From: Clostridiaceae bacterium HSG29
GTDB taxonomy: Bacteria > Bacillota > Clostridia > Peptostreptococcales > Acidaminobacteraceae
NCBI GenBank assembly: GCA_030377915.1
Contig: JAUCFZ010000004.1
Coordinates: 1 to 49,341 of the forward strand
DNA: 49,341 nucleotides
Reading direction: 5' to 3'
Both the position numbers and the translations under genes were made by a program. The notes beneath the pieces were generated by a model. It ran no database searches. It was not told where the DNA came from and saw nothing but the letters and a program-made list of their open reading frames with translations. Of the stretch, positions 1-49,341 are shown piece after piece; positions within the stretch are counted from its first letter, which is position 1, and each line of letters begins with the position of its first letter.

Positions 1-2
1 AT

Positions 3-350
3 TTAGTATTATTAATATTTCAAAATAGAAACGAATTTGTTTTTAACGGATTTATCGTTTTTTCTATTTTTATTTTAACAATTTGTGTTTTTCCAATTTT
101 AAAATTTACTATTAGAAAAAATTTAATAGACAAAAAAAATGGAATAAATATTATAGGCAAATTATCTTTTATCTTAATTAGTTTTTTTATTCTCAATATG
201 ATCGTATATAGAAGTAATATTTTTAACGAGATTAATTTTTATATTAATAAAAATATATTTCTTATTATTGCAGCAACTATTATAGCAATAATTCAAATAT
301 TTTTAAAATTATATAAATTTCAAATAATAAATGAAATAAAAACTAAATAG
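3..350 (+). CDS. Membrane protein, 5'-truncated by the window edge
   Basis: Frame 3 is open from the first bases of the window to a TAG at 348-350, giving 115 codons with no start visible, so the true gene begins upstream. The residues are strongly hydrophobic with two or three likely membrane segments (around residues 15-37, 52-66 and 85-103) separated by short Lys/Asn-rich turns, and the end is basic (…EIKTK). I do not recognise a family. A long inverted repeat followed by eight T residues lies just downstream (361-441) and could end this transcript. Codon use and A+T richness match the neighbours, but such a short hydrophobic open frame remains moderately uncertain. Confidence 0.5.
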   Translation, partial: LVLLIFQNRNEFVFNGFIVFSIFILTICVFPILKFTIRKNLIDKKNGINIIGKLSFILISFFILNMIVYRSNIFNEINFYINKNIFLIIAATIIAIIQIFLKLYKFQIINEIKTK

Positions 351-360
351 TCATATATAG

Positions 361-441
361 GCGCATATAGACGCAAATACAGCAAATAGTTGATGGGTAA
401 TACGAATAATTATTTTGTTTGCGCATATATGCGTTTTTTTT
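361..441 (+). terminator. Imperfect long-armed inverted repeat with T-run
   Basis: Arms 361-377 and 418-434 are 17 bases each and complementary apart from three positions; the 3' arm runs into T8 (434-441). The 40-base loop is large for an intrinsic terminator. The core 'gcgcatata' element appears in both arms, and 'cgcatatatgcg' in the second arm is itself palindromic, so it could alternatively be a protein-binding dyad. Confidence 0.45.
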
Positions 442-491
442 CATCTCATTTAACTGTTCTTTAAATGTATATTTTCGGTATAGTTGAGAAT

Positions 492-522
492 ATAAAAAAT
501 CCAACAATAATTTGCTGGATTT
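492..522 (-). terminator. Intrinsic terminator of the 536-862 gene
   Basis: On the minus strand an 11-bp stem (arms 512-522 and 497-507, one G·U pair) with a 4-base loop is followed by a T-run (complement of the A-run at 494-499). It lies 14 bases after the stop codon of the minus-strand gene at 536. Confidence 0.8.
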
Positions 523-535
523 AATTGTTTTATAT

Positions 536-862
536 TTAATTCTTATTTCTTCTCTTTTTATAAACTATAACATTTACAGGAATCACAATTATGAAATGTA
601 CAATAATACCATACAACTTCTGTCCTAAAAATCCTAGTATGAATATTGTTCCAGTTACATAAAACCCAAATATTTTTAAAATTAATATCAATAATATAAT
701 AACTAAATAACCACTTATTTTCGATAATTTTCTAATTATTTTATTATCATATAATTCATTAACATCTTTCTCATTTGTATCCTTGTACATTTTAAAAACG
801 CCTAAAAGTCCATTTGCTAACATATACAAAATTATTATCATAACATTTGTCGCATTAAACAT
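536..862 (-). CDS. Small integral membrane protein of unknown family
   Basis: This 108-residue protein starts at ATG 860-862 behind a good AAGGAGAAT ribosome binding site. It has a hydrophobic N-terminus (about residues 5-24), a charged loop (KMYKDTNEKDVNELYDNK), and two further hydrophobic segments (about 50-70 and 75-100), ending in a basic KKRRNKN tail that suggests a cytoplasmic C-terminus. I do not recognise the family. It is a single-gene unit: a hairpin with T-run lies immediately after its stop, and the next gene upstream on the same strand (UPF0316) ends 63 bases away. No catalytic motif is visible. Confidence 0.7.
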   Translation of the reverse strand: MFNATNVMIIILYMLANGLLGVFKMYKDTNEKDVNELYDNKIIRKLSKISGYLVIILLILILKIFGFYVTGTIFILGFLGQKLYGIIVHFIIVIPVNVIVYKKRRNKN

Positions 863-925
863 ATTATTCTCCTTAATATTTTTTATCTACTATATTATAA
901 TAACATTTTTTTGGTAATATTTAAA

Positions 926-1432
926 TTATTTTCTTATTCCATATCCACCATATACAGGTTTAATATCTGTAGTTGTAATAACTGCATTTTTTTGGCTGTT
1001 AGTAATCGTATTTACTACTCTTTTAACATTTTTTCTTTTTACAAACAATGAAAGAATTTGTCTTGGTGTAGTTTTACCTTCAGCTTTTGTTACTGTTACT
1101 GCATATCCATCATTACGAAGTTTATCAACTAAATCATTACCATGGTGTTCTTTTACAATTACTTTTATTTCAGATAATCCTAAGCCTATTCTTTCTTCTA
1201 ATCTTGAACCAAAATAATTTCCTAATGAGAAGCCTAATGCATATGCAACTGCTTTCATTGGATCGTTTGCTAAATCACTTATTACATTACTTGCAATGAA
1301 GATCCAAATCATTACTTCAAAAAATCCAATTATAGCCCCTATTTTTCTTTCACCTTTTGTTATTAAAACTGTTCTTATTGTCATTAAAGATACTTCAACT
1401 ATTTTAGCTAATAATATTAATATATATATCAT
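926..1432 (-). CDS. UPF0316 / DUF2179 membrane protein
   Basis: 168 residues. Three membrane segments occupy roughly residues 1-85, including the family-typical stretch 'TIRTVLITKGERKIGAIIGF' and 'ALGFSLGNYFGSRLEERI'. The C-terminal ~60 residues (from about 107, 'IKVIVKEHHGNDLVDKLR') form the soluble DUF2179 domain, an alpha/beta module that in related proteins is thought to sit in the cytoplasm and may bind a ligand. The length matches the family. The start ATG has an AAGGAAGTG binding site, and a consensus-like promoter lies about 50 bases upstream. The exact function of this family is unknown; it is common in Bacillota. I am confident of the family, not of a role. Confidence 0.88.
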   Translation of the reverse strand: MIYILILLAKIVEVSLMTIRTVLITKGERKIGAIIGFFEVMIWIFIASNVISDLANDPMKAVAYALGFSLGNYFGSRLEERIGLGLSEIKVIVKEHHGNDLVDKLRNDGYAVTVTKAEGKTTPRQILSLFVKRKNVKRVVNTITNSQKNAVITTTDIKPVYGGYGIRK

Positions 1433-1484
1433 TTTTTCACTTCCTTTTTTATTTTTTTAATTATATTTTTTTCTAACTCAGATG

Positions 1485-1512
1485 ATTATACTACAGTTTT
1501 ATCATTTGTAAA
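1485..1512 (-). promoter_or_regulatory. Sigma-A-type promoter for the UPF0316 gene
   Basis: On the minus strand, TTTACA (1512-1507), a 16-base spacer, then a perfect TATAAT (1490-1485). The predicted start of transcription leaves a leader of about 45 bases before the ATG at 1432. Confidence 0.65.
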
Positions 1513-1650
1513 GCTTTATTTTACAATTTTTTTATAAAAATGTATTAAATTTTAATTGTTTACAAACGCCCTATTTTAAAGGGTTTTATTAGTTTATTAA
1601 AATATCGTTTTCTTAAATTTGATTTTTATTTTTTGAATTTACTATATCTC

Positions 1651-1679
1651 TTGAAAATAATCCTAAAATAAAATATAAT
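1651..1679 (+). promoter_or_regulatory. Sigma-A-type promoter for the recombinase gene
   Basis: TTGAAA (1651-1656), a 17-base spacer and TATAAT (1674-1679), 31 bases ahead of the ATG at 1711, whose ribosome binding site is TTGGAGTG. Confidence 0.7.
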
Positions 1680-1710
1680 TAAAGAAAGAAAATACGTTTG
1701 GAGTGATTAT

Positions 1711-2808
1711 ATGGATTATAAAGTTCATAATAAAACAGATATGCCTGACAATATTGTCGAAAATCAAAATAAGATTATTGATAAATCAATAGAAATACAA
1801 CATAGCCTACCCTTTTTCATGCGCGATTTTTTTATTTATTTAAAAAGCTCAGTGGCCATTAGTTCAAGACGTGCATATTTAACTGATATTTTATTTTTCT
1901 GTGAATATTTAGTTAATGAAACAGATTTAACTGATGAAACAAAAACTAAAAATATTAAAATAGAAACTTTTAATAATATGAAAGCTAGGGACATTAATTA
2001 TTTTTTAGGTGAATATTGTACTCGTTACTTTGTTGAAACAAAAAATTCTAAATATATTATGAAAAACAATAATAGAACTCTTTCAAGAAAAAGATCATCT
2101 TTAACAGTATTATTTAAATTTCTATATAGAAATGAACAAATTGAAAATAATATTACTGAAGGTTTAAATCCCATTAAACTTCCTAAATTGCAACCAGACG
2201 CAATTAAAAAACTTGAAATAGATGAAGTTGCTAAAATGTTAAAAGCTGTGGAAAATGGAGAAGGATTATCAGATAAGCAAAAACAATACTGGGAAAAAAC
2301 TAAGCATAGAGATAAAGCCATAATTATGCTTTTTGTAACATATGGTCTTAGATTATCTGAACTTCAACAATTAAATGTTGATTCATTTAGTTTTAAAAGA
2401 GGAACATTTAAAATTTATAGGAAAAGAGATAAAATCGTTGATATGCCAATTAATAAATCAGTTGAGAAATCAATTAAAACATATCTTAATATGGAAAGAA
2501 ATACAAACACTGCTGAAACAGCACTTTTTTTATCATTACAAAATCAAAGAATGTCTACTAGAGCAATTAGAAAACTTATTAAAAAATATACTGCTATTGG
2601 AATGGAAACTTCATATGAAAATGGTTATAGTCCTCATAAATTAAGAGCTACTGCTGCTACATCGCTTCTTGAACACGGTTTTTCAATTTATGATGTAAAA
2701 TCACTACTAGATCATGATAATGTAACTACAACACAACTTTATGCTTCACATAGAAAAAATGCAAAGAGAAATATTATCAAAAATTTTGAACTTGATGATG
2801 AATATTAA
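1711..2808 (+). CDS. Tyrosine recombinase, XerS-like
   Basis: 365 residues with the layout of Xer-type site-specific recombinases: an N-terminal SAM-like core-binding domain (about 35-150) and a C-terminal catalytic domain (about 165-355). The catalytic set is complete: Arg214 in 'YGLRLSEL', a Lys at 238 or 241 in the beta-hairpin, His309-x-x-Arg312 in 'PHKLRATAATSLLEHG', His335 in 'LLDHDNVTTTQLY' and nucleophile Tyr344. Length, the long insert before the catalytic domain and phrases such as 'RDKAIIMLFVTYGLRLSE' and 'ETALFLSL' recall the single-recombinase XerS of streptococci, which resolves chromosome dimers, rather than XerC/D (~300 residues). No excisionase, integrase partner or attachment site is visible nearby, so a housekeeping role is more likely than a mobile-element one. 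Confidence 0.85.
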   Translation: MDYKVHNKTDMPDNIVENQNKIIDKSIEIQHSLPFFMRDFFIYLKSSVAISSRRAYLTDILFFCEYLVNETDLTDETKTKNIKIETFNNMKARDINYFLGEYCTRYFVETKNSKYIMKNNNRTLSRKRSSLTVLFKFLYRNEQIENNITEGLNPIKLPKLQPDAIKKLEIDEVAKMLKAVENGEGLSDKQKQYWEKTKHRDKAIIMLFVTYGLRLSELQQLNVDSFSFKRGTFKIYRKRDKIVDMPINKSVEKSIKTYLNMERNTNTAETALFLSLQNQRMSTRAIRKLIKKYTAIGMETSYENGYSPHKLRATAATSLLEHGFSIYDVKSLLDHDNVTTTQLYASHRKNAKRNIIKNFELDDEY

Positions 2809-2850
2809 AATAGCCATATCTTGTGAACCACACCCCCTTGTATAACATAC

Positions 2851-2887
2851 AAAAAATAAGCTACTATGCAATATATTTAGTAGCTTA
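2851..2887 (-). terminator. Intrinsic terminator (minus strand; possibly bidirectional)
   Basis: Perfect 10-bp stem, arms 2857-2866 and 2878-2887, with an 11-base loop. On the minus strand it is followed by six T residues (2856-2851), ending the LRR lipoprotein transcript; on the plus strand a weaker T-rich tail follows and may serve the converging recombinase gene. Confidence 0.8.
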
Positions 2888-2905
2888 CTTTTAATATAAT
2901 TATGT

Positions 2906-3841
2906 TTATTCATGATACTCTACAGAAACACCTGTATCAATAAGTTTTTTAATTTCATTTTTATTTATTTTTGGTGCTGCAATTTCTTCATAAAGTTTAA
3001 CATAAGCTAAATTGTCAATTTCAAATAAAGGACCTATATCTTCAAAAACATTATAAGATAAAGTCAAAATTTTTAAATTATTACATGATGCTAAAGGAGT
3101 AATATCTGAAATTAAGTTACCTTGTAAATTCAGTTCTGATAAACTTTTTTTATTTTCTAAAGCAAAAATATTATCTATTTTATTATTTGCTAGATTTACA
3201 GTCTCTAAATCATTCATATTCTCTAAAAAATCTATTGAATTTAATGAAGTCCTCATAATAGTAAGTTTGTTTATACTAGAAACACCTGCTAAAAAATTAA
3301 AATCAGATACATTTGATTCGATAAAACTAACCGATTCTAACATTGGAGTTTTAAAATCTATTATATTAGTGTCCTCAATTGTTGAATATGACATACTAAA
3401 GTAATTCATTTTTTCATTATTGGCTATACAATTTATGTCCTTTAACTTTCCGTATCGATATGAAAAATTTTCGAGATTTGAAGCATATTCTAAACCGTCA
3501 AGTTCATAAACAGGGTAATCCTCATAATTGATATTTATCCTATAAATTTCTTGCATATCCGAAATTGTAATATCTCCCGTCTCTTTATTAATAGTTTCTC
3601 GTATTAATTGTTCAAGTGCACTATCCTTAATATATACTATTTTATCGGATTCATTATCAACAACATTATCTTCTACCTCTACTTCATCAATATCATTTGA
3701 AGTTTCATCAATTTCTTGATTTTTTTCAATTTCAATATTATTAACCTCTTTTTCATTTTGTTTTTCTTTAGCACAACCTAATATCATAAAGATTACTATA
3801 AATGTCACTATAATTATTAACGAAAATTTTATTTTCTTCAA
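2906..3841 (-). CDS. Leucine-rich-repeat lipoprotein
   Basis: 311 residues beginning with a lipoprotein signal peptide (lysines, hydrophobic core, lipobox 'MILGC' at about 19-23), then an acidic Glu/Asp/Asn-rich linker to about residue 68. From about 115 onward there are internalin-like leucine-rich repeats, e.g. 'LETVNLANNKIDNIFALEN', 'LSELNLQGNLISDITPLAS', 'LKILTLSYNVFEDIGPLFE'. The protein should be anchored on the outer face of the membrane and bind another protein. Translation seems to start at TTG (3839-3841), because a strong GGAGGT lies 7 bases upstream and no nearby ATG fits. It is the last gene of the ABC transporter/propeller/repeat-protein operon, 18 bases after the stop of the repeat protein, so it may act with that protein (partner, chaperone or immunity function are inferences). 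Confidence 0.8.
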   Translation of the reverse strand: MKKIKFSLIIIVTFIVIFMILGCAKEKQNEKEVNNIEIEKNQEIDETSNDIDEVEVEDNVVDNESDKIVYIKDSALEQLIRETINKETGDITISDMQEIYRININYEDYPVYELDGLEYASNLENFSYRYGKLKDINCIANNEKMNYFSMSYSTIEDTNIIDFKTPMLESVSFIESNVSDFNFLAGVSSINKLTIMRTSLNSIDFLENMNDLETVNLANNKIDNIFALENKKSLSELNLQGNLISDITPLASCNNLKILTLSYNVFEDIGPLFEIDNLAYVKLYEEIAAPKINKNEIKKLIDTGVSVEYHE

Positions 3842-3859
3842 AATAATTACCTCCTTTTT

Positions 3860-5101
3860 TTAATATATTTTAAGAAATTCGAATCTTGATGTTACTTTGG
3901 TTGCAAAATCTTCCATATTTCTAAATCCTAGTTGTTGAATTTTTGCTTCTCGTAAAGCAGGTGCTAGATTTCTATTCGAAATTGCTTTAAGTCCATCTTC
4001 CATAGCTTTGGACATTTTTGGAACTACTTTACCCATATCTCTATAACCATTTTCAAGTTTCCCTAATAAATCTCCAGCTTTATTAAGTTGCTCTAATGCC
4101 TCTGATTGAGAATGAACATTGCCAAGACTCCATGGCTCTGCAAATTTATGATTTTCTGCCATACTTAGTTGTGTTGGATCAAGTAATTCTCCAATACCAG
4201 CTTCTACTTGCTCTTTAGGAGACAATATTTTATCAATTCCATCTACTCTAGCAGTTGGTGCTTCACCAGCTAACTGAGCTGTTCGTTCAGTACTAAATTC
4301 ACGAATTGCTTCTTGATGTGAAACACTTGTTGGCATTTCACCTTGTCTTTGACCCCACTGTCTTATCTGCTCATCTGGTGTCATTTTATCCCAATTCGCA
4401 TCTGGATATAAATCTTTTGCCTTATCAGTTGTAAAACCACTTTTATCTGCATATTTTTGATAATAAAGATCTTCAAAATCTTTATGAGGAATTTCTTCCC
4501 ATTGTCCAGTAGCTTCATTAAATTTCTGAACAGTGAAATCATTATCAGCATTAATACTATCAGGAATTCGACAGTTATCAGGACTTTTATCATTTGGGTA
4601 ATAAATATTATCTGCCTGTTTTAAATCATCAACTTTTCCTTTACCTGGTGTTCTTATTTCTTTTATTCTTAATTCAGAATCTTTATACTTAGCATTTTTA
4701 CTTAAATCATCAATCATATCGTCATATGAACCTCTTTGTACATCTTTCAATGTTTTATTATATTCTTTTACAAAATCTTTAGGTATATCAGGAGTTTTTC
4801 CTGCATCAGCTATTTTTTCCCCTTGTGCAGCTCTTGTATCAATACTTCCTCTTGAATTAATTACATCATCTTTTTTAATACCCTTCTTAGCATTGACATC
4901 ATCAATCATTTTTTGTGTATTATCTTTCGCATTTCCCAAAGCTTCATCATATTCTCTTTGAGCTTTTACTAATTCATCTTTCTTACCCGGTGGTAAATCA
5001 TCCATATCTTTTATCTCATTTTTAACTCTATTTTCAGCAGTTTCTTGTGAAGCTCGTTGACCTGTTTCTTCAGTAGCTTCTTTTGTACCTCGTTCTCCCA
5101 C
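3860..5101 (-). CDS. C-terminal part of the frameshifted ERGTKE-repeat protein
   Basis: Open frame of 413 residues beginning inside the 36-bp repeats (first codon GTG, with no ribosome binding site, so an independent start is unlikely). It opens with two more repeat units (…GERGTKEATEE…) and continues the preceding 5134-7224 frame if one base is restored at 5143/5144. After the repeats come a charged helical stretch (about 30-75), a soluble region rich in Asp, Lys and Gly (about 90-215) and a C-terminal block (about 225-413) with 'PTSVSHQEAIREFSTER' and 'AENHKFAEPWSLGNVHSQ'. I recognise no named domain. The size, the hydrophilic nature and the place at the end of a membrane-anchored repeat protein recall the variable C-terminal module of polymorphic toxins, but no catalytic motif supports that firmly. 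Confidence 0.6.
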   Translation of the reverse strand: MGERGTKEATEETGQRASQETAENRVKNEIKDMDDLPPGKKDELVKAQREYDEALGNAKDNTQKMIDDVNAKKGIKKDDVINSRGSIDTRAAQGEKIADAGKTPDIPKDFVKEYNKTLKDVQRGSYDDMIDDLSKNAKYKDSELRIKEIRTPGKGKVDDLKQADNIYYPNDKSPDNCRIPDSINADNDFTVQKFNEATGQWEEIPHKDFEDLYYQKYADKSGFTTDKAKDLYPDANWDKMTPDEQIRQWGQRQGEMPTSVSHQEAIREFSTERTAQLAGEAPTARVDGIDKILSPKEQVEAGIGELLDPTQLSMAENHKFAEPWSLGNVHSQSEALEQLNKAGDLLGKLENGYRDMGKVVPKMSKAMEDGLKAISNRNLAPALREAKIQQLGFRNMEDFATKVTSRFEFLKIY

Positions 5102-5494
5102 TTCTTCAGTAGCTTCTTTTGTACCTCGTTCTCCTACTTCCTCACTGCTTCTTTTGTACCTCTTTCTCCTACTTCTTCAGTGACTTCTTTCGTTCCACGT
5201 TCTCCCACTTCTTCAGTGACTTCTTTTGTACCTCTTTCTCCTACTTCTTCTGTAACTTCTTTTGTTCCTCTTTCTCCTACTTCCTCTACTACCTCTTTTG
5301 TACCTCGTTCTCCTACTTCCTCTACTGCTTCTTTTGTACCTCTTTCTCCTACTTCCTCTACTGCTTCTTTTGTTCCTCTTTCAGCTACTTCCTCTACTGC
5401 TTCTTTTGTTCCTCTTTCAGCTACTTCCTCTACTACTTCTTTTGTTCCTCTTTCAACAACTTCCTCTACCACTTCTTTTGTTCCGCGTTCAGCT
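5064..5494 (-). repeat. Twelve tandem 36-bp coding repeats (12-residue ERGTKE units)
   Basis: Contiguous units with boundaries at 5064, 5100, 5136, 5171, 5207, 5243, 5279, 5315, 5351, 5387, 5423 and 5459. Each encodes a variant of (A/G/V)ERGTKE(A/V)(V/T)EEV, expected to form a long charged alpha-helix or coiled coil. Every unit is 36 bases except 5136-5170, which is 35: a T present in sister units (acttcctcTactgct) is missing after position 5143. That single-base deficit shifts the frame and creates the TAG at 5134-5136. Units at one end share GTACCTCGTTCTCC spelling and those at the other share GTTCCTCTTTCAGC, which suggests local duplication. Confidence 0.93.
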
Positions 5495-7224
5495 ATTTCT
5501 TCAACACCTTCTTTGATTACTGTTTTAACACCTAATTTTACACCTTGCTCAGCAACTTCTGTTGCAATATTAACAAGTCCAAATCCAACTAAAATTTCTG
5601 CTACATCCATTGTAGCAAATGGAACATTAAGCATTCTTTCTCCAAGACCTTTATTAGGATCAATAATATTTTTTATACTATCTGCTGGTGAAAGAGCTTT
5701 AATAATTTCATATGCAGCTCTTGGATCATTTTTGATTTTATTTAAAAAATTCTCCACTGCTACTGATGCTTTACCGGTTAATGTTCCGCCTTTTTCAATA
5801 ATTTCTATAGCATTATTAACATATGCTTCAGGATCGTTATAAAATTCTTGTAATTCATCTTTAATCCACTCTGCAGCATATTCGCCAGATACCAATCCAT
5901 TTATATCCTTAATCATTCCCTCAGCTGTATCTAAAACTACTTCTGTTGTAACATTTTCATCTATCCACTCAGAAACTTCTTCTTTTATTTGGAAACCTTT
6001 ATCAAAAAAATCAGTCATTTCTTTGTCTATATTTTCTTTAGTTTGTTTGATTAAATGACAACCAGTAAATAAATCTACTGTTAAATCTTTAATCCCTACA
6101 ACAGTTTCAATACCAACATAAGCAACATCTTCCCCTAAAGCTGCACCCATTCCAGATCCATAATTCCAGTTGCCTTTTACATCCAAATTTCCTCCTAAAG
6201 CACCTATTGTAACTCCTAATAAACCACCCGCAACAGAGAAAAGACCTGATACAGCACTAGTAATAAATACACCAACAGAACCTGCAGATCCAACATAAGT
6301 AGATACAGATTTTCCGCCTTCACTCCATCCGCCATTATCAGCAAAAACTATCCCTGTTAATCTTTGTGCCATTAATGCAAAAACAATAAAAAACATTGCA
6401 CTTTTAACTGCTTTCTTAGAAATTTTATTGTAAGTTAAAAGTACTGTTAATGCAATAAACACAATCATCAAAATAATTGAAATTAAACGTGCTCTATTTA
6501 TAGGTATCAAAGCTAATATTATCATTCCTAATAACATCGAAAAAGTCATAATACCTACATACTCTTTATTTAAAGGTTGAATTCCTTTTTTCCGTTTAAA
6601 TAATCTATGAAAATCATTCCAAAAAGCTAATGAAACTGCAAAAACTAATGATTTTTCTTTTGATGCATATTCAAAGAAAATAGTTATTGCTAATGTTATA
6701 AATAATATATTATTTTTTGCAAATATACCTAAAATCATTACTAATCCCATTGAAAAAAACATCAACGGTCCAATAACATTTTTTGAACCTAAAATACAAT
6801 TTTTAGTCCAAGGTATTGTACCAAAAACTTCTTTAAAAAATTTCTTTATTCCACCATTTCTAATTCTAGAATAAATCAAAGTAAGCGCATAAGTTAAAAC
6901 AAAACTCATAACATTAAATGCCACTTCATTTCCACCTGTATTAATTACATCGCTCCAGAATTTCCCGGAATTCAATTTAATTAATCCTATCCCTTCATTC
7001 TTCACTGCAATTGAATAAACACTAAAACTTGTAACAACAAAAAATGAAATAATACTTCTTATTAAAATAGATTTCCACATCTTTGGGATACTTTGTATTA
7101 TACCTTTTATTATACTAATAATTAAACCAAATACAGATAAAGGTTTATTAGCTTTTTTTTCTTTTTTTAACTTTTTCTTTTCTTCTTTTAACTTTTTCTT
7201 TTCTTCTTTATGTCTCTTGCTCAT
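5134..7224 (-). CDS. Multi-pass membrane protein with ERGTKE repeats (N-terminal part; frame broken in the repeats)
   Basis: 696 residues from ATG 7222-7224, chosen because GGGAGGGG lies directly upstream (a GTG 24 bases earlier lacks one). Layout: a very basic N-terminal coiled region (KEEKKKLKEEKKKLKKEKK, about 4-28); about eight hydrophobic segments between residues 35 and 295; a Gly/Ala/Ser-rich region (about 300-370) around 'NGGWSEGGKS'; an acidic helical region (about 380-540); a hydrophobic 'FATMDVAEILVGFGLVNIA' stretch; then the ERGTKE repeats. It ends at a TAG created by a one-base deficit inside the repeats; otherwise the frame would continue through 3860-5101 as a protein of about 1,115 residues. 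It follows the propeller gene by 28 bases in the same operon. Family not recognised; a scaffold or secreted-effector-like protein is only an inference. Confidence 0.75.
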   Translation of the reverse strand: MSKRHKEEKKKLKEEKKKLKKEKKANKPLSVFGLIISIIKGIIQSIPKMWKSILIRSIISFFVVTSFSVYSIAVKNEGIGLIKLNSGKFWSDVINTGGNEVAFNVMSFVLTYALTLIYSRIRNGGIKKFFKEVFGTIPWTKNCILGSKNVIGPLMFFSMGLVMILGIFAKNNILFITLAITIFFEYASKEKSLVFAVSLAFWNDFHRLFKRKKGIQPLNKEYVGIMTFSMLLGMIILALIPINRARLISIILMIVFIALTVLLTYNKISKKAVKSAMFFIVFALMAQRLTGIVFADNGGWSEGGKSVSTYVGSAGSVGVFITSAVSGLFSVAGGLLGVTIGALGGNLDVKGNWNYGSGMGAALGEDVAYVGIETVVGIKDLTVDLFTGCHLIKQTKENIDKEMTDFFDKGFQIKEEVSEWIDENVTTEVVLDTAEGMIKDINGLVSGEYAAEWIKDELQEFYNDPEAYVNNAIEIIEKGGTLTGKASVAVENFLNKIKNDPRAAYEIIKALSPADSIKNIIDPNKGLGERMLNVPFATMDVAEILVGFGLVNIATEVAEQGVKLGVKTVIKEGVEEIAERGTKEVVEEVVERGTKEVVEEVAERGTKEAVEEVAERGTKEAVEEVGERGTKEAVEEVGERGTKEVVEEVGERGTKEVTEEVGERGTKEVTEEVGERGTKEVTEEVGERGTKEAVRK

Positions 7225-7252
7225 GCCATCCCCTCCCATTATATACACTAGA

Positions 7253-8323
7253 TTAATTTATATTAATTCTTAACCATTCGTTAAAAATTTTTGTTATTCC
7301 ATTTTTTGATGCTAGCCATAAGTTCATATCTTGATCATAAATGATTTCTTTAACTTCATTGTCAGATAAACCAGATTCACTTGTCAAATATTTAATATCA
7401 TCAATATTGTTAAACACTGCAATTCCATCGCTTTCAGAGCAAAACCACAAATTATCCATATAATCTATAAAAATATGCCTTACTTTATCACCAATTAAAC
7501 CTTCTTTAATTGTCAAAATTTTTGATGGTATCCATTCTCCATTTTTTAATGTATAAGATGTTGCACCGCCTCTAGTCATATTCCCATTACCAATCCATAC
7601 ATTTCCTTGTTTATCTTCTTTAATTGATGTAATGGCATTATGTGTCAATCCATTTTCTGTATTAAAATATATCATTTCATAGTCCATATCTACTTCATTA
7701 ACTAAAGTTACACCACCTCCTATCGATGTATGTGAACCGCACCATAAATTGCCTTTATTATCTACCATTACTACTTTTGTAATATTCTTAATTAAACCAT
7801 TATCTTCAGTTATTGTTCGAATTTTTTCATTCTCTATAATACCAACGCCACCAAAAGTTGCAACATATATAATTCCATTCTTGATTTCAATATCATTGAT
7901 TCTATTATCTGGTAAACCATTACTTATAGTGTAATGTTTAATAATTTCATCGTTTTTGATACCAGTAAGTCCTCCTCCGTGACCAATCCACAAAATATTA
8001 TCTGAAGTTTTACCAATACCCCTAACAATTTCAAAAGATTTATCTCCATTTAAAACTTCTTTTATTTCATATGTATTAATATGTATTTTAAATAAACCAC
8101 CACTGCCTCCAGCATATATATATTCTCCATCTAAAAAAACAGTTGAGAACTCTTTGTTTTCTAAGAATATTTTTCCATCAATTAAATTTTCATCACCATT
8201 TATTTTATTAAGTGATTCTTCATATACTAAAACAAATCCAATTGAAGTCCCTGCTATGATAAGAATGAAAAAGGAATAAATTAATCGTTTTATTTTATTT
8301 GTTAAAAACTTTCTTTCCCCCAT
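7253..8323 (-). CDS. Membrane-anchored beta-propeller (Reg_prop repeat) protein
   Basis: 356 residues. An N-terminal membrane anchor (about 12-35) after a basic 'RKFLTNKIKR' is followed by an extracellular domain made of repeats typical of two-component-regulator propellers: 'NILWIGHGGGLTGIKND', 'GNLWCGSHTSIGGGVTL', 'GNVWIGNGNMTRGGATSY', 'DNLWFCSESDGIAVFN', 'MNLWLASKNGITKIFN', each linked by 'NGL..N.I..I' segments. Such propellers usually sense glycans or other ligands in hybrid two-component systems, but here no kinase domain is attached. The ATG at 8321-8323 is preferred over an upstream TTG because AAAGGAG lies 7 bases before it. It lies 20 bases after the ABC ATPase gene and just before the repeat protein, so it may be an accessory ligand-binding protein of the transporter. 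Confidence 0.82.
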   Translation of the reverse strand: MGERKFLTNKIKRLIYSFFILIIAGTSIGFVLVYEESLNKINGDENLIDGKIFLENKEFSTVFLDGEYIYAGGSGGLFKIHINTYEIKEVLNGDKSFEIVRGIGKTSDNILWIGHGGGLTGIKNDEIIKHYTISNGLPDNRINDIEIKNGIIYVATFGGVGIIENEKIRTITEDNGLIKNITKVVMVDNKGNLWCGSHTSIGGGVTLVNEVDMDYEMIYFNTENGLTHNAITSIKEDKQGNVWIGNGNMTRGGATSYTLKNGEWIPSKILTIKEGLIGDKVRHIFIDYMDNLWFCSESDGIAVFNNIDDIKYLTSESGLSDNEVKEIIYDQDMNLWLASKNGITKIFNEWLRININ

Positions 8324-8343
8324 AATTTCTCTCCTTTCTTCTA

Positions 8344-8946
8344 TCAAAAAGATATAGATATCCCTTCAATAGCTTTAGCTTCCTCATCATTATGTGTAAC
8401 ATATATTAAAGTCGTATTATTTTTTTCTGCATAATCGTTAATAAATGAAAGAATATCAGATTTTAATTCTTTATCAATATTGGTTAAAGGTTCATCTAAT
8501 AATAAATATTTCCATTTTAAAACCATCATTCTTGAAAGTGCGACTCTTTTAGCCTCACCACCAGATATTTCATCTGGAAATTTATCTAATATTGAATCAA
8601 TTTTCATAATAGATATTATCTCATCATTATTTCTATTTTTAACACCATAATTAATATTTTCTCGTACAGTCATATGAGGCCATAAAGTTGGATTTTGAAA
8701 CACCATACCTATTTCACGTTTTAAAGGGTGAAACTGAAAATCAGTATTCCCAATTAATACTTCATCCCTATAAATTTCTCCGTTATCAAGACTTTCCAGT
8801 CCAGCAATTAACCTTAAAAAAGTAGTCTTTCCACTACCTGATGCACCAGAAATAACATATTTTTTATTATCTTCAAAAGTATAACTAAAATCTTTTATAG
8901 GAAAATTTGCTTTATAATATTTAGAAACATTTATCACTTTGATCAT
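8344..8946 (-). CDS. ABC transporter ATP-binding protein (iron/FbpC-like importer)
   Basis: 200 residues with all nucleotide-binding motifs: Walker A 'GASGSGKTT' (about 34-42), Q-loop 'VFQNPTLWPHMTV', signature 'ISGGEAKRVALSR' (ISGGE instead of LSGGQ), Walker B 'YLLLDEP', and H-loop 'YVTHNDEEA'. It lacks the C-terminal regulatory domain found in longer FbpC/PotA ATPases. The start was placed at ATG 8944-8946: GAAGGAGGAGGG lies just upstream and this ATG overlaps the permease stop as ATGA, a typical coupling junction; a longer frame to 8979 would begin inside the permease gene without benefit. It powers import with the adjoining permease and binding lipoprotein. Confidence 0.9.
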   Translation of the reverse strand: MIKVINVSKYYKANFPIKDFSYTFEDNKKYVISGASGSGKTTFLRLIAGLESLDNGEIYRDEVLIGNTDFQFHPLKREIGMVFQNPTLWPHMTVRENINYGVKNRNNDEIISIMKIDSILDKFPDEISGGEAKRVALSRMMVLKWKYLLLDEPLTNIDKELKSDILSFINDYAEKNNTTLIYVTHNDEEAKAIEGISISF

Positions 8947-10505
8947 ACATCCCTCCTCCTTCTTAGGTTTTTCAACCACTTATTAATCACTCCATATATA
9001 ATAAGTTCAAATATTAATAATAGTGCCACCACAACTAAACTTAATTCTGCAATTAATTCTGTTGCTCCATAATGTAAATATCCCATAAGTCTTACTGTTA
9101 TAGTAGAAATTCCTGCCGGTAGCACCATTACTGTCGTCCCCATTTCTCCAATTCCTAATAAAAAGACAACACTTGCTGCTATTAAGATAGAAGGCATTAT
9201 TAAAGGTATTATAACTTTAATTAAAGTTTTCTTAATATTTTTAGAAGTCATATATGCGACCGTTATTAAATCATCTGGAATTTTTCTTAACCCAGCAATA
9301 ATTATAAGTATACCAATAGGCATAAATCTAATAATCACTGCTAACATCCCCATTCCACTACTTAAATATATCCATCGAAATAATGGTACATTCATAAAAT
9401 TAATAAGTGCAGCACCTATTAAAGAAGGTGAAATTAATGTAGGTAAAAGTATCATTAAAAAACTAGATGTCTGCCATTTTTTATTTCTATATATACTTAA
9501 AGCTGCTGATAACATTATTGGAGTTGCTAATAAAGTTGCTCCAAAACAAATCCATAATGTATTTAATATCTCTTTTCCTCCATCTTTAACAATACTAAAA
9601 TCTGAAAAATTTGATCCATATATTAATACTGCTAATGGCAATAATATAATTACAAATAATATTATAATAGCAAATTTTGAAATATATTTTTTACTAAATT
9701 TAAGCGTTTTAATAAAATCGTCATTTCTTTTACTAGGTCTACTAAAAAATTGTTTAGATATAGAACTAATTAAAGGAAATGCTAAAGACATACCAACAAT
9801 AATCATTGGTAATGATGCTATAAAAGTATCCCCTGCATTCAAAGAAATACTATATCTTGCAAATATTTCCATAGCAAATGTACTCATTGCAAAAGTAGAA
9901 GGCACAGAGTAATCATTAAAAGTTAATACAAATACTCCTATAGTTACTATTATTAAACCAGTTTTACACTGTGGTAACCAAATCCTAAAAAATACTTTTC
10001 TATCAGAACTAAGTATTCTACCAGCTTCCATTAAACTCATTGGAATTTTCATCATTGAATCATATATAATAATAATTGCTAAAGGTAACCATGCTATTAC
10101 TTGAATAAAAACACTTATTCCCCAACCTGTTAAATAAATCTTGCTACCAATAACTGTATTTATCAACGATACTATATTCATCCACATAACTGTATGGATA
10201 GAAATAGGCACTGCAATAAATCCTATTAATAACCATACAAAAAACTTTCTCCATCGTTTATCCATACTAACTAGTCCAAGAGCAATTATTAAAGCAAACA
10301 AAACCACAATCAAAGCCACACTTAAACTATAAAACACAGTCTTTAAAAGTAATACAACTACTCTCATATCCACCAATGAACTCATTATTTTACTATCAGA
10401 ATTAATAATTTCATAAACTCCCTTTAGAAAAAATACTCCCAATGGTAATAAGGATATTAAAAAATATGGAATTATTAATAGCAAACGGCCCTTTTGTTTT
10501 CTCAT
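8943..10505 (-). CDS. ABC transporter permease, fused two-domain (FbpB-like)
   Basis: 520 residues with about twelve membrane segments in two homologous halves, as in iron(III)-type permeases (FbpB/SfuB). Each half carries an EAA-like loop that contacts the ATPase: 'MSLMEAGRILSSDRKVFFR' near residue 158 and 'PDDLITVAYMTSKNIKKTL' near residue 410. The end is very basic (LKNLRRRRDV). The start ATG overlaps the stop of the binding-protein gene by ATGA, and its own stop overlaps the ATPase start the same way, so the three importer genes are translationally coupled. The substrate cannot be read from the sequence; iron(III) is the commonest one for this family, with phosphonates, thiamine or sulfate as alternatives. 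Confidence 0.9.
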   Translation of the reverse strand: MRKQKGRLLLIIPYFLISLLPLGVFFLKGVYEIINSDSKIMSSLVDMRVVVLLLKTVFYSLSVALIVVLFALIIALGLVSMDKRWRKFFVWLLIGFIAVPISIHTVMWMNIVSLINTVIGSKIYLTGWGISVFIQVIAWLPLAIIIIYDSMMKIPMSLMEAGRILSSDRKVFFRIWLPQCKTGLIIVTIGVFVLTFNDYSVPSTFAMSTFAMEIFARYSISLNAGDTFIASLPMIIVGMSLAFPLISSISKQFFSRPSKRNDDFIKTLKFSKKYISKFAIIILFVIILLPLAVLIYGSNFSDFSIVKDGGKEILNTLWICFGATLLATPIMLSAALSIYRNKKWQTSSFLMILLPTLISPSLIGAALINFMNVPLFRWIYLSSGMGMLAVIIRFMPIGILIIIAGLRKIPDDLITVAYMTSKNIKKTLIKVIIPLIMPSILIAASVVFLLGIGEMGTTVMVLPAGISTITVRLMGYLHYGATELIAELSLVVVALLLIFELIIYGVINKWLKNLRRRRDV

Positions 10506-11518
10506 CGAATAAATACCTCTCCTAGTATTTTTTTAGTTTCTTCAATTTCTTTATAAACATCCTCTAAAGTTACATCTAATGTCTTAATCTTCTCTCCATT
10601 AATTTCTATTTCTGATGATCTTAATGAAACTTGTATCCAACCAATTTCAAATAAAAAATTTTCTGTCTCTTCACTAAGTAGATAGTCAACAAAAGCCTGA
10701 GCATTTTTATTATTAGCAGAACCTTTAATTATTGAGACTGTATTTGGCACTACCAAAGTACCTTTATCATCCTGCCCTTGATCAGGCCAAATAATTTTAA
10801 CTGATTTTCCTTTATTAATTGCTACTAATGCATCATCAGTATCTGTTAAGCCAAAATTTAATTGCCCATCAACTACAAGATCTCTAACAGTAGCATTACC
10901 ATCAACAACACGAACTTTTCTATTATATAAATCCTTATAAAAATTTGTAGCATTTTCAGTTCCTAAATCTGAAAATATAGCTGCTGCATGTGTTGCGGTT
11001 GTTCCAAATATAGGATAAGCAATGCCAATCTTTGACGCTTCATATTTCTTATCAAGGACATCTGCAAATCTTTTAGGATAATCATCATATTCTAATAAAT
11101 CTGTATTTACTAATATGCATCTTGCTCTACCCCCAAATGCTGTCCAATAACCTTCTTCATCTTTATAATTACTTGGAATAATATTTGCTTCTTCCGATTT
11201 ATATGATGTAAGAACCCCTTTTTCTTTTAACAATATTGTTTGAGCAAATTCACCATTCCAAAAAACAGATGCTACAGGATTTTCCTTTTCTTCAATAAGT
11301 TTATTTATCATACCTGTAGTTTTACTTGCTTCACTATCATAAGCTGGTAAAACTTTTATACCTGTTTTTTCTTCAAAATCATTAAATACCTGTTCTGAAT
11401 AATTTCTATCTACAGACGTATAAACGATAACCGTATTTTCATTTCGCTTACAGGATACAAGTAATAAATTAACCATCAGAAATAATATAAAAATTCTAAA
11501 TATATAATTTCTCCTCAT
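10502..11518 (-). CDS. ABC transporter substrate-binding lipoprotein (FbpA-like, family 1)
   Basis: 338 residues with a lipoprotein signal peptide (lipobox 'LLVSC', Cys at about 23) and a periplasmic-binding-protein type II fold: 'VIVYTSVDRNYSEQVFNDFE' at the N-terminus of the mature protein, 'FGGRARCILVNTDLL', 'YPIFGTTATHAAAIF', and 'VVPNTVSIIKGSANNKNAQ' near the C-terminus. These phrases are those of iron(III)/FbpA-type proteins. The Tyr-Tyr iron-binding pair of classical FbpA is not obvious, so the ligand may be a chelate or another anion. It is the first gene of the operon, preceded by a good CTGGAGGT and by an AT-rich leader; the operon continues down to the LRR lipoprotein. Confidence 0.88.
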   Translation of the reverse strand: MRRNYIFRIFILFLMVNLLLVSCKRNENTVIVYTSVDRNYSEQVFNDFEEKTGIKVLPAYDSEASKTTGMINKLIEEKENPVASVFWNGEFAQTILLKEKGVLTSYKSEEANIIPSNYKDEEGYWTAFGGRARCILVNTDLLEYDDYPKRFADVLDKKYEASKIGIAYPIFGTTATHAAAIFSDLGTENATNFYKDLYNRKVRVVDGNATVRDLVVDGQLNFGLTDTDDALVAINKGKSVKIIWPDQGQDDKGTLVVPNTVSIIKGSANNKNAQAFVDYLLSEETENFLFEIGWIQVSLRSSEIEINGEKIKTLDVTLEDVYKEIEETKKILGEVFIR

Positions 11519-11623
11519 GTCTATACCTCCAGATCTTAAATTTTTTTAATGTATAGTTTATACCCAATTCTCAAAATTAAATTCATATATTAACACTTAT
11601 AATTCACTAGTTTTAATTTAATC

Positions 11624-11653
11624 AAAAAAATCCTGAGTAAATTGTTTACTCAG
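11624..11653 (-). terminator. Intrinsic terminator upstream of the ABC operon
   Basis: Perfect 9-bp stem (arms 11633-11641 and 11645-11653, 3-base loop) followed on the minus strand by T7 (11630-11624). It has no intact gene directly in front of it; the only candidate is the decayed fragment at 11692-11796. Confidence 0.8.
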
Positions 11654-11691
11654 AATTTTAAAATTACTATATTTTATTTTAATAAAGTGCT

Positions 11692-11796
11692 TTACCTATA
11701 ATAAATAAAAAAAGATACAATTAATGCATATCCAAATGGTGCAGTATTCACCATAACAGTTAATATTGAAGATACAATAAATACTTTTATTATAGT
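11692..11796 (-). pseudogene. Possible remnant of a membrane transporter C-terminus
   Basis: Minus-strand frame open from about 11796 to TAA at 11692-11694, encoding a hydrophobic tail including 'VFIVSSILTVMVNTAPFGYA' and ending '…FFIYYR'. No start codon or ribosome binding site fits, and further upstream another short frame reads 'LGDNVASLIGNNYY' before a stop. The pair looks like the last membrane segments of a transporter broken by frameshifts, still followed by its own terminator. The rest of the 11519-12006 gap holds the leader of the ABC operon and a hairpin at 11931-11980; no intact gene is seen in it. Confidence 0.3.
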
Positions 11797-11930
11797 TTAC
11801 TATATTTATTCGTTTATTTCATCAAGTTCTTTTAATAATAATTGTTACCAATTAGGCTAGCAACATTATCTCCTAATCAGTATGCAAAATATTTAGAAAC
11901 GAATATTTAACCGATTCTGAATTTAAAGCC

Positions 11931-11980
11931 AAAAATGCACTCAATAATAAAATCCAATACGGATATATTCTAAGTGCATT
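11931..11980 (-). terminator. Probable terminator after the VOC-protein gene
   Basis: 8-bp arms 11973-11980 and 11934-11941 around a 31-base loop, followed on the minus strand by T residues (11935-11931). It lies about 25 bases after the stop of the gene at 12007. Confidence 0.5.
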
Positions 11981-12006
11981 ATATTAAAGATATTGATATT
12001 TTTTAA

Positions 12007-12405
12007 TTAATTCAATTGAGTATCTCGTATTTCAATAATTGTTCCTTCAGGAGCTATTATTTTTAATAATTTTTCATTTTCTACAATATAAATATCGCTA
12101 TTATTTTTTTTCTTAAAGTTGTTATATCCTAGCTCTTTAATTCTAAGATATTCTTTTTCGACATCATCAACTATAAAACAAATATGATTAATTCCTTTAG
12201 TATTTTTATTAAAATCCGTTAATTTTTGATTTTCCTTATTTGTTTGTAGTTCTATCATAAAAGAATCTAATTCTAACCATGTATTATATGCTCTTTTATG
12301 AAAATTTTTAGTTTCTTTAAAAATACTAAATCTCAAAATATCCTTATAGAACTTTATTGATTCATTATAATTATCTGTTTGAATACATATATGGTGTATT
12401 TTCAT
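12007..12405 (-). CDS. VOC-fold (glyoxalase/bleomycin-resistance-like) protein
   Basis: 132 residues with two beta-alpha-beta-beta-beta modules of the vicinal oxygen chelate fold. The first has 'KIHHICIQTDNYNESIKFYK' with His3/His4, the second 'KGINHICFIVDDVEKEYLRI'. Potential metal ligands are visible: His near residue 4, Glu in 'FMIELQTNKE', His in 'INHICF' and Glu in 'GTIIEIRD', the H/E/H/E pattern of lactoylglutathione lyase-like enzymes. The substrate cannot be deduced. It follows the small anchored protein gene by 11 bases with an AAAGG binding site, so both are probably on the aminopeptidase transcript. Confidence 0.85.
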   Translation of the reverse strand: MKIHHICIQTDNYNESIKFYKDILRFSIFKETKNFHKRAYNTWLELDSFMIELQTNKENQKLTDFNKNTKGINHICFIVDDVEKEYLRIKELGYNNFKKKNNSDIYIVENEKLLKIIAPEGTIIEIRDTQLN

Positions 12406-12416
12406 ATTTGGCCTTT

Positions 12417-12869
12417 CTAATAGTCATATTTAAATATTCTTATTTCACTATCTGAAATAGTTAATTTAAAAGATAAGTTATCATCACTTGTTAATTTGAA
12501 ATATTCTTTATATGGTTTAAACTGAAAATATATTCCATACCGTTCTGGATAACCAGCAATATAACAAACAACTTTTTTATCTTTTAGTAAAATTACTTGA
12601 TTTGTTCCTTCACTAACAGAAGCATAAATAAAATCAGTGTTCACTCCAATTATTTCATGAATATTTTCTTCTGGAAAATATGGTGGAAAACTATATAATT
12701 CATCCCATTGAAAATCTGAATAATATGATAAATCTTCTATTATATCAATATCATTGTTTATCATACTTAAGGCTTCTGTAAATTGTTTTGTATTTTTTTT
12801 CCATTCTGGTTCATTATATAAAATTACAATAAATACTATAAAAACAAAAAATGTAATTTTTCTTTTCAT
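12417..12869 (-). CDS. Hypothetical membrane-anchored/secreted protein
   Basis: 150 residues: a basic start (MKRK) and one hydrophobic segment (about 5-18) that would act as a signal peptide or anchor, then a soluble domain with many aromatic residues ('YYSDFQWDELYSFPPYFPEE', 'YIAGYPERYGIYFQFKPYKE') and a C-terminal beta-rich part. No lipobox Cys is present. I do not recognise the family; the 'FPPYFPEENIHEIIGV' stretch may be useful for a profile search. It lies 15 bases after the aminopeptidase gene and 11 bases before the VOC gene on the same strand. Confidence 0.65.
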   Translation of the reverse strand: MKRKITFFVFIVFIVILYNEPEWKKNTKQFTEALSMINNDIDIIEDLSYYSDFQWDELYSFPPYFPEENIHEIIGVNTDFIYASVSEGTNQVILLKDKKVVCYIAGYPERYGIYFQFKPYKEYFKLTSDDNLSFKLTISDSEIRIFKYDY

Positions 12870-12884
12870 TTTTTAACACAACCT

Positions 12885-14183
12885 TTATAAGTTAAAGAAT
12901 CCTTTAAATGACTCAAATATATTAAAGTGATCAATAACTCCACCTAATTCTCTTACAGAATGCATAGCAAGCATTGGATTACCAATATCTATCGATCTAA
13001 TATCCAATTGAGAAGAAGAAATTGGACCTATTGTTGATCCCCCTCTTTCAGTGGAACGATTTACAAATTTTTGAATAGGTATATTTAAATTTCTACATAT
13101 CATTTCATAAACAGTATTTGAATCACTATCTGTTGTATAATTTTGATTTGCATTCATTTTAATTACTGGCCCTTTATTTATTATTGGTTTATTTACTGGA
13201 TCATGTTTTTCACCACTATTTGGATGTACAGCGTGTGCCATATCTGCTGATATAAGAAATGAACTGTATAAAGCTCTTTGTAACTCTTCTTTATCTCCCC
13301 CCAATTTAAATACTATTCTTTCAATAATATTTTTTAACATTGGTGAACCTGCTCCTTGTTTAGTTCTACTTCCAATTTCCTCATTATCAAAGCATACCAT
13401 CATTTTAGTCGATTTACTTTCTTTTGCTTTAATTATTGCTTCTATTCCCGCATGAACCATTGCAAGATCGTCTAATTTTCCTGCTGAAATAAATTCATCA
13501 TTAATACCAATTATACTGCCTTTTTCAACTTCGTATAAATATATATCAAAATCTACAATATCTTCCTTATTACATTTTAGTTCCTTTGCCATTAATTCAA
13601 CAATAAAATCTTCTTTAATAAAATCTTCACCTGCAAGTCCCATTAATGGAAGCATATCTTTTTGCTTATCAAGTTCAACACCTTTATTTACATCTCTATT
13701 CATATGAATTGCAAGATTAGGAATAATAAGCACAGGCTTTTTAATATCTACTAGTTTACTTTCAGGGTGCATTAGATCCTCGCCCTTTAATGTTACCCTT
13801 CCTGCAAAAGAAAGGGGTCTATCCAACCAAGTATTAAGAATTGGACCTCCATATACTTCAGTATTTAATTTTAAATAACCATTTTCAGTCATTTCTGGTG
13901 ATGGCTTGATCTTAAAGGTAGGAGAATCAGTATGAGCACCAATAATTCTAAACCCTTCTTTTTCAATATCACCTTTTCCAATAATAAAAGAAATTACTGC
14001 AGAGTCATTTTTTGTTACAAAATATTTTCCATTTTTTTCTATATTCCATTTTTCACGTAAATCTAATTCTTTAAAATCATTTTTAATTAATTTTGCTTTC
14101 ACATTTTCAACAACATGAAACGCACTTGGGCTTTCATAGATAAAATCAATTAATTCGTTTGCAAATTTACATTCTTTATTCAT
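12885..14183 (-). CDS. apeB: M18 family aminopeptidase
   Basis: 432 residues, the usual size for bacterial M18 aminopeptidases, cytosolic dizinc enzymes that remove N-terminal residues (aspartyl-aminopeptidase-like in eukaryotes). Zinc-site motifs are visible: 'RIIGAHTDSPTFKIKPSP' (first His-x-Asp), 'SAGKLDDLAMVHAG' (bridging Asp), 'CFDNEEIGSRTKQGAGSP' (catalytic Glu-Glu), 'SADMAHAVHPN' and 'RSTERGGSTIGPISSSQ'. The start ATG has GGAGGG 6-7 bases upstream. It is likely the first gene of a transcript with the two small genes downstream. Confidence 0.95.
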   Translation of the reverse strand: MNKECKFANELIDFIYESPSAFHVVENVKAKLIKNDFKELDLREKWNIEKNGKYFVTKNDSAVISFIIGKGDIEKEGFRIIGAHTDSPTFKIKPSPEMTENGYLKLNTEVYGGPILNTWLDRPLSFAGRVTLKGEDLMHPESKLVDIKKPVLIIPNLAIHMNRDVNKGVELDKQKDMLPLMGLAGEDFIKEDFIVELMAKELKCNKEDIVDFDIYLYEVEKGSIIGINDEFISAGKLDDLAMVHAGIEAIIKAKESKSTKMMVCFDNEEIGSRTKQGAGSPMLKNIIERIVFKLGGDKEELQRALYSSFLISADMAHAVHPNSGEKHDPVNKPIINKGPVIKMNANQNYTTDSDSNTVYEMICRNLNIPIQKFVNRSTERGGSTIGPISSSQLDIRSIDIGNPMLAMHSVRELGGVIDHFNIFESFKGFFNL

Positions 14184-14245
14184 AATCCCTCCGTTTTTAT
14201 ATCAACACAGTTGAATTATACAATATTTTTAAAACTATTTCAAAC

Positions 14246-14275
14246 AAAAAAAAGCTACTATTATTAGTAACTTTT
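14246..14275 (-). terminator. Intrinsic terminator of yneA
   Basis: 11-bp stem, arms 14265-14275 and 14250-14260, one G·U pair, 4-base loop, followed on the minus strand by T8 (14253-14246). It lies 15 bases after the stop of the LysM gene. Confidence 0.85.
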
Positions 14276-14290
14276 AATTATTTTCATTTT

Positions 14291-14593
14291 TTAACTTATA
14301 GGAATTCTAATTATTTGTCCTTCATATATCATACTATTTTCAATTTCATTAACTTCTAAAATTATATATACAAGTTCTCTTACATCCTGTTTTTCATTTC
14401 TATACTCTTTTGCAATATCCCAAACTGTATCCCCTGAATTTACTATTACTTCCAAATATTTTACCTCTTTCATTGCGTGTGCTTTATATGTGTTTGTCAT
14501 TAAAGAAAAAATAGATACAAACAATACCGTTAAAATAACTATCGAAATAATAAATCTCGCTTTATTTACAACTCTATATTTTTTAGCTCTCAT
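14291..14593 (-). CDS. yneA: LysM-domain protein, YneA-like SOS cell-division inhibitor
   Basis: 100 residues: a cytoplasmic basic tail, one membrane segment (about 11-33) and an extracellular LysM domain (about 47-98, 'VNSGDTVWDIAKEYRNEKQD' and 'YEGQIIRIPIS'). In Bacillus, YneA is such a protein; it is made in the SOS response and delays septation until DNA is repaired. The match rests on size, layout and, above all, position: it is transcribed divergently from lexA, and its promoter carries LexA-box-like sequences. The start ATG has GGGAGGT 6 bases upstream. Sequence similarity among YneA-like proteins is low, so the name reflects a functional analogy. Confidence 0.8.
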   Translation of the reverse strand: MRAKKYRVVNKARFIISIVILTVLFVSIFSLMTNTYKAHAMKEVKYLEVIVNSGDTVWDIAKEYRNEKQDVRELVYIILEVNEIENSMIYEGQIIRIPIS

Positions 14594-14604
14594 GTGCTAC
14601 CTCC

Positions 14605-14618
14605 CATACATTTGTTCT
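14605..14618 (-). promoter_or_regulatory. Weak LexA-box-like site in the yneA leader
   Basis: On the minus strand AGAACAAATGTATG, resembling the Firmicutes LexA box CGAACRNRYGTTYG at most positions. Together with GAAC at 14636-14639 it forms a 10-bp inverted repeat (14609-14618 with 14635-14644) flanking the yneA -10 box. Confidence 0.4.
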
Positions 14619-14626
14619 ATATATAA

Positions 14627-14655
14627 ATTATACAAGAACAAATGATTTTTGTAAA
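14627..14655 (-). promoter_or_regulatory. yneA promoter
   Basis: On the minus strand TTTACA (14655-14650), 17-base spacer, perfect TATAAT (14632-14627). A GAAC half-site lies in the spacer, so LexA bound here would block RNA polymerase. Confidence 0.75.
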
Positions 14656-14664
14656 GGCTTTTTT

Positions 14665-14678
14665 CAAACAATTGTTCT
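14665..14678 (-). promoter_or_regulatory. LexA box upstream of yneA
   Basis: AGAACAATTGTTTG on the minus strand: 13 of 14 positions fit the Firmicutes LexA consensus CGAACRNRYGTTYG. It lies just upstream of the yneA -35 element. Confidence 0.75.
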
Positions 14679-14762
14679 CTTTAATTTTCCCTTATATTTA
14701 CTGGATTTTGCTATAACAATAGTACTTTCTGTATTATTTATTTTATTTAAGAACGTTTTTTC

Positions 14763-14791
14763 TTGATTTACGAACATATATTTGATATAAT
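14763..14791 (+). promoter_or_regulatory. lexA promoter with overlapping LexA box
   Basis: TTGATT (14763-14768), 17-base spacer, TATAAT (14786-14791). The spacer contains CGAACATATATTTG (14771-14784), one mismatch from the Firmicutes LexA consensus. This arrangement means LexA represses its own gene. Confidence 0.85.
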
Positions 14792-14817
14792 TAAATAAAT
14801 TAAGAAAGGAGTTATTA

Positions 14818-15447
14818 ATGAGAGATAATTTAAGTAAACGACAGAAAGATATTTTGAATTTTATTAAACTTAATTTACAAGAGAAGGGATTTCCACCTAC
14901 TGTAAGGGAAATTGGTAAAGCAGTTGGATTAAGTTCTTCATCTTCTGTTTATAGTCATTTAATTAAACTGGAGAAAATGGAATATATTAGGCGTGATCCA
15001 ACAAAACCTAGAGCAATTGAAATTATAGATGAAAATGGTGAAAATCAAAATTTCCTTACTAATTCAAGTATTACACAGATTCCTTTTTTAGGTGATGTTA
15101 CTGCTGGCGAACCTATATTAGCAGTGCAGGAAAATGACGATATGTTCCCAGTACCAAATGAATTTATTAATGAAGGCTCAATGTATTTTATGCTTAAAGT
15201 TGATGGAGAAAGTATGATAAATGCTGGAATATTCTCTGATGATTACGTTTTAGTTGAACAAAATGAATCTGCTAGAAATGGTGATATTGTTGTTGCTTTA
15301 ATAAATAATGAAAATGCTACAATTAAAAGATATTATAAGGAGCCTGATATTATTAGGTTACAACCTGAAAATGATACTATGGATCCTATTTATTCTAGAA
15401 ATGTTAAAGTAATTGGACATATAAAAGGTGTATTTAGAAAAATGTAA
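14818..15447 (+). CDS. lexA: LexA repressor
   Basis: 209 residues, the normal LexA length. The N-terminal winged-helix domain (1-65) contains 'GFPPTVREIGKAVGLSSSSS'. The C-terminal S24-like self-cleavage domain has the Ala96-Gly97 scissile bond in 'GDVTAGEPI', catalytic Ser132 in 'DGESMINAG' and Lys170 in 'NATIKRYY'. On DNA damage, RecA filaments stimulate self-cleavage and SOS genes are released. A LexA box lies in its own promoter and others upstream of the divergent yneA. The ribosome binding site is AAAGGAG, 7 bases before the ATG. Confidence 0.97.
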   Translation: MRDNLSKRQKDILNFIKLNLQEKGFPPTVREIGKAVGLSSSSSVYSHLIKLEKMEYIRRDPTKPRAIEIIDENGENQNFLTNSSITQIPFLGDVTAGEPILAVQENDDMFPVPNEFINEGSMYFMLKVDGESMINAGIFSDDYVLVEQNESARNGDIVVALINNENATIKRYYKEPDIIRLQPENDTMDPIYSRNVKVIGHIKGVFRKM

Positions 15448-15460
15448 TTATTATAACAAA

Positions 15461-15487
15461 AAAAAATGAGATTATATCTCATTTTTT
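15461..15487 (+). terminator. lexA terminator (symmetrical, possibly bidirectional)
   Basis: Arms 15461-15471 and 15477-15487 pair as an 11-bp A/T-flanked stem around a 5-base loop, with T residues at the 3' side of either strand. It lies 13 bases after the lexA stop and also ends leftward transcription from the hfq/PLP-enzyme region. Confidence 0.85.
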
Positions 15488-15605
15488 AATTTGTTTTTTT
15501 AAAATAGAAAAACAATCCTATTCCCAATACTGATAAGGCAATTATTCTACTTAATGTATTAATAAAATTCATTTCCAAACTTCCGCTATTATTCGAAAAA
15601 ATCAT
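15486..15605 (-). CDS. Possible 39-residue single-pass membrane peptide
   Basis: Frame from ATG 15603-15605 to TAA 15486-15488. It begins with about 18 polar residues, then one hydrophobic segment (about 19-34, 'LSRIIALSVLGIGLFFYF') and a KKTN tail. It lies 16 bases downstream of the PLP-enzyme gene on the same strand and ends inside the terminator stem, a common place for a last small gene of an operon. There is no clear ribosome binding site, so it may not be translated. Confidence 0.35.
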   Translation of the reverse strand: MIFSNNSGSLEMNFINTLSRIIALSVLGIGLFFYFKKTN

Positions 15606-15621
15606 AATATTTCTATCATAT

Positions 15622-16902
15622 TTATCGCTCAATAATACCCTCCTTTATTAATCTACTAATACTTTTCAAAACACCAATTTTAGCATGTTCATAAGTAAGA
15701 CCACCTTGAAAATAAACAATATATGGTTCTCTTATTGGTGCATCAGCACTTAATTCAATTGAAGATCCTTGAATAAATGCACCTGCTGCCATTATAACTT
15801 TTGAACTATAACCTGGCATATCCCATGGTTGTAAATTTACATATGAATCAATTGGAGCAGCTTCCTGTATTGCCTGACAAAATTTAATCACTGATTTTTC
15901 ATCTTTAAGTTTTATTGATTGAATAATGTCACTTCTATTACCAAATGTTTTTGGGTTCACTTCATAACCTAAGTTAGAATATGACTCAGCACAAAATATC
16001 GCGCCTTTAATAGCTTCACTTACAACTTTAGGTGCTAGGAAAAATCCTTGCATAATATTTCTTGTGGCATTAAACATTAATCCCTGCTCTTTTCCAATTC
16101 CTGGTGATGTTAATCGTTGGGCGATTAAATCAATTAAATATTGCTTTCCAACAATATACCCTCCTGAAATAGCAAGCCCACCACCTGGGTTTTTAATTAA
16201 AGAACCTGCCATAACATCTACACCAACATCTGTAGGCTCTAGCTCATTTAGAAACTCACCATAACAGTTATCTAACATAATAATTATATCATTATTAATG
16301 TTCTTTATTTTTTTTACTATATTTCCAATATCTTCTATAGTTAAAGAATTTCTCCAACTATAACCTGATGATCTTTGTATATATACCATTTTTGTGTCTT
16401 TTGAAACATTTTTTAGAATTTCATCCTCATTAAAAAATCCATCACTATCAAGATCAACTTGCTTGTATTTAACACCAATATTAATAAGATTCCCTGGATA
16501 ATCTCCTCTTATTCCTATTACTTCTTCAAGAGTATCATAAGGAGTACCTGAAATTGCAACCATTTCATCTCCTGGAAATAATAATCCAGTTAAGCATAAA
16601 TTCAAAGCATGTGTCCCTGATACGATAGTAGGTCTTACAATTGCGTCATCCGTATTAAAAACATCTGCATAAATTTTCTCTAGCTTTTCTCTTCCGATAT
16701 CGCTAAAGCCATAACCCGATTTTGATGCAAAATCATCTTCGCCAACTTTTGCATTTTGAAATGCTTTTAAAACTTTCATTTGATTGTATTTCATAATTTT
16801 ATCTATTTTTTTAAATTGACTTTGGATATTTGATTCAACTTTTTCTTCAAATTCAATTAATGAATTATCAATTCCAAATTCTTCGTATAATTTATTAATC
16901 AT
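15622..16902 (-). CDS. Methionine gamma-lyase family / cystathionine beta-lyase-like PLP enzyme
   Basis: 426 residues of the PLP-dependent family annotated as 'methionine gamma-lyase family' or 'aluminium resistance protein' (YnbB of Bacillus). Visible motifs: 'DAIVRPTIVSGTHALNLCL' (cofactor phosphate region), 'IIIMLDNCYGEFLNELEP' (Asp that pairs with the pyridine ring) and the lysine of 'GSLIKNPGGGLAISGGYIVG' that should form the Schiff base. The likely start is ATG 16900-16902, behind AGAAAGGA; a TTG 18 bases upstream lacks a site. It follows hfq after a hairpin, the same order as in Bacillus and many Clostridia. Substrate specificity is not predictable. Confidence 0.9.
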   Translation of the reverse strand: MINKLYEEFGIDNSLIEFEEKVESNIQSQFKKIDKIMKYNQMKVLKAFQNAKVGEDDFASKSGYGFSDIGREKLEKIYADVFNTDDAIVRPTIVSGTHALNLCLTGLLFPGDEMVAISGTPYDTLEEVIGIRGDYPGNLINIGVKYKQVDLDSDGFFNEDEILKNVSKDTKMVYIQRSSGYSWRNSLTIEDIGNIVKKIKNINNDIIIMLDNCYGEFLNELEPTDVGVDVMAGSLIKNPGGGLAISGGYIVGKQYLIDLIAQRLTSPGIGKEQGLMFNATRNIMQGFFLAPKVVSEAIKGAIFCAESYSNLGYEVNPKTFGNRSDIIQSIKLKDEKSVIKFCQAIQEAAPIDSYVNLQPWDMPGYSSKVIMAAGAFIQGSSIELSADAPIREPYIVYFQGGLTYEHAKIGVLKSISRLIKEGIIER

Positions 16903-16921
16903 ATATTTCCTTTCTAACAAT

Positions 16922-16946
16922 AAAAATGACTCATATTAAGAGTCAT
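16922..16946 (-). terminator. Hairpin with T-run between hfq and the PLP enzyme gene
   Basis: 7-bp stem (arms 16940-16946 and 16926-16932) followed on the minus strand by T residues (16926-16922). It lies 8 bases after the hfq stop and just before the ribosome binding site of the next gene, so it may be a partial terminator. Confidence 0.65.
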
Positions 16947-16953
16947 ATTTTTA

Positions 16954-17178
16954 TTACATTTTAGTAAAAGTAACACCTTTTGAAGGTATCATAGTAGATA
17001 TAGCATGCTTGTAAATCATTTGTTGTTTCCCTTCAGATTCCATAATTACTGTAAAATTATCAAACCCTTTAACATGCCCTTTAATTTGATATCCACTGAT
17101 TAAAAATACTGTAATTAATGTATTCATTTTTCTAACATGATTTAAAAATTCGTCTTGTAAGTTGATATTTTGTCCCAT
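16954..17178 (-). CDS. hfq: RNA-binding protein Hfq
   Basis: 74 residues. The Sm1 motif ('[20 protein letters not shown]') and Sm2 motif ('[14 protein letters not shown]') are intact, including the Lys-His pair of the YKHA proximal RNA-binding surface (usual form in Bacillota) and the distal-face '[18 protein letters not shown]'. Hfq forms a hexameric ring that binds small RNAs and A-rich tracts. It follows miaA, an arrangement shared with many Bacteria. Start ATG is behind TGGAGGGG. Confidence 0.97.
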
Positions 17179-17229
17179 TTAGCCCCTCCATTATCTTTTT
17201 ATTTTATTATATCATACATTTGTTTATTA

Positions 17230-18156
17230 CTACCCATTTTTAAGAGTTTTAACAATTTTTTTGTAACTTTCTTCAAATTCATCTTTATCCAAATCTATCC
17301 ACATTGCATCATCATATCTTCTAAACCATGTTAGTTGTCTTTTAGCAAAATGCCTTGTATTTTTCTTAATAATAGATTTTAACATCTCTAAATCATATTT
17401 ATCATTAAGATATCCTAAAACCTCTTTATATCCTATTGCTTTCATAGAAGTAAAAGATTCATCAAGACCTCTCTCTTTTAATTTTTTAACTTCTTCAATT
17501 AATCCGTTTTCAAGCATTATATCAACACGCCTATTAATTCTAACATATAATAGTTTTCTATTTCTTTTTAGACAAACTAATAAAGGGGCATAATCCGTAG
17601 TTTTTACAGGATCACTTTTAAAATTCCCCATTTTGTCTCCAGTTAAAATATTTATTTCTAACGCTCTTATTACTCTTTTTAAATTATTTTTATGAATTTT
17701 ATCTGCTGCTTCAGGATCAAGCTCTCTTAATTTATTATGAATATAATCCACACCTTCAATACTTGCTTCTTTCATTAACTTAGCTCTAAGCTTTTCATCT
17801 TTAACAGTTTCAGAAAAATCCATTTCGTAAATTAATGAATTAACATATAATCCTGTTCCACCAACAACAATCGGAAATTTTCCTCTAGATTGAATATCCT
17901 TAATAACCTCTTTTGCTTTTTTTGCATAAACTGCAACACTATATTCATCTTCAGGATTTATTTCATTAATAAAATGATGTTTTACAGTACTTAATTCATC
18001 TTCACTCGGAGTAGCAGAACCTATATCCATCCCTTTATATATTTGAACAGAATCTGCTGAAATTATTTCACCATTTAAATCTTTTGCTAATTTAAGCGAA
18101 AGATCAGTTTTTCCTACTGCTGTTGGACCAGCTATTATCAATACATTTTTATTCAT
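17230..18156 (-). CDS. miaA: tRNA dimethylallyltransferase MiaA
   Basis: 308 residues. P-loop 'GPTAVGKTDLSLKL' (about 9-22), 'EIISADSVQIYKGMDIGSA' (catalytic Asp in the DSxQ motif), 'VGGTGLYVNSLIYEMDFS', and the C-terminal 'NTRHFAKRQLTWFRR' that binds tRNA. The enzyme transfers dimethylallyl to N6 of A37 in tRNAs reading UNN codons; MiaB, encoded three genes upstream in the same operon, then methylthiolates the product. It starts 2 bases after the mutL stop, so the two are tightly coupled. Confidence 0.97.
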   Translation of the reverse strand: MNKNVLIIAGPTAVGKTDLSLKLAKDLNGEIISADSVQIYKGMDIGSATPSEDELSTVKHHFINEINPEDEYSVAVYAKKAKEVIKDIQSRGKFPIVVGGTGLYVNSLIYEMDFSETVKDEKLRAKLMKEASIEGVDYIHNKLRELDPEAADKIHKNNLKRVIRALEINILTGDKMGNFKSDPVKTTDYAPLLVCLKRNRKLLYVRINRRVDIMLENGLIEEVKKLKERGLDESFTSMKAIGYKEVLGYLNDKYDLEMLKSIIKKNTRHFAKRQLTWFRRYDDAMWIDLDKDEFEESYKKIVKTLKNG

Positions 18157-18158
18157 AT

Positions 18159-20048
18159 TTACGTCCTTTTGAATTTTCTTTCAATTTCACCTTTAGAAAT
18201 AGATATAATTATAGGCCTACCATGCGGACATGTATAGGGGCTTTTTAAATTTTTAAGTAAATCAATCAATTTATCAATTTCTATATAATCAAGTTTATCA
18301 TAAGCTTTAATAGCATTTTTACATGATTTTTGAATAATATGATCTACATTTGTTTCATATGCATTTTTATATTCATTTTTCAAATTTAGGATTATATCTT
18401 TTGCGATTTTTTCAGTTAAAGGTTTATTAAATAGTATCGGAACTTCTCTAATCAATAAAGTATCTTTACCAAATATTTCAACATTAAATCCTAGATTTTT
18501 TAGTATTTCTTCTTTTTCCATAATTAATTCTAATTCATAATAGCCTAATTTTAAACTTATAGGAAGAAGTAATAATTGAGAATTCACGGTTTTACTCATA
18601 TACTCTTCCATTAATTTTTCATATAGAACTTTTTCATGTCCAGCATGTTGATCAAGCATATACATATTATCATCTTTTTCACATACTATATAAGTGTTAA
18701 ATAACTGACCTATTATTTTTAGATTATCATAAATTGTTTCATTCTCTTTAATAATATCTTTCTTAAAATCAATCTCATTATTCACAATTTTATCAAAATC
18801 TATATCAAATATATCTAGATTAACAATTTTTCCAAGCTCATTTTCCTTTTTTTCATGTGGTATATAGTTTTTCTCAACAAAAGAATCATCTTTAAACGGA
18901 TTCTTATTAACTTTTTTTTCATGAATTTTATAAGAATCAAAATTAATATGCTCTTTTTCAGAAACTAAAATTTCTTTTTCCTCTTTTATCTCTGGTATTA
19001 TTTTCTTAGAAAAAGTTTTTTCAAATATCTCATCTTCTAATGAAACTTTTGGAGTTTGATTATATTCAAATAATTTCGATTTAATAGCAGTATATATTAA
19101 TTGTTTAACTATACCAACTTTTGTAAATTTAACTTCTGTTTTCGAAGGATGAATATTAACATCAATTTCCTTGAAATCAATAATAAAATTTAAAAAACAT
19201 ATCGGATGTCTATTAATAGGTATCATAGTTTTATATGCAGTTTTAATAGCCTCTTTAATAATGCTGCTTTTAATATATCTACCATTTATAAAAAATATTT
19301 GAAGACTTGAACTTCCTCTTGTAAATTCAAGATTAGAAATATAACCATTCATTTCAATTCCATCTAATGATGAACTTACTTCCATCATACTTTTAACAGT
19401 ATTTTTTCCATAAATACTTAGGATTACATTTTTTAAATTTCCATCTCCAGGAGTAACAAATTTTATTTCATTATCTGATATATATTTAAATGAAATATAT
19501 GGATTAGAAAGAGCAAGACAATTTAAAAGCTCGTTAATTCGTCTTTTTTCCGTTGAATTATTTCCAAGAAACTTAATTCTAGCTGGAGTATTATAAAATA
19601 AATCACTAACGATTATAGTTGTTCCTTGCTTACATCCAACAGTTTCCTCTTTAATAACCTCTCCACCATTAATAGTTTTTTTAGTTCCAAATTCATCTTT
19701 TAATGTTTTTGTTGTTATTTCAAGTCTTGATACGGCAGCAATTGATGGCAAAGCTTCACCTCTAAATCCTAGAGTACTAATTGAATATATATCCTCTACA
19801 GATTTAATTTTACTTGTGGCATGCCTTTCAAAAGCAATATTTACATCCTCTGTTTCTATTCCTTCTCCGTTATCTGTTACTCTTATTACAGATTTACCAG
19901 CATCTTGAATTTCAATAGTAATAGAAGTCGATTTTGCATCAATTGAATTTTCAATAAGCTCTTTTATAACTGCACTTGGATTTTCTATTACTTCTCCAGC
20001 AGCAATTTTCGAAGAAATATTCTTATTCAATTTAATAATTCTATTCAT
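18159..20048 (-). CDS. mutL: DNA mismatch repair protein MutL
   Basis: 629 residues. N-terminal GHKL ATPase (about 1-330) with 'ELIENSIDAKSTSITIEI' (catalytic Glu and Asn), 'VTDNGEGI', 'ATSKIKSVEDIYSISTLGFR' and 'GTTIIVSDLFYNTPARIKF'. A poorly conserved, Lys/Glu-rich linker (about 335-425) leads to the C-terminal dimer domain with the metal-binding endonuclease motif DQHA-x2-E-x4-E ('DQHAGHEKVLYEK') and 'YTCPHGRPIIISI'. The endonuclease motif is expected in organisms without MutH. It follows mutS by 12 bases and precedes miaA. Confidence 0.97.
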   Translation of the reverse strand: MNRIIKLNKNISSKIAAGEVIENPSAVIKELIENSIDAKSTSITIEIQDAGKSVIRVTDNGEGIETEDVNIAFERHATSKIKSVEDIYSISTLGFRGEALPSIAAVSRLEITTKTLKDEFGTKKTINGGEVIKEETVGCKQGTTIIVSDLFYNTPARIKFLGNNSTEKRRINELLNCLALSNPYISFKYISDNEIKFVTPGDGNLKNVILSIYGKNTVKSMMEVSSSLDGIEMNGYISNLEFTRGSSSLQIFFINGRYIKSSIIKEAIKTAYKTMIPINRHPICFLNFIIDFKEIDVNIHPSKTEVKFTKVGIVKQLIYTAIKSKLFEYNQTPKVSLEDEIFEKTFSKKIIPEIKEEKEILVSEKEHINFDSYKIHEKKVNKNPFKDDSFVEKNYIPHEKKENELGKIVNLDIFDIDFDKIVNNEIDFKKDIIKENETIYDNLKIIGQLFNTYIVCEKDDNMYMLDQHAGHEKVLYEKLMEEYMSKTVNSQLLLLPISLKLGYYELELIMEKEEILKNLGFNVEIFGKDTLLIREVPILFNKPLTEKIAKDIILNLKNEYKNAYETNVDHIIQKSCKNAIKAYDKLDYIEIDKLIDLLKNLKSPYTCPHGRPIIISISKGEIERKFKRT

Positions 20049-20060
20049 TCGTTCACCCCA

Positions 20061-22673
20061 TTATTCACTTATCATATTAATTAATTTATATAACTCATTC
20101 ATTGCTTCAATTGGAGTTAATTTATTAATATCTATAGATTTAACTGAATCAACTAATTTCGATTCAATTTTATTTCGATCTATAACTTCAGCTTCATTAT
20201 TATTTTTTATGTTTTTAATATTTCTATTAATATCATTAAATTCTAGATCATTTAAAATTACTTTTGCTCTTTTTAATACTTTATCCGGAACACCTGCAAG
20301 TTTTGCAACTTGAATTCCATAACTTTGCTCTGATTTACCACGTTTTATTTTTCTTAAAAAAACAATATTATCATCAACTTCTGTTGCAGTAATATAATAA
20401 TTCTTAACTGTATCTAATTCCTCTTCAAGCTCAGTTAATTCATGGTAGTGTGTTGCAAACATAGCTTTACATGAGTTCAAATTAACATCTGATAAATATT
20501 CAACTACAGCCCAAGCAATGCTTAATCCATCATAAGTTGATGTTCCTCGTCCAATTTCATCAAGAATTATTAATGATCTATCTGTAGCATTGTGTAAGAT
20601 ATTCGCAAGTTCACTCATTTCTACCATAAATGTAGATTGACCTTGTGATAAATCATCGCTTGCTCCTACTCTTGTAAATATTCTATCAACAAGACCTATT
20701 TCAGCATAGCTTGCAGGAACATAGCAACCAATTTGAGCCATTAACGTTATTAATGCAACTTGTCTTAAATAAGTTGATTTACCAGCCATATTGGGGCCTG
20801 TAATTATTAAAAATTTATTCTCTTCACTATCTAAATATACATCATTAGGCACAAAATCCTCATTTAAAGCGATTCTTTCGATTACTGGATGTCGTGAATC
20901 CTTAATATTTATTTCATGATTTTCAGTAATTATAGGTTTAATATAATTATTCTCTAAAGTTATATTAGCAAAAGACATTAAAACATCTAATTTAGAAATA
21001 GCAACAGCAGTTGTTTTAATTCTTTCTATTTGATTTAATAACTCATCTTTAATATTATTAAAAATCTCATATTCAAGTGCTGTCGATCTATCTTCAGCAT
21101 TTAATATCTTATCTTCTATTTCTTTTAATTCTGGAGTTATATATCTTTCAGAATTTGATAAAGTTTGCTTTCTATTATAATGTTCAGGTACTAATTTAAT
21201 GTTTGCTTTTGTAACTTCAATATAATAACCAAAAACTCTATTATATCCAATTTTTAAAGTATTTATACCTGTTTTAGCTCTTTCTTCACGTTCTTTTTCA
21301 AGAATCCAATTTTTTCCATTATTGATAATATCATATAAATCAAAAAGTTCTTTATTAAATTCAGGTTTGATTACTCCACCATCTTTTATAGTTATTGGTG
21401 GATTTTCAACAATTGCACTTTCAATCAAACTGTATACATCACTTAAAATATCAATTTTTTCATATATTTCATTTAAACATTCATCACTAATATTTCTTAA
21501 AAGTTCTTTAATATCAGGAAGAACATAAAGTGAATTTTTAAGAGCTACCATATCCCTCGCATTAATCCCACCATATACTAATTTTGATGAAAGTCTTTCC
21601 AAATCATAAATCCTTTTTACTAAATCTCTAAGTTCTTCTTTTAATAATAAATCACTTAATAAATACTCAACAGAATTTAATCTTCCTTCAATTTTCTTTT
21701 TCGATAGTAATGGTTCTTCAATCCATTTTGTAAGTCTTCTTCCTCCCATCGCAGTGAGAGTTTTATCTAATGCCCACAATAATGAGCCTTTTTTATCTTT
21801 AGTTCTAATAGTTTCAGTAAGTTCTAAATTTCTTCTAGTGAATTTATCAATAAACATAAAATTATCTTCATGGTATACATCAACATCACTAAAATTGAGT
21901 AATGCAACTTTTTGAGTTTCTTCTATATATTGTAAAAGAATACCAATAGCAATTTTTTCATATTTTAGATTTGAAAGCCCATAACTATCAAGAGAATATA
22001 TATTATAAACTCTTTTTATAGAATTAACACAATTTAATTCCTTATAAGAACTTTCGCTGATATTTGATTTAACAGGTTCAATAAACATAGATACGGTTGA
22101 CATAATATCATTATGTAACTCATCATCTTTATATAATATTTCACTTGGATTAATTTTTAGAATTTCATCAATAAATCTCTGTCTGCTTTCCTTTCCATGA
22201 AAAGCTATTGATTTTAATTCTCCAGTTGTAATATCTGAATATGCAATTGAATATCCATAATCATCAACAAAATATGAAAGAATATAATTATGTGCTTTAT
22301 CAGTTAACATATCAGGTTCTGTTATCGTACCAGGTGTTACAATTCTTACTACTTCTCTTTTAACAATACCTATTGCTTTAGACGGATCTTCTACTTGCTC
22401 ACAAATTGCAACTTTATGCCCTTTAATAATAAGTTTTTTTAAATAGTCATTGCCCGCTTTAACAGGGACACCACAAAGTGGAGCCCTTTCTTCAAGTCCG
22501 CAATTTCTACCTGTTAATGTAATTTCAAGTTCTTTTGATGCTAATATAGCATCATCAAAAAACATTTCATAAAAATCCCCTAATCTATAAAACAATATGT
22601 AATCCTCATAATTATCTTTAATAGAAAAATATTGTTTCATCATTGGAGTTAATTTTTTTCTGTCCATTACCAT
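20061..22673 (-). CDS. mutS: DNA mismatch repair protein MutS
   Basis: 870 residues, the usual MutS1 length. The mismatch-recognition motif FxE is in 'YRLGDFYEMFFDDA' (about 28-41). The ATPase carries Walker A 'ITGPNMAGKSTYLRQV' (about 617-632), Walker B 'LIILDEIGRGTSTYDG' and 'FATHYHELTELEE'. The C-terminal extension holds an Asn/Lys-rich low-complexity stretch ('NIKNIKNNNEAE') before the tetramer/beta-clamp region. Either ATG at 22673 or the one 6 bases downstream could start it. It follows miaB by 7 bases. Confidence 0.97.
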   Translation of the reverse strand: MVMDRKKLTPMMKQYFSIKDNYEDYILFYRLGDFYEMFFDDAILASKELEITLTGRNCGLEERAPLCGVPVKAGNDYLKKLIIKGHKVAICEQVEDPSKAIGIVKREVVRIVTPGTITEPDMLTDKAHNYILSYFVDDYGYSIAYSDITTGELKSIAFHGKESRQRFIDEILKINPSEILYKDDELHNDIMSTVSMFIEPVKSNISESSYKELNCVNSIKRVYNIYSLDSYGLSNLKYEKIAIGILLQYIEETQKVALLNFSDVDVYHEDNFMFIDKFTRRNLELTETIRTKDKKGSLLWALDKTLTAMGGRRLTKWIEEPLLSKKKIEGRLNSVEYLLSDLLLKEELRDLVKRIYDLERLSSKLVYGGINARDMVALKNSLYVLPDIKELLRNISDECLNEIYEKIDILSDVYSLIESAIVENPPITIKDGGVIKPEFNKELFDLYDIINNGKNWILEKEREERAKTGINTLKIGYNRVFGYYIEVTKANIKLVPEHYNRKQTLSNSERYITPELKEIEDKILNAEDRSTALEYEIFNNIKDELLNQIERIKTTAVAISKLDVLMSFANITLENNYIKPIITENHEINIKDSRHPVIERIALNEDFVPNDVYLDSEENKFLIITGPNMAGKSTYLRQVALITLMAQIGCYVPASYAEIGLVDRIFTRVGASDDLSQGQSTFMVEMSELANILHNATDRSLIILDEIGRGTSTYDGLSIAWAVVEYLSDVNLNSCKAMFATHYHELTELEEELDTVKNYYITATEVDDNIVFLRKIKRGKSEQSYGIQVAKLAGVPDKVLKRAKVILNDLEFNDINRNIKNIKNNNEAEVIDRNKIESKLVDSVKSIDINKLTPIEAMNELYKLINMISE

Positions 22674-22680
22674 TTCACAC

Positions 22681-24099
22681 CTACTTAATTATTTTGCCAA
22701 ATAATGAGAATGAATTACATACTGTAATTTCAACATTTACAAGTTTTCCTATATTATCCTTTTCACCTTCAAAATTTACTGTTTTAAAACCTCTTGTTTT
22801 TCCAGTTAAAACTCCTTCAGTATTTTTTGAAGGACCTTCTACTAATACTTCTACAGTTTTACCCATATATTGAAGACTATTCTCTTTTGCAATGTTATTT
22901 GATACTTCAAGTATTTTATTAAATCTTTCTTTTTTAATATGATTATCTATTTGATCTTCATAATCATTTGCTGGAGTTCCTTTTCTTTTTGAATAAATAA
23001 ATGTAAATACATTATCATATTTCACATAATTAAATAAATCAATAAGGCTATCAACATCTTCATCAGTTTCTCCAGGGAAACCAACAATAATATCTGTTGA
23101 AAGAGTCAATCCTTTAACATTTTTCTTTGCGTATTCAATTTTTTCCATATAACTTTCAACTGTATAATTTCTATTCATTCTTCTTAATAAATTATTTGAT
23201 CCTGCTTGAACTGGTATATGCATAAACTCACATACTTTATCAAGTTTATTAACATAATCAATTAATTTAAATGTCATATCTTTTGGATGTGAAGTCATAA
23301 ATCTTATTCTTTCAAGTCCTTCTATATTATTAACTAGTTCTAATAGGTCAGCAAAATCTACATCAAACTTTTCAGTTCTTCCGTATGAATTTACATTTTG
23401 TCCAAGAAGTGTAACTTCTTTAACCCCATTATTAACTAATTCATTAATTTCGTTTATAATATCCTCGGGTTTTCTACTTCTTTCTCTTCCTCTTGTATAT
23501 GGTACAATGCAATAAGTACAAAAATTATTGCAACCATGCATAATGTTCACAAATGCTTTCACATTATAATCTCTATTTGCAGGAAGATGCTCTATAATAA
23601 TGTCTTCTTTATTATTAATATCATATTTTGTTCTATCATTTAAATATGCTTCCTTTAATAACTGTGGAAACTTTTGATAACTATGAGTCCCGATTACAAG
23701 ATCGATAAATTTATATTCTTTTTTAAATTTTTCAATCGTTACATCTTCTTCTGGCATACAACCAGATACTATTATCTTTAAATCCGGTTTTCTTCCCTTT
23801 AAATTTTTTAAATGTCCTAAATTTCCAAATACTTTCATTTCGGCTTTTTCTCTTACGGCACATGTATTATATAGTACAACATCTGCGTTTTCTTTTAAAT
23901 CTGTTCTTATAAATCCCATTAAATCAAACATTCCAGATAAATTTTCTGAATCATGTTCATTCATTTGACAACCCCATGTTTCAATAAAATATTTTTGGGG
24001 ATTCATCATATTTTCATTTCTAAAATAAGTCATAAATTCTGTCTGGTTTTTAAGACCATCGAATTCAGCCATATTTGTTTCAATATTAATTAACTTCAT
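22681..24099 (-). CDS. miaB: tRNA-2-methylthio-N6-dimethylallyladenosine synthase MiaB
   Basis: 472 residues from ATG 24097-24099, preferred because GGAGGT lies immediately upstream of it; the track ATG 12 bases earlier contains that site. The N-terminal methylthiotransferase domain has 'FIETWGCQMNEHDSENLSG' with the first auxiliary-cluster Cys; the radical SAM domain has the CxxxCxxC motif in 'GCNNFCTYCIVPYTRGRERS' (about 172); a TRAM domain ends the protein ('VEVLVEGPSKNTEG', about 405-470). It adds the methylthio group to A37 after MiaA. First gene of the miaB-mutS-mutL-miaA-hfq string. Confidence 0.96.
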   Translation of the reverse strand: MKLINIETNMAEFDGLKNQTEFMTYFRNENMMNPQKYFIETWGCQMNEHDSENLSGMFDLMGFIRTDLKENADVVLYNTCAVREKAEMKVFGNLGHLKNLKGRKPDLKIIVSGCMPEEDVTIEKFKKEYKFIDLVIGTHSYQKFPQLLKEAYLNDRTKYDINNKEDIIIEHLPANRDYNVKAFVNIMHGCNNFCTYCIVPYTRGRERSRKPEDIINEINELVNNGVKEVTLLGQNVNSYGRTEKFDVDFADLLELVNNIEGLERIRFMTSHPKDMTFKLIDYVNKLDKVCEFMHIPVQAGSNNLLRRMNRNYTVESYMEKIEYAKKNVKGLTLSTDIIVGFPGETDEDVDSLIDLFNYVKYDNVFTFIYSKRKGTPANDYEDQIDNHIKKERFNKILEVSNNIAKENSLQYMGKTVEVLVEGPSKNTEGVLTGKTRGFKTVNFEGEKDNIGKLVNVEITVCNSFSLFGKIIK

Positions 24100-24172
24100 T
24101 ATTACCTCCATTTTCTATATCCATCAATTTCTTATTATATCATAAAACCATATACAATTATATATTGAAATG

Positions 24173-24196
24173 AAAAAAGCCCACCAATGTGAGCTT
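24173..24196 (-). terminator. Terminator of the aminotransferase gene
   Basis: 8-bp stem with one G·U pair (arms 24189-24196 and 24177-24184, 4-base loop) followed on the minus strand by T6 (24178-24173). It separates the aminotransferase from miaB. Confidence 0.85.
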
Positions 24197-24205
24197 AATA
24201 ATTTC

Positions 24206-25393
24206 TTATAAATTTATAGCTTTATCTATTCTATCTAAACCCTCTTTTATGGTATCCATATCAGTTGCATAAGACATTCTTACGAATTCATCTGCTCCAA
24301 ATCCTATTCCAGGAACGACAGCAACTAATGCTTCTTCAAGCAAATAATTTGCAAAATCCATTGAATTATCTATTTTTCTACCATTTAATTCTGTACCAAA
24401 TAATTCTTTAATATTAAGCATAATATAAAAAGCACCTTTTGGTTTTTTACATGAAACCTTATTTATTTTTTCTATTCTATCAAACATATAATTTCTTCTA
24501 TCAGCAAATACATCAACCATATCTGTAATAATTTTTTCATCCAAACTTAATGCTTTAACTGCAGCAAATTGTGCAACTGTATTTGGATTTGAAGTCGCAT
24601 GCGATTGAATATTTGTTATAACTTTAGCTAAATCACTAGGACATGCTAAATAGCCAATTCTCCAGCCTGTCATTGCATAAGCTTTTGAAACACCATTAAT
24701 TAGTATTGTTCTTTCTTTTACTCTTGGATCTAATGTAACAATACTATTATGCTTTGACTCATAAAGCAATACTTCATAGATTTCATCAGAAATTATATAA
24801 AGATCGTTCTCGATAGCAATATTAGCAAGTTCTTTTAATAAATCATCTGAGTATACTGCTCCAGTAGGATTGTTAGGAGTATTAATTAAAATTGCTTTTG
24901 TTTTTTCATTGATTAATTTATTTAATTCATCAACTTCAATTTCAAAACCATTTTCTTCTTTAGTTTCTAAAATTACTGGCACTCCACCTGCCATTTTAAC
25001 AAGTTCAACATAACTAACCCAATATGGTGCAGGTATTATTATTTCATCACCAATATTTGTAATTGCTTGAATTGCATTAAATAAAGAATGTTTTGCACCA
25101 TTAGATACAACAATATTTTCAGGTTTATAATCAATATTATTATCCTTTTTAAACTTATTACATATCGCTTCTTTTAATTCAATAATTCCTGAAGATGCTG
25201 TATATGTAATGCTTCTGTTATCTATTGCATATATAGCTTCTTTTCTTATTTCCTTTGGTGTTCTAAAATCTGGTTCCCCTGCGCCAAAACTTTTTACATC
25301 CATTCCATCCTTTATCATTTTTTTAGCTTTTGCAGTAATAGCTAATGTAATTGATGGTGAAATCTTTTCATATTTTTTTGATATAACTTTCAT
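24206..25393 (-). CDS. Pyridoxal-phosphate aminotransferase (aspartate aminotransferase type)
   Basis: 395 residues, fold-type I, family Igamma (Bacillus AspB-like). Motifs: 'SFGAGEPDFRTPKEIRK', 'IVVSNGAKHSLFNAIQAI' (cofactor phosphate contacts), 'INTPNNPTGAVYS', 'IISDEIYEVLLYE' (Asp binding the pyridine nitrogen), Schiff-base Lys in 'INGVSKAYAMTGWRIGY' and the substrate-carboxylate Arg in 'EFVRMSYATD'. Start set at ATG 25391-25393, which follows a G6 binding site; the ATG 15 bases upstream has none. Probably interconverts aspartate/2-oxoglutarate and oxaloacetate/glutamate. Single-gene transcript ended by the hairpin at 24173. Confidence 0.93.
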   Translation of the reverse strand: MKVISKKYEKISPSITLAITAKAKKMIKDGMDVKSFGAGEPDFRTPKEIRKEAIYAIDNRSITYTASSGIIELKEAICNKFKKDNNIDYKPENIVVSNGAKHSLFNAIQAITNIGDEIIIPAPYWVSYVELVKMAGGVPVILETKEENGFEIEVDELNKLINEKTKAILINTPNNPTGAVYSDDLLKELANIAIENDLYIISDEIYEVLLYESKHNSIVTLDPRVKERTILINGVSKAYAMTGWRIGYLACPSDLAKVITNIQSHATSNPNTVAQFAAVKALSLDEKIITDMVDVFADRRNYMFDRIEKINKVSCKKPKGAFYIMLNIKELFGTELNGRKIDNSMDFANYLLEEALVAVVPGIGFGADEFVRMSYATDMDTIKEGLDRIDKAINL

Positions 25394-25467
25394 AAGCCCC
25401 CCATTCATAATACTATCTACATTCTAACAAATAATTTAAAAAAAATCATATTTTTTATTATATTTTT

Positions 25468-25502
25468 AAGAAAAAGGAGATTATAAAAATCTCCTTTTTC
25501 TT
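25468..25502 (-). terminator. Terminator of cheR
   Basis: Perfect 15-bp stem (arms 25488-25502 and 25468-25482, 5-base loop) that overlaps the cheR stop codon; its T-rich 3' arm (CTCCTTTTTCTT) probably supplies the U-tract. Confidence 0.75.
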
Positions 25503-26277
25503 ACTTATTATTTTTTGTGTAGAAAAATGTTTTTTCAGACATAAAATTATATTTCTTCGGTACAATAATTTGCTCTGTAGACCCCACAAATAGAATTCCT
25601 TCGTTTTTTAAAGCGCCTGAAAATTTATCGTACATAATATCTTTAGCTTCTTCTGTAAAATATATCATTACATTTCTACATAATATTAAATCACAATTAT
25701 TAGGATATTTATCTTCTAATAAATTCATTTTCTTAAATGTAACACATTTTTTTATATCTTCTGAAATTTTAAATGATTTTCCAATTTCAGAGAAATATTT
25801 TTTCTTAAATTTATCAGGAACTTTATCTAAACTTTTTTTAGAATATACTCCAATTTTAGCTTTATTTATTGCACCTTCATCAATATCTACAGCCAAAATT
25901 TTAATTCTATTTAATGGCATAAAATCTGACATTAACATAACTAAACTATAAGGTTCCTCCCCAGTTGAACATGCAGCTGACCATATTTTTAAATTTCTAT
26001 TATTTTTTAATAATTTTGGTACAACAGTTTTTTTCAAAACTTCCCATTGCTCAAAATTTCTATAAAATTCAGATACATTTATAGTAAGATAATTAATAAA
26101 TTCATCAAATAATTCTTCATCTACCTTTAAAGCCTTAAAATACTCAGAATAACTATTATATTTATTTCTTTTAATTAATGATTCAATTCTTCTTTTCATC
26201 TGTCTTTCTTTATAAGATGTAAGATTTATTCCCGTTAATTTTAATATATTCTTTTTAAATATTTCATAGCCTTCCAT
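25501..26277 (-). CDS. cheR: CheR-type protein-glutamate O-methyltransferase
   Basis: 258 residues. An N-terminal helical CheR domain (about 1-70, 'TGINLTSYKERQMKRRIESL') is followed by a SAM-dependent methyltransferase domain with 'KIWSAACSTGEEPYSLVMLM' (motif I), 'ILAVDIDEGAINKAK' and 'CDLILCRNVMIYFTEEAK'. It methylates glutamates of chemoreceptors. ATG 26275-26277 was chosen because AGGAG lies 8 bases upstream; the longer frame to 26316 would start in the rpsA terminator. No other chemotaxis gene is in the window, so it is an orphan here. Confidence 0.92.
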   Translation of the reverse strand: MEGYEIFKKNILKLTGINLTSYKERQMKRRIESLIKRNKYNSYSEYFKALKVDEELFDEFINYLTINVSEFYRNFEQWEVLKKTVVPKLLKNNRNLKIWSAACSTGEEPYSLVMLMSDFMPLNRIKILAVDIDEGAINKAKIGVYSKKSLDKVPDKFKKKYFSEIGKSFKISEDIKKCVTFKKMNLLEDKYPNNCDLILCRNVMIYFTEEAKDIMYDKFSGALKNEGILFVGSTEQIIVPKKYNFMSEKTFFYTKNNK

Positions 26278-26298
26278 TATATCATCTCCTATATATAG

Positions 26299-26320
26299 AA
26301 AAAGCCGTGTAAACACGGCT
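26299..26320 (-). terminator. Terminator of the cmk-plsC-ispH-rpsA operon
   Basis: 8-bp G+C-rich stem (arms 26313-26320 and 26303-26310) followed on the minus strand by T5 (26303-26299), 6 bases after the S1-protein stop. Confidence 0.88.
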
Positions 26321-26325
26321 CATAA

Positions 26326-27393
26326 TTATTCAAGTTCTTTTAAAGATAATTTAATTTTTTGGTTTTCTAAATCACTGTCTATAATTTTAACATTGATTTT
26401 TTGTCCAATATGCAATTCATCAGATGGTTTTTCAATTCTTTCAGAAGAAATTTCTGAAATATGAACTAATCCTTCTAATCCATCTTCTAATTTAACAAAA
26501 GCACCAAATTCAGTTAAATTAACAACTTCACCTTCATATACCTCACCAATAGTATATTTCTCTTCAAATATTTCCCATGGGTTTGGTTGTGTTTGTTTAA
26601 TACTTAAAGAAATTTTCTCTTCTTCTTTATTGAAAGAAAGAACTTTTACTTTTATAGTACTTCCAACAGCTAATAATTTTTTAGGGTTTTGAAGTTTTCC
26701 CCAAGAGATTTCTGAAATATGAACTAATCCATCAACACCGCCAACATCAATAAATGCACCGAAGTTTAATATCTTACGAACAACACCATCAACAACTTGT
26801 CCTACTTCAATACTATCCCATAATTTAACTTTTTCTTTGTTTAATGCAACTTTAACAATTGCTTTATGAGAGAATACTAATCTTCTCTTTCTTTTGTTTA
26901 CTTCTAAAATTTTAACTTCTAAATCTTTACCAACAAACTTGTTTAAATCTTCAACATATCTTGGTAATAATTGTGATGCTGGAATAAATCCTCTAATATC
27001 ATTAAAGAATGCAATGATTCCACCTTTAACAACTCTAGTAGTTTTAACTGTAATTGTTTTTTCCTCAGCATATAAATCCTGAAGAACATCCCAGTCTTTT
27101 AACATACTTACACGTTTAAGTGATAATAGTACATTTCCTTCTCCGTCATCTAAGTCAACAACGTATACGTCTAAAACATCTCCCTCATTTATATTATTTT
27201 TGATATCATAGTTTGAATCATTAGAAATTTCATATTTTGGTATAATTCCATCTGCTTTATACCCTAGGTTGACAACTACTTCTGTATCAGTTACTTGTAC
27301 CACCTCACCACTCATAATACTTCTTTTTCTTGGTACCTTGAATGATTTCTCATAACCTTCCAGTAGTTCCGCCATTGTCATTTCATTTTCCAT
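26326..27393 (-). CDS. rpsA: Ribosomal protein S1-like RNA-binding protein (four S1 domains)
   Basis: 355 residues with four S1 repeats: about 22-90 ('GEVVQVTDTEVVVNLGYKAD'), 108-172 ('VVKGGIIAFFNDIRGFIPAS'), 193-262 ('VDGVVRKILNFGAFIDVGG') and 278-348 ('YEGEVVNLTEFGAFVKLEDG'). The last two are the most canonical. In Clostridia such a protein is often fused behind IspH; here the genes are separate but overlap by one base as TAATG. It may help translation initiation or act in RNA metabolism, since Bacillota S1 proteins are shorter than the six-domain proteobacterial S1. Confidence 0.93.
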   Translation of the reverse strand: MENEMTMAELLEGYEKSFKVPRKRSIMSGEVVQVTDTEVVVNLGYKADGIIPKYEISNDSNYDIKNNINEGDVLDVYVVDLDDGEGNVLLSLKRVSMLKDWDVLQDLYAEEKTITVKTTRVVKGGIIAFFNDIRGFIPASQLLPRYVEDLNKFVGKDLEVKILEVNKRKRRLVFSHKAIVKVALNKEKVKLWDSIEVGQVVDGVVRKILNFGAFIDVGGVDGLVHISEISWGKLQNPKKLLAVGSTIKVKVLSFNKEEEKISLSIKQTQPNPWEIFEEKYTIGEVYEGEVVNLTEFGAFVKLEDGLEGLVHISEISSERIEKPSDELHIGQKINVKIIDSDLENQKIKLSLKELE

Positions 27394-28229
27394 TAAAAAC
27401 CCTCGCCTTCGTTATTTATTTTTTTTATTATATTATTAATTACCCACTCCGGAGTCGATGCTCCTCCAACTATTCCAATTGAATTCACGTTGGTTAGATC
27501 GGATAAATAAAAATCTTTCTCAGTTTGTAAAAAAAGAGTTTTAGTATTTTTTTTACAAATTTCAAATAATTTATTTGTATTTGAACTGCTTTTGCCACCA
27601 ACTACCATCATTAAATCAACTTCTTTTGATAGCTTTTCAGCAGAATTTTGTCTATTAACAGTTGCTAAACAAATAGTATCGAAAAATATTATATCATCAA
27701 AACTATTCATAAGTCTAGTTTTTATCGTATCATACAGCTCTAAATTGAAAGTTGTCTGACACACAACACTTATTCTATCAGATTTTTTTAAATTACTCAA
27801 TATAAAATTTGATTTTTTTATAATATTAGCATTATCCTCACACCATCCATTAATTCCAATTACTTCTGGATGATTTGCATCGCCAATAATTATAATATTT
27901 CTATTTTTATTATATTCCTCTTCTACAATTTTATGAATTCTTTTTACATAAGGACACGTTGCATCAATAATATTTATATTATTGATTTTTGCTTCTTCAT
28001 ATACACTTTTTTTTACACCATGAGACCTTATAATTAAATTCTTTTCATTAATTTTATCTAAATTAGTTTCAATAAATATACCATTCTGTTCTAATTTTTT
28101 TTGAAATTCACCATTATGTATAATAGGACCATAGGTATATGTTCCTATTTCATAAGGTTCAAGTGCAATTTTTACTGCTCTTTTTACTCCATAACAAAAC
28201 CCAGAATGTTCAGCTATTTTAATTTCCAT
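27393..28229 (-). CDS. ispH: 4-hydroxy-3-methylbut-2-enyl diphosphate reductase IspH
   Basis: 278 residues. The three cysteines that hold the [4Fe-4S] cluster are visible in 'GFCYGVKRAVKIA' (about 12), 'IDATCPYVKRIHKI' (about 93) and 'FDTICLATVNRQ' (about 187), along with 'GDANHPEVIGINGWCE' and 'VGGKSSSNTNKL' that bind the diphosphate. The last step of the MEP pathway, yielding IPP and DMAPP. It starts inside plsC (11-base overlap) and its TAA overlaps the ATG of the S1 gene. A conserved Clostridia gene order. Confidence 0.97.
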   Translation of the reverse strand: MEIKIAEHSGFCYGVKRAVKIALEPYEIGTYTYGPIIHNGEFQKKLEQNGIFIETNLDKINEKNLIIRSHGVKKSVYEEAKINNINIIDATCPYVKRIHKIVEEEYNKNRNIIIIGDANHPEVIGINGWCEDNANIIKKSNFILSNLKKSDRISVVCQTTFNLELYDTIKTRLMNSFDDIIFFDTICLATVNRQNSAEKLSKEVDLMMVVGGKSSSNTNKLFEICKKNTKTLFLQTEKDFYLSDLTNVNSIGIVGGASTPEWVINNIIKKINNEGEGF

Positions 28230-28827
28230 AATTTTTACCCTTTTTATATAACTCTAAATTATTATATATATCCTTTAAAATATCCTCATTTATTTTAATA
28301 TAATCTTGAGTATCCATTTCTTTTGAATTATAATCACTTAAATCTATAGGTTTTCCAATCTTAATATTCACTTTACTAAATAATTTATACGATGAATCAA
28401 TTGAAAGTGGAATAATTGGAACTTTTGCTTTAATTGCAAGCATTGATGCGCCTGGTGTTGCTGGTAATGGATTTATTCCATGATTCCTAGTGCCTTCAGC
28501 AAATATTAAAAGTCCTGATTTTTCTTTTTTTAATATTCTTAATGATTTTTTCATTGCACTAATATCAATTTTATTTCTATCAACAGGTATTACATTCATA
28601 TTAGAAAATAAAAAATTTCCAATAAAACCCTTAAACAATTCTTTTTTTCCTAATGCATAAAGGAGTTTTTTAACGCTTACAGCATATACTGTTGGATCGT
28701 GTGCTGAAATATGATTTGCACAAAGAACATAACCTTCGTCTATTGGAAGATTATCTTCACCAGAAATACTTATTCTAAAAAATATTTTATAATATATTTT
28801 AATAATATTTTTAAGTAAATTAGTCAT
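28219..28827 (-). CDS. plsC: 1-acyl-sn-glycerol-3-phosphate acyltransferase
   Basis: 202 residues. The acyltransferase motifs are present: HX4D as 'CANHISAHDPTVYAVS' (motif I), 'GFIGNFLFSNMNVIPVDRNK' (motif II), 'LLIFAEGTRNHG' (motif III) and 'KVPIIPLSIDSSY' (motif IV). Membrane-associated enzyme making phosphatidic acid. ATG 28825-28827 sits 6 bases after GGAG and overlaps the cmk stop by 8 bases; the track start 12 bases upstream is a TTG without a site of its own. Confidence 0.94.
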   Translation of the reverse strand: MTNLLKNIIKIYYKIFFRISISGEDNLPIDEGYVLCANHISAHDPTVYAVSVKKLLYALGKKELFKGFIGNFLFSNMNVIPVDRNKIDISAMKKSLRILKKEKSGLLIFAEGTRNHGINPLPATPGASMLAIKAKVPIIPLSIDSSYKLFSKVNIKIGKPIDLSDYNSKEMDTQDYIKINEDILKDIYNNLELYKKGKNYGN

Positions 28828-29473
28828 TTTTTTCTCCAATCTTAGAGATTATTAAATCTACAACTTCTTCAATATTCAATCCACTTGTATCAATTTCAAT
28901 AGCATCATCAGCTTTTATAAGTGGAGAATTTTCTCTTTCTGAATCGAACTTATCTCTTTTTGCAATATCTTCTATAATATTCTCTTTTATTACATTAGCA
29001 CCTTTATTTATTAATTCCTCATATCTTCTTTCAGCTCTTACCTCTATAGATGCATTTAAATAAAATTTGTTTTTGGATTCTTTTAATACATGAGTTCCAA
29101 TATCGCGACCATCCATAATTACATCAGCTTTTGTTGCAATTTCTCTTTGGATATCTACCATTTTTTCGCGTACAAATTTTATCGCAGCTACTTTCGAAAC
29201 ATTTTTTGAAATATTCTCATCTCGTATAAGTTCACTAACATCATTATTATCTAAATAAAAAACATTATTTTCCATCTTAATATCAATTTTATCAATTACA
29301 TCAGTAATTTTTTTCTCATCATCTAAATCAATTTTTTCATTAAGCACTTTTAATGTACACATTCTATACATTGCACCTGTATCAAGATAATTAATATTAA
29401 GTTTTTTTGCTATAATCTTTGAAACAGTGCTTTTGCCAGAACCCGCTGGTCCATCAATTGCTATCTTTAACAT
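28820..29473 (-). CDS. cmk: Cytidylate kinase
   Basis: 217 residues, the normal CMK size. P-loop 'IAIDGPAGSGKSTVSKII' (about 3-20), 'YLDTGAMYRMCTLKVL' (nucleoside site), 'DVIMDGRDIGTHVLKES' and 'KFYLNASIEVRAERRYEEL'. Phosphorylates CMP/dCMP. ATG 29471-29473 was preferred because AAAGGATGG lies 5-6 bases upstream; earlier ATG codons at 29480s and 29500 are weaker. First gene of the cmk-plsC-ispH-rpsA operon. Confidence 0.96.
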   Translation of the reverse strand: MLKIAIDGPAGSGKSTVSKIIAKKLNINYLDTGAMYRMCTLKVLNEKIDLDDEKKITDVIDKIDIKMENNVFYLDNNDVSELIRDENISKNVSKVAAIKFVREKMVDIQREIATKADVIMDGRDIGTHVLKESKNKFYLNASIEVRAERRYEELINKGANVIKENIIEDIAKRDKFDSERENSPLIKADDAIEIDTSGLNIEEVVDLIISKIGEKND

Positions 29474-29530
29474 ATCTACCATCCTTTTATTCGTCATCAA
29501 CTATATTATATCAGAATTTTCTATTCAAGT

Positions 29531-29556
29531 AAAAAGGAACCTTTTTAAAGGTTCCT
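29531..29556 (-). terminator. Terminator of the kor-rpiR operon
   Basis: 10-bp stem (arms 29547-29556 and 29535-29544) followed on the minus strand by T5 (29535-29531), directly adjoining the regulator's stop codon. Confidence 0.85.
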
Positions 29557-30413
29557 CAATTATCTTTATATATTCCGTATTCATCCCATACTTTTTCTAA
29601 TTTTTCAAATTTTTGCTGTACTGTTTCTTTATATCTTATACTTATTGAAGTAATTAGCAAATTTAATAAACTCATCGGAGCAACCAAGGAATCTATAAAT
29701 GTACTTATACTCAAATCAGCTAGCAAAGTATATTTAGAATACTCATTTAATGGTGATAAACTACTATCTGTTAATGCAACAACAGTAATATCATTATCCT
29801 TTGCATATTTTAAAGCTTCTATAGTTAATTTTGAATATCTTGGAAAAGCTATTGCAACAAGTACATCCCCAGGCTTTAAATTAACTAAATCATCAAATAC
29901 ATTTTGAGCTTCAATTTCTTTTACAAATGTTTCATTAAAAATTAAACTAATATAATAATGAAGATAATTTGCCAGAACTTTTGATGATCTTAATCCAAGA
30001 ATATATATTCTATTGCTTTTTGCTAACTCATCAGCTATTAAATCAACAGTTTCTTGATTATTTAGTTTAATAGTTGATCTAATATTTTCTATATCATTTC
30101 TCATAATATTCTTAAAAGAATCTTCACCTTTCAAATTAGCATTCGTTGACAAATCAAATCTTTCTATTGTAGTAAGTTTTGATTTAATACTCTCTTGAAT
30201 TGATTCAATAAGCTCTGGATAACCATTAAATCCTAATGCAATTGCATATCTAACAACAGTAGATTCACTAACTTGCGATTCATTTGATAATTCTTTTGCT
30301 GTCATAAATGCAACTTTTTGATGATTTTTTAAAATGTAATCTGATATTCTTTTTTGACTTTTACTTAAATTAAAATATTTAGTTTTAATTAAATTAATTA
30401 CATTTTTTTTCAT
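29556..30413 (-). CDS. MurR/RpiR family transcriptional regulator
   Basis: 285 residues: N-terminal HTH_6 domain (about 1-77, 'FNLSKSQKRISDYILKNHQK' and 'SNESQVSESTVVRYAIALGF') and C-terminal SIS sugar-phosphate-binding domain (about 125-265, 'IYILGLRSSKVLANYL' and 'GDVLVAIAFPRYSKLTIEAL'). Such regulators usually respond to phosphosugars. It lies 8 bases after korC and before the terminator, so it appears to be the last gene of the ferredoxin oxidoreductase operon, which is an unusual setting for an RpiR protein. The effector cannot be told from the sequence. Confidence 0.92.
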   Translation of the reverse strand: MKKNVINLIKTKYFNLSKSQKRISDYILKNHQKVAFMTAKELSNESQVSESTVVRYAIALGFNGYPELIESIQESIKSKLTTIERFDLSTNANLKGEDSFKNIMRNDIENIRSTIKLNNQETVDLIADELAKSNRIYILGLRSSKVLANYLHYYISLIFNETFVKEIEAQNVFDDLVNLKPGDVLVAIAFPRYSKLTIEALKYAKDNDITVVALTDSSLSPLNEYSKYTLLADLSISTFIDSLVAPMSLLNLLITSISIRYKETVQQKFEKLEKVWDEYGIYKDN

Positions 30414-30421
30414 ATTTTCAC

Positions 30422-30955
30422 CTATTTTGCTAATTCATAACCACTTTCTAAAGCCATTTTATTCAATTTTTCAGTTCCTTTAGGAACTCTATTTAAAATT
30501 GCACTTTCCATAGCTTCTTTAGAAACGACATTTGTTGCTTCTACAATTATACCAAGAGAAACTATATTTGCAACAATTGCTTTACCAACTTTATTTTTTG
30601 CAGTTTTCATAATAGGTACACTAATTAATTTTTCATATTTAATTGCTGGATTAATTTTTACTCTTTCATCTACAACAATTATACCATTCATTATATCTTT
30701 ACTAATATATTTATCTGCTGCTTCTTGTGTTAAAGCAAGAGTTAAATTTGGTGTTCTTACTTCTGGATAATCTATTTCAGAATCACTAATAATAACCTCT
30801 GACTTACTAGCTCCACCTCTTGCCTCTGGACCATATGATTGAGTTTGAGTAGCAAATTTGTCATCTAGTATTCCTGCTTCAGCTAAAACAATTCCTGCAA
30901 GTAATAAACCTTGTCCACCAGCACCTGATAATCTTAATTCAAATTGATTAGTCAT
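30422..30955 (-). CDS. korC: 2-oxoacid:ferredoxin oxidoreductase, gamma subunit
   Basis: 177 residues of the gamma-subunit family, with 'ELRLSGAGGQGLLLAGIVLA' at the start (FAD/CoA-domain glycine motif) and 'ATQTQSYGPEARGGASKSEV' (substrate/CoA region). With the alpha, beta and delta subunits encoded upstream it forms an anaerobic complex that decarboxylates a 2-oxoacid (2-oxoglutarate or a branched-chain oxoacid) with CoA and reduced ferredoxin. Its ATG overlaps the korB stop as TAATG. Confidence 0.9.
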   Translation of the reverse strand: MTNQFELRLSGAGGQGLLLAGIVLAEAGILDDKFATQTQSYGPEARGGASKSEVIISDSEIDYPEVRTPNLTLALTQEAADKYISKDIMNGIIVVDERVKINPAIKYEKLISVPIMKTAKNKVGKAIVANIVSLGIIVEATNVVSKEAMESAILNRVPKGTEKLNKMALESGYELAK

Positions 30956-31773
30956 TATTTATCACCCTTTAATCTATCAATAATTTTTTGATATTCTGCA
31001 GTATATTCTGGATATGTTTCATTTTTAAATACACCCATTTCAATTTTTCCTTCTCTTTTTTCAAGAGGAAGTTTGTTAAATGCATTAATATTAATATAAG
31101 TTTCTTTATAATCCTCTAACATATCAGAAACTGTACCTTTTTTATTTCTTCTACCATAAGAAGTAGGACACATTGACATAGCTTCAACTAATGAGAATCC
31201 TTTAACTTGTAAAGCTTCTTCAATAAGTTTTTCTAAATTATTAGCATGATATACTGTAGATCTAGCAGAATAACTTGCTCCTGCAGCTGCAGCTAATTTA
31301 GCAATATCAAATGGTCTATCAATACTTCCGTATGGAGCAGTAGATGCTAAATCATTTGTTGCAGTAGTTGGAGAGAATTGTCCTCCAGTCATTCCATAAA
31401 TAGTATTATTAAATACTATTGTAGTGATATCAATATTTCTTCTACAAGCATGAATTAAGTGGTTACCGCCAATTGCTGAAGCATCTCCGTCACCTGATAC
31501 AACAATTACTTTCATATCTGGATTTGCTAATTTAATTCCTGTTGCAAAAGCTAATGCTCTACCATGTGTTGTGTGTAATGTATCAAAGTCCATATAACCT
31601 GGAGCTCTTGAAGAACAACCAATACCTGATACAACACAAATATTATCTTTATCTAAACCTAAATTATCAATTGCTTTAATAATTTGGTGCATAATTATTC
31701 CATGTCCACATCCTGGACACCACATATGAGCTAATTTATCATTTCTAAGATATTTTTTTACATACTTATTCAT
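30955..31773 (-). CDS. korB: 2-oxoacid:ferredoxin oxidoreductase, beta (TPP-binding) subunit
   Basis: 272 residues. 'HMWCPGCGHGIIMHQIIKAI' near the start and 'VVSGDGDASAIGGNHLIHAC' with 'DITTIVFNNTIYGMTGGQFS' make the TPP/Mg site (GDG…NN). 'PTTATNDLASTAPYGSIDRP' is typical of the KorB/VorB group. It follows korA directly, its ATG touching the korA TAA, with an AAAGGAGG binding site inside the end of korA. Substrate could be 2-oxoglutarate or a branched-chain 2-oxoacid; the sequence alone does not separate them. Confidence 0.93.
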   Translation of the reverse strand: MNKYVKKYLRNDKLAHMWCPGCGHGIIMHQIIKAIDNLGLDKDNICVVSGIGCSSRAPGYMDFDTLHTTHGRALAFATGIKLANPDMKVIVVSGDGDASAIGGNHLIHACRRNIDITTIVFNNTIYGMTGGQFSPTTATNDLASTAPYGSIDRPFDIAKLAAAAGASYSARSTVYHANNLEKLIEEALQVKGFSLVEAMSMCPTSYGRRNKKGTVSDMLEDYKETYININAFNKLPLEKREGKIEMGVFKNETYPEYTAEYQKIIDRLKGDK

Positions 31774-32913
31774 TTAAAATTCCTCCTTTAAAGTTTCTAC
31801 TATCTCTTCAGGAGTAATTATTTCACCATCTGCTCTACCACAGAATAATATTTTAGCATTGTCTTTAACTACTCTTTCAACTTCTAATACCATTTGACCA
31901 AGATTCATCTCAGCAACTAAAACATTTTTAACATTCTTACTTAATTCAAGTAATCTTTCTTCTGGGAAAGGCCAAACTGTTTTAAGTCTAAACATACCAG
32001 CTTTAATTCCTTCTTGTCTCATTTGCTTAATTGCAGCTCTTGCAGATCTTGCAGTTGCACCATAAGATAAAACGATATGCTCAGCATCCTCTAACATATA
32101 TTCCTCATAATCTAAAATATCATCTAAATTATGATTTACTTTATTCATAAGTCTGTCTAATAATCTTTTTGCATTTTCATTACTATTACTTGGGAATCCA
32201 GTTTCATCATGTGCTAATCCTGTTACATGATATCTATATCCATCACCAAATGAAGCCATTTTAGGAACTGTTTCTCCATCTTTTACACCATATGGTAAAT
32301 ATCCTTCTTTTTCATTAGGTTGTACTCTATCAATTATTTCAATATCTTCTTTGTTTGGAATTACAATTTTTTCTCTCATATGTCCGATAACTTCATCAGT
32401 CATAAGCATTACAGGCATTCTATATTTTTCAGCTAAATTAAAAGCTCTTATTGTCATATAATAAGTTTCTTGAACAGATTCAGGTGTTAATGCAATTACT
32501 GGATGATCTCCATGAGTACCCCATTTAGCTTGCATCATATCACCTTGAGCAGGTGATGTTGGTAAACCTGTTGATGGGCCACCACGCTGAACATTTACAA
32601 TTACTAATGGAATTTCAGCCATCATTGCATATCCAATATTTTCTTGCTTTAGTGAAAATCCAGGACCACTTGTTGCAGTCATTGATTTTTTACCAGTTAA
32701 TGAAGCTCCAATTGCAGCTGCAATTCCAGCTATTTCGTCTTCCATTTGTATAAATTTTCCACCAACTTTTGGAAGTTCAACTGCAGATAATTCAGCTAAT
32801 TCTGTTGATGGTGTAATTGGATATCCACCATAAAATTTATATCCTGCATCTAAAGCTCCTAGTATACAAGCTTTATTTCCTTGAACAAATTGAACATTAC
32901 TTTTCATCTTCAT
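31774..32913 (-). CDS. korA: 2-oxoacid:ferredoxin oxidoreductase, alpha subunit
   Basis: About 379 residues. 'GNKACILGALDAGYKFYGGY' followed by 'PITPSTELAE' (active-site pyrimidine-domain loop), 'QMEDEIAGIAAAIGASLTGK', 'TATSGPGFSLKQENIGYAMM' and 'NVQRGGPSTGLPTSPAQGDM' identify the alpha subunit of the KorA/VorA type. Three in-frame ATGs lie at 32919, 32913 and 32907; the middle one is preferred because GGAAGG lies 8 bases before it. The start overlaps the end of korD by 17 bases. Confidence 0.93.
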   Translation of the reverse strand: MKMKSNVQFVQGNKACILGALDAGYKFYGGYPITPSTELAELSAVELPKVGGKFIQMEDEIAGIAAAIGASLTGKKSMTATSGPGFSLKQENIGYAMMAEIPLVIVNVQRGGPSTGLPTSPAQGDMMQAKWGTHGDHPVIALTPESVQETYYMTIRAFNLAEKYRMPVMLMTDEVIGHMREKIVIPNKEDIEIIDRVQPNEKEGYLPYGVKDGETVPKMASFGDGYRYHVTGLAHDETGFPSNSNENAKRLLDRLMNKVNHNLDDILDYEEYMLEDAEHIVLSYGATARSARAAIKQMRQEGIKAGMFRLKTVWPFPEERLLELSKNVKNVLVAEMNLGQMVLEVERVVKDNAKILFCGRADGEIITPEEIVETLKEEF

Positions 32914-33115
32914 TTTCATCACCTTCCAAGTATATTGCAAAATCAGGACATCTTAATTCACATAATCCACATTTTATACAATCATCTGGTCTTGCTATTA
33001 CAATCTTATTATCTTCATCTAACTCCAGAACATTTTTAGGGCAAAAATGCACACATATTCCGCAACCTTTGCACCATTCTGGTTTTACTTTTAACACTAA
33101 ATTTTCACGACTCAT
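32897..33115 (-). CDS. korD: 4Fe-4S ferredoxin-type delta subunit
   Basis: 72 residues with two [4Fe-4S] motifs: 'CKGCGICVHFCP' (about 15-26) and 'CIKCGLCELRCP' (about 47-58), so it likely carries electrons from the oxidoreductase to ferredoxin. ATG 33113-33115 is 8 bases after GAGGGGG and replaces a longer frame to 33145. It ends with an acidic tail (EGDENEDEK) overlapping korA. First gene of the operon korD-A-B-C-rpiR. Confidence 0.93.
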   Translation of the reverse strand: MSRENLVLKVKPEWCKGCGICVHFCPKNVLELDEDNKIVIARPDDCIKCGLCELRCPDFAIYLEGDENEDEK

Positions 33116-33149
33116 TATATAGTCCCCCTCTTCATCTATTGACAAGACT

Positions 33150-33177
33150 ATAATAACATAATGTCTAGTAATTGCAA
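33150..33177 (-). promoter_or_regulatory. Candidate promoter of the kor operon
   Basis: On the minus strand TTGCAA (33177-33172), 16-base spacer, TATTAT (33155-33150), 35 bases upstream of the korD ATG. Confidence 0.5.
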
Positions 33178-33194
33178 TATAAATTTCACAATAT

Positions 33195-33240
33195 AAAATG
33201 ATGCAAGTATAATTGCATACAACAATACTTGCATCATTTT
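33195..33240 (-). terminator. Long hairpin terminator after the SIMPL gene
   Basis: Perfect 16-bp stem (arms 33225-33240 and 33195-33210, 14-base loop) ending in TTTTATAT on the minus strand and T6 on the plus strand. It separates the sigma-factor operon from the kor promoter. Confidence 0.85.
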
Positions 33241-33274
33241 TTAATCGTTTTTATTATGTTTTTTTACGCTCTTT

Positions 33275-34018
33275 TTAGTACTCATAAATTACTTTTACTC
33301 TTGCAGTAATTGTAATATCTCCTGCTTGAATTGGAGTGGAAATTGAGTCATATGCCATTTCTGCTTTCATCATATTTCCATAATCTCTAACAACACCGTA
33401 ATTATTACTTATTTCAACTACAGATTTTGGTTTTTGTGGTGTTTCACCAAAAGTACTCATTATTGAAGTTGCTTTTTCTTTTGCACTTAGCATTGCATCA
33501 TTTAAAGCCTGATTATAATATACTGTATCATCTGTTACACTAAATTGAATACTATTAATATTATTGGCTCCATTATCACTTGCCGCATCAATTACATTTC
33601 CAACTTCATCAATATTGTTAACAGTGATTTTCAAAGAATTCGAAACTAAATAATATTCTTCTCTTTCATCATCTTTTAGATATCTATAATTTTTTCGAAT
33701 ACTATAATTAATAGTTGTTAACTCTTCATCTGTTAAACCAATTTTCTTCAAAGAAGATATAATTTTATCCATTTTTTCTTTATTTTCTTTTTGAGCCATT
33801 GAAGGATTATCATTTTCTGTATCAACACCAATATTAATATATGCTACATCTGGTTCAACTTCTATATTTGCAGAACCATATACCTCTACTGTTGCTTTAG
33901 TACTTTCAATACTTTCTTCATCTGCATAAACTTTCTTACTCAGTAAATCATTACTATCTATTACAAACACTGCTGCAATAACAGTAAAAACTAAAAGTCC
34001 AATTATTATTTTTTTCAT
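33275..34018 (-). CDS. SIMPL (DUF541) domain protein, exported
   Basis: 247 residues: a signal peptide or anchor (about 1-23) and a DUF541/SIMPL domain (about 40-246) with 'TVEVYGSANIEVEPDVAYIN', 'ALNDAMLSAKEKATSIMSTF' and the C-terminal 'PIQAGDITITARVKVIYEY' typical of the family (periplasmic immunogenic BP26-like, which forms ring-shaped oligomers). The cellular role is unknown. Its ATG overlaps the stop of the DUF4349 gene as ATGA, so it belongs to the sigma-factor operon and may be part of an envelope-stress response. Confidence 0.88.
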   Translation of the reverse strand: MKKIIIGLLVFTVIAAVFVIDSNDLLSKKVYADEESIESTKATVEVYGSANIEVEPDVAYINIGVDTENDNPSMAQKENKEKMDKIISSLKKIGLTDEELTTINYSIRKNYRYLKDDEREEYYLVSNSLKITVNNIDEVGNVIDAASDNGANNINSIQFSVTDDTVYYNQALNDAMLSAKEKATSIMSTFGETPQKPKSVVEISNNYGVVRDYGNMMKAEMAYDSISTPIQAGDITITARVKVIYEY

Positions 34019-35253
34019 TTTATTCCTCTTTTCTTATAAAATTTCCTGAATATTGCTATTCCAACTATTATGGTAAAAATAAAAGGTGAATATGCAATAA
34101 TATTTACAAATAGTCTTTCTAAAAATTCTCTTATTATATTTATTGTATTCATAAGCCCATCAGTCGCTTTTTTAAATATACTATTATCTATTGGTTGAAT
34201 TGTTACTTCTAACTCTTCTACTTCATTAAGCGAAATATTAATAGTAGCATATTTACTAAGCCTATCCCAATTTTTAACATTACCTTTTAATTGATCAATT
34301 TGACCTCTTACTCTTGTTAATTCTCTTTCAATTTGTAGAGTTTCTTCAACTTTTTCACTCTGAGTTAAAATATCTCTAAGTCTATCTTGAGTAATTTCAA
34401 GGTTTTTAATGCTTGAAACAGTATCTCTATAAGCATTTGTTACATCTTGAGTTGATAAATTAGTATTTCTTACTTTTCCTAGATTTTCTACAAAATCTAT
34501 AAATTCATCAAACGACTCACTTTTAATTTTTACTTCTAAATAACCATATTTAAATTCTTTTCCATTTTCATTAGTATACCTAATATTGGAACTCATATTG
34601 CTAACATATCCATCATAACCTTGAATATAGTTTTTAATATCATCTGCTGTCTTTTCAAAATTTAGAATATCTAACTGCATATTGCTATTCTTAATAATAA
34701 TTCTTCCTGTTTGATATTCTGATTCTATTGAAGCAGCTTGTGCTTCAACTTCTGGCATAGGTGCTTCATTACCAAATTTTTCATCAGATGATTCCATTGT
34801 CATAGTAAGCATTGGTTGTGACTTTGAACTCACAGACTCGTTAAAGTGCATTTCAACACTAGCAGATTCTTCCATTGCCATATCTTTACTATATTCACTA
34901 CTTCCTCTACCCATATTTAAAGGATTATTATTAACTAATACTACAACAAAAATAAATGCAGCTGCAATAGCTAAGTACTTTCTGTTTTTATTAACAAATT
35001 TAATCACTTTATTTGATTTTTTACTACTTTTAGCTTCATTTTCTAATTTACTATGAAGTCTTTCATCAAAACCATATGGCAATTCTTTTAATTCGCTTTC
35101 ATTTAGTAATTTCTTAATTAATTTTTCTTCTTCATATATTTTTTTACATTCATCACAATTTTCAATATGTGAATTAACTTTATCTTTAATATCAATATCT
35201 AACTCTTCATCAACTAAACTTGAAATATATTTTCTTGCTTCATTACAATTCAT
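34015..35253 (-). CDS. Putative anti-sigma factor: zinc finger + membrane segment + DUF4349
   Basis: 412 residues. The N-terminus (1-40) is a zinc-binding anti-sigma domain with C3, H30, C34 and C37 ('HIENCDEC'); a membrane segment follows (about 92-110), then an extracellular DUF4349 domain (about 185-370) with coiled-coil 'QIERELTRVRGQIDQLKG' and 'YATINISLNEVEE', and a C-terminal membrane segment (about 378-402). By layout, it should hold the ECF sigma factor at the membrane until a signal outside releases it. Gene order sigma, anti-sigma, SIMPL supports this; direct sigma binding is inferred. Start ATG behind GGAAGGGGG. Confidence 0.88.
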   Translation of the reverse strand: MNCNEARKYISSLVDEELDIDIKDKVNSHIENCDECKKIYEEEKLIKKLLNESELKELPYGFDERLHSKLENEAKSSKKSNKVIKFVNKNRKYLAIAAAFIFVVVLVNNNPLNMGRGSSEYSKDMAMEESASVEMHFNESVSSKSQPMLTMTMESSDEKFGNEAPMPEVEAQAASIESEYQTGRIIIKNSNMQLDILNFEKTADDIKNYIQGYDGYVSNMSSNIRYTNENGKEFKYGYLEVKIKSESFDEFIDFVENLGKVRNTNLSTQDVTNAYRDTVSSIKNLEITQDRLRDILTQSEKVEETLQIERELTRVRGQIDQLKGNVKNWDRLSKYATINISLNEVEELEVTIQPIDNSIFKKATDGLMNTINIIREFLERLFVNIIAYSPFIFTIIVGIAIFRKFYKKRGIK

Positions 35254-35271
35254 TTTTACCCCCTTCCGTTA

Positions 35272-35850
35272 TTAGACTCTTTCATTATCAAAAAGTTCCA
35301 TTTCATTAATTATTTTTCTTAAACTTAATCTTCCTCTATTAATTCTAGATCTTACAGTACCAACTGGAATTTCAAGAATATCAGATATTTCATTATATGA
35401 CATTCCATTTATATCACAGAGCACTATTACCTCTTTATATTTCATTTTTAAATTATCTACCGCTTCTTTTAATTTATTACTTATTTCTTTTTCCTCTATT
35501 TCTTTTAAAGGTTCATATGTCATATCCTCTATTTCGTCTACATATGTTTCTTCTGAATCAATATTAACAACTTTCTGATTTCTAGATTTTTTTCTTAATT
35601 CATCTTTACATGTATTAATTACAATTCTATATAACCAAGTTGAAAACTTTGATTCCATTTGAAAATTCTTTAAATATCTAAAAGCTTTTATTAATGCCTC
35701 TTGTGTTGCATCTTCCGCTTCTTCAATATCTTTTAAATAATTAAGTGCAACATTAAAAGCAAATTTTTGATATTTCCTAATCAAAATTTCAAAACTTTTA
35801 ATATCTCCTTTTACTGCTTTTTCGAGTAAAATCATTTCATTATCAGACAC
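35272..35850 (-). CDS. ECF RNA polymerase sigma factor (SigW-like)
   Basis: 192 residues. Region 2 (about 25-90, 'YQKFAFNVALNYLKDIEEAE' and 'DATQEALIKAFRYLKNFQ', 'FSTWLYRIVINTCKDELRKK') and region 4 (about 130-185, 'LKMKYKEVIVLCDINGMSYN' and 'EISDILEIPVGTVRSRINRG') are complete, with an acidic linker between. The start is GTG 35848-35850, 7 bases after AAAGGAG. An ECF-type promoter (GGAAC-16-CGTC) lies just upstream, which suggests autoregulation. The next gene encodes its likely anti-sigma factor. Confidence 0.94.
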   Translation of the reverse strand: MSDNEMILLEKAVKGDIKSFEILIRKYQKFAFNVALNYLKDIEEAEDATQEALIKAFRYLKNFQMESKFSTWLYRIVINTCKDELRKKSRNQKVVNIDSEETYVDEIEDMTYEPLKEIEEKEISNKLKEAVDNLKMKYKEVIVLCDINGMSYNEISDILEIPVGTVRSRINRGRLSLRKIINEMELFDNERV

Positions 35851-35881
35851 TTCACCACTCCTTTCCTATATCTTTTAGTTA

Positions 35882-35907
35882 GACGTATTAAATCTAATAA
35901 AGTTCCA
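35882..35907 (-). promoter_or_regulatory. ECF-sigma-type promoter of the sigma operon
   Basis: On the minus strand TGGAAC (35907-35902), 16-base spacer, CGTC (35885-35882), matching the SigW/SigX/SigM pattern (GAAAC-N16-CGTA/C). It lies 32 bases before the GTG start of the ECF sigma gene. Confidence 0.7.
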
Positions 35908-35992
35908 TTTTATAATTATTTTTTTCTATGTATCATTATATCTTAAAATTCATTTACAAGTGAAATATTTCTTTTCAAATATAAATAAATAC

Positions 35993-36024
35993 AAAAAAAC
36001 CTGGCACGTTAAATTATACCAGGT
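35993..36024 (-). terminator. Terminator of pgi
   Basis: 6-bp stem (arms 36019-36024 and 35999-36004, ACCTGG/CCAGGT) with 14-base loop, followed on the minus strand by T7 (35999-35993). It lies just after the pgi stop. Confidence 0.78.
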
Positions 36025-36032
36025 AATATATA

Positions 36033-37376
36033 TTATTTTTTTCTATTCAATAATTCTTCTCTTAATTCTTCGTATCCTGGTTTTCCTAAAAGTGCAAACA
36101 TATTCTTTTTATATGCTTCTACTCCTGGTTGATTAAATGGATTAACACCTAATAAATAACCACTGATACCACATGCTTTTTCAAAGAAATAAATTAGTTT
36201 TCCAAAATAGTATTCATTCAACTCTGGAACATTTAATATCAAGTTTGGAACATTTCCATCAACATGAGCCATTCTTGTTCCTTCGAAAGCCTTTTGATTT
36301 GCAAAATTAAATGATTCTCCAGCAATATAATTAAGACCATCTAAATCCTCTTCATCAAACAATATTTCAGTATCATCGTCAAATTTTTCAATATTTAATA
36401 TTGTTTCAAATATATTTCTTCTTCCATCTTGAATATATTGTCCCATTGAATGTAAATCAGTTGAAAAATGAACTGCAGCAGGGAAAATTCCTTTTCCATC
36501 TTTCCCTTCACTTTCACCAAATAATTGTTTCCACCATTCACCAACAAAAGATAATGATGGTTCATAATCAACTAGTATTTCTGTTGTTTTTCCTTTATTA
36601 TAAAGTGCATTTCTAACAATTGCATATTCGTAACATGGATTTTCTTCAATATCTAATTCAGAATACTCTTTCATTCCATCATATGCACCATTCATCAATT
36701 CATCAATATTTAATCCTGATACAGCAATTGGTAATAAACCAACAGGTGTTAAAACAGAAAATCTTCCTCCTACATCGTCAGGAATAACAAATGTTTCATA
36801 TCCTTCATTATCAGCTAAAGTTTTTAGAGCTCCTCTAGATTTATCTGTTGTAGCAAATATTCTTTCTTTTGCACCATCTTTTCCATATTTTTTTTCTAAC
36901 ATATTTTTAAATACTCTAAATGCAATTGCAGTTTCTGTAGTAGTTCCAGATTTAGAAATTACATTAACACTAAAATCTTTATCTTTAATCAATTCAGTTA
37001 AATGTTTTAAATATCTTCCTGAAATATTATTTCCTGCAAAATAAATTCTTGGCGCTTTTCTATCCTTATCTTCTAAATCATTATAAAATGAATTTGTAAG
37101 CGCTTCAATTACAGCCTTTGATCCAAGATATGAGCCACCAATTCCTACAACTAACAAGATATCAGAATTATTTTTAATCTTTTCAGCAGCCTGCTTTATT
37201 CTTTTAAATTCTTCTTTATCATAATCTTTTGGTAAACTTAACCAGCCTACATAATCATTTCCAAGACCTGTTTTATCATGTAGCATTTTATGTGCTTCTA
37301 AAGTAAATCCCTTTAATCCTTCTATTTCTTCTCCTGATACAAAACCATCTGAATAATCAAACGTTATTTTTTTCAT
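36033..37376 (-). CDS. pgi: Glucose-6-phosphate isomerase
   Basis: 447 residues, the length of the Bacillus/Clostridium PGI group. Motifs: '[20 protein letters not shown]', '[19 protein letters not shown]', '[20 protein letters not shown]', '[20 protein letters not shown]', '[20 protein letters not shown]' and the catalytic Lys region '[20 protein letters not shown]'. ATG 37374-37376 follows GGAGGT by 8 bases, so the frame upstream to 37421 is not used. Single-gene transcript ended by the hairpin at 35993. Confidence 0.96.
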
Positions 37377-37612
37377 TTTATATACCTCCAATAATAGCTT
37401 ATCCTTAACATATATATCCAAATTCTAATATGTTTAATCAATATTATTAGATTATTTAATAAAAATCAATGAATTTAAAAAATATGCTAACATTTCACAA
37501 TTTTCTCTTTGTTTTTTTATCTTTTCTAACATATAAAACTAAAATTAATAACATTTTATTTAAAAATATCCTATTTCATGCTATTATTATAGTGTTGAGA
37601 TAAGGAGAATTT

Positions 37613-38287
37613 ATGATAATTAATGTTGAAAATAAAGAATACGATAGAATTCCAATTAAAACACATTTAATTGATAAAACAGATGAAATTTTAGATGTTG
37701 TTGAAAAATATGCTGTAAATGAAATACAAGAAGGCGATATATTATTTATTAGTGAAAAAGCTGTTGCTGTAACTCAAAGCAGATCTTTTTTTGTAACTGA
37801 AATTAAACCTTCAAAAATGGCAACTTTTATTTCTAGTTTTGTTACTAGATCTCCATATGGAATTGGGCTTGGTATGCCTGAAACTATGGAAATGGCTATT
37901 AGAGAGTGTGGACTTCCTAAAATTTTACTAGCAAGTGTTGTTGGAGGTTTTACAAAGAAAGTATTAGGTAGAAGTGGTGACTTCTATAGAATTGCAGGAC
38001 CAAAAGCAAGAGCTATTGATGGCCCAACTAGTGGTACAATTCCACCACTAAATAAATGTGTAGTATTAGGACCAGAAGATCCAGATAAAGTTGCTAAATC
38101 AATTGAAGATAAATTTAATCTTCAATGTTTAATAATCGATGCTAATGATTTAGGTCAAGATATTCTTGGTTTTTCAAATAAATCTTTAAAAGATAATGTT
38201 CACTTTTATGAAAAACTTATTTCTGATAATCCACTTGGCCAAGGGCATCAACAAACTCCTATGGGTTTGATTAGAAAAATAAACTAA
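37613..38287 (+). CDS. CofE-like F420-0:gamma-glutamyl ligase family protein
   Basis: 224 residues. The family (CofE/FbiB N-terminal domain) adds glutamate to coenzyme F420-0 in archaea and actinomycetes; many Bacillota carry homologues without making F420. Visible conserved stretches: 'DRIPIKTHLID' at the start, 'EGDILFISEKAVAVTQSRSF' (about 38-57), 'ASVVGGFTKKVLGRSGDFYR' (about 112-131), 'KARAIDGPTSGTIPPLNKCV' and 'IIDANDLGQDILGFSNKS'. No other F420 genes are in the window, so a different amide-forming reaction is likely. Start ATG behind AAGGAG, its own transcript on the plus strand. Confidence 0.85.
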   Translation: MIINVENKEYDRIPIKTHLIDKTDEILDVVEKYAVNEIQEGDILFISEKAVAVTQSRSFFVTEIKPSKMATFISSFVTRSPYGIGLGMPETMEMAIRECGLPKILLASVVGGFTKKVLGRSGDFYRIAGPKARAIDGPTSGTIPPLNKCVVLGPEDPDKVAKSIEDKFNLQCLIIDANDLGQDILGFSNKSLKDNVHFYEKLISDNPLGQGHQQTPMGLIRKIN

Positions 38288-38317
38288 GAGGTTATTTATT
38301 AAAATAACTTAATACTC

Positions 38318-38347
38318 TTTACATCGCTACTATATTTATGTTAATAT
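38318..38347 (+). promoter_or_regulatory. Promoter of tRNA-Leu
   Basis: TTTACA (38318-38323), 17-18-base spacer, then TTAATA/TAATAT (38341-38347), 12 bases before the tRNA 5' end. Confidence 0.55.
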
Positions 38348-38358
38348 ATATTAGTCGA

Positions 38359-38445
38359 GCCGAAGTGGCGGAACTGGCAGACGCGTCGGACTCAAAATCC
38401 GAAGCCCTTAAAAGCGTGTGGGTTCGAGTCCCACCTTCGGCACCA
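38359..38445 (+). tRNA. tRNA-Leu (anticodon CAA)
   Basis: 87 bases including an encoded CCA. The acceptor stem pairs GCCGAAG (38359-38365) with CTTCGGC (38435-38441), with discriminator A and CCA at 38442-38445. The anticodon loop CTCAAAA lies between TCGGA and TCCGA, with CAA at 38393-38395, so it reads UUG. The long variable arm (class II, around 38403-38418) and GGTTCGAGTCC T-loop are typical of tRNA-Leu. Confidence 0.97.
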
Positions 38446-38451
38446 AACATT

Positions 38452-38479
38452 ACCCTTACGAGAAATCGTAAGGGTTTTT
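38452..38479 (+). terminator. tRNA-Leu terminator
   Basis: Perfect 10-bp stem (arms 38452-38461 and 38466-38475) with a GAAA loop and T5 (38475-38479). Confidence 0.93.
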
Positions 38480-38539
38480 ACTTTTTTGATAATTTGAAAT
38501 TTATTCCATCTTTCCTAAAAATAACATAGCTCCTAATCT

Positions 38540-38653
38540 TTATTCTTCTAAATATTCATATCCCTCATTCTTCAATACTTCTACTATATCAGTGTCTGGT
38601 TTTGCAAGGTATGCCTTTGGATTGTTTCTTATTTGCAAATATGATTTATCAGG
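38540..38653 (-). pseudogene. Remnant of a gene 3' end
   Basis: On the minus strand a stop-to-stop frame of 37 codons (TAG at 38654-38656, TAA at 38540-38542) encodes a soluble, gene-like peptide: 'NNPKAYLAKPDTDIVEVLKN' then 'EGYEYLEE'. Composition and codon use look coding rather than intergenic, but there is no start codon. It lies just downstream of the carotenoid-oxygenase gene and may be the leftover C-terminus of a deleted or displaced operon member. Family not recognised. Confidence 0.35.
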
Positions 38654-38676
38654 CTACAGAATCAGGTGTTCCAAAT

Positions 38677-41292
38677 TTATTTCTTTTCACTCATGGCTTT
38701 ATTGATTCTATTATATAGCATTTTAAAGAATACTTTTGTGTTAACAAAATTATTCATAGAACCTGATGTTTTTCCAGCCATATCAGCATAATTTACACTA
38801 AGTACTCGACAAGATACATTATCAATAGCCTCTACTTTTATTGCAAATGTGTTTAATGCTCTTTCATTACCATTTAATGGATATTCCTCTTTACTGTATT
38901 TACTACCACCAGGCGATTCCTTATGTAGTATGGATTTTGAAGCAAAAACTTTCTTGAAAGGATCAATTGCATTAAGTACAACAAAATCACACTCTGGCAT
39001 AAACGGTAACTTTGTTGTTGCAATTGCAGCTTCTAATCTACACCCTTCATGCCAATCATATATTTCAAGCGGAGATTTTTCATGATCTTCAGGACGACTT
39101 ACAGGATCAATAACTGCATACCCTTCTGGTGATACCAATAAATCGAATGTTAATTGTGCTGATGCATTAATGATACCACTTGCTCGTGTAATCAATACAC
39201 CAGAAGAAGCTAGTGGACCCGAAATTGGTTTGGATTCAACCAAAAGACCTCTCTTATTAATCTCCTCTTTCCATCCTGTTGTTGATACTAGTCTATTTAC
39301 TTCATCAAACATTTTATCTGCAAATTCAGGTGCATCAACTAAATAATCCTCACCAATTAAAAATTCATTGCCAAACTGTTTTTTTATTCGTCCTTTTGAT
39401 AAGTTATGTATTTCATTTTCTATTTCACTATTATTATCAAAATAAGGCCAGATTATTTCCTCGAATCCACTCAGAACTGATACATCCCATTTTTCTAATT
39501 CTTTTTTTGGATAATCTTCTCTTAAAGGAACTTTATAAGTTACTTTATTTTTATCTAATCTCTGTTCATCATCTTTTGGAATAAAGATTGTATGGAATAG
39601 AGTTGAGTTATTTAAATTCTCATGACCTAACTTACAAATAGGACCTTTAGACAATTCATCTGATTTAAATATCCAATATTCATGCCCACTTGATTTCCTG
39701 TGATCAGTATCTCTTACAACTCCCGCAATAACATAACCTTGACCAGAAGTTTCTATACAAGATATTGTGTATAGTAAGACTTTATCTGGCATAATATAAC
39801 TATCAGAAATTTTAAAATCATCAGTTGAAATGCGACATATAGAGTTATTGTGACTTATTCCTTCGCCATCAACCATATCCTCTATATTAACATGTCTTTT
39901 ATCTACATTTTTATATGCTTCATAAATTCGCTTTGGCAGAACATCTTTTGAAAAACCTTTAAACATAATAAATAAATCTTGTTTATTAAATGGTTTTAGT
40001 TGTCTACCCATATAGGTATATAAATATGGTCCCCAACAATATGGCATTTCTGCAATATAATTGGATTCTTTTACTTTTAATAATTTCATATCAATACTAT
40101 GTTTACCTATACTACTCAAATCAAGAACAGGTAATGTACCATAGCCTATCATGTGCTTACTAAAAAGTTGACCATTTAAATCTCTATCATAATCCTTTAA
40201 AATTTCAGCAGTATTAGTTGCAGGTGTATGAAGCATATAAACTGAAATTACATCATCAGGATTATCATACTTTGCAATCAAATGAATACATGGCTCATCA
40301 ACTTCTATGCGCTTTGCACTCACTCTTTTATTATTATCTTTTAATTCTCTTCTATCGATAATATAAACAACTGTTTTATCATTTGGTAGCGGTGCATTTT
40401 TCCAAGGCGTTAACATTTCAGTCCCTGCAATAAAAGCTGTATCAGCTAATAGTATATAATCTCTTGTAAAAATCAATTCATGGATACTTTGTTTGATTTC
40501 AATATCTTTGCCCTGTTCATCAACAACATTCCAATGTTCAAAATCACCATATCCATCCCATTTAATCAATCTAACAGGATGGCTTCCATCTGCTTGCTTA
40601 TATTGATAATTGACTAAAAATACTTCGCCTTGCTCATGATCGGTATACAATACATGAGAATTACTATATCCAGCAAATAAGTTTCCCATTATTTCACCAG
40701 CTTTATCAGCCATCATAGGCAACCATTCATTCCTTTTACCTATAGGTGTAACAACACGAAGAGTATCTCTTTCAATAATCCATGGTCTGTCCACATCACT
40801 TGTCACTGCAAGTCTACCATCCGGAAGCAAATACATTCCTTCGGTATATGAAAACATACCTAGGCCAGGTGATAAGAACATTAAACCAAAGTAATCAAAA
40901 CGATGTCTTGTATTGTCCAATATCATTTTTGCAAGTGCCACAGGAGTCCACATCAAGCGATTTGTTAAATGAGCTTTTTTTTGATCAAATTTTATTTTAA
41001 CAACATTAGTATCTCCAACCATAAATGCACTTGGTGTACCAAGGCATTGACATAAATATAAGTTCCCATCAATATCATCTGGATACTTACCTTCAATTAA
41101 TTTTAAATCATAATCTGAATCAATTGTAGATGTATTACAAACTGTATAAGCATCTGGTAAAACCTTTGATGTATCAGGCCTTCTACTAAAAATTGACTGA
41201 GTATTTTTAATAAATTTATGGCTTTTTCTACCCAATGACATAAAATACCTGAAATTTGGGTATATATCTTTATATACATTACTTTTAATCAT
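38677..41292 (-). CDS. Carotenoid oxygenase (RPE65-family) fused to a C-terminal START-like domain
   Basis: 871 residues. Residues about 45-590 match the carotenoid cleavage oxygenase propeller, with all four candidate iron-binding histidines in order: H213 ('SNSHVLYTDHEQGE'), H271 ('SIHELIFTRDYILLADT'), H337 ('CIHLIAKYDNPDD') and H567 ('NSTLFHTIFIPKDD'), the last after 'GQGYVIAGVVRDTDHR', the counterpart of the family's 'DDGYLL' strand. Residues about 655-868 resemble a START/SRPBCC lipid-binding domain ('LLVSPEGYAVIDPVSRPEDH', 'NYADMAGKTSGSMNNFVNTK'). The ATG 41290-41292 is preferred (GGAGGTG 6 bases upstream) and overlaps the EFR1 gene by 8 bases. Such enzymes use O2 or, in some members, isomerise; a role in an anaerobe is unclear. 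Confidence 0.82.
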   Translation of the reverse strand: MIKSNVYKDIYPNFRYFMSLGRKSHKFIKNTQSIFSRRPDTSKVLPDAYTVCNTSTIDSDYDLKLIEGKYPDDIDGNLYLCQCLGTPSAFMVGDTNVVKIKFDQKKAHLTNRLMWTPVALAKMILDNTRHRFDYFGLMFLSPGLGMFSYTEGMYLLPDGRLAVTSDVDRPWIIERDTLRVVTPIGKRNEWLPMMADKAGEIMGNLFAGYSNSHVLYTDHEQGEVFLVNYQYKQADGSHPVRLIKWDGYGDFEHWNVVDEQGKDIEIKQSIHELIFTRDYILLADTAFIAGTEMLTPWKNAPLPNDKTVVYIIDRRELKDNNKRVSAKRIEVDEPCIHLIAKYDNPDDVISVYMLHTPATNTAEILKDYDRDLNGQLFSKHMIGYGTLPVLDLSSIGKHSIDMKLLKVKESNYIAEMPYCWGPYLYTYMGRQLKPFNKQDLFIMFKGFSKDVLPKRIYEAYKNVDKRHVNIEDMVDGEGISHNNSICRISTDDFKISDSYIMPDKVLLYTISCIETSGQGYVIAGVVRDTDHRKSSGHEYWIFKSDELSKGPICKLGHENLNNSTLFHTIFIPKDDEQRLDKNKVTYKVPLREDYPKKELEKWDVSVLSGFEEIIWPYFDNNSEIENEIHNLSKGRIKKQFGNEFLIGEDYLVDAPEFADKMFDEVNRLVSTTGWKEEINKRGLLVESKPISGPLASSGVLITRASGIINASAQLTFDLLVSPEGYAVIDPVSRPEDHEKSPLEIYDWHEGCRLEAAIATTKLPFMPECDFVVLNAIDPFKKVFASKSILHKESPGGSKYSKEEYPLNGNERALNTFAIKVEAIDNVSCRVLSVNYADMAGKTSGSMNNFVNTKVFFKMLYNRINKAMSEKK

Positions 41293-42061
41293 TTTCTGCA
41301 CCTCCAGAAATATATCTTTCAATTGAATATCCATTTTTAATAGGAATGAATTTTGAAATTCTAGGTATTATTGATTTGGTTGGACAATTATATATACATC
41401 TCATACACATCATACATTTGAAACCAAATTTAATCTTACCATTATCTTTCATATGAATATTACTTTCTGGGCATTCTCTAACACATAAACCACACTTTAT
41501 ACAACTCTTTTTAGCATACAGCTCTAAACCAAAAAATCTCGCAGCAAAAGGTTCTATTCTACCAACCCGATTAACAAGAAGCGATTTAAAAGGTAGTTTT
41601 TTCTTTGATACAATGGAATTTTTTATATCAATAGATATTTTATTAATTCGTTTTCTAGCATCCATGAGCAGATTACTAATCATTTCTTCAGGAAAACTCA
41701 TAATAAGAGTTAATGGCATAGCAATTATTTCATCTACAACTATCTGATAGGCTTTTTTTTCTAGTATTTTTCTAATTTCATTTGATGCTGCACAATTAAG
41801 CCATTTATCATTACAACCAACAGCTATTAAACTAATTTTAGTAAATCTATCCGAAGGTAAACCTTTAACGAATCTCTTAACAGTTTTAGGGGCATTAAAT
41901 GCATGTATAGCAAATAAAATAATTAAATGTTCTGATTCTTTAAGTTTGCTTGGTATGGTATGCTCTAAAGCATTTACTCGATCTACATCTAAATATTCAC
42001 TGAGCATACCTGCTAGATAAGCAGTATTTCCTGTAGGACTAAATTGAACGATTGTATACAT
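41285..42061 (-). CDS. EFR1-family ferredoxin with flavodoxin-like N-terminal domain
   Basis: 258 residues. The N-terminal half is flavodoxin-like, with the phosphate-loop 'FSPTGNTAYLAGMLSEYL' (about 6-23) and 'HLIILFAIHAFNAPKTVKRF'. The C-terminal part has two [4Fe-4S] motifs, 'CIKCGLCVRECP' and 'CMMCMRCIYNCP' (about 188-225), so it can carry low-potential electrons. ATG 42059-42061 has AAAGGAG 6 bases upstream (the longer GTG start is inside that site). It is translationally coupled to the carotenoid-oxygenase-like gene and both sit behind a MerR-type promoter, so it may supply electrons for that pathway (inference). Confidence 0.9.
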   Translation of the reverse strand: MYTIVQFSPTGNTAYLAGMLSEYLDVDRVNALEHTIPSKLKESEHLIILFAIHAFNAPKTVKRFVKGLPSDRFTKISLIAVGCNDKWLNCAASNEIRKILEKKAYQIVVDEIIAMPLTLIMSFPEEMISNLLMDARKRINKISIDIKNSIVSKKKLPFKSLLVNRVGRIEPFAARFFGLELYAKKSCIKCGLCVRECPESNIHMKDNGKIKFGFKCMMCMRCIYNCPTKSIIPRISKFIPIKNGYSIERYISGGAEND

Positions 42062-42129
42062 ATAATCTCCTTTCACTCAATTAATTCATATTTCTATATT
42101 AATTCTGCACATTAGTTATCCTCTTATAT

Positions 42130-42158
42130 TAATTATACTTTATTACGTTACGTCACAA
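42130..42158 (-). promoter_or_regulatory. Promoter and MerR-type operator of the EFR1/carotenoid-oxygenase operon
   Basis: Minus strand: TATAAT (42137-42132) preceded by the near-dyad TGACGTAACGTAA (42155-42143). A TTGCTT at 42162-42157 would give the 19-base spacer typical of MerR-activated promoters. The same 29-base block recurs in front of the merR gene (42996-43024) with about 6 differences, mostly outside the GTAAC core and -10 box. Confidence 0.7.
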
Positions 42159-42182
42159 GCAAGTGTTTTCTGAAAAAAATAT

Positions 42183-42213
42183 AAAAAAAATACCCTCATA
42201 ATGCGAAGATACC
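42183..42213 (-). terminator. Terminator of the merR gene
   Basis: 9-bp stem containing several G·U pairs (arms 42205-42213 and 42189-42197, 7-base loop), followed on the minus strand by T8 (42190-42183). It separates merR from the operon it probably controls. Confidence 0.65.
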
Positions 42214-42219
42214 AATAAT

Positions 42220-42978
42220 TTAAATTTTTTTGCTAATATAATATTCTACGGATTTCTCTAAGAAAGTATTTATTTCCTTTTGCATTTCTGAATATTGTTT
42301 AGGCCAATGTTCAGAACTTTTATAAAAGCTATACAGTTTTCTTTCCATTTCAGGTTCACCATTTGAATACTTTTCAACCATTGTCCACATCTCTAATGCA
42401 AGAGCCTGTGCTTCTTCACTATCAGGTGCAAACCCTAAACTTATTAAACTTCTAGCACTCTTCATGCATTTTACTAACCAATCTGAAGGCAATTCTGCTT
42501 CACTATATTGTTCATGAACATGTGTAATATTTTCCAATATATCATCTTCTAAATAATTCATAACCCAAAAGCTTTCATTATTATCTTGTATGAGTTTCAT
42601 CATATTTGAGTATTTTGACCAATCTACTATATTTTTTTCATTAATTTCATTAGTTATCATTTCAATAGAATCTAATATTTTATTTGCTTTTGAAATCTGA
42701 TCTTTTATCAAATAAGTTTGTTTCACGAGCATCTTATTGATATCCTCATTAGAATTAATAGGCATTATGCGTTTTTTAATTTCATCTAAAGTCAAACCTA
42801 GAGATTTAAAAGTTATTATTTGATGCAATATTGTTATATCATTAGTGCTGTATAATCGCCTTCCACCTTTACTGATTCTTGAGGGTTTTAGAAGATCTAT
42901 TTTATCGTAATATTGTAACGTTCTTACCGTTACATTCGCCTGTTTTGCAAGTTCTCCCACTGTAATTTTTTCAGTCAC
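42220..42978 (-). CDS. MerR family regulator with TipA-S-like C-terminal domain
   Basis: 252 residues. The N-terminal MerR winged helix (1-75) has 'ITVGELAKQANVTVRTLQYY', 'DKIDLLKPSRISKGGRRLYS' and 'LHQIITFKSLGLTLDEIKKR', then a coiled-coil (about 80-115), then a helical C-terminal domain (about 125-250) resembling the TipA-S drug-binding fold ('SDWLVKCMKSARSLISLGFA', 'ALALEMWTMVEKYSNGEPEM'). Starts at GTG 42976-42978 with GGAGGTG 7 bases upstream. Its own promoter and that of the next operon share an imperfect palindrome (TTAYGTAACRTAA), which argues for autoregulation plus activation of the downstream EFR1/carotenoid-oxygenase genes. The signal is probably a hydrophobic ligand, but this is inference. 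Confidence 0.9.
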   Translation of the reverse strand: MTEKITVGELAKQANVTVRTLQYYDKIDLLKPSRISKGGRRLYSTNDITILHQIITFKSLGLTLDEIKKRIMPINSNEDINKMLVKQTYLIKDQISKANKILDSIEMITNEINEKNIVDWSKYSNMMKLIQDNNESFWVMNYLEDDILENITHVHEQYSEAELPSDWLVKCMKSARSLISLGFAPDSEEAQALALEMWTMVEKYSNGEPEMERKLYSFYKSSEHWPKQYSEMQKEINTFLEKSVEYYISKKI

Positions 42979-42995
42979 TATACACCTCCATACGC

Positions 42996-43024
42996 TAATT
43001 ATACCTCATTATGTTACATAACAA
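42996..43024 (-). promoter_or_regulatory. merR promoter with palindromic operator
   Basis: Minus strand: TATAAT (43003-42998) preceded by TTATGTAACATAA (43021-43009), a palindrome with 6-bp arms around a single central base, in the place expected for a MerR-family operator. It matches the dyad at 42143-42155. Confidence 0.7.
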
Positions 43025-43315
43025 ACAGGAAAATCATAATCTTGAATCATCTTTTATAAATAAGTAATTAATAACAGTCCACATGTGTGGAACACGTCAA
43101 ACACTATTGAATCAAACTCTTTGCTTTAATGAGTTTATTATATATTCAAATTAAAATAAATATGTAATTGTTAAAATTATATATAAATGATATTATTATT
43201 TACATAAAAACTTTGCACTATGTATTAAGGTTCATCTTTCGTTAAATAATTTCATTCAATATTTTTTAATTTTGAAATTTGACTATTATTATATAATTAC
43301 TATGGAGGAATTTTT
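43025..43315. other. Intergenic region between merR and the BusR-like gene
   Basis: No gene is seen. It contains a small dyad CCACA-TG-TGTGG (43079-43090), AT-rich sequence, and a TATAAT at 43292-43297 just before the GGAGG of the BusR-like gene, which can serve as its -10 box; no strong -35 is present. Confidence 0.5.
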
Positions 43316-43951
43316 ATGAAAAAACAATCACGTTATCAAGAAATTGCTATCGATTTAGCTACACTAATTATAAATGGACATTATGAAGAAGGAGATAAAA
43401 TTCCTGGTAGTTCTTCTCTTGCAACAAAGTATCAAGTTTCTTCTGAAACCATCAGAAAAGCATTTCTAATATTAAAAGAATATGGAGTCGTAACTTCAAC
43501 TCAGAAAAATGGTATAGAAATTGTTAATACTAAAAATGCAATTTTATTTTTGGATAAAAATCAAGAGCAAACAACTTTTACTTCAATAAGAAATCAAATT
43601 GATAACGCCATAGAATCACGAATGAAATTAAATAAGGAAATCTCTCAACTTACTTTTGAACTTGTTAATCAAATTAGTTCTCAACGAGATATTGGTATAA
43701 TTCATCCTATGGAAATAATGATAAAAGATTCAAGTCCACTAATAGGTAAAACTCTAAACGAATGTGAATTTTGGAATTTCACTAAATCTACTATCATTGC
43801 ATTAAAGAAAGAACAAATTCAGTGTATTTCACCTTCTCCAAATACAATTCTTAAATCGGGAGATACTCTTGTATTTGTCGGGAAAAGCAATACATATAGC
43901 AAAATGATTAAATATGTGAACACTGGAAAAGGTAAAAAAACTGATATGTAG
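43316..43951 (+). CDS. busR: BusR-like regulator: GntR winged helix + RCK_C (TrkA-C) domain
   Basis: 211 residues. GntR-type winged helix (about 6-70, 'YQEIAIDLATLIINGHYEEG' and 'SSLATKYQVSSETIRKAFLI'), a coiled-coil linker (about 82-115) and a C-terminal RCK_C domain (about 122-205, 'IMIKDSSPLIGKTLNECEFW' and 'PNTILKSGDTLVFVGKSNTY'). This is the layout of BusR, which binds c-di-AMP and represses osmolyte importers in lactic acid bacteria and streptococci. An OpuC-type osmoprotectant importer lies next to it, convergently transcribed, which supports the assignment. Start ATG behind GGAGG. A direct test of c-di-AMP binding cannot be made from sequence. Confidence 0.85.
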   Translation: MKKQSRYQEIAIDLATLIINGHYEEGDKIPGSSSLATKYQVSSETIRKAFLILKEYGVVTSTQKNGIEIVNTKNAILFLDKNQEQTTFTSIRNQIDNAIESRMKLNKEISQLTFELVNQISSQRDIGIIHPMEIMIKDSSPLIGKTLNECEFWNFTKSTIIALKKEQIQCISPSPNTILKSGDTLVFVGKSNTYSKMIKYVNTGKGKKTDM

Positions 43952-43980
43952 TTTAATATTATCAAGTAAATAAACATTCA

Positions 43981-44016
43981 AAAAAAATAGAGTATACTTT
44001 TATTAGTATACTCTAT
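43981..44016. terminator. Bidirectional terminator between busR and the opu operon
   Basis: Perfect 12-bp stem (arms 43987-43998 and 44005-44016, 6-base loop); T7 follows on the minus strand (43987-43981) and a T6 run (44021-44026) on the plus strand. It serves both converging transcripts. Confidence 0.9.
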
Positions 44017-44073
44017 AATATTTTTTGCTTATATTTTCTTTATATAATAATACTTAACATATAACTTGCTTTT

Positions 44074-44979
44074 TTAATCTATTAATCCATTAGCTCTTAG
44101 AAACTCTTCAGCAGCTTCTTCAGGCTCAAGACCATCTACATCAACTCGTCTGTTAAGTTCTTGTAATACTTCACCTGTAAGTAATGCAGGTAATTTATTA
44201 AGATCTGATTCTAAATCAGGGTATTGTTCTAATATTTCACTTCTTACTATTGGTGCAGGGTTATAAACTGGGAAAAATTTCAAATTATCTTCTAATACAT
44301 TAAAATTCATTGATATAATACGTCCATCAGTTCCAAATCCCATTGCAACATCAACTTGTCCATTTTTTAACGCTTCATATGTTATCCCTATTGCCATTGA
44401 ACTAAGTAAATCTCTATCAAATTTAAAATCATATAATGTTTCTAAACCTTTTATACCATCTGGTCTTTCAACAAATTCAATACCTGCTCCTAAACGTATT
44501 TCATTTCCTGCTTTTATATAGTCAGCTAATTCTGAAACTGTTGCTAAATTTTTTTCTTTTGCAAAATCTTCTCTAACCATTAATATATATGTGTTATTTG
44601 CATTAGCTGGATCTAACCAAGTAATATTATTTGTTTCAGCATCCCATTTTTTTACCATTTCATAACATTCTTTTGAATCAGTAACTACATCTGATTTCAT
44701 ATTTACCATTAACGTTGTGCCTGTATATTCCCAATATAAATCAATTTCACCAGATTGTATAGCTGGTCTTAGCATTGGTGTTTCCCCTAATCCAGTTCTA
44801 TCTTCTACCTCATATCCTTTTGCTTCTAAATATTGCAATGTCATAGAACCAAGTGTTAATTGTTCAGTCCACGCTTTTGAAGATACTTTAATTGCAGGCA
44901 ATTCACTATCTTTAGCACTGCAACCGATTGAAAATAACGCTATAACAACAACTAGTATTATAATTATATTTTTTTTCAT
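44074..44979 (-). CDS. Osmoprotectant/glycine betaine ABC transporter, binding lipoprotein (OpuCC/OsmX-like)
   Basis: 301 residues with a lipoprotein signal (lipobox 'FSIGC', Cys at about 20). The mature protein has the family signatures 'VSSKAWTEQLTLGSMTLQYL', 'SGEIDLYWEYTGTTLMVNMK', 'MAIGITYEALKNGQVDVAMG' and 'LLTGEVLQELNRRVDVDGLE'. It presents quaternary-ammonium osmolytes such as glycine betaine, choline or carnitine to the permeases; which one is not predictable. Last gene of the ATPase-permease-permease-SBP operon, ended by the hairpin at 43981. Start ATG behind AGGAGG. Confidence 0.92.
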   Translation of the reverse strand: MKKNIIIILVVVIALFSIGCSAKDSELPAIKVSSKAWTEQLTLGSMTLQYLEAKGYEVEDRTGLGETPMLRPAIQSGEIDLYWEYTGTTLMVNMKSDVVTDSKECYEMVKKWDAETNNITWLDPANANNTYILMVREDFAKEKNLATVSELADYIKAGNEIRLGAGIEFVERPDGIKGLETLYDFKFDRDLLSSMAIGITYEALKNGQVDVAMGFGTDGRIISMNFNVLEDNLKFFPVYNPAPIVRSEILEQYPDLESDLNKLPALLTGEVLQELNRRVDVDGLEPEEAAEEFLRANGLID

Positions 44980-44987
44980 AATTCCTC

Positions 44988-45617
44988 CTATTTATACTTT
45001 TTTTCTATTCTCTTATTAATAGATCCTAAACCTCTATCAAAAACTATTGCCATTAATGCAGATAAAATAGCACCAATAATAGTCAATTCAGGCCTAAACT
45101 GCGATATACCAGTAAAGATTAACTTACCTAAACCACCAGCACCTATTAATTGTGCTATTGCAGCTGTACCTACAATTAACACCGCCGATGTTTGGATTCC
45201 TGCAATTATAACAGGAAAAGCTAAAGGTAGCTCAACATCAATCAAAACCTTATTTTTTGACAAACCAATTCCTTTTGCTGATTCTAATATATCAGGATCA
45301 ATATTGCTTATACCCGCTATAGTATTCTGAGCTATAGGAAGCAATCCGTATAAGCATAATGCTACAATACTAGGAAAATAACCAATACCAAGGAATTTCA
45401 AAAAAATTGCAATTACTGCTAAACTTGGCACACCTTGAGCAGTATTTAATATGGCAATTATTTTATTAGAATATGGTTTAAGTTTTTCTCGTGTTAATAA
45501 TACTCCTAACGGTACTGCTAAGAATATAGCACTAGTTAATGCAATTGTTACAATTATTAGATGTTGTAGTACTAATTCTGGAGCATCATATAACAATATG
45601 TTTATTATCTCATTCAT
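44988..45617 (-). CDS. Osmoprotectant ABC transporter permease (OpuCB/OpuCD-like)
   Basis: 209 residues with about five membrane segments. The EAA loop, which contacts the ATPase, is 'ILESAKGIGLSKNKVLIDVE' (about 128-147), followed by 'LPLAFPVIIAGIQTSAVLIV' and 'GAGGLGKLIFTGISQF', characteristic of OpuC-type permeases. It lies 8 bases before the binding protein and 12 bases after the other permease. Start ATG with AAAGGAGG. Together the two permeases form the heterodimeric channel. Confidence 0.92.
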   Translation of the reverse strand: MNEIINILLYDAPELVLQHLIIVTIALTSAIFLAVPLGVLLTREKLKPYSNKIIAILNTAQGVPSLAVIAIFLKFLGIGYFPSIVALCLYGLLPIAQNTIAGISNIDPDILESAKGIGLSKNKVLIDVELPLAFPVIIAGIQTSAVLIVGTAAIAQLIGAGGLGKLIFTGISQFRPELTIIGAILSALMAIVFDRGLGSINKRIEKKYK

Positions 45618-45629
45618 TTTGCCTCCTTT

Positions 45630-46277
45630 CTAAGAATCAAGATGTAATCCAGGTGATATTAACTTTTTCTGAATCAACGCCATTACTCCATCAACAACAA
45701 TTGCAAGTATAGCTACTAAAAGTCCACCTGTAAGCACCATATCCATATGCGTCCTTGTAATTCCTTGCTGTATTAATCTACCTAAGTTTCTTTCGCCAAT
45801 ATACACTGCTAATGTTGCTATACCAACCATCATCACAAGAGCAACTCTTACACCTGCAAAAATTATAGGAAATGCTAAAGGCAATTGAATTTTCCATAAT
45901 ATTTGATTTTTCTTCATTCCCATCCCTCTAGCAGCCTCAATGATGCTTTCATCAACTTCATTTAACGCCAAATATACATTTCTCATTATAGGTAACATTG
46001 CATATAATACTAGAGCAAACACTGCACTTAACCTTGATAATCCAAATCCAGGTATAGTAACTAAAATACCATAAATTGAAATACTAGGAATTGACATAAT
46101 AATACTAGCAACTCCAAGTAATCCATTTGCGAGTTTATTATGATTTCTTATTAAAATTCCAATACTTATCCAAATTATTAACGCAAAACACATTGCTAAA
46201 CTAATTAATTCAATATGCTCCATAGTAAGGTCAGTAATTTTATCAATATTTTTTATAAAATATTTTAATGTTGACAT
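45630..46277 (-). CDS. Osmoprotectant ABC transporter permease (second subunit)
   Basis: 215 residues, six probable membrane segments. EAA loop 'IIEAARGMGMKKNQILWKIQ' (about 113-132) and 'LPLAFPIIFAGVRVALVMMV', then 'LATLAVYIGERNLGRLIQQG', are the features of OpuC-type permeases. It pairs with the 44988-45617 permease. It lies 8 bases after the ATPase gene. Start ATG behind TAGGAGG. Confidence 0.92.
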   Translation of the reverse strand: MSTLKYFIKNIDKITDLTMEHIELISLAMCFALIIWISIGILIRNHNKLANGLLGVASIIMSIPSISIYGILVTIPGFGLSRLSAVFALVLYAMLPIMRNVYLALNEVDESIIEAARGMGMKKNQILWKIQLPLAFPIIFAGVRVALVMMVGIATLAVYIGERNLGRLIQQGITRTHMDMVLTGGLLVAILAIVVDGVMALIQKKLISPGLHLDS

Positions 46278-46285
46278 AATACCTC

Positions 46286-47404
46286 CTACTCAATTGTTGT
46301 TTCATATTCTCTTCCAACATGTGATTTTATCATATCAAAATTAACTACACCTATATATTTTTTCTCATCATCTAAAACAGGAATAGTTTTCATATCATTT
46401 TCTAACATAGCTACCATAGCGTCTTTTAAAGTAGAATCTATTCCCAAACAAATATCATATGTTCTTATATAATCGCACCATTTTTCAACATTTTTCTTTT
46501 CTACTATACGATTAATATCTATATATCCTTGTAACTTATTGTCATCATTTAATACAATAGCAAAATTTGAGTTATTATAAAACTCATTAATTTGTGATGA
46601 ATCTGATCCATACCTAATAGTTGGCATATATGCTTCCATTATACTACTTACTCTAAGCAAATTAAGTACTTTCAACGCTCTATCTGATCCTACAAACTCT
46701 TCAACAAATTCATTAATTGGAGAAAAAAGTATGTTTTCAGGGGTATCATATTGAACAAGCTTTCCATTATTCATAATTGCAATTTTATCCCCCATTTTTA
46801 TAGCTTCATCAATATCATGGGTAACAAAACAAATGGTCATCTTTACTTTTTTTTGAAGAGCTAAAAATTCATTTTGTAATTGATTTCTAGTAATAGGATC
46901 TACAGCGCCAAAAGGTTCATCCATTAGCATTACTGATGGATTTGCTGCCATTGCCCTTGCCACTCCAACTCTTTGTTTCTGACCACCGGACAATTGATTA
47001 GGATATTTATACATATTTTCATCAGGATCCAAATCAACTACGTCTAATAGTTCTCTTACTCTACTCATGACTTTATCTTCTTTCCAACCTTTCAATTTAG
47101 GAACAACTGCTATATTTTCAAAAACTGTATAATGCGGGAAAAGTCCAACTTTTTGAATTACATAACCAATACCAAGTCGTAATTCATCAGCATCAAATTC
47201 CAAAATATTCTTGCCATCAATAGATATTATGCCATTTGTAGGCTCAATTATTCTATTAATCATTTTCATTGTTGTTGTTTTACCACAACCAGAAGGTCCA
47301 ACAAATACACAAATTTCTCCTTCTTTAATTTCTAGGTCCAACTTTGAAACAGCAGGCCTATCCATTCCTTTATAATACTTACTCACACCTTCTATTTTAA
47401 TCAT
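46286..47404 (-). CDS. Osmoprotectant ABC transporter ATPase with tandem CBS domains (OpuCA-like)
   Basis: 372 residues. ATPase domain (1-240) with Walker A 'GPSGCGKTTTMKMIN' (about 38-52), Q-loop 'VIQKVGLFPHYTVFENI', signature 'LSGGQKQRVGVARAMA', Walker B 'VMLMDEPFGAVDP' and H-loop 'CFVTHDIDEAIKM'. Two CBS domains follow (about 258-370, 'MPTIRYGSDSSQINEFYNNS' and 'ATLEND'-like region 'MVAMLENDMKTIPVLDDEKK'), which in OpuCA/OpuA proteins sense ionic strength or c-di-AMP. It is the first gene of the operon; the ATG follows AGGAGG. The CBS domains and the BusR-like gene nearby suggest dual control by c-di-AMP (inference). Confidence 0.94.
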   Translation of the reverse strand: MIKIEGVSKYYKGMDRPAVSKLDLEIKEGEICVFVGPSGCGKTTTMKMINRIIEPTNGIISIDGKNILEFDADELRLGIGYVIQKVGLFPHYTVFENIAVVPKLKGWKEDKVMSRVRELLDVVDLDPDENMYKYPNQLSGGQKQRVGVARAMAANPSVMLMDEPFGAVDPITRNQLQNEFLALQKKVKMTICFVTHDIDEAIKMGDKIAIMNNGKLVQYDTPENILFSPINEFVEEFVGSDRALKVLNLLRVSSIMEAYMPTIRYGSDSSQINEFYNNSNFAIVLNDDNKLQGYIDINRIVEKKNVEKWCDYIRTYDICLGIDSTLKDAMVAMLENDMKTIPVLDDEKKYIGVVNFDMIKSHVGREYETTIE

Positions 47405-47423
47405 GTAGCCTCCTATCTATATC

Positions 47424-47456
47424 AAAAAACAACTCCGAAAACTAATTGAAGTTGTT
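47424..47456 (-). terminator. Hairpin with T-run in the opu leader
   Basis: 9-bp stem with one G·U pair (arms 47448-47456 and 47428-47436, 11-base loop) followed on the minus strand by T6 (47429-47424). It lies after the predicted opu promoter and 20 bases before the ATPase ATG. It may end the transcript of the upstream lipoprotein gene and/or attenuate opu transcription. Confidence 0.7.
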
Positions 47457-47461
47457 ATTTA

Positions 47462-47490
47462 AGTTTATCATATATAGTTTTCTGTGTCAA
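47462..47490 (-). promoter_or_regulatory. Promoter of the opu operon
   Basis: Minus strand TTGACA (47490-47485), 17-base spacer, TAAACT (47467-47462) with an extended-TG motif. A perfect -35 and good spacing make it the best promoter upstream of the ATPase gene; the terminator-like hairpin follows right after it. Confidence 0.65.
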
Positions 47491-47523
47491 ATTCATGTAA
47501 ATAGTGAAATCATCTTCAATTTT

Positions 47524-48171
47524 TTAATTAAGTTTATCGTCACTAAAATAAACTTTTAATACTAAAGCCCAATCTGTTTCTTTTACAGTTTCCTCAATAG
47601 TTGATTTTGGCGAATACCTTGAACCATTTTTATCATCTATACCAATTAAAGCCCATACAGCAACTTCTTCAGTATCATTAACTTCTATTTGTTCCTTTAA
47701 ATTAAATATACTTGAACTATACTTCTCATCATATCGCTGAATTATTTTCTTAGAGCTTGATCCATCAATTGCAGTTATCATAGTCATATCTGATAATATA
47801 TGAAAATCATCCGAAATAAGATAATCATTTATGCTTATGCTAATTGAACCATTATAATCAAAATCATTATCCTTTTTATTATTAATTATACTAACTGCAA
47901 AATTTTCATGTGAGTTCTGCAATTCTCCATTTTCCCATATTTCATATTTTGTGCTAAGCCATTTCTTTTCACCATTATATTGTATTTCCACACAACCAGT
48001 CCTCAAATTCAAATGTGGTTCTAATACTTTCATCTCATCAGATTTAAACATTGTAGAAGGTGTGATGATAAAATTTCCATTAAGTAATTCATTATCTTTT
48101 TTTACTTCATTAGAGGAATTACAACCTACAAGAAATATTGATATTAGCACAATTAAAATAATTTTTTTCAT
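47524..48171 (-). CDS. Lipoprotein of unknown function
   Basis: 215 residues with a clear lipoprotein signal peptide (lipobox 'FLVGC', Cys at about 17). The mature part is a soluble, beta-rich, acidic domain ('HLNLRTGCVEIQYNGEKKWL', 'NDFDYNGSISISINDYLISD', 'TEEVAVWALIGIDDKNGSRY'). I do not recognise the family. It has a good AAAGGGGA ribosome binding site. It lies between the nitrilase gene (58 bases upstream) and the opu promoter and may be transcribed with the former. Confidence 0.75.
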   Translation of the reverse strand: MKKIILIVLISIFLVGCNSSNEVKKDNELLNGNFIITPSTMFKSDEMKVLEPHLNLRTGCVEIQYNGEKKWLSTKYEIWENGELQNSHENFAVSIINNKKDNDFDYNGSISISINDYLISDDFHILSDMTMITAIDGSSSKKIIQRYDEKYSSSIFNLKEQIEVNDTEEVAVWALIGIDDKNGSRYSPKSTIEETVKETDWALVLKVYFSDDKLN

Positions 48172-48229
48172 ATTTATTTTCCCCTTTAAACTCTAATCAT
48201 TAATTAATTCCTTAAATTTTAAATTTCTT

Positions 48230-49018
48230 TTATGATTCGAAATACTCTAAGTAATCTGTAAAATACGGAATTTTTCTTTGAATCTCATGTAATTTTTCAC
48301 TATTGATATTAAAATAAAGAATTCCTTCGTTTTTTTCTAATGACACATCAATATTTCCATCTGGCAATATGCCCATTGTATTGCCACAACTACTATTATC
48401 TAAAAGACCATTAACTCCTAAAACATATACATTATTATCAAGAGCACGAGCACATAATTGAATTACCCAATGATTTAATGCAGAATCACTCCAAAAAGAA
48501 GGAATCAAAATAGCATCACATTTTTTTAATGCCAACTCTCTTGCATTTTCAGGAAATGATGCCTCATAACAAATTAAAACTCCTATTTTAAAATCATTAA
48601 TTTGATATACTTCTAAATTTTCGTTTAATACACCTTCATTAATTATTCCATTTTCAGGTTTCCAATTTATTGATTTTCTTTTAACACCTATTACTTCTCC
48701 ATTATTACTAATTATTGCAACTGAGTTATAAAGTATATCTTTTTTTCTTTCTAAAAAAGGCATAAATATAAATACATCATTTATTTTAGCATTTTTTTTT
48801 ATTTCACTTATAAAATGACCATCAATAGTCTCCGCATTACTATTCAAATACTGCTCATTCATAAAATAACCAGTAGAATATAATTCCGGAAAAACAATCA
48901 CATCACATTTATCACTAATATCGTTAACTATTTGTTTTGCCCTATTAAGATTTTCGCTAACATTCATAATATGATTACTTTGAACTGCCCCAAATCTCAA
49001 AAAAGAATTATCATTCAT
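48230..49018 (-). CDS. Carbon-nitrogen hydrolase (nitrilase superfamily)
   Basis: 262 residues with the Glu-Lys-Cys triad: E45 in 'CDVIVFPELYSTGYF', the lysine at 113 or 115 in 'VIGVKRKSINWKPENG' and C150 in 'KIGVLICYEASFPENAREL'. The second glutamate of the family is in 'PENG' or 'YEASFPE'. Enzymes of this group cleave amides such as omega-amides, carbamoyl compounds or deaminated glutathione; the substrate cannot be told here. It starts at ATG behind AAAGGGG, and a truncated gene lies just upstream on the same strand. Confidence 0.92.
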   Translation of the reverse strand: MNDNSFLRFGAVQSNHIMNVSENLNRAKQIVNDISDKCDVIVFPELYSTGYFMNEQYLNSNAETIDGHFISEIKKNAKINDVFIFMPFLERKKDILYNSVAIISNNGEVIGVKRKSINWKPENGIINEGVLNENLEVYQINDFKIGVLICYEASFPENARELALKKCDAILIPSFWSDSALNHWVIQLCARALDNNVYVLGVNGLLDNSSCGNTMGILPDGNIDVSLEKNEGILYFNINSEKLHEIQRKIPYFTDYLEYFES

Positions 49019-49078
49019 ATTTTCCCCTTTTAAAAATCAAATACCTTAATTATTATTTTGATTTACTATTAAATACTA

Positions 49079-49341
49079 CTATATGTTTTTTGTCCAATTT
49101 AAAACTTCATTTAATTCTAATTCAGTTGGATGTTTATATCTAATTATTAACATATTTTTACCCAAACAAGTAATATAGTTATCTTCTAATTTTTTATCTA
49201 CTTTTTTTAATAATGAATTTATTTCTTCAATTGCATCTTTATCTGATTTACCTCTGCCAAACCAAGTCATGAAAATAAAAAATTCAGTGTTTTCACTTAT
49301 ATCTTCTTTATTAATACTTTTTAACAATTTTATTAAATTCA
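49079..49341 (-). CDS. Hypothetical protein, 5'-truncated by the window edge
   Basis: The minus-strand frame is open from the window edge to TAG (49079-49081): at least 87 codons. The first ATG-like codon inside the window is a TTG at 49325-49327 without a ribosome binding site, and the frame continues beyond the edge, so the gene is incomplete. Visible sequence: '…FFIFMTWFGRGKSDKDAIEE', 'LLKKVDKKLEDNYITCLGKN' and 'KHPTELELNEVLNWTKNI'. It looks soluble; I do not recognise the family. Confidence 0.6.
   Translation of the reverse strand, partial: NLIKLLKSINKEDISENTEFFIFMTWFGRGKSDKDAIEEINSLLKKVDKKLEDNYITCLGKNMLIIRYKHPTELELNEVLNWTKNI

Follow-up and report, generated by a model that had tools for sequence, protein, structure and literature searches.

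The window analysed here, a stretch of 49,341 nucleotides from a contig of Clostridiaceae bacterium HSG29, carries on its minus strand a cassette of three genes. They encode a MerR-family regulator, an EFR1-family flavodoxin-like protein with two [4Fe-4S] motifs and a large protein in which a putative RPE65/carotenoid oxygenase (CCO)-like propeller is followed by a probable START-like domain (Table 1).

Table 1. Features of the cassette, with coordinates in the window
Feature	Coordinates	Strand	Evidence
RPE65/carotenoid-oxygenase-like protein with probable C-terminal START-like domain, 871 aa	38677..41292	-	PF03055; L002 relative
Probable C-terminal START-like domain (residues 650-871, approximate)	38680..39345	-	Foldseek ranking of pLDDT 33 model
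Putative propeller part (residues 60-600, approximate), putative iron ligands H213, H271, H337, H567	39493..41115	-	His conservation; profile
EFR1 family flavodoxin-like/2[4Fe-4S] protein, 258 aa	41285..42061	-	NF038196; cysteine motifs
Putative MerR-type promoter of efr1-rpe65: TTGCTT, 19-bp spacer with palindrome TGACGTAACGTAA, TATAAT	42132..42162	-	sequence
MerR-family regulator with TipAS ligand-binding domain	42220..42978	-	MerR_1 2.6e-19; TipAS 2.2e-07
Second putative operator copy and -10 box, upstream of merR gene	42998..43021	-	exact pattern match

The frame of the fusion gene extends over positions 38677-41334 (minus strand) and corresponds to 885 amino acids when begun at the upstream ATG. 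The start at 41292, giving 871 residues, was preferred because GGAGG lies immediately 5' of it and because the match to the relative in a second genome (L002) starts at residue 14 of the longer version. The first-pass annotation had assigned this large reading frame of 871 residues to the carotenoid oxygenase family, and the assignment was borne out by a match to PF03055 above the curated Pfam cut-off of 27 (E 4.1e-13, 49.7 bits; 46.4 bits for the L002 copy). Both copies score far below the cut-off of 650 for NF053780, the NCBIfam equivalog of the lignostilbene dioxygenase NOV2 (11.1 bits for the fusion and 18.4 for the L002 copy).

All four residues previously named as candidate iron ligands (213, 271, 337 and 567) were confirmed as histidine in the translated fusion, and they were invariant in six of six aligned family members and, with two alignment methods, in nine of nine, the nine including three canonical enzymes that are only 14-16% identical. 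Because of this strict conservation we infer that a putative four-His Fe(II) site is complete in the fusion. A profile built from six relatives matched CCO crystal structures in the PDB (best E 1.8e-15), the closest solved relatives being lignostilbene dioxygenases (9lp3, 5v2d) and apocarotenoid oxygenase (ACO); no RPE65 chain was among the 21 profile matches at E <= 1. An AF2 model of the whole fusion had a pLDDT of 31.5, and a model of the C-terminal domain alone one of 32.8, probably because few relatives are available (alignments of two sequences each), and both were used for Foldseek rankings alone, their geometry being disregarded. As to the seven-bladed propeller fold of the superfamily, with the full-length model (pLDDT 31.5) CCO chains occupied ranks 1-3, 5 and 6, the first three being 5v2d, none at E <= 0.001, and no START chain occurred among the 50 matches listed.

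The second-shell glutamates of ACO, which we take to be E150, E370 and E426, are changed at two of the three positions in the fusion, where Asp166 corresponds to Glu150 and Thr509 to Glu426; the E370 position aligns insecurely, perhaps with Glu415. A second-shell Glu is usual and not defining, a canonical enzyme (G759) in the same alignment also being without Glu at the first position. The changes were considered as a mark of anaerobic chemistry, and this was dropped because the cyanobacterial and Bacteroidota relatives, Bernardetia among them, share or resemble them, with the same Asp at the 166 position and Ser or Ala at the 509 position.

The nature of the C-terminal domain was examined by structural ranking and by profile methods. 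Foldseek against the PDB with the domain model (pLDDT 33) placed START chains at ranks 1-6 and in 11 of the first 13 places, with StARD3 (1em2, 5i9j) among the top neighbours, the best E being 0.034 and no match reaching E <= 0.001. A second look at the same model (pLDDT 33) with VIA gave a pilin as the best match at Z 4.4, START entries at Z 4.3 or below and an appearance of the silkworm carotenoid-binding protein (CBP). Pfam START (PF01852) had no match up to E = 10 in the domain of either copy, nor had any Pfam family in this domain. Comparison with START by hhalign was not significant, either with two sequences (E 0.19; 12 of 100 column shuffles equally good) or with five chains (colinear over 152 columns, E 0.086; 3 of 100 shuffles equally good), and a purpose-built START HMM, which recovered five of five START chains in a leave-one-out control, scored within the shuffle range. 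PF01852 gave five weak pieces at E <= 0.1 in 99 relatives, none over the cut-off and none being the fusion gene, and no match in 14 control genomes. Thus, the START domain of the earlier annotation is favoured by the Foldseek ranking but not by PF01852 or the profile tests and is the sole part of that observation without sequence-level support; we regard the domain as probably START-like. The claim of an unusual architecture held, as the C-terminal domain is found in none of the four plasmid-borne relatives (H1-H4), and a search with it in the plasmid collection gave no match.

The partner protein belongs to the EFR1 family, matching NF038196 over residues 4-231 (E 8.2e-37, 127.5 bits, cut-off 75); its N-terminus is flavodoxin-like, the sequence contains an SPTGNT loop, and the CX2CX2CX3C motif occurs twice. 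Its gene shares eight bases, ATGATTAA, with the fusion gene, in agreement with the overlap described earlier, and the pairing is kept in the second genome. Three other EFR1 loci (L009, L010, L012), inspected by eye, have no CCO nearby. A distant second CCO gene also adjoins an EFR1 gene, in favour of the reading preferred below; an EFR1-type gene, recognised by its cysteine motif, lies near only one of the three canonical CCO loci of the phylum, which counts against that reading.

The gene pair of the first-pass annotation was confirmed, but the third gene, directly upstream of it, and its operators had been overlooked. The encoded regulator falls in the TipA class (MerR_1, 69.5 bits; TipAS, 31.8 bits against a cut-off of 23.8). 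The operator pattern is exact at 42132-42155, with 0.09 occurrences expected in the window at up to two mismatches, and the second genome (L015, 604-627) has the same palindrome within a 19-bp spacer, with identical spacing between operator and -10 box. The 19-bp spacers, as read from the sequence alone, are within the 19-20 bp described for MerR promoters (PMC9909328), and TipA proteins are described as autoregulators that sense drugs (PMC7762955). Because of this regulator and its operators, a ligand that comes from outside, is sensed and may be toxic would be favoured over housekeeping retinoid chemistry.

The entire cassette recurs in a metagenome-assembled genome (MAG) of the Vallitaleaceae (Clostridia) with 56-74% protein identity (merR 57%, L015; the two parts of efr1 56% and 74%; the fusion 67% over its full length, L002). 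There, the cassette is split between two contigs: C125 ends with merR and the 5' portion of efr1, C214 has the remainder of efr1 together with the fusion, and the two ends share exactly 55 bases. This recurrence of all three genes makes the cassette more than a chance assembly of genes. Scans for a third fusion with a single-protein query matched 1 of 198 genomes in the order, 1 of 41 in the family, 1 of 196 in the order of G569 and 3 of 398 in the phylum; in each scan the sole full match was an already known genome, and the other two phylum matches were short pieces, one of them, by eye, inside a glycosyltransferase-like frame. PF03055 matched 2 of 391 genomes across the class, the second below the cut-off and within a frame reading as an unrelated membrane protein, and three scans of viral contigs gave nothing. 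Among the titles and abstract openings listed by searches of open-licence PMC papers, none showed a fusion of RPE65/CCO with START or a CCO from anaerobic Clostridia. Within the searches made, the fusion was thus found only in two genomes, the nearest relatives outside them being the plasmid-borne H1-H3 (Kovacikia, Fischerella, Bernardetia) of the plasmid collection.

The apparent anaerobic lifestyle noted earlier is supported by genes for ferredoxin-type 2-oxoacid oxidoreductases in the window and by the lack of a match to COX1, which covers haem-copper oxidases only, in the 86%-complete genome and in the second fusion genome. The phytoene synthase family likewise had no match in the 86%-complete genome and, with neither a haem-copper oxidase nor a phytoene synthase matched, the substrate would therefore probably be external. 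Canonical four-His CCOs also occur in two genomes of the phylum without haem-copper oxidase (G717, G797), one of them adjoining an EFR1 gene, and it was no longer considered unique for a genome of the phylum to encode a CCO but no such oxidase.

The interpretation that we tentatively prefer is a ligand-induced cassette in which a four-His iron centre would transform a captured hydrophobic compound, O2 probably not being needed and EFR1 serving as the redox partner. The TipA-class regulator may bind an amphipathic or hydrophobic compound from outside the cell and, thus activated, would induce both its own transcription and that of efr1-rpe65 from the promoter with the 19-bp spacer. The START-like domain may take the sensed or another hydrophobic compound from the membrane and pass it to the propeller, where the four histidines would hold Fe(II) and a conjugated or ester-activated substrate may be transformed. 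Like that of RPE65, the iron would most likely act as a Lewis acid, and O2 would therefore not be strictly required. EFR1, judging from its co-occurrence with the fusion, may keep the iron ferrous or reduce the substrate or the product. The cell would in this way detoxify or process a compound not of its own making, be it polyene, stilbene-like, terpenoid or retinoid-like. A bolder proposal, which we consider rather unlikely, is an O2-independent, ferredoxin-linked branch of four-His enzymes in anaerobes, START-loaded, acting reductively or hydrolytically on a polyene or terpenoid and induced by that compound.

The fusion may instead be an ordinary O2-dependent alkene-cleaving dioxygenase acting on a stilbene, an isoeugenol-like compound or a carotenoid with traces of O2, EFR1 re-reducing the air-oxidised iron and the START-like domain helping with a greasy substrate. 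This is somewhat unlikely in our estimation, though the best PDB profile matches and the first Foldseek matches of the full-length model are consistent with it, as are the nearest outside relatives, since cyanobacteria and Bernardetia live with O2. The lack of a COX1 match in either fusion genome and the adjacency of the EFR1 gene in both argue against it, as does the damage that low-potential clostridial ferredoxins suffer from O2. Sequestration in place of catalysis, the regulator, the START-like domain and the propeller mopping up a toxic hydrophobic compound, would suit a TipAS-class regulator and a probable START-like domain and has a precedent in AlbA, described as trapping albicidin (PMC6078987). 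It is made improbable by the retention of all four metal-ligand histidines and by a redox protein co-encoded in both genomes.

Alternatively, EFR1 may be the actual enzyme, a reductase of the sensed compound, with the fusion acting downstream or in parallel, for instance by isomerising or hydrolysing the product; the intact flavodoxin-like loop and cluster motifs and the EFR1 loci without a CCO agree with this, and nothing specific speaks against it because gene pairing alone sets no reaction order, yet we judge it a still less probable account. An artefact of assembly or binning, with a stray gene in the bin, might be suspected in a draft genome of 266 contigs in which the cassette genes have a slightly high GC content at third positions (0.15-0.22 against 0.11-0.12 for three comparison genes, which we take to be mutS, mutL and pgi), but ordinary chromosomal genes flank the cassette on both sides within the 49-kb contig and a second, independent MAG has the same cassette, so that this explanation is largely refuted and retains hardly any probability.

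Members of the superfamily are known mainly as O2-using cleavage enzymes, RPE65 being the O2-independent exception. We know of none that uses low-potential electrons, and the cassette, if the bolder proposal is true, would be the first. The combination of a putative four-His propeller and a probable lipid-binding domain with a low-potential electron carrier and a drug-sensing switch, where no haem-copper oxidase was detected, provides a concrete gene set for asking whether a four-His centre performs reductive or O2-free chemistry and how anaerobes deal with the carotenoid-, retinoid- or stilbene-like compounds that they encounter.

Among the known systems, the lignostilbene dioxygenases and apocarotenoid oxygenase (9lp3, 5v2d, 2biw) belong by profile to the same superfamily as the fusion, and the His of their LHG/LHGSW motif aligns with its fourth histidine; the fusion differs from them in its NF053780 score, in Asp166 and Thr509 and in about 220 extra C-terminal residues. 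RPE65 has, to our knowledge, neither a START-like domain nor an EFR1 partner. It shares its Pfam family with the fusion and offers a precedent in the superfamily for O2 independence, its iron being a Lewis acid in contrast to that of the oxygenases (PMC11142922). The plasmid-borne H1-H3 proteins are 25-28% identical to the fusion and, like it, have Asp at the 166 position and a residue other than Glu at the 509 position but, unlike it, comprise 674-735 aa without the START-like domain, and the annotation around H2 and H3 names no EFR1 gene. StARD3 and the silkworm carotenoid-binding START protein carry no attached enzyme, as far as we know. They resemble the C-terminal domain by model ranking, without sequence confirmation, and the StARD3 domain, identified through its likeness to the silkworm protein, binds lutein (PMC4973302). 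The regulator has MerR_1 and TipAS in common with TipA, SkgA and AlbA. We know of no described case of a TipA-class regulator linked to an EFR1-RPE65 pair. The gene of the cassette regulator is, as in those systems, itself preceded by a copy of the putative operator.

The cassette comprises three consecutive genes on the minus strand, encoding a MerR-type regulator with a TipAS domain, the flavodoxin-like/2[4Fe-4S] ferredoxin EFR1 and an RPE65-like protein. The first-pass annotation had named the last two as a gene pair, and both are indeed present, overlapping by ATGATTAA, while the regulator is an addition to them. The start giving 871 residues is favoured over the 885-residue frame, because GGAGG lies directly upstream and because, in the longer version, the match of a second fusion copy does not start before residue 14. 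A tRNA-Leu(CAA) gene is located directly downstream of the cassette, and third-position GC in the cassette genes is slightly above that of three chromosomal genes; the cassette is possibly an inserted block.

Features of the window
Feature	Position	Strand	Remark
36-bp tandem repeat	5033-5514		13.4 copies; encodes 12-residue GERGTKE-type units
Large ORF	3860-5101	minus	
Large ORF	5134-7248	minus	
F420 gamma-glutamyl ligase-like protein	37613-38287		PF01996, 43.5 bits
tRNA-Leu(CAA)	38359-38445		
RPE65-like fusion	41292-38677	minus	871 codons
EFR1 ferredoxin	42061-41285	minus	
MerR-type regulator with TipAS domain	42978-42220	minus	
GntR helix-turn-helix and TrkA-C domain fusion	43316-43951		
Glycine-betaine-type ABC transporter genes	44074-47404		

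Exact peptide patterns scanned against an 84,980-species genome collection recovered 23 stretches, of which a single one encodes a relative; this second fusion copy is carried on a contig of 4.1 kb from a MAG of the Vallitaleaceae (Bacillota, Clostridia). This contig begins within an EFR1 gene, another contig of the MAG terminates in a MerR-TipAS gene followed by the 5' start of an EFR1 gene, and the two ends overlap by exactly 55 bases, as expected of assembly-graph neighbours; thus, two genomes share the order regulator, ferredoxin, fusion. The genes outside the cassette differ between the two, and the copies are diverged but intact, with identities of 57% for the regulator, 56% and 74% for the N-terminal and C-terminal parts of EFR1 and 67% for the fusion. 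No third fusion came up; copies well under these identities may escape the exact-pattern scan. The cassette is real, rare and conserved.

The four candidate iron-ligand histidines proposed earlier (H213, H271, H337 and H567) were examined by aligning the window protein, its Clostridia MAG relative, four plasmid relatives (three from cyanobacteria, one from Bernardetia) and three canonical enzymes of about 470 residues from other genomes of the phylum. All four belong to just 10 invariant columns, and to the 9 obtained with another alignment method on trimmed sequences, even though the window protein is only 14-16% identical to the canonical enzymes. A profile of the first six sequences matches lignostilbene dioxygenases and an apocarotenoid oxygenase (ACO) in the PDB (best 1.8e-15, others weaker). 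Asp166 aligns to ACO position 150, a Glu for which an E150D mutant exists in the PDB, and Thr509 to ACO Glu426, which is Glu in the canonical enzymes and Ser or Ala in the plasmid relatives. As judged from these alignments, the putative metal ligands are retained and the second shell is changed, but in ways that match or resemble what is seen in relatives whose hosts live with O2.

A C-terminal domain of about 220 residues is present in both fusions (64% identity over a 255-column alignment) and missing from all four plasmid relatives. The first-pass annotation had considered it START-like and suggested structure prediction as a check. Built from two sequences, the AlphaFold model is of low quality (pLDDT 32.8); among 350,542 PDB chains, START/StAR domains nevertheless fill Foldseek ranks 1-6 and account for 11 of the top 13 (best E 0.034), with no match at E <= 0.001. 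The whole-protein model from the same poor pipeline serves as an internal positive control, since its top family, lignostilbene dioxygenase (ranks 1-3, best E 0.011), is the one already known from sequence; against the START assignment, the 50 matches listed for this model include no START chain. The Foldseek ranking thus favours the assignment, whereas Pfam and NCBIfam give no match to the domain and a profile comparison with five START chains, colinear across 152 columns, falls short of significance. The domain is probably START-like.

The putative regulation involves a palindrome (TKAYGTWRCRTAA) at a fixed distance from a TATAAT-like box; in the window one copy precedes efr1 and another precedes merR, and the relative's merR gene has two. 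The pattern, derived from the same four sites it was then scanned for, has two exact matches in the window against 0.09 expected (up to two mismatches) and two in the relative's locus against 0.00 expected (up to one mismatch). Read by eye, TTGCTT (window, efr1) and TTGCAT (relative) stand 19 bases ahead of the -10 box, a long spacer of the kind typical of MerR promoters (PMC9909328); the window merR copy has a weak -35 box. In the relative, the second copy runs across the first of the start codons given for the merR frame; this frame may begin further downstream.

COX1, the haem-copper oxidase marker, has no match in the Vallitaleaceae genome or in the window genome (2.09 Mb, 86% complete), the latter also being without a phytoene synthase family match, and ferredoxin-type 2-oxoacid oxidoreductase genes are present in the window. 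PF03055 exceeds its cut-off in four of 398 genomes of the phylum, namely the window's own and three with canonical enzymes; two of these three (G717 and G797) have no COX1 match and G759 has one, so the window genome is not alone in its phylum in having a four-histidine enzyme and no COX1 match. At G797 (locus L033, 4216-7730), an EFR1 gene (259 bits) is divergent from, and about 0.7 kb away from, the gene for a canonical 467-residue carotenoid oxygenase, on whose other side lies a ferritin/EncB-like gene below the NCBIfam cut-off. At the G717 and G759 oxygenase loci, the EFR1 cysteine motif is absent from every gene in the approximately 11 kb read. With 0 to 3 places over the EFR1 cut-off per genome in three other genomes, we estimate a probability of a few per cent that a neighbourhood like that of G797 is fortuitous, but it offers a clue to a genuine partnership.

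Elsewhere in the window, the tandem repeat spans the junction of the two large ORFs, which have no Pfam matches and are perhaps a single, frameshift-split protein. The F420 ligase-like protein is encoded in a genome whose gene content appears clostridial, and the GntR/TrkA-C fusion gene adjoins the transporter genes.

Gene order, domains over cut-off, conserved histidines and operators are directly established. Beyond these, the regulator would sense an external hydrophobic or drug-like ligand, TipA proteins being autoregulators that sense drugs (PMC7762955); the START-like domain would carry this ligand, and the iron centre would transform it, plausibly as a Lewis acid like RPE65 (PMC11142922), with EFR1 maintaining reduced iron or providing electrons. 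This reading as a whole is advanced tentatively, an ordinary O2-dependent reaction being only somewhat less likely. A polyene substrate is attractive because a carotenoid-binding START domain is on record (PMC4973302), and stilbene-type substrates would be as likely from the profile matches in the PDB. A literature search of titles and abstract beginnings returned no description of the cassette architecture; the RPE65-like fusion is itself a variant within a known superfamily.
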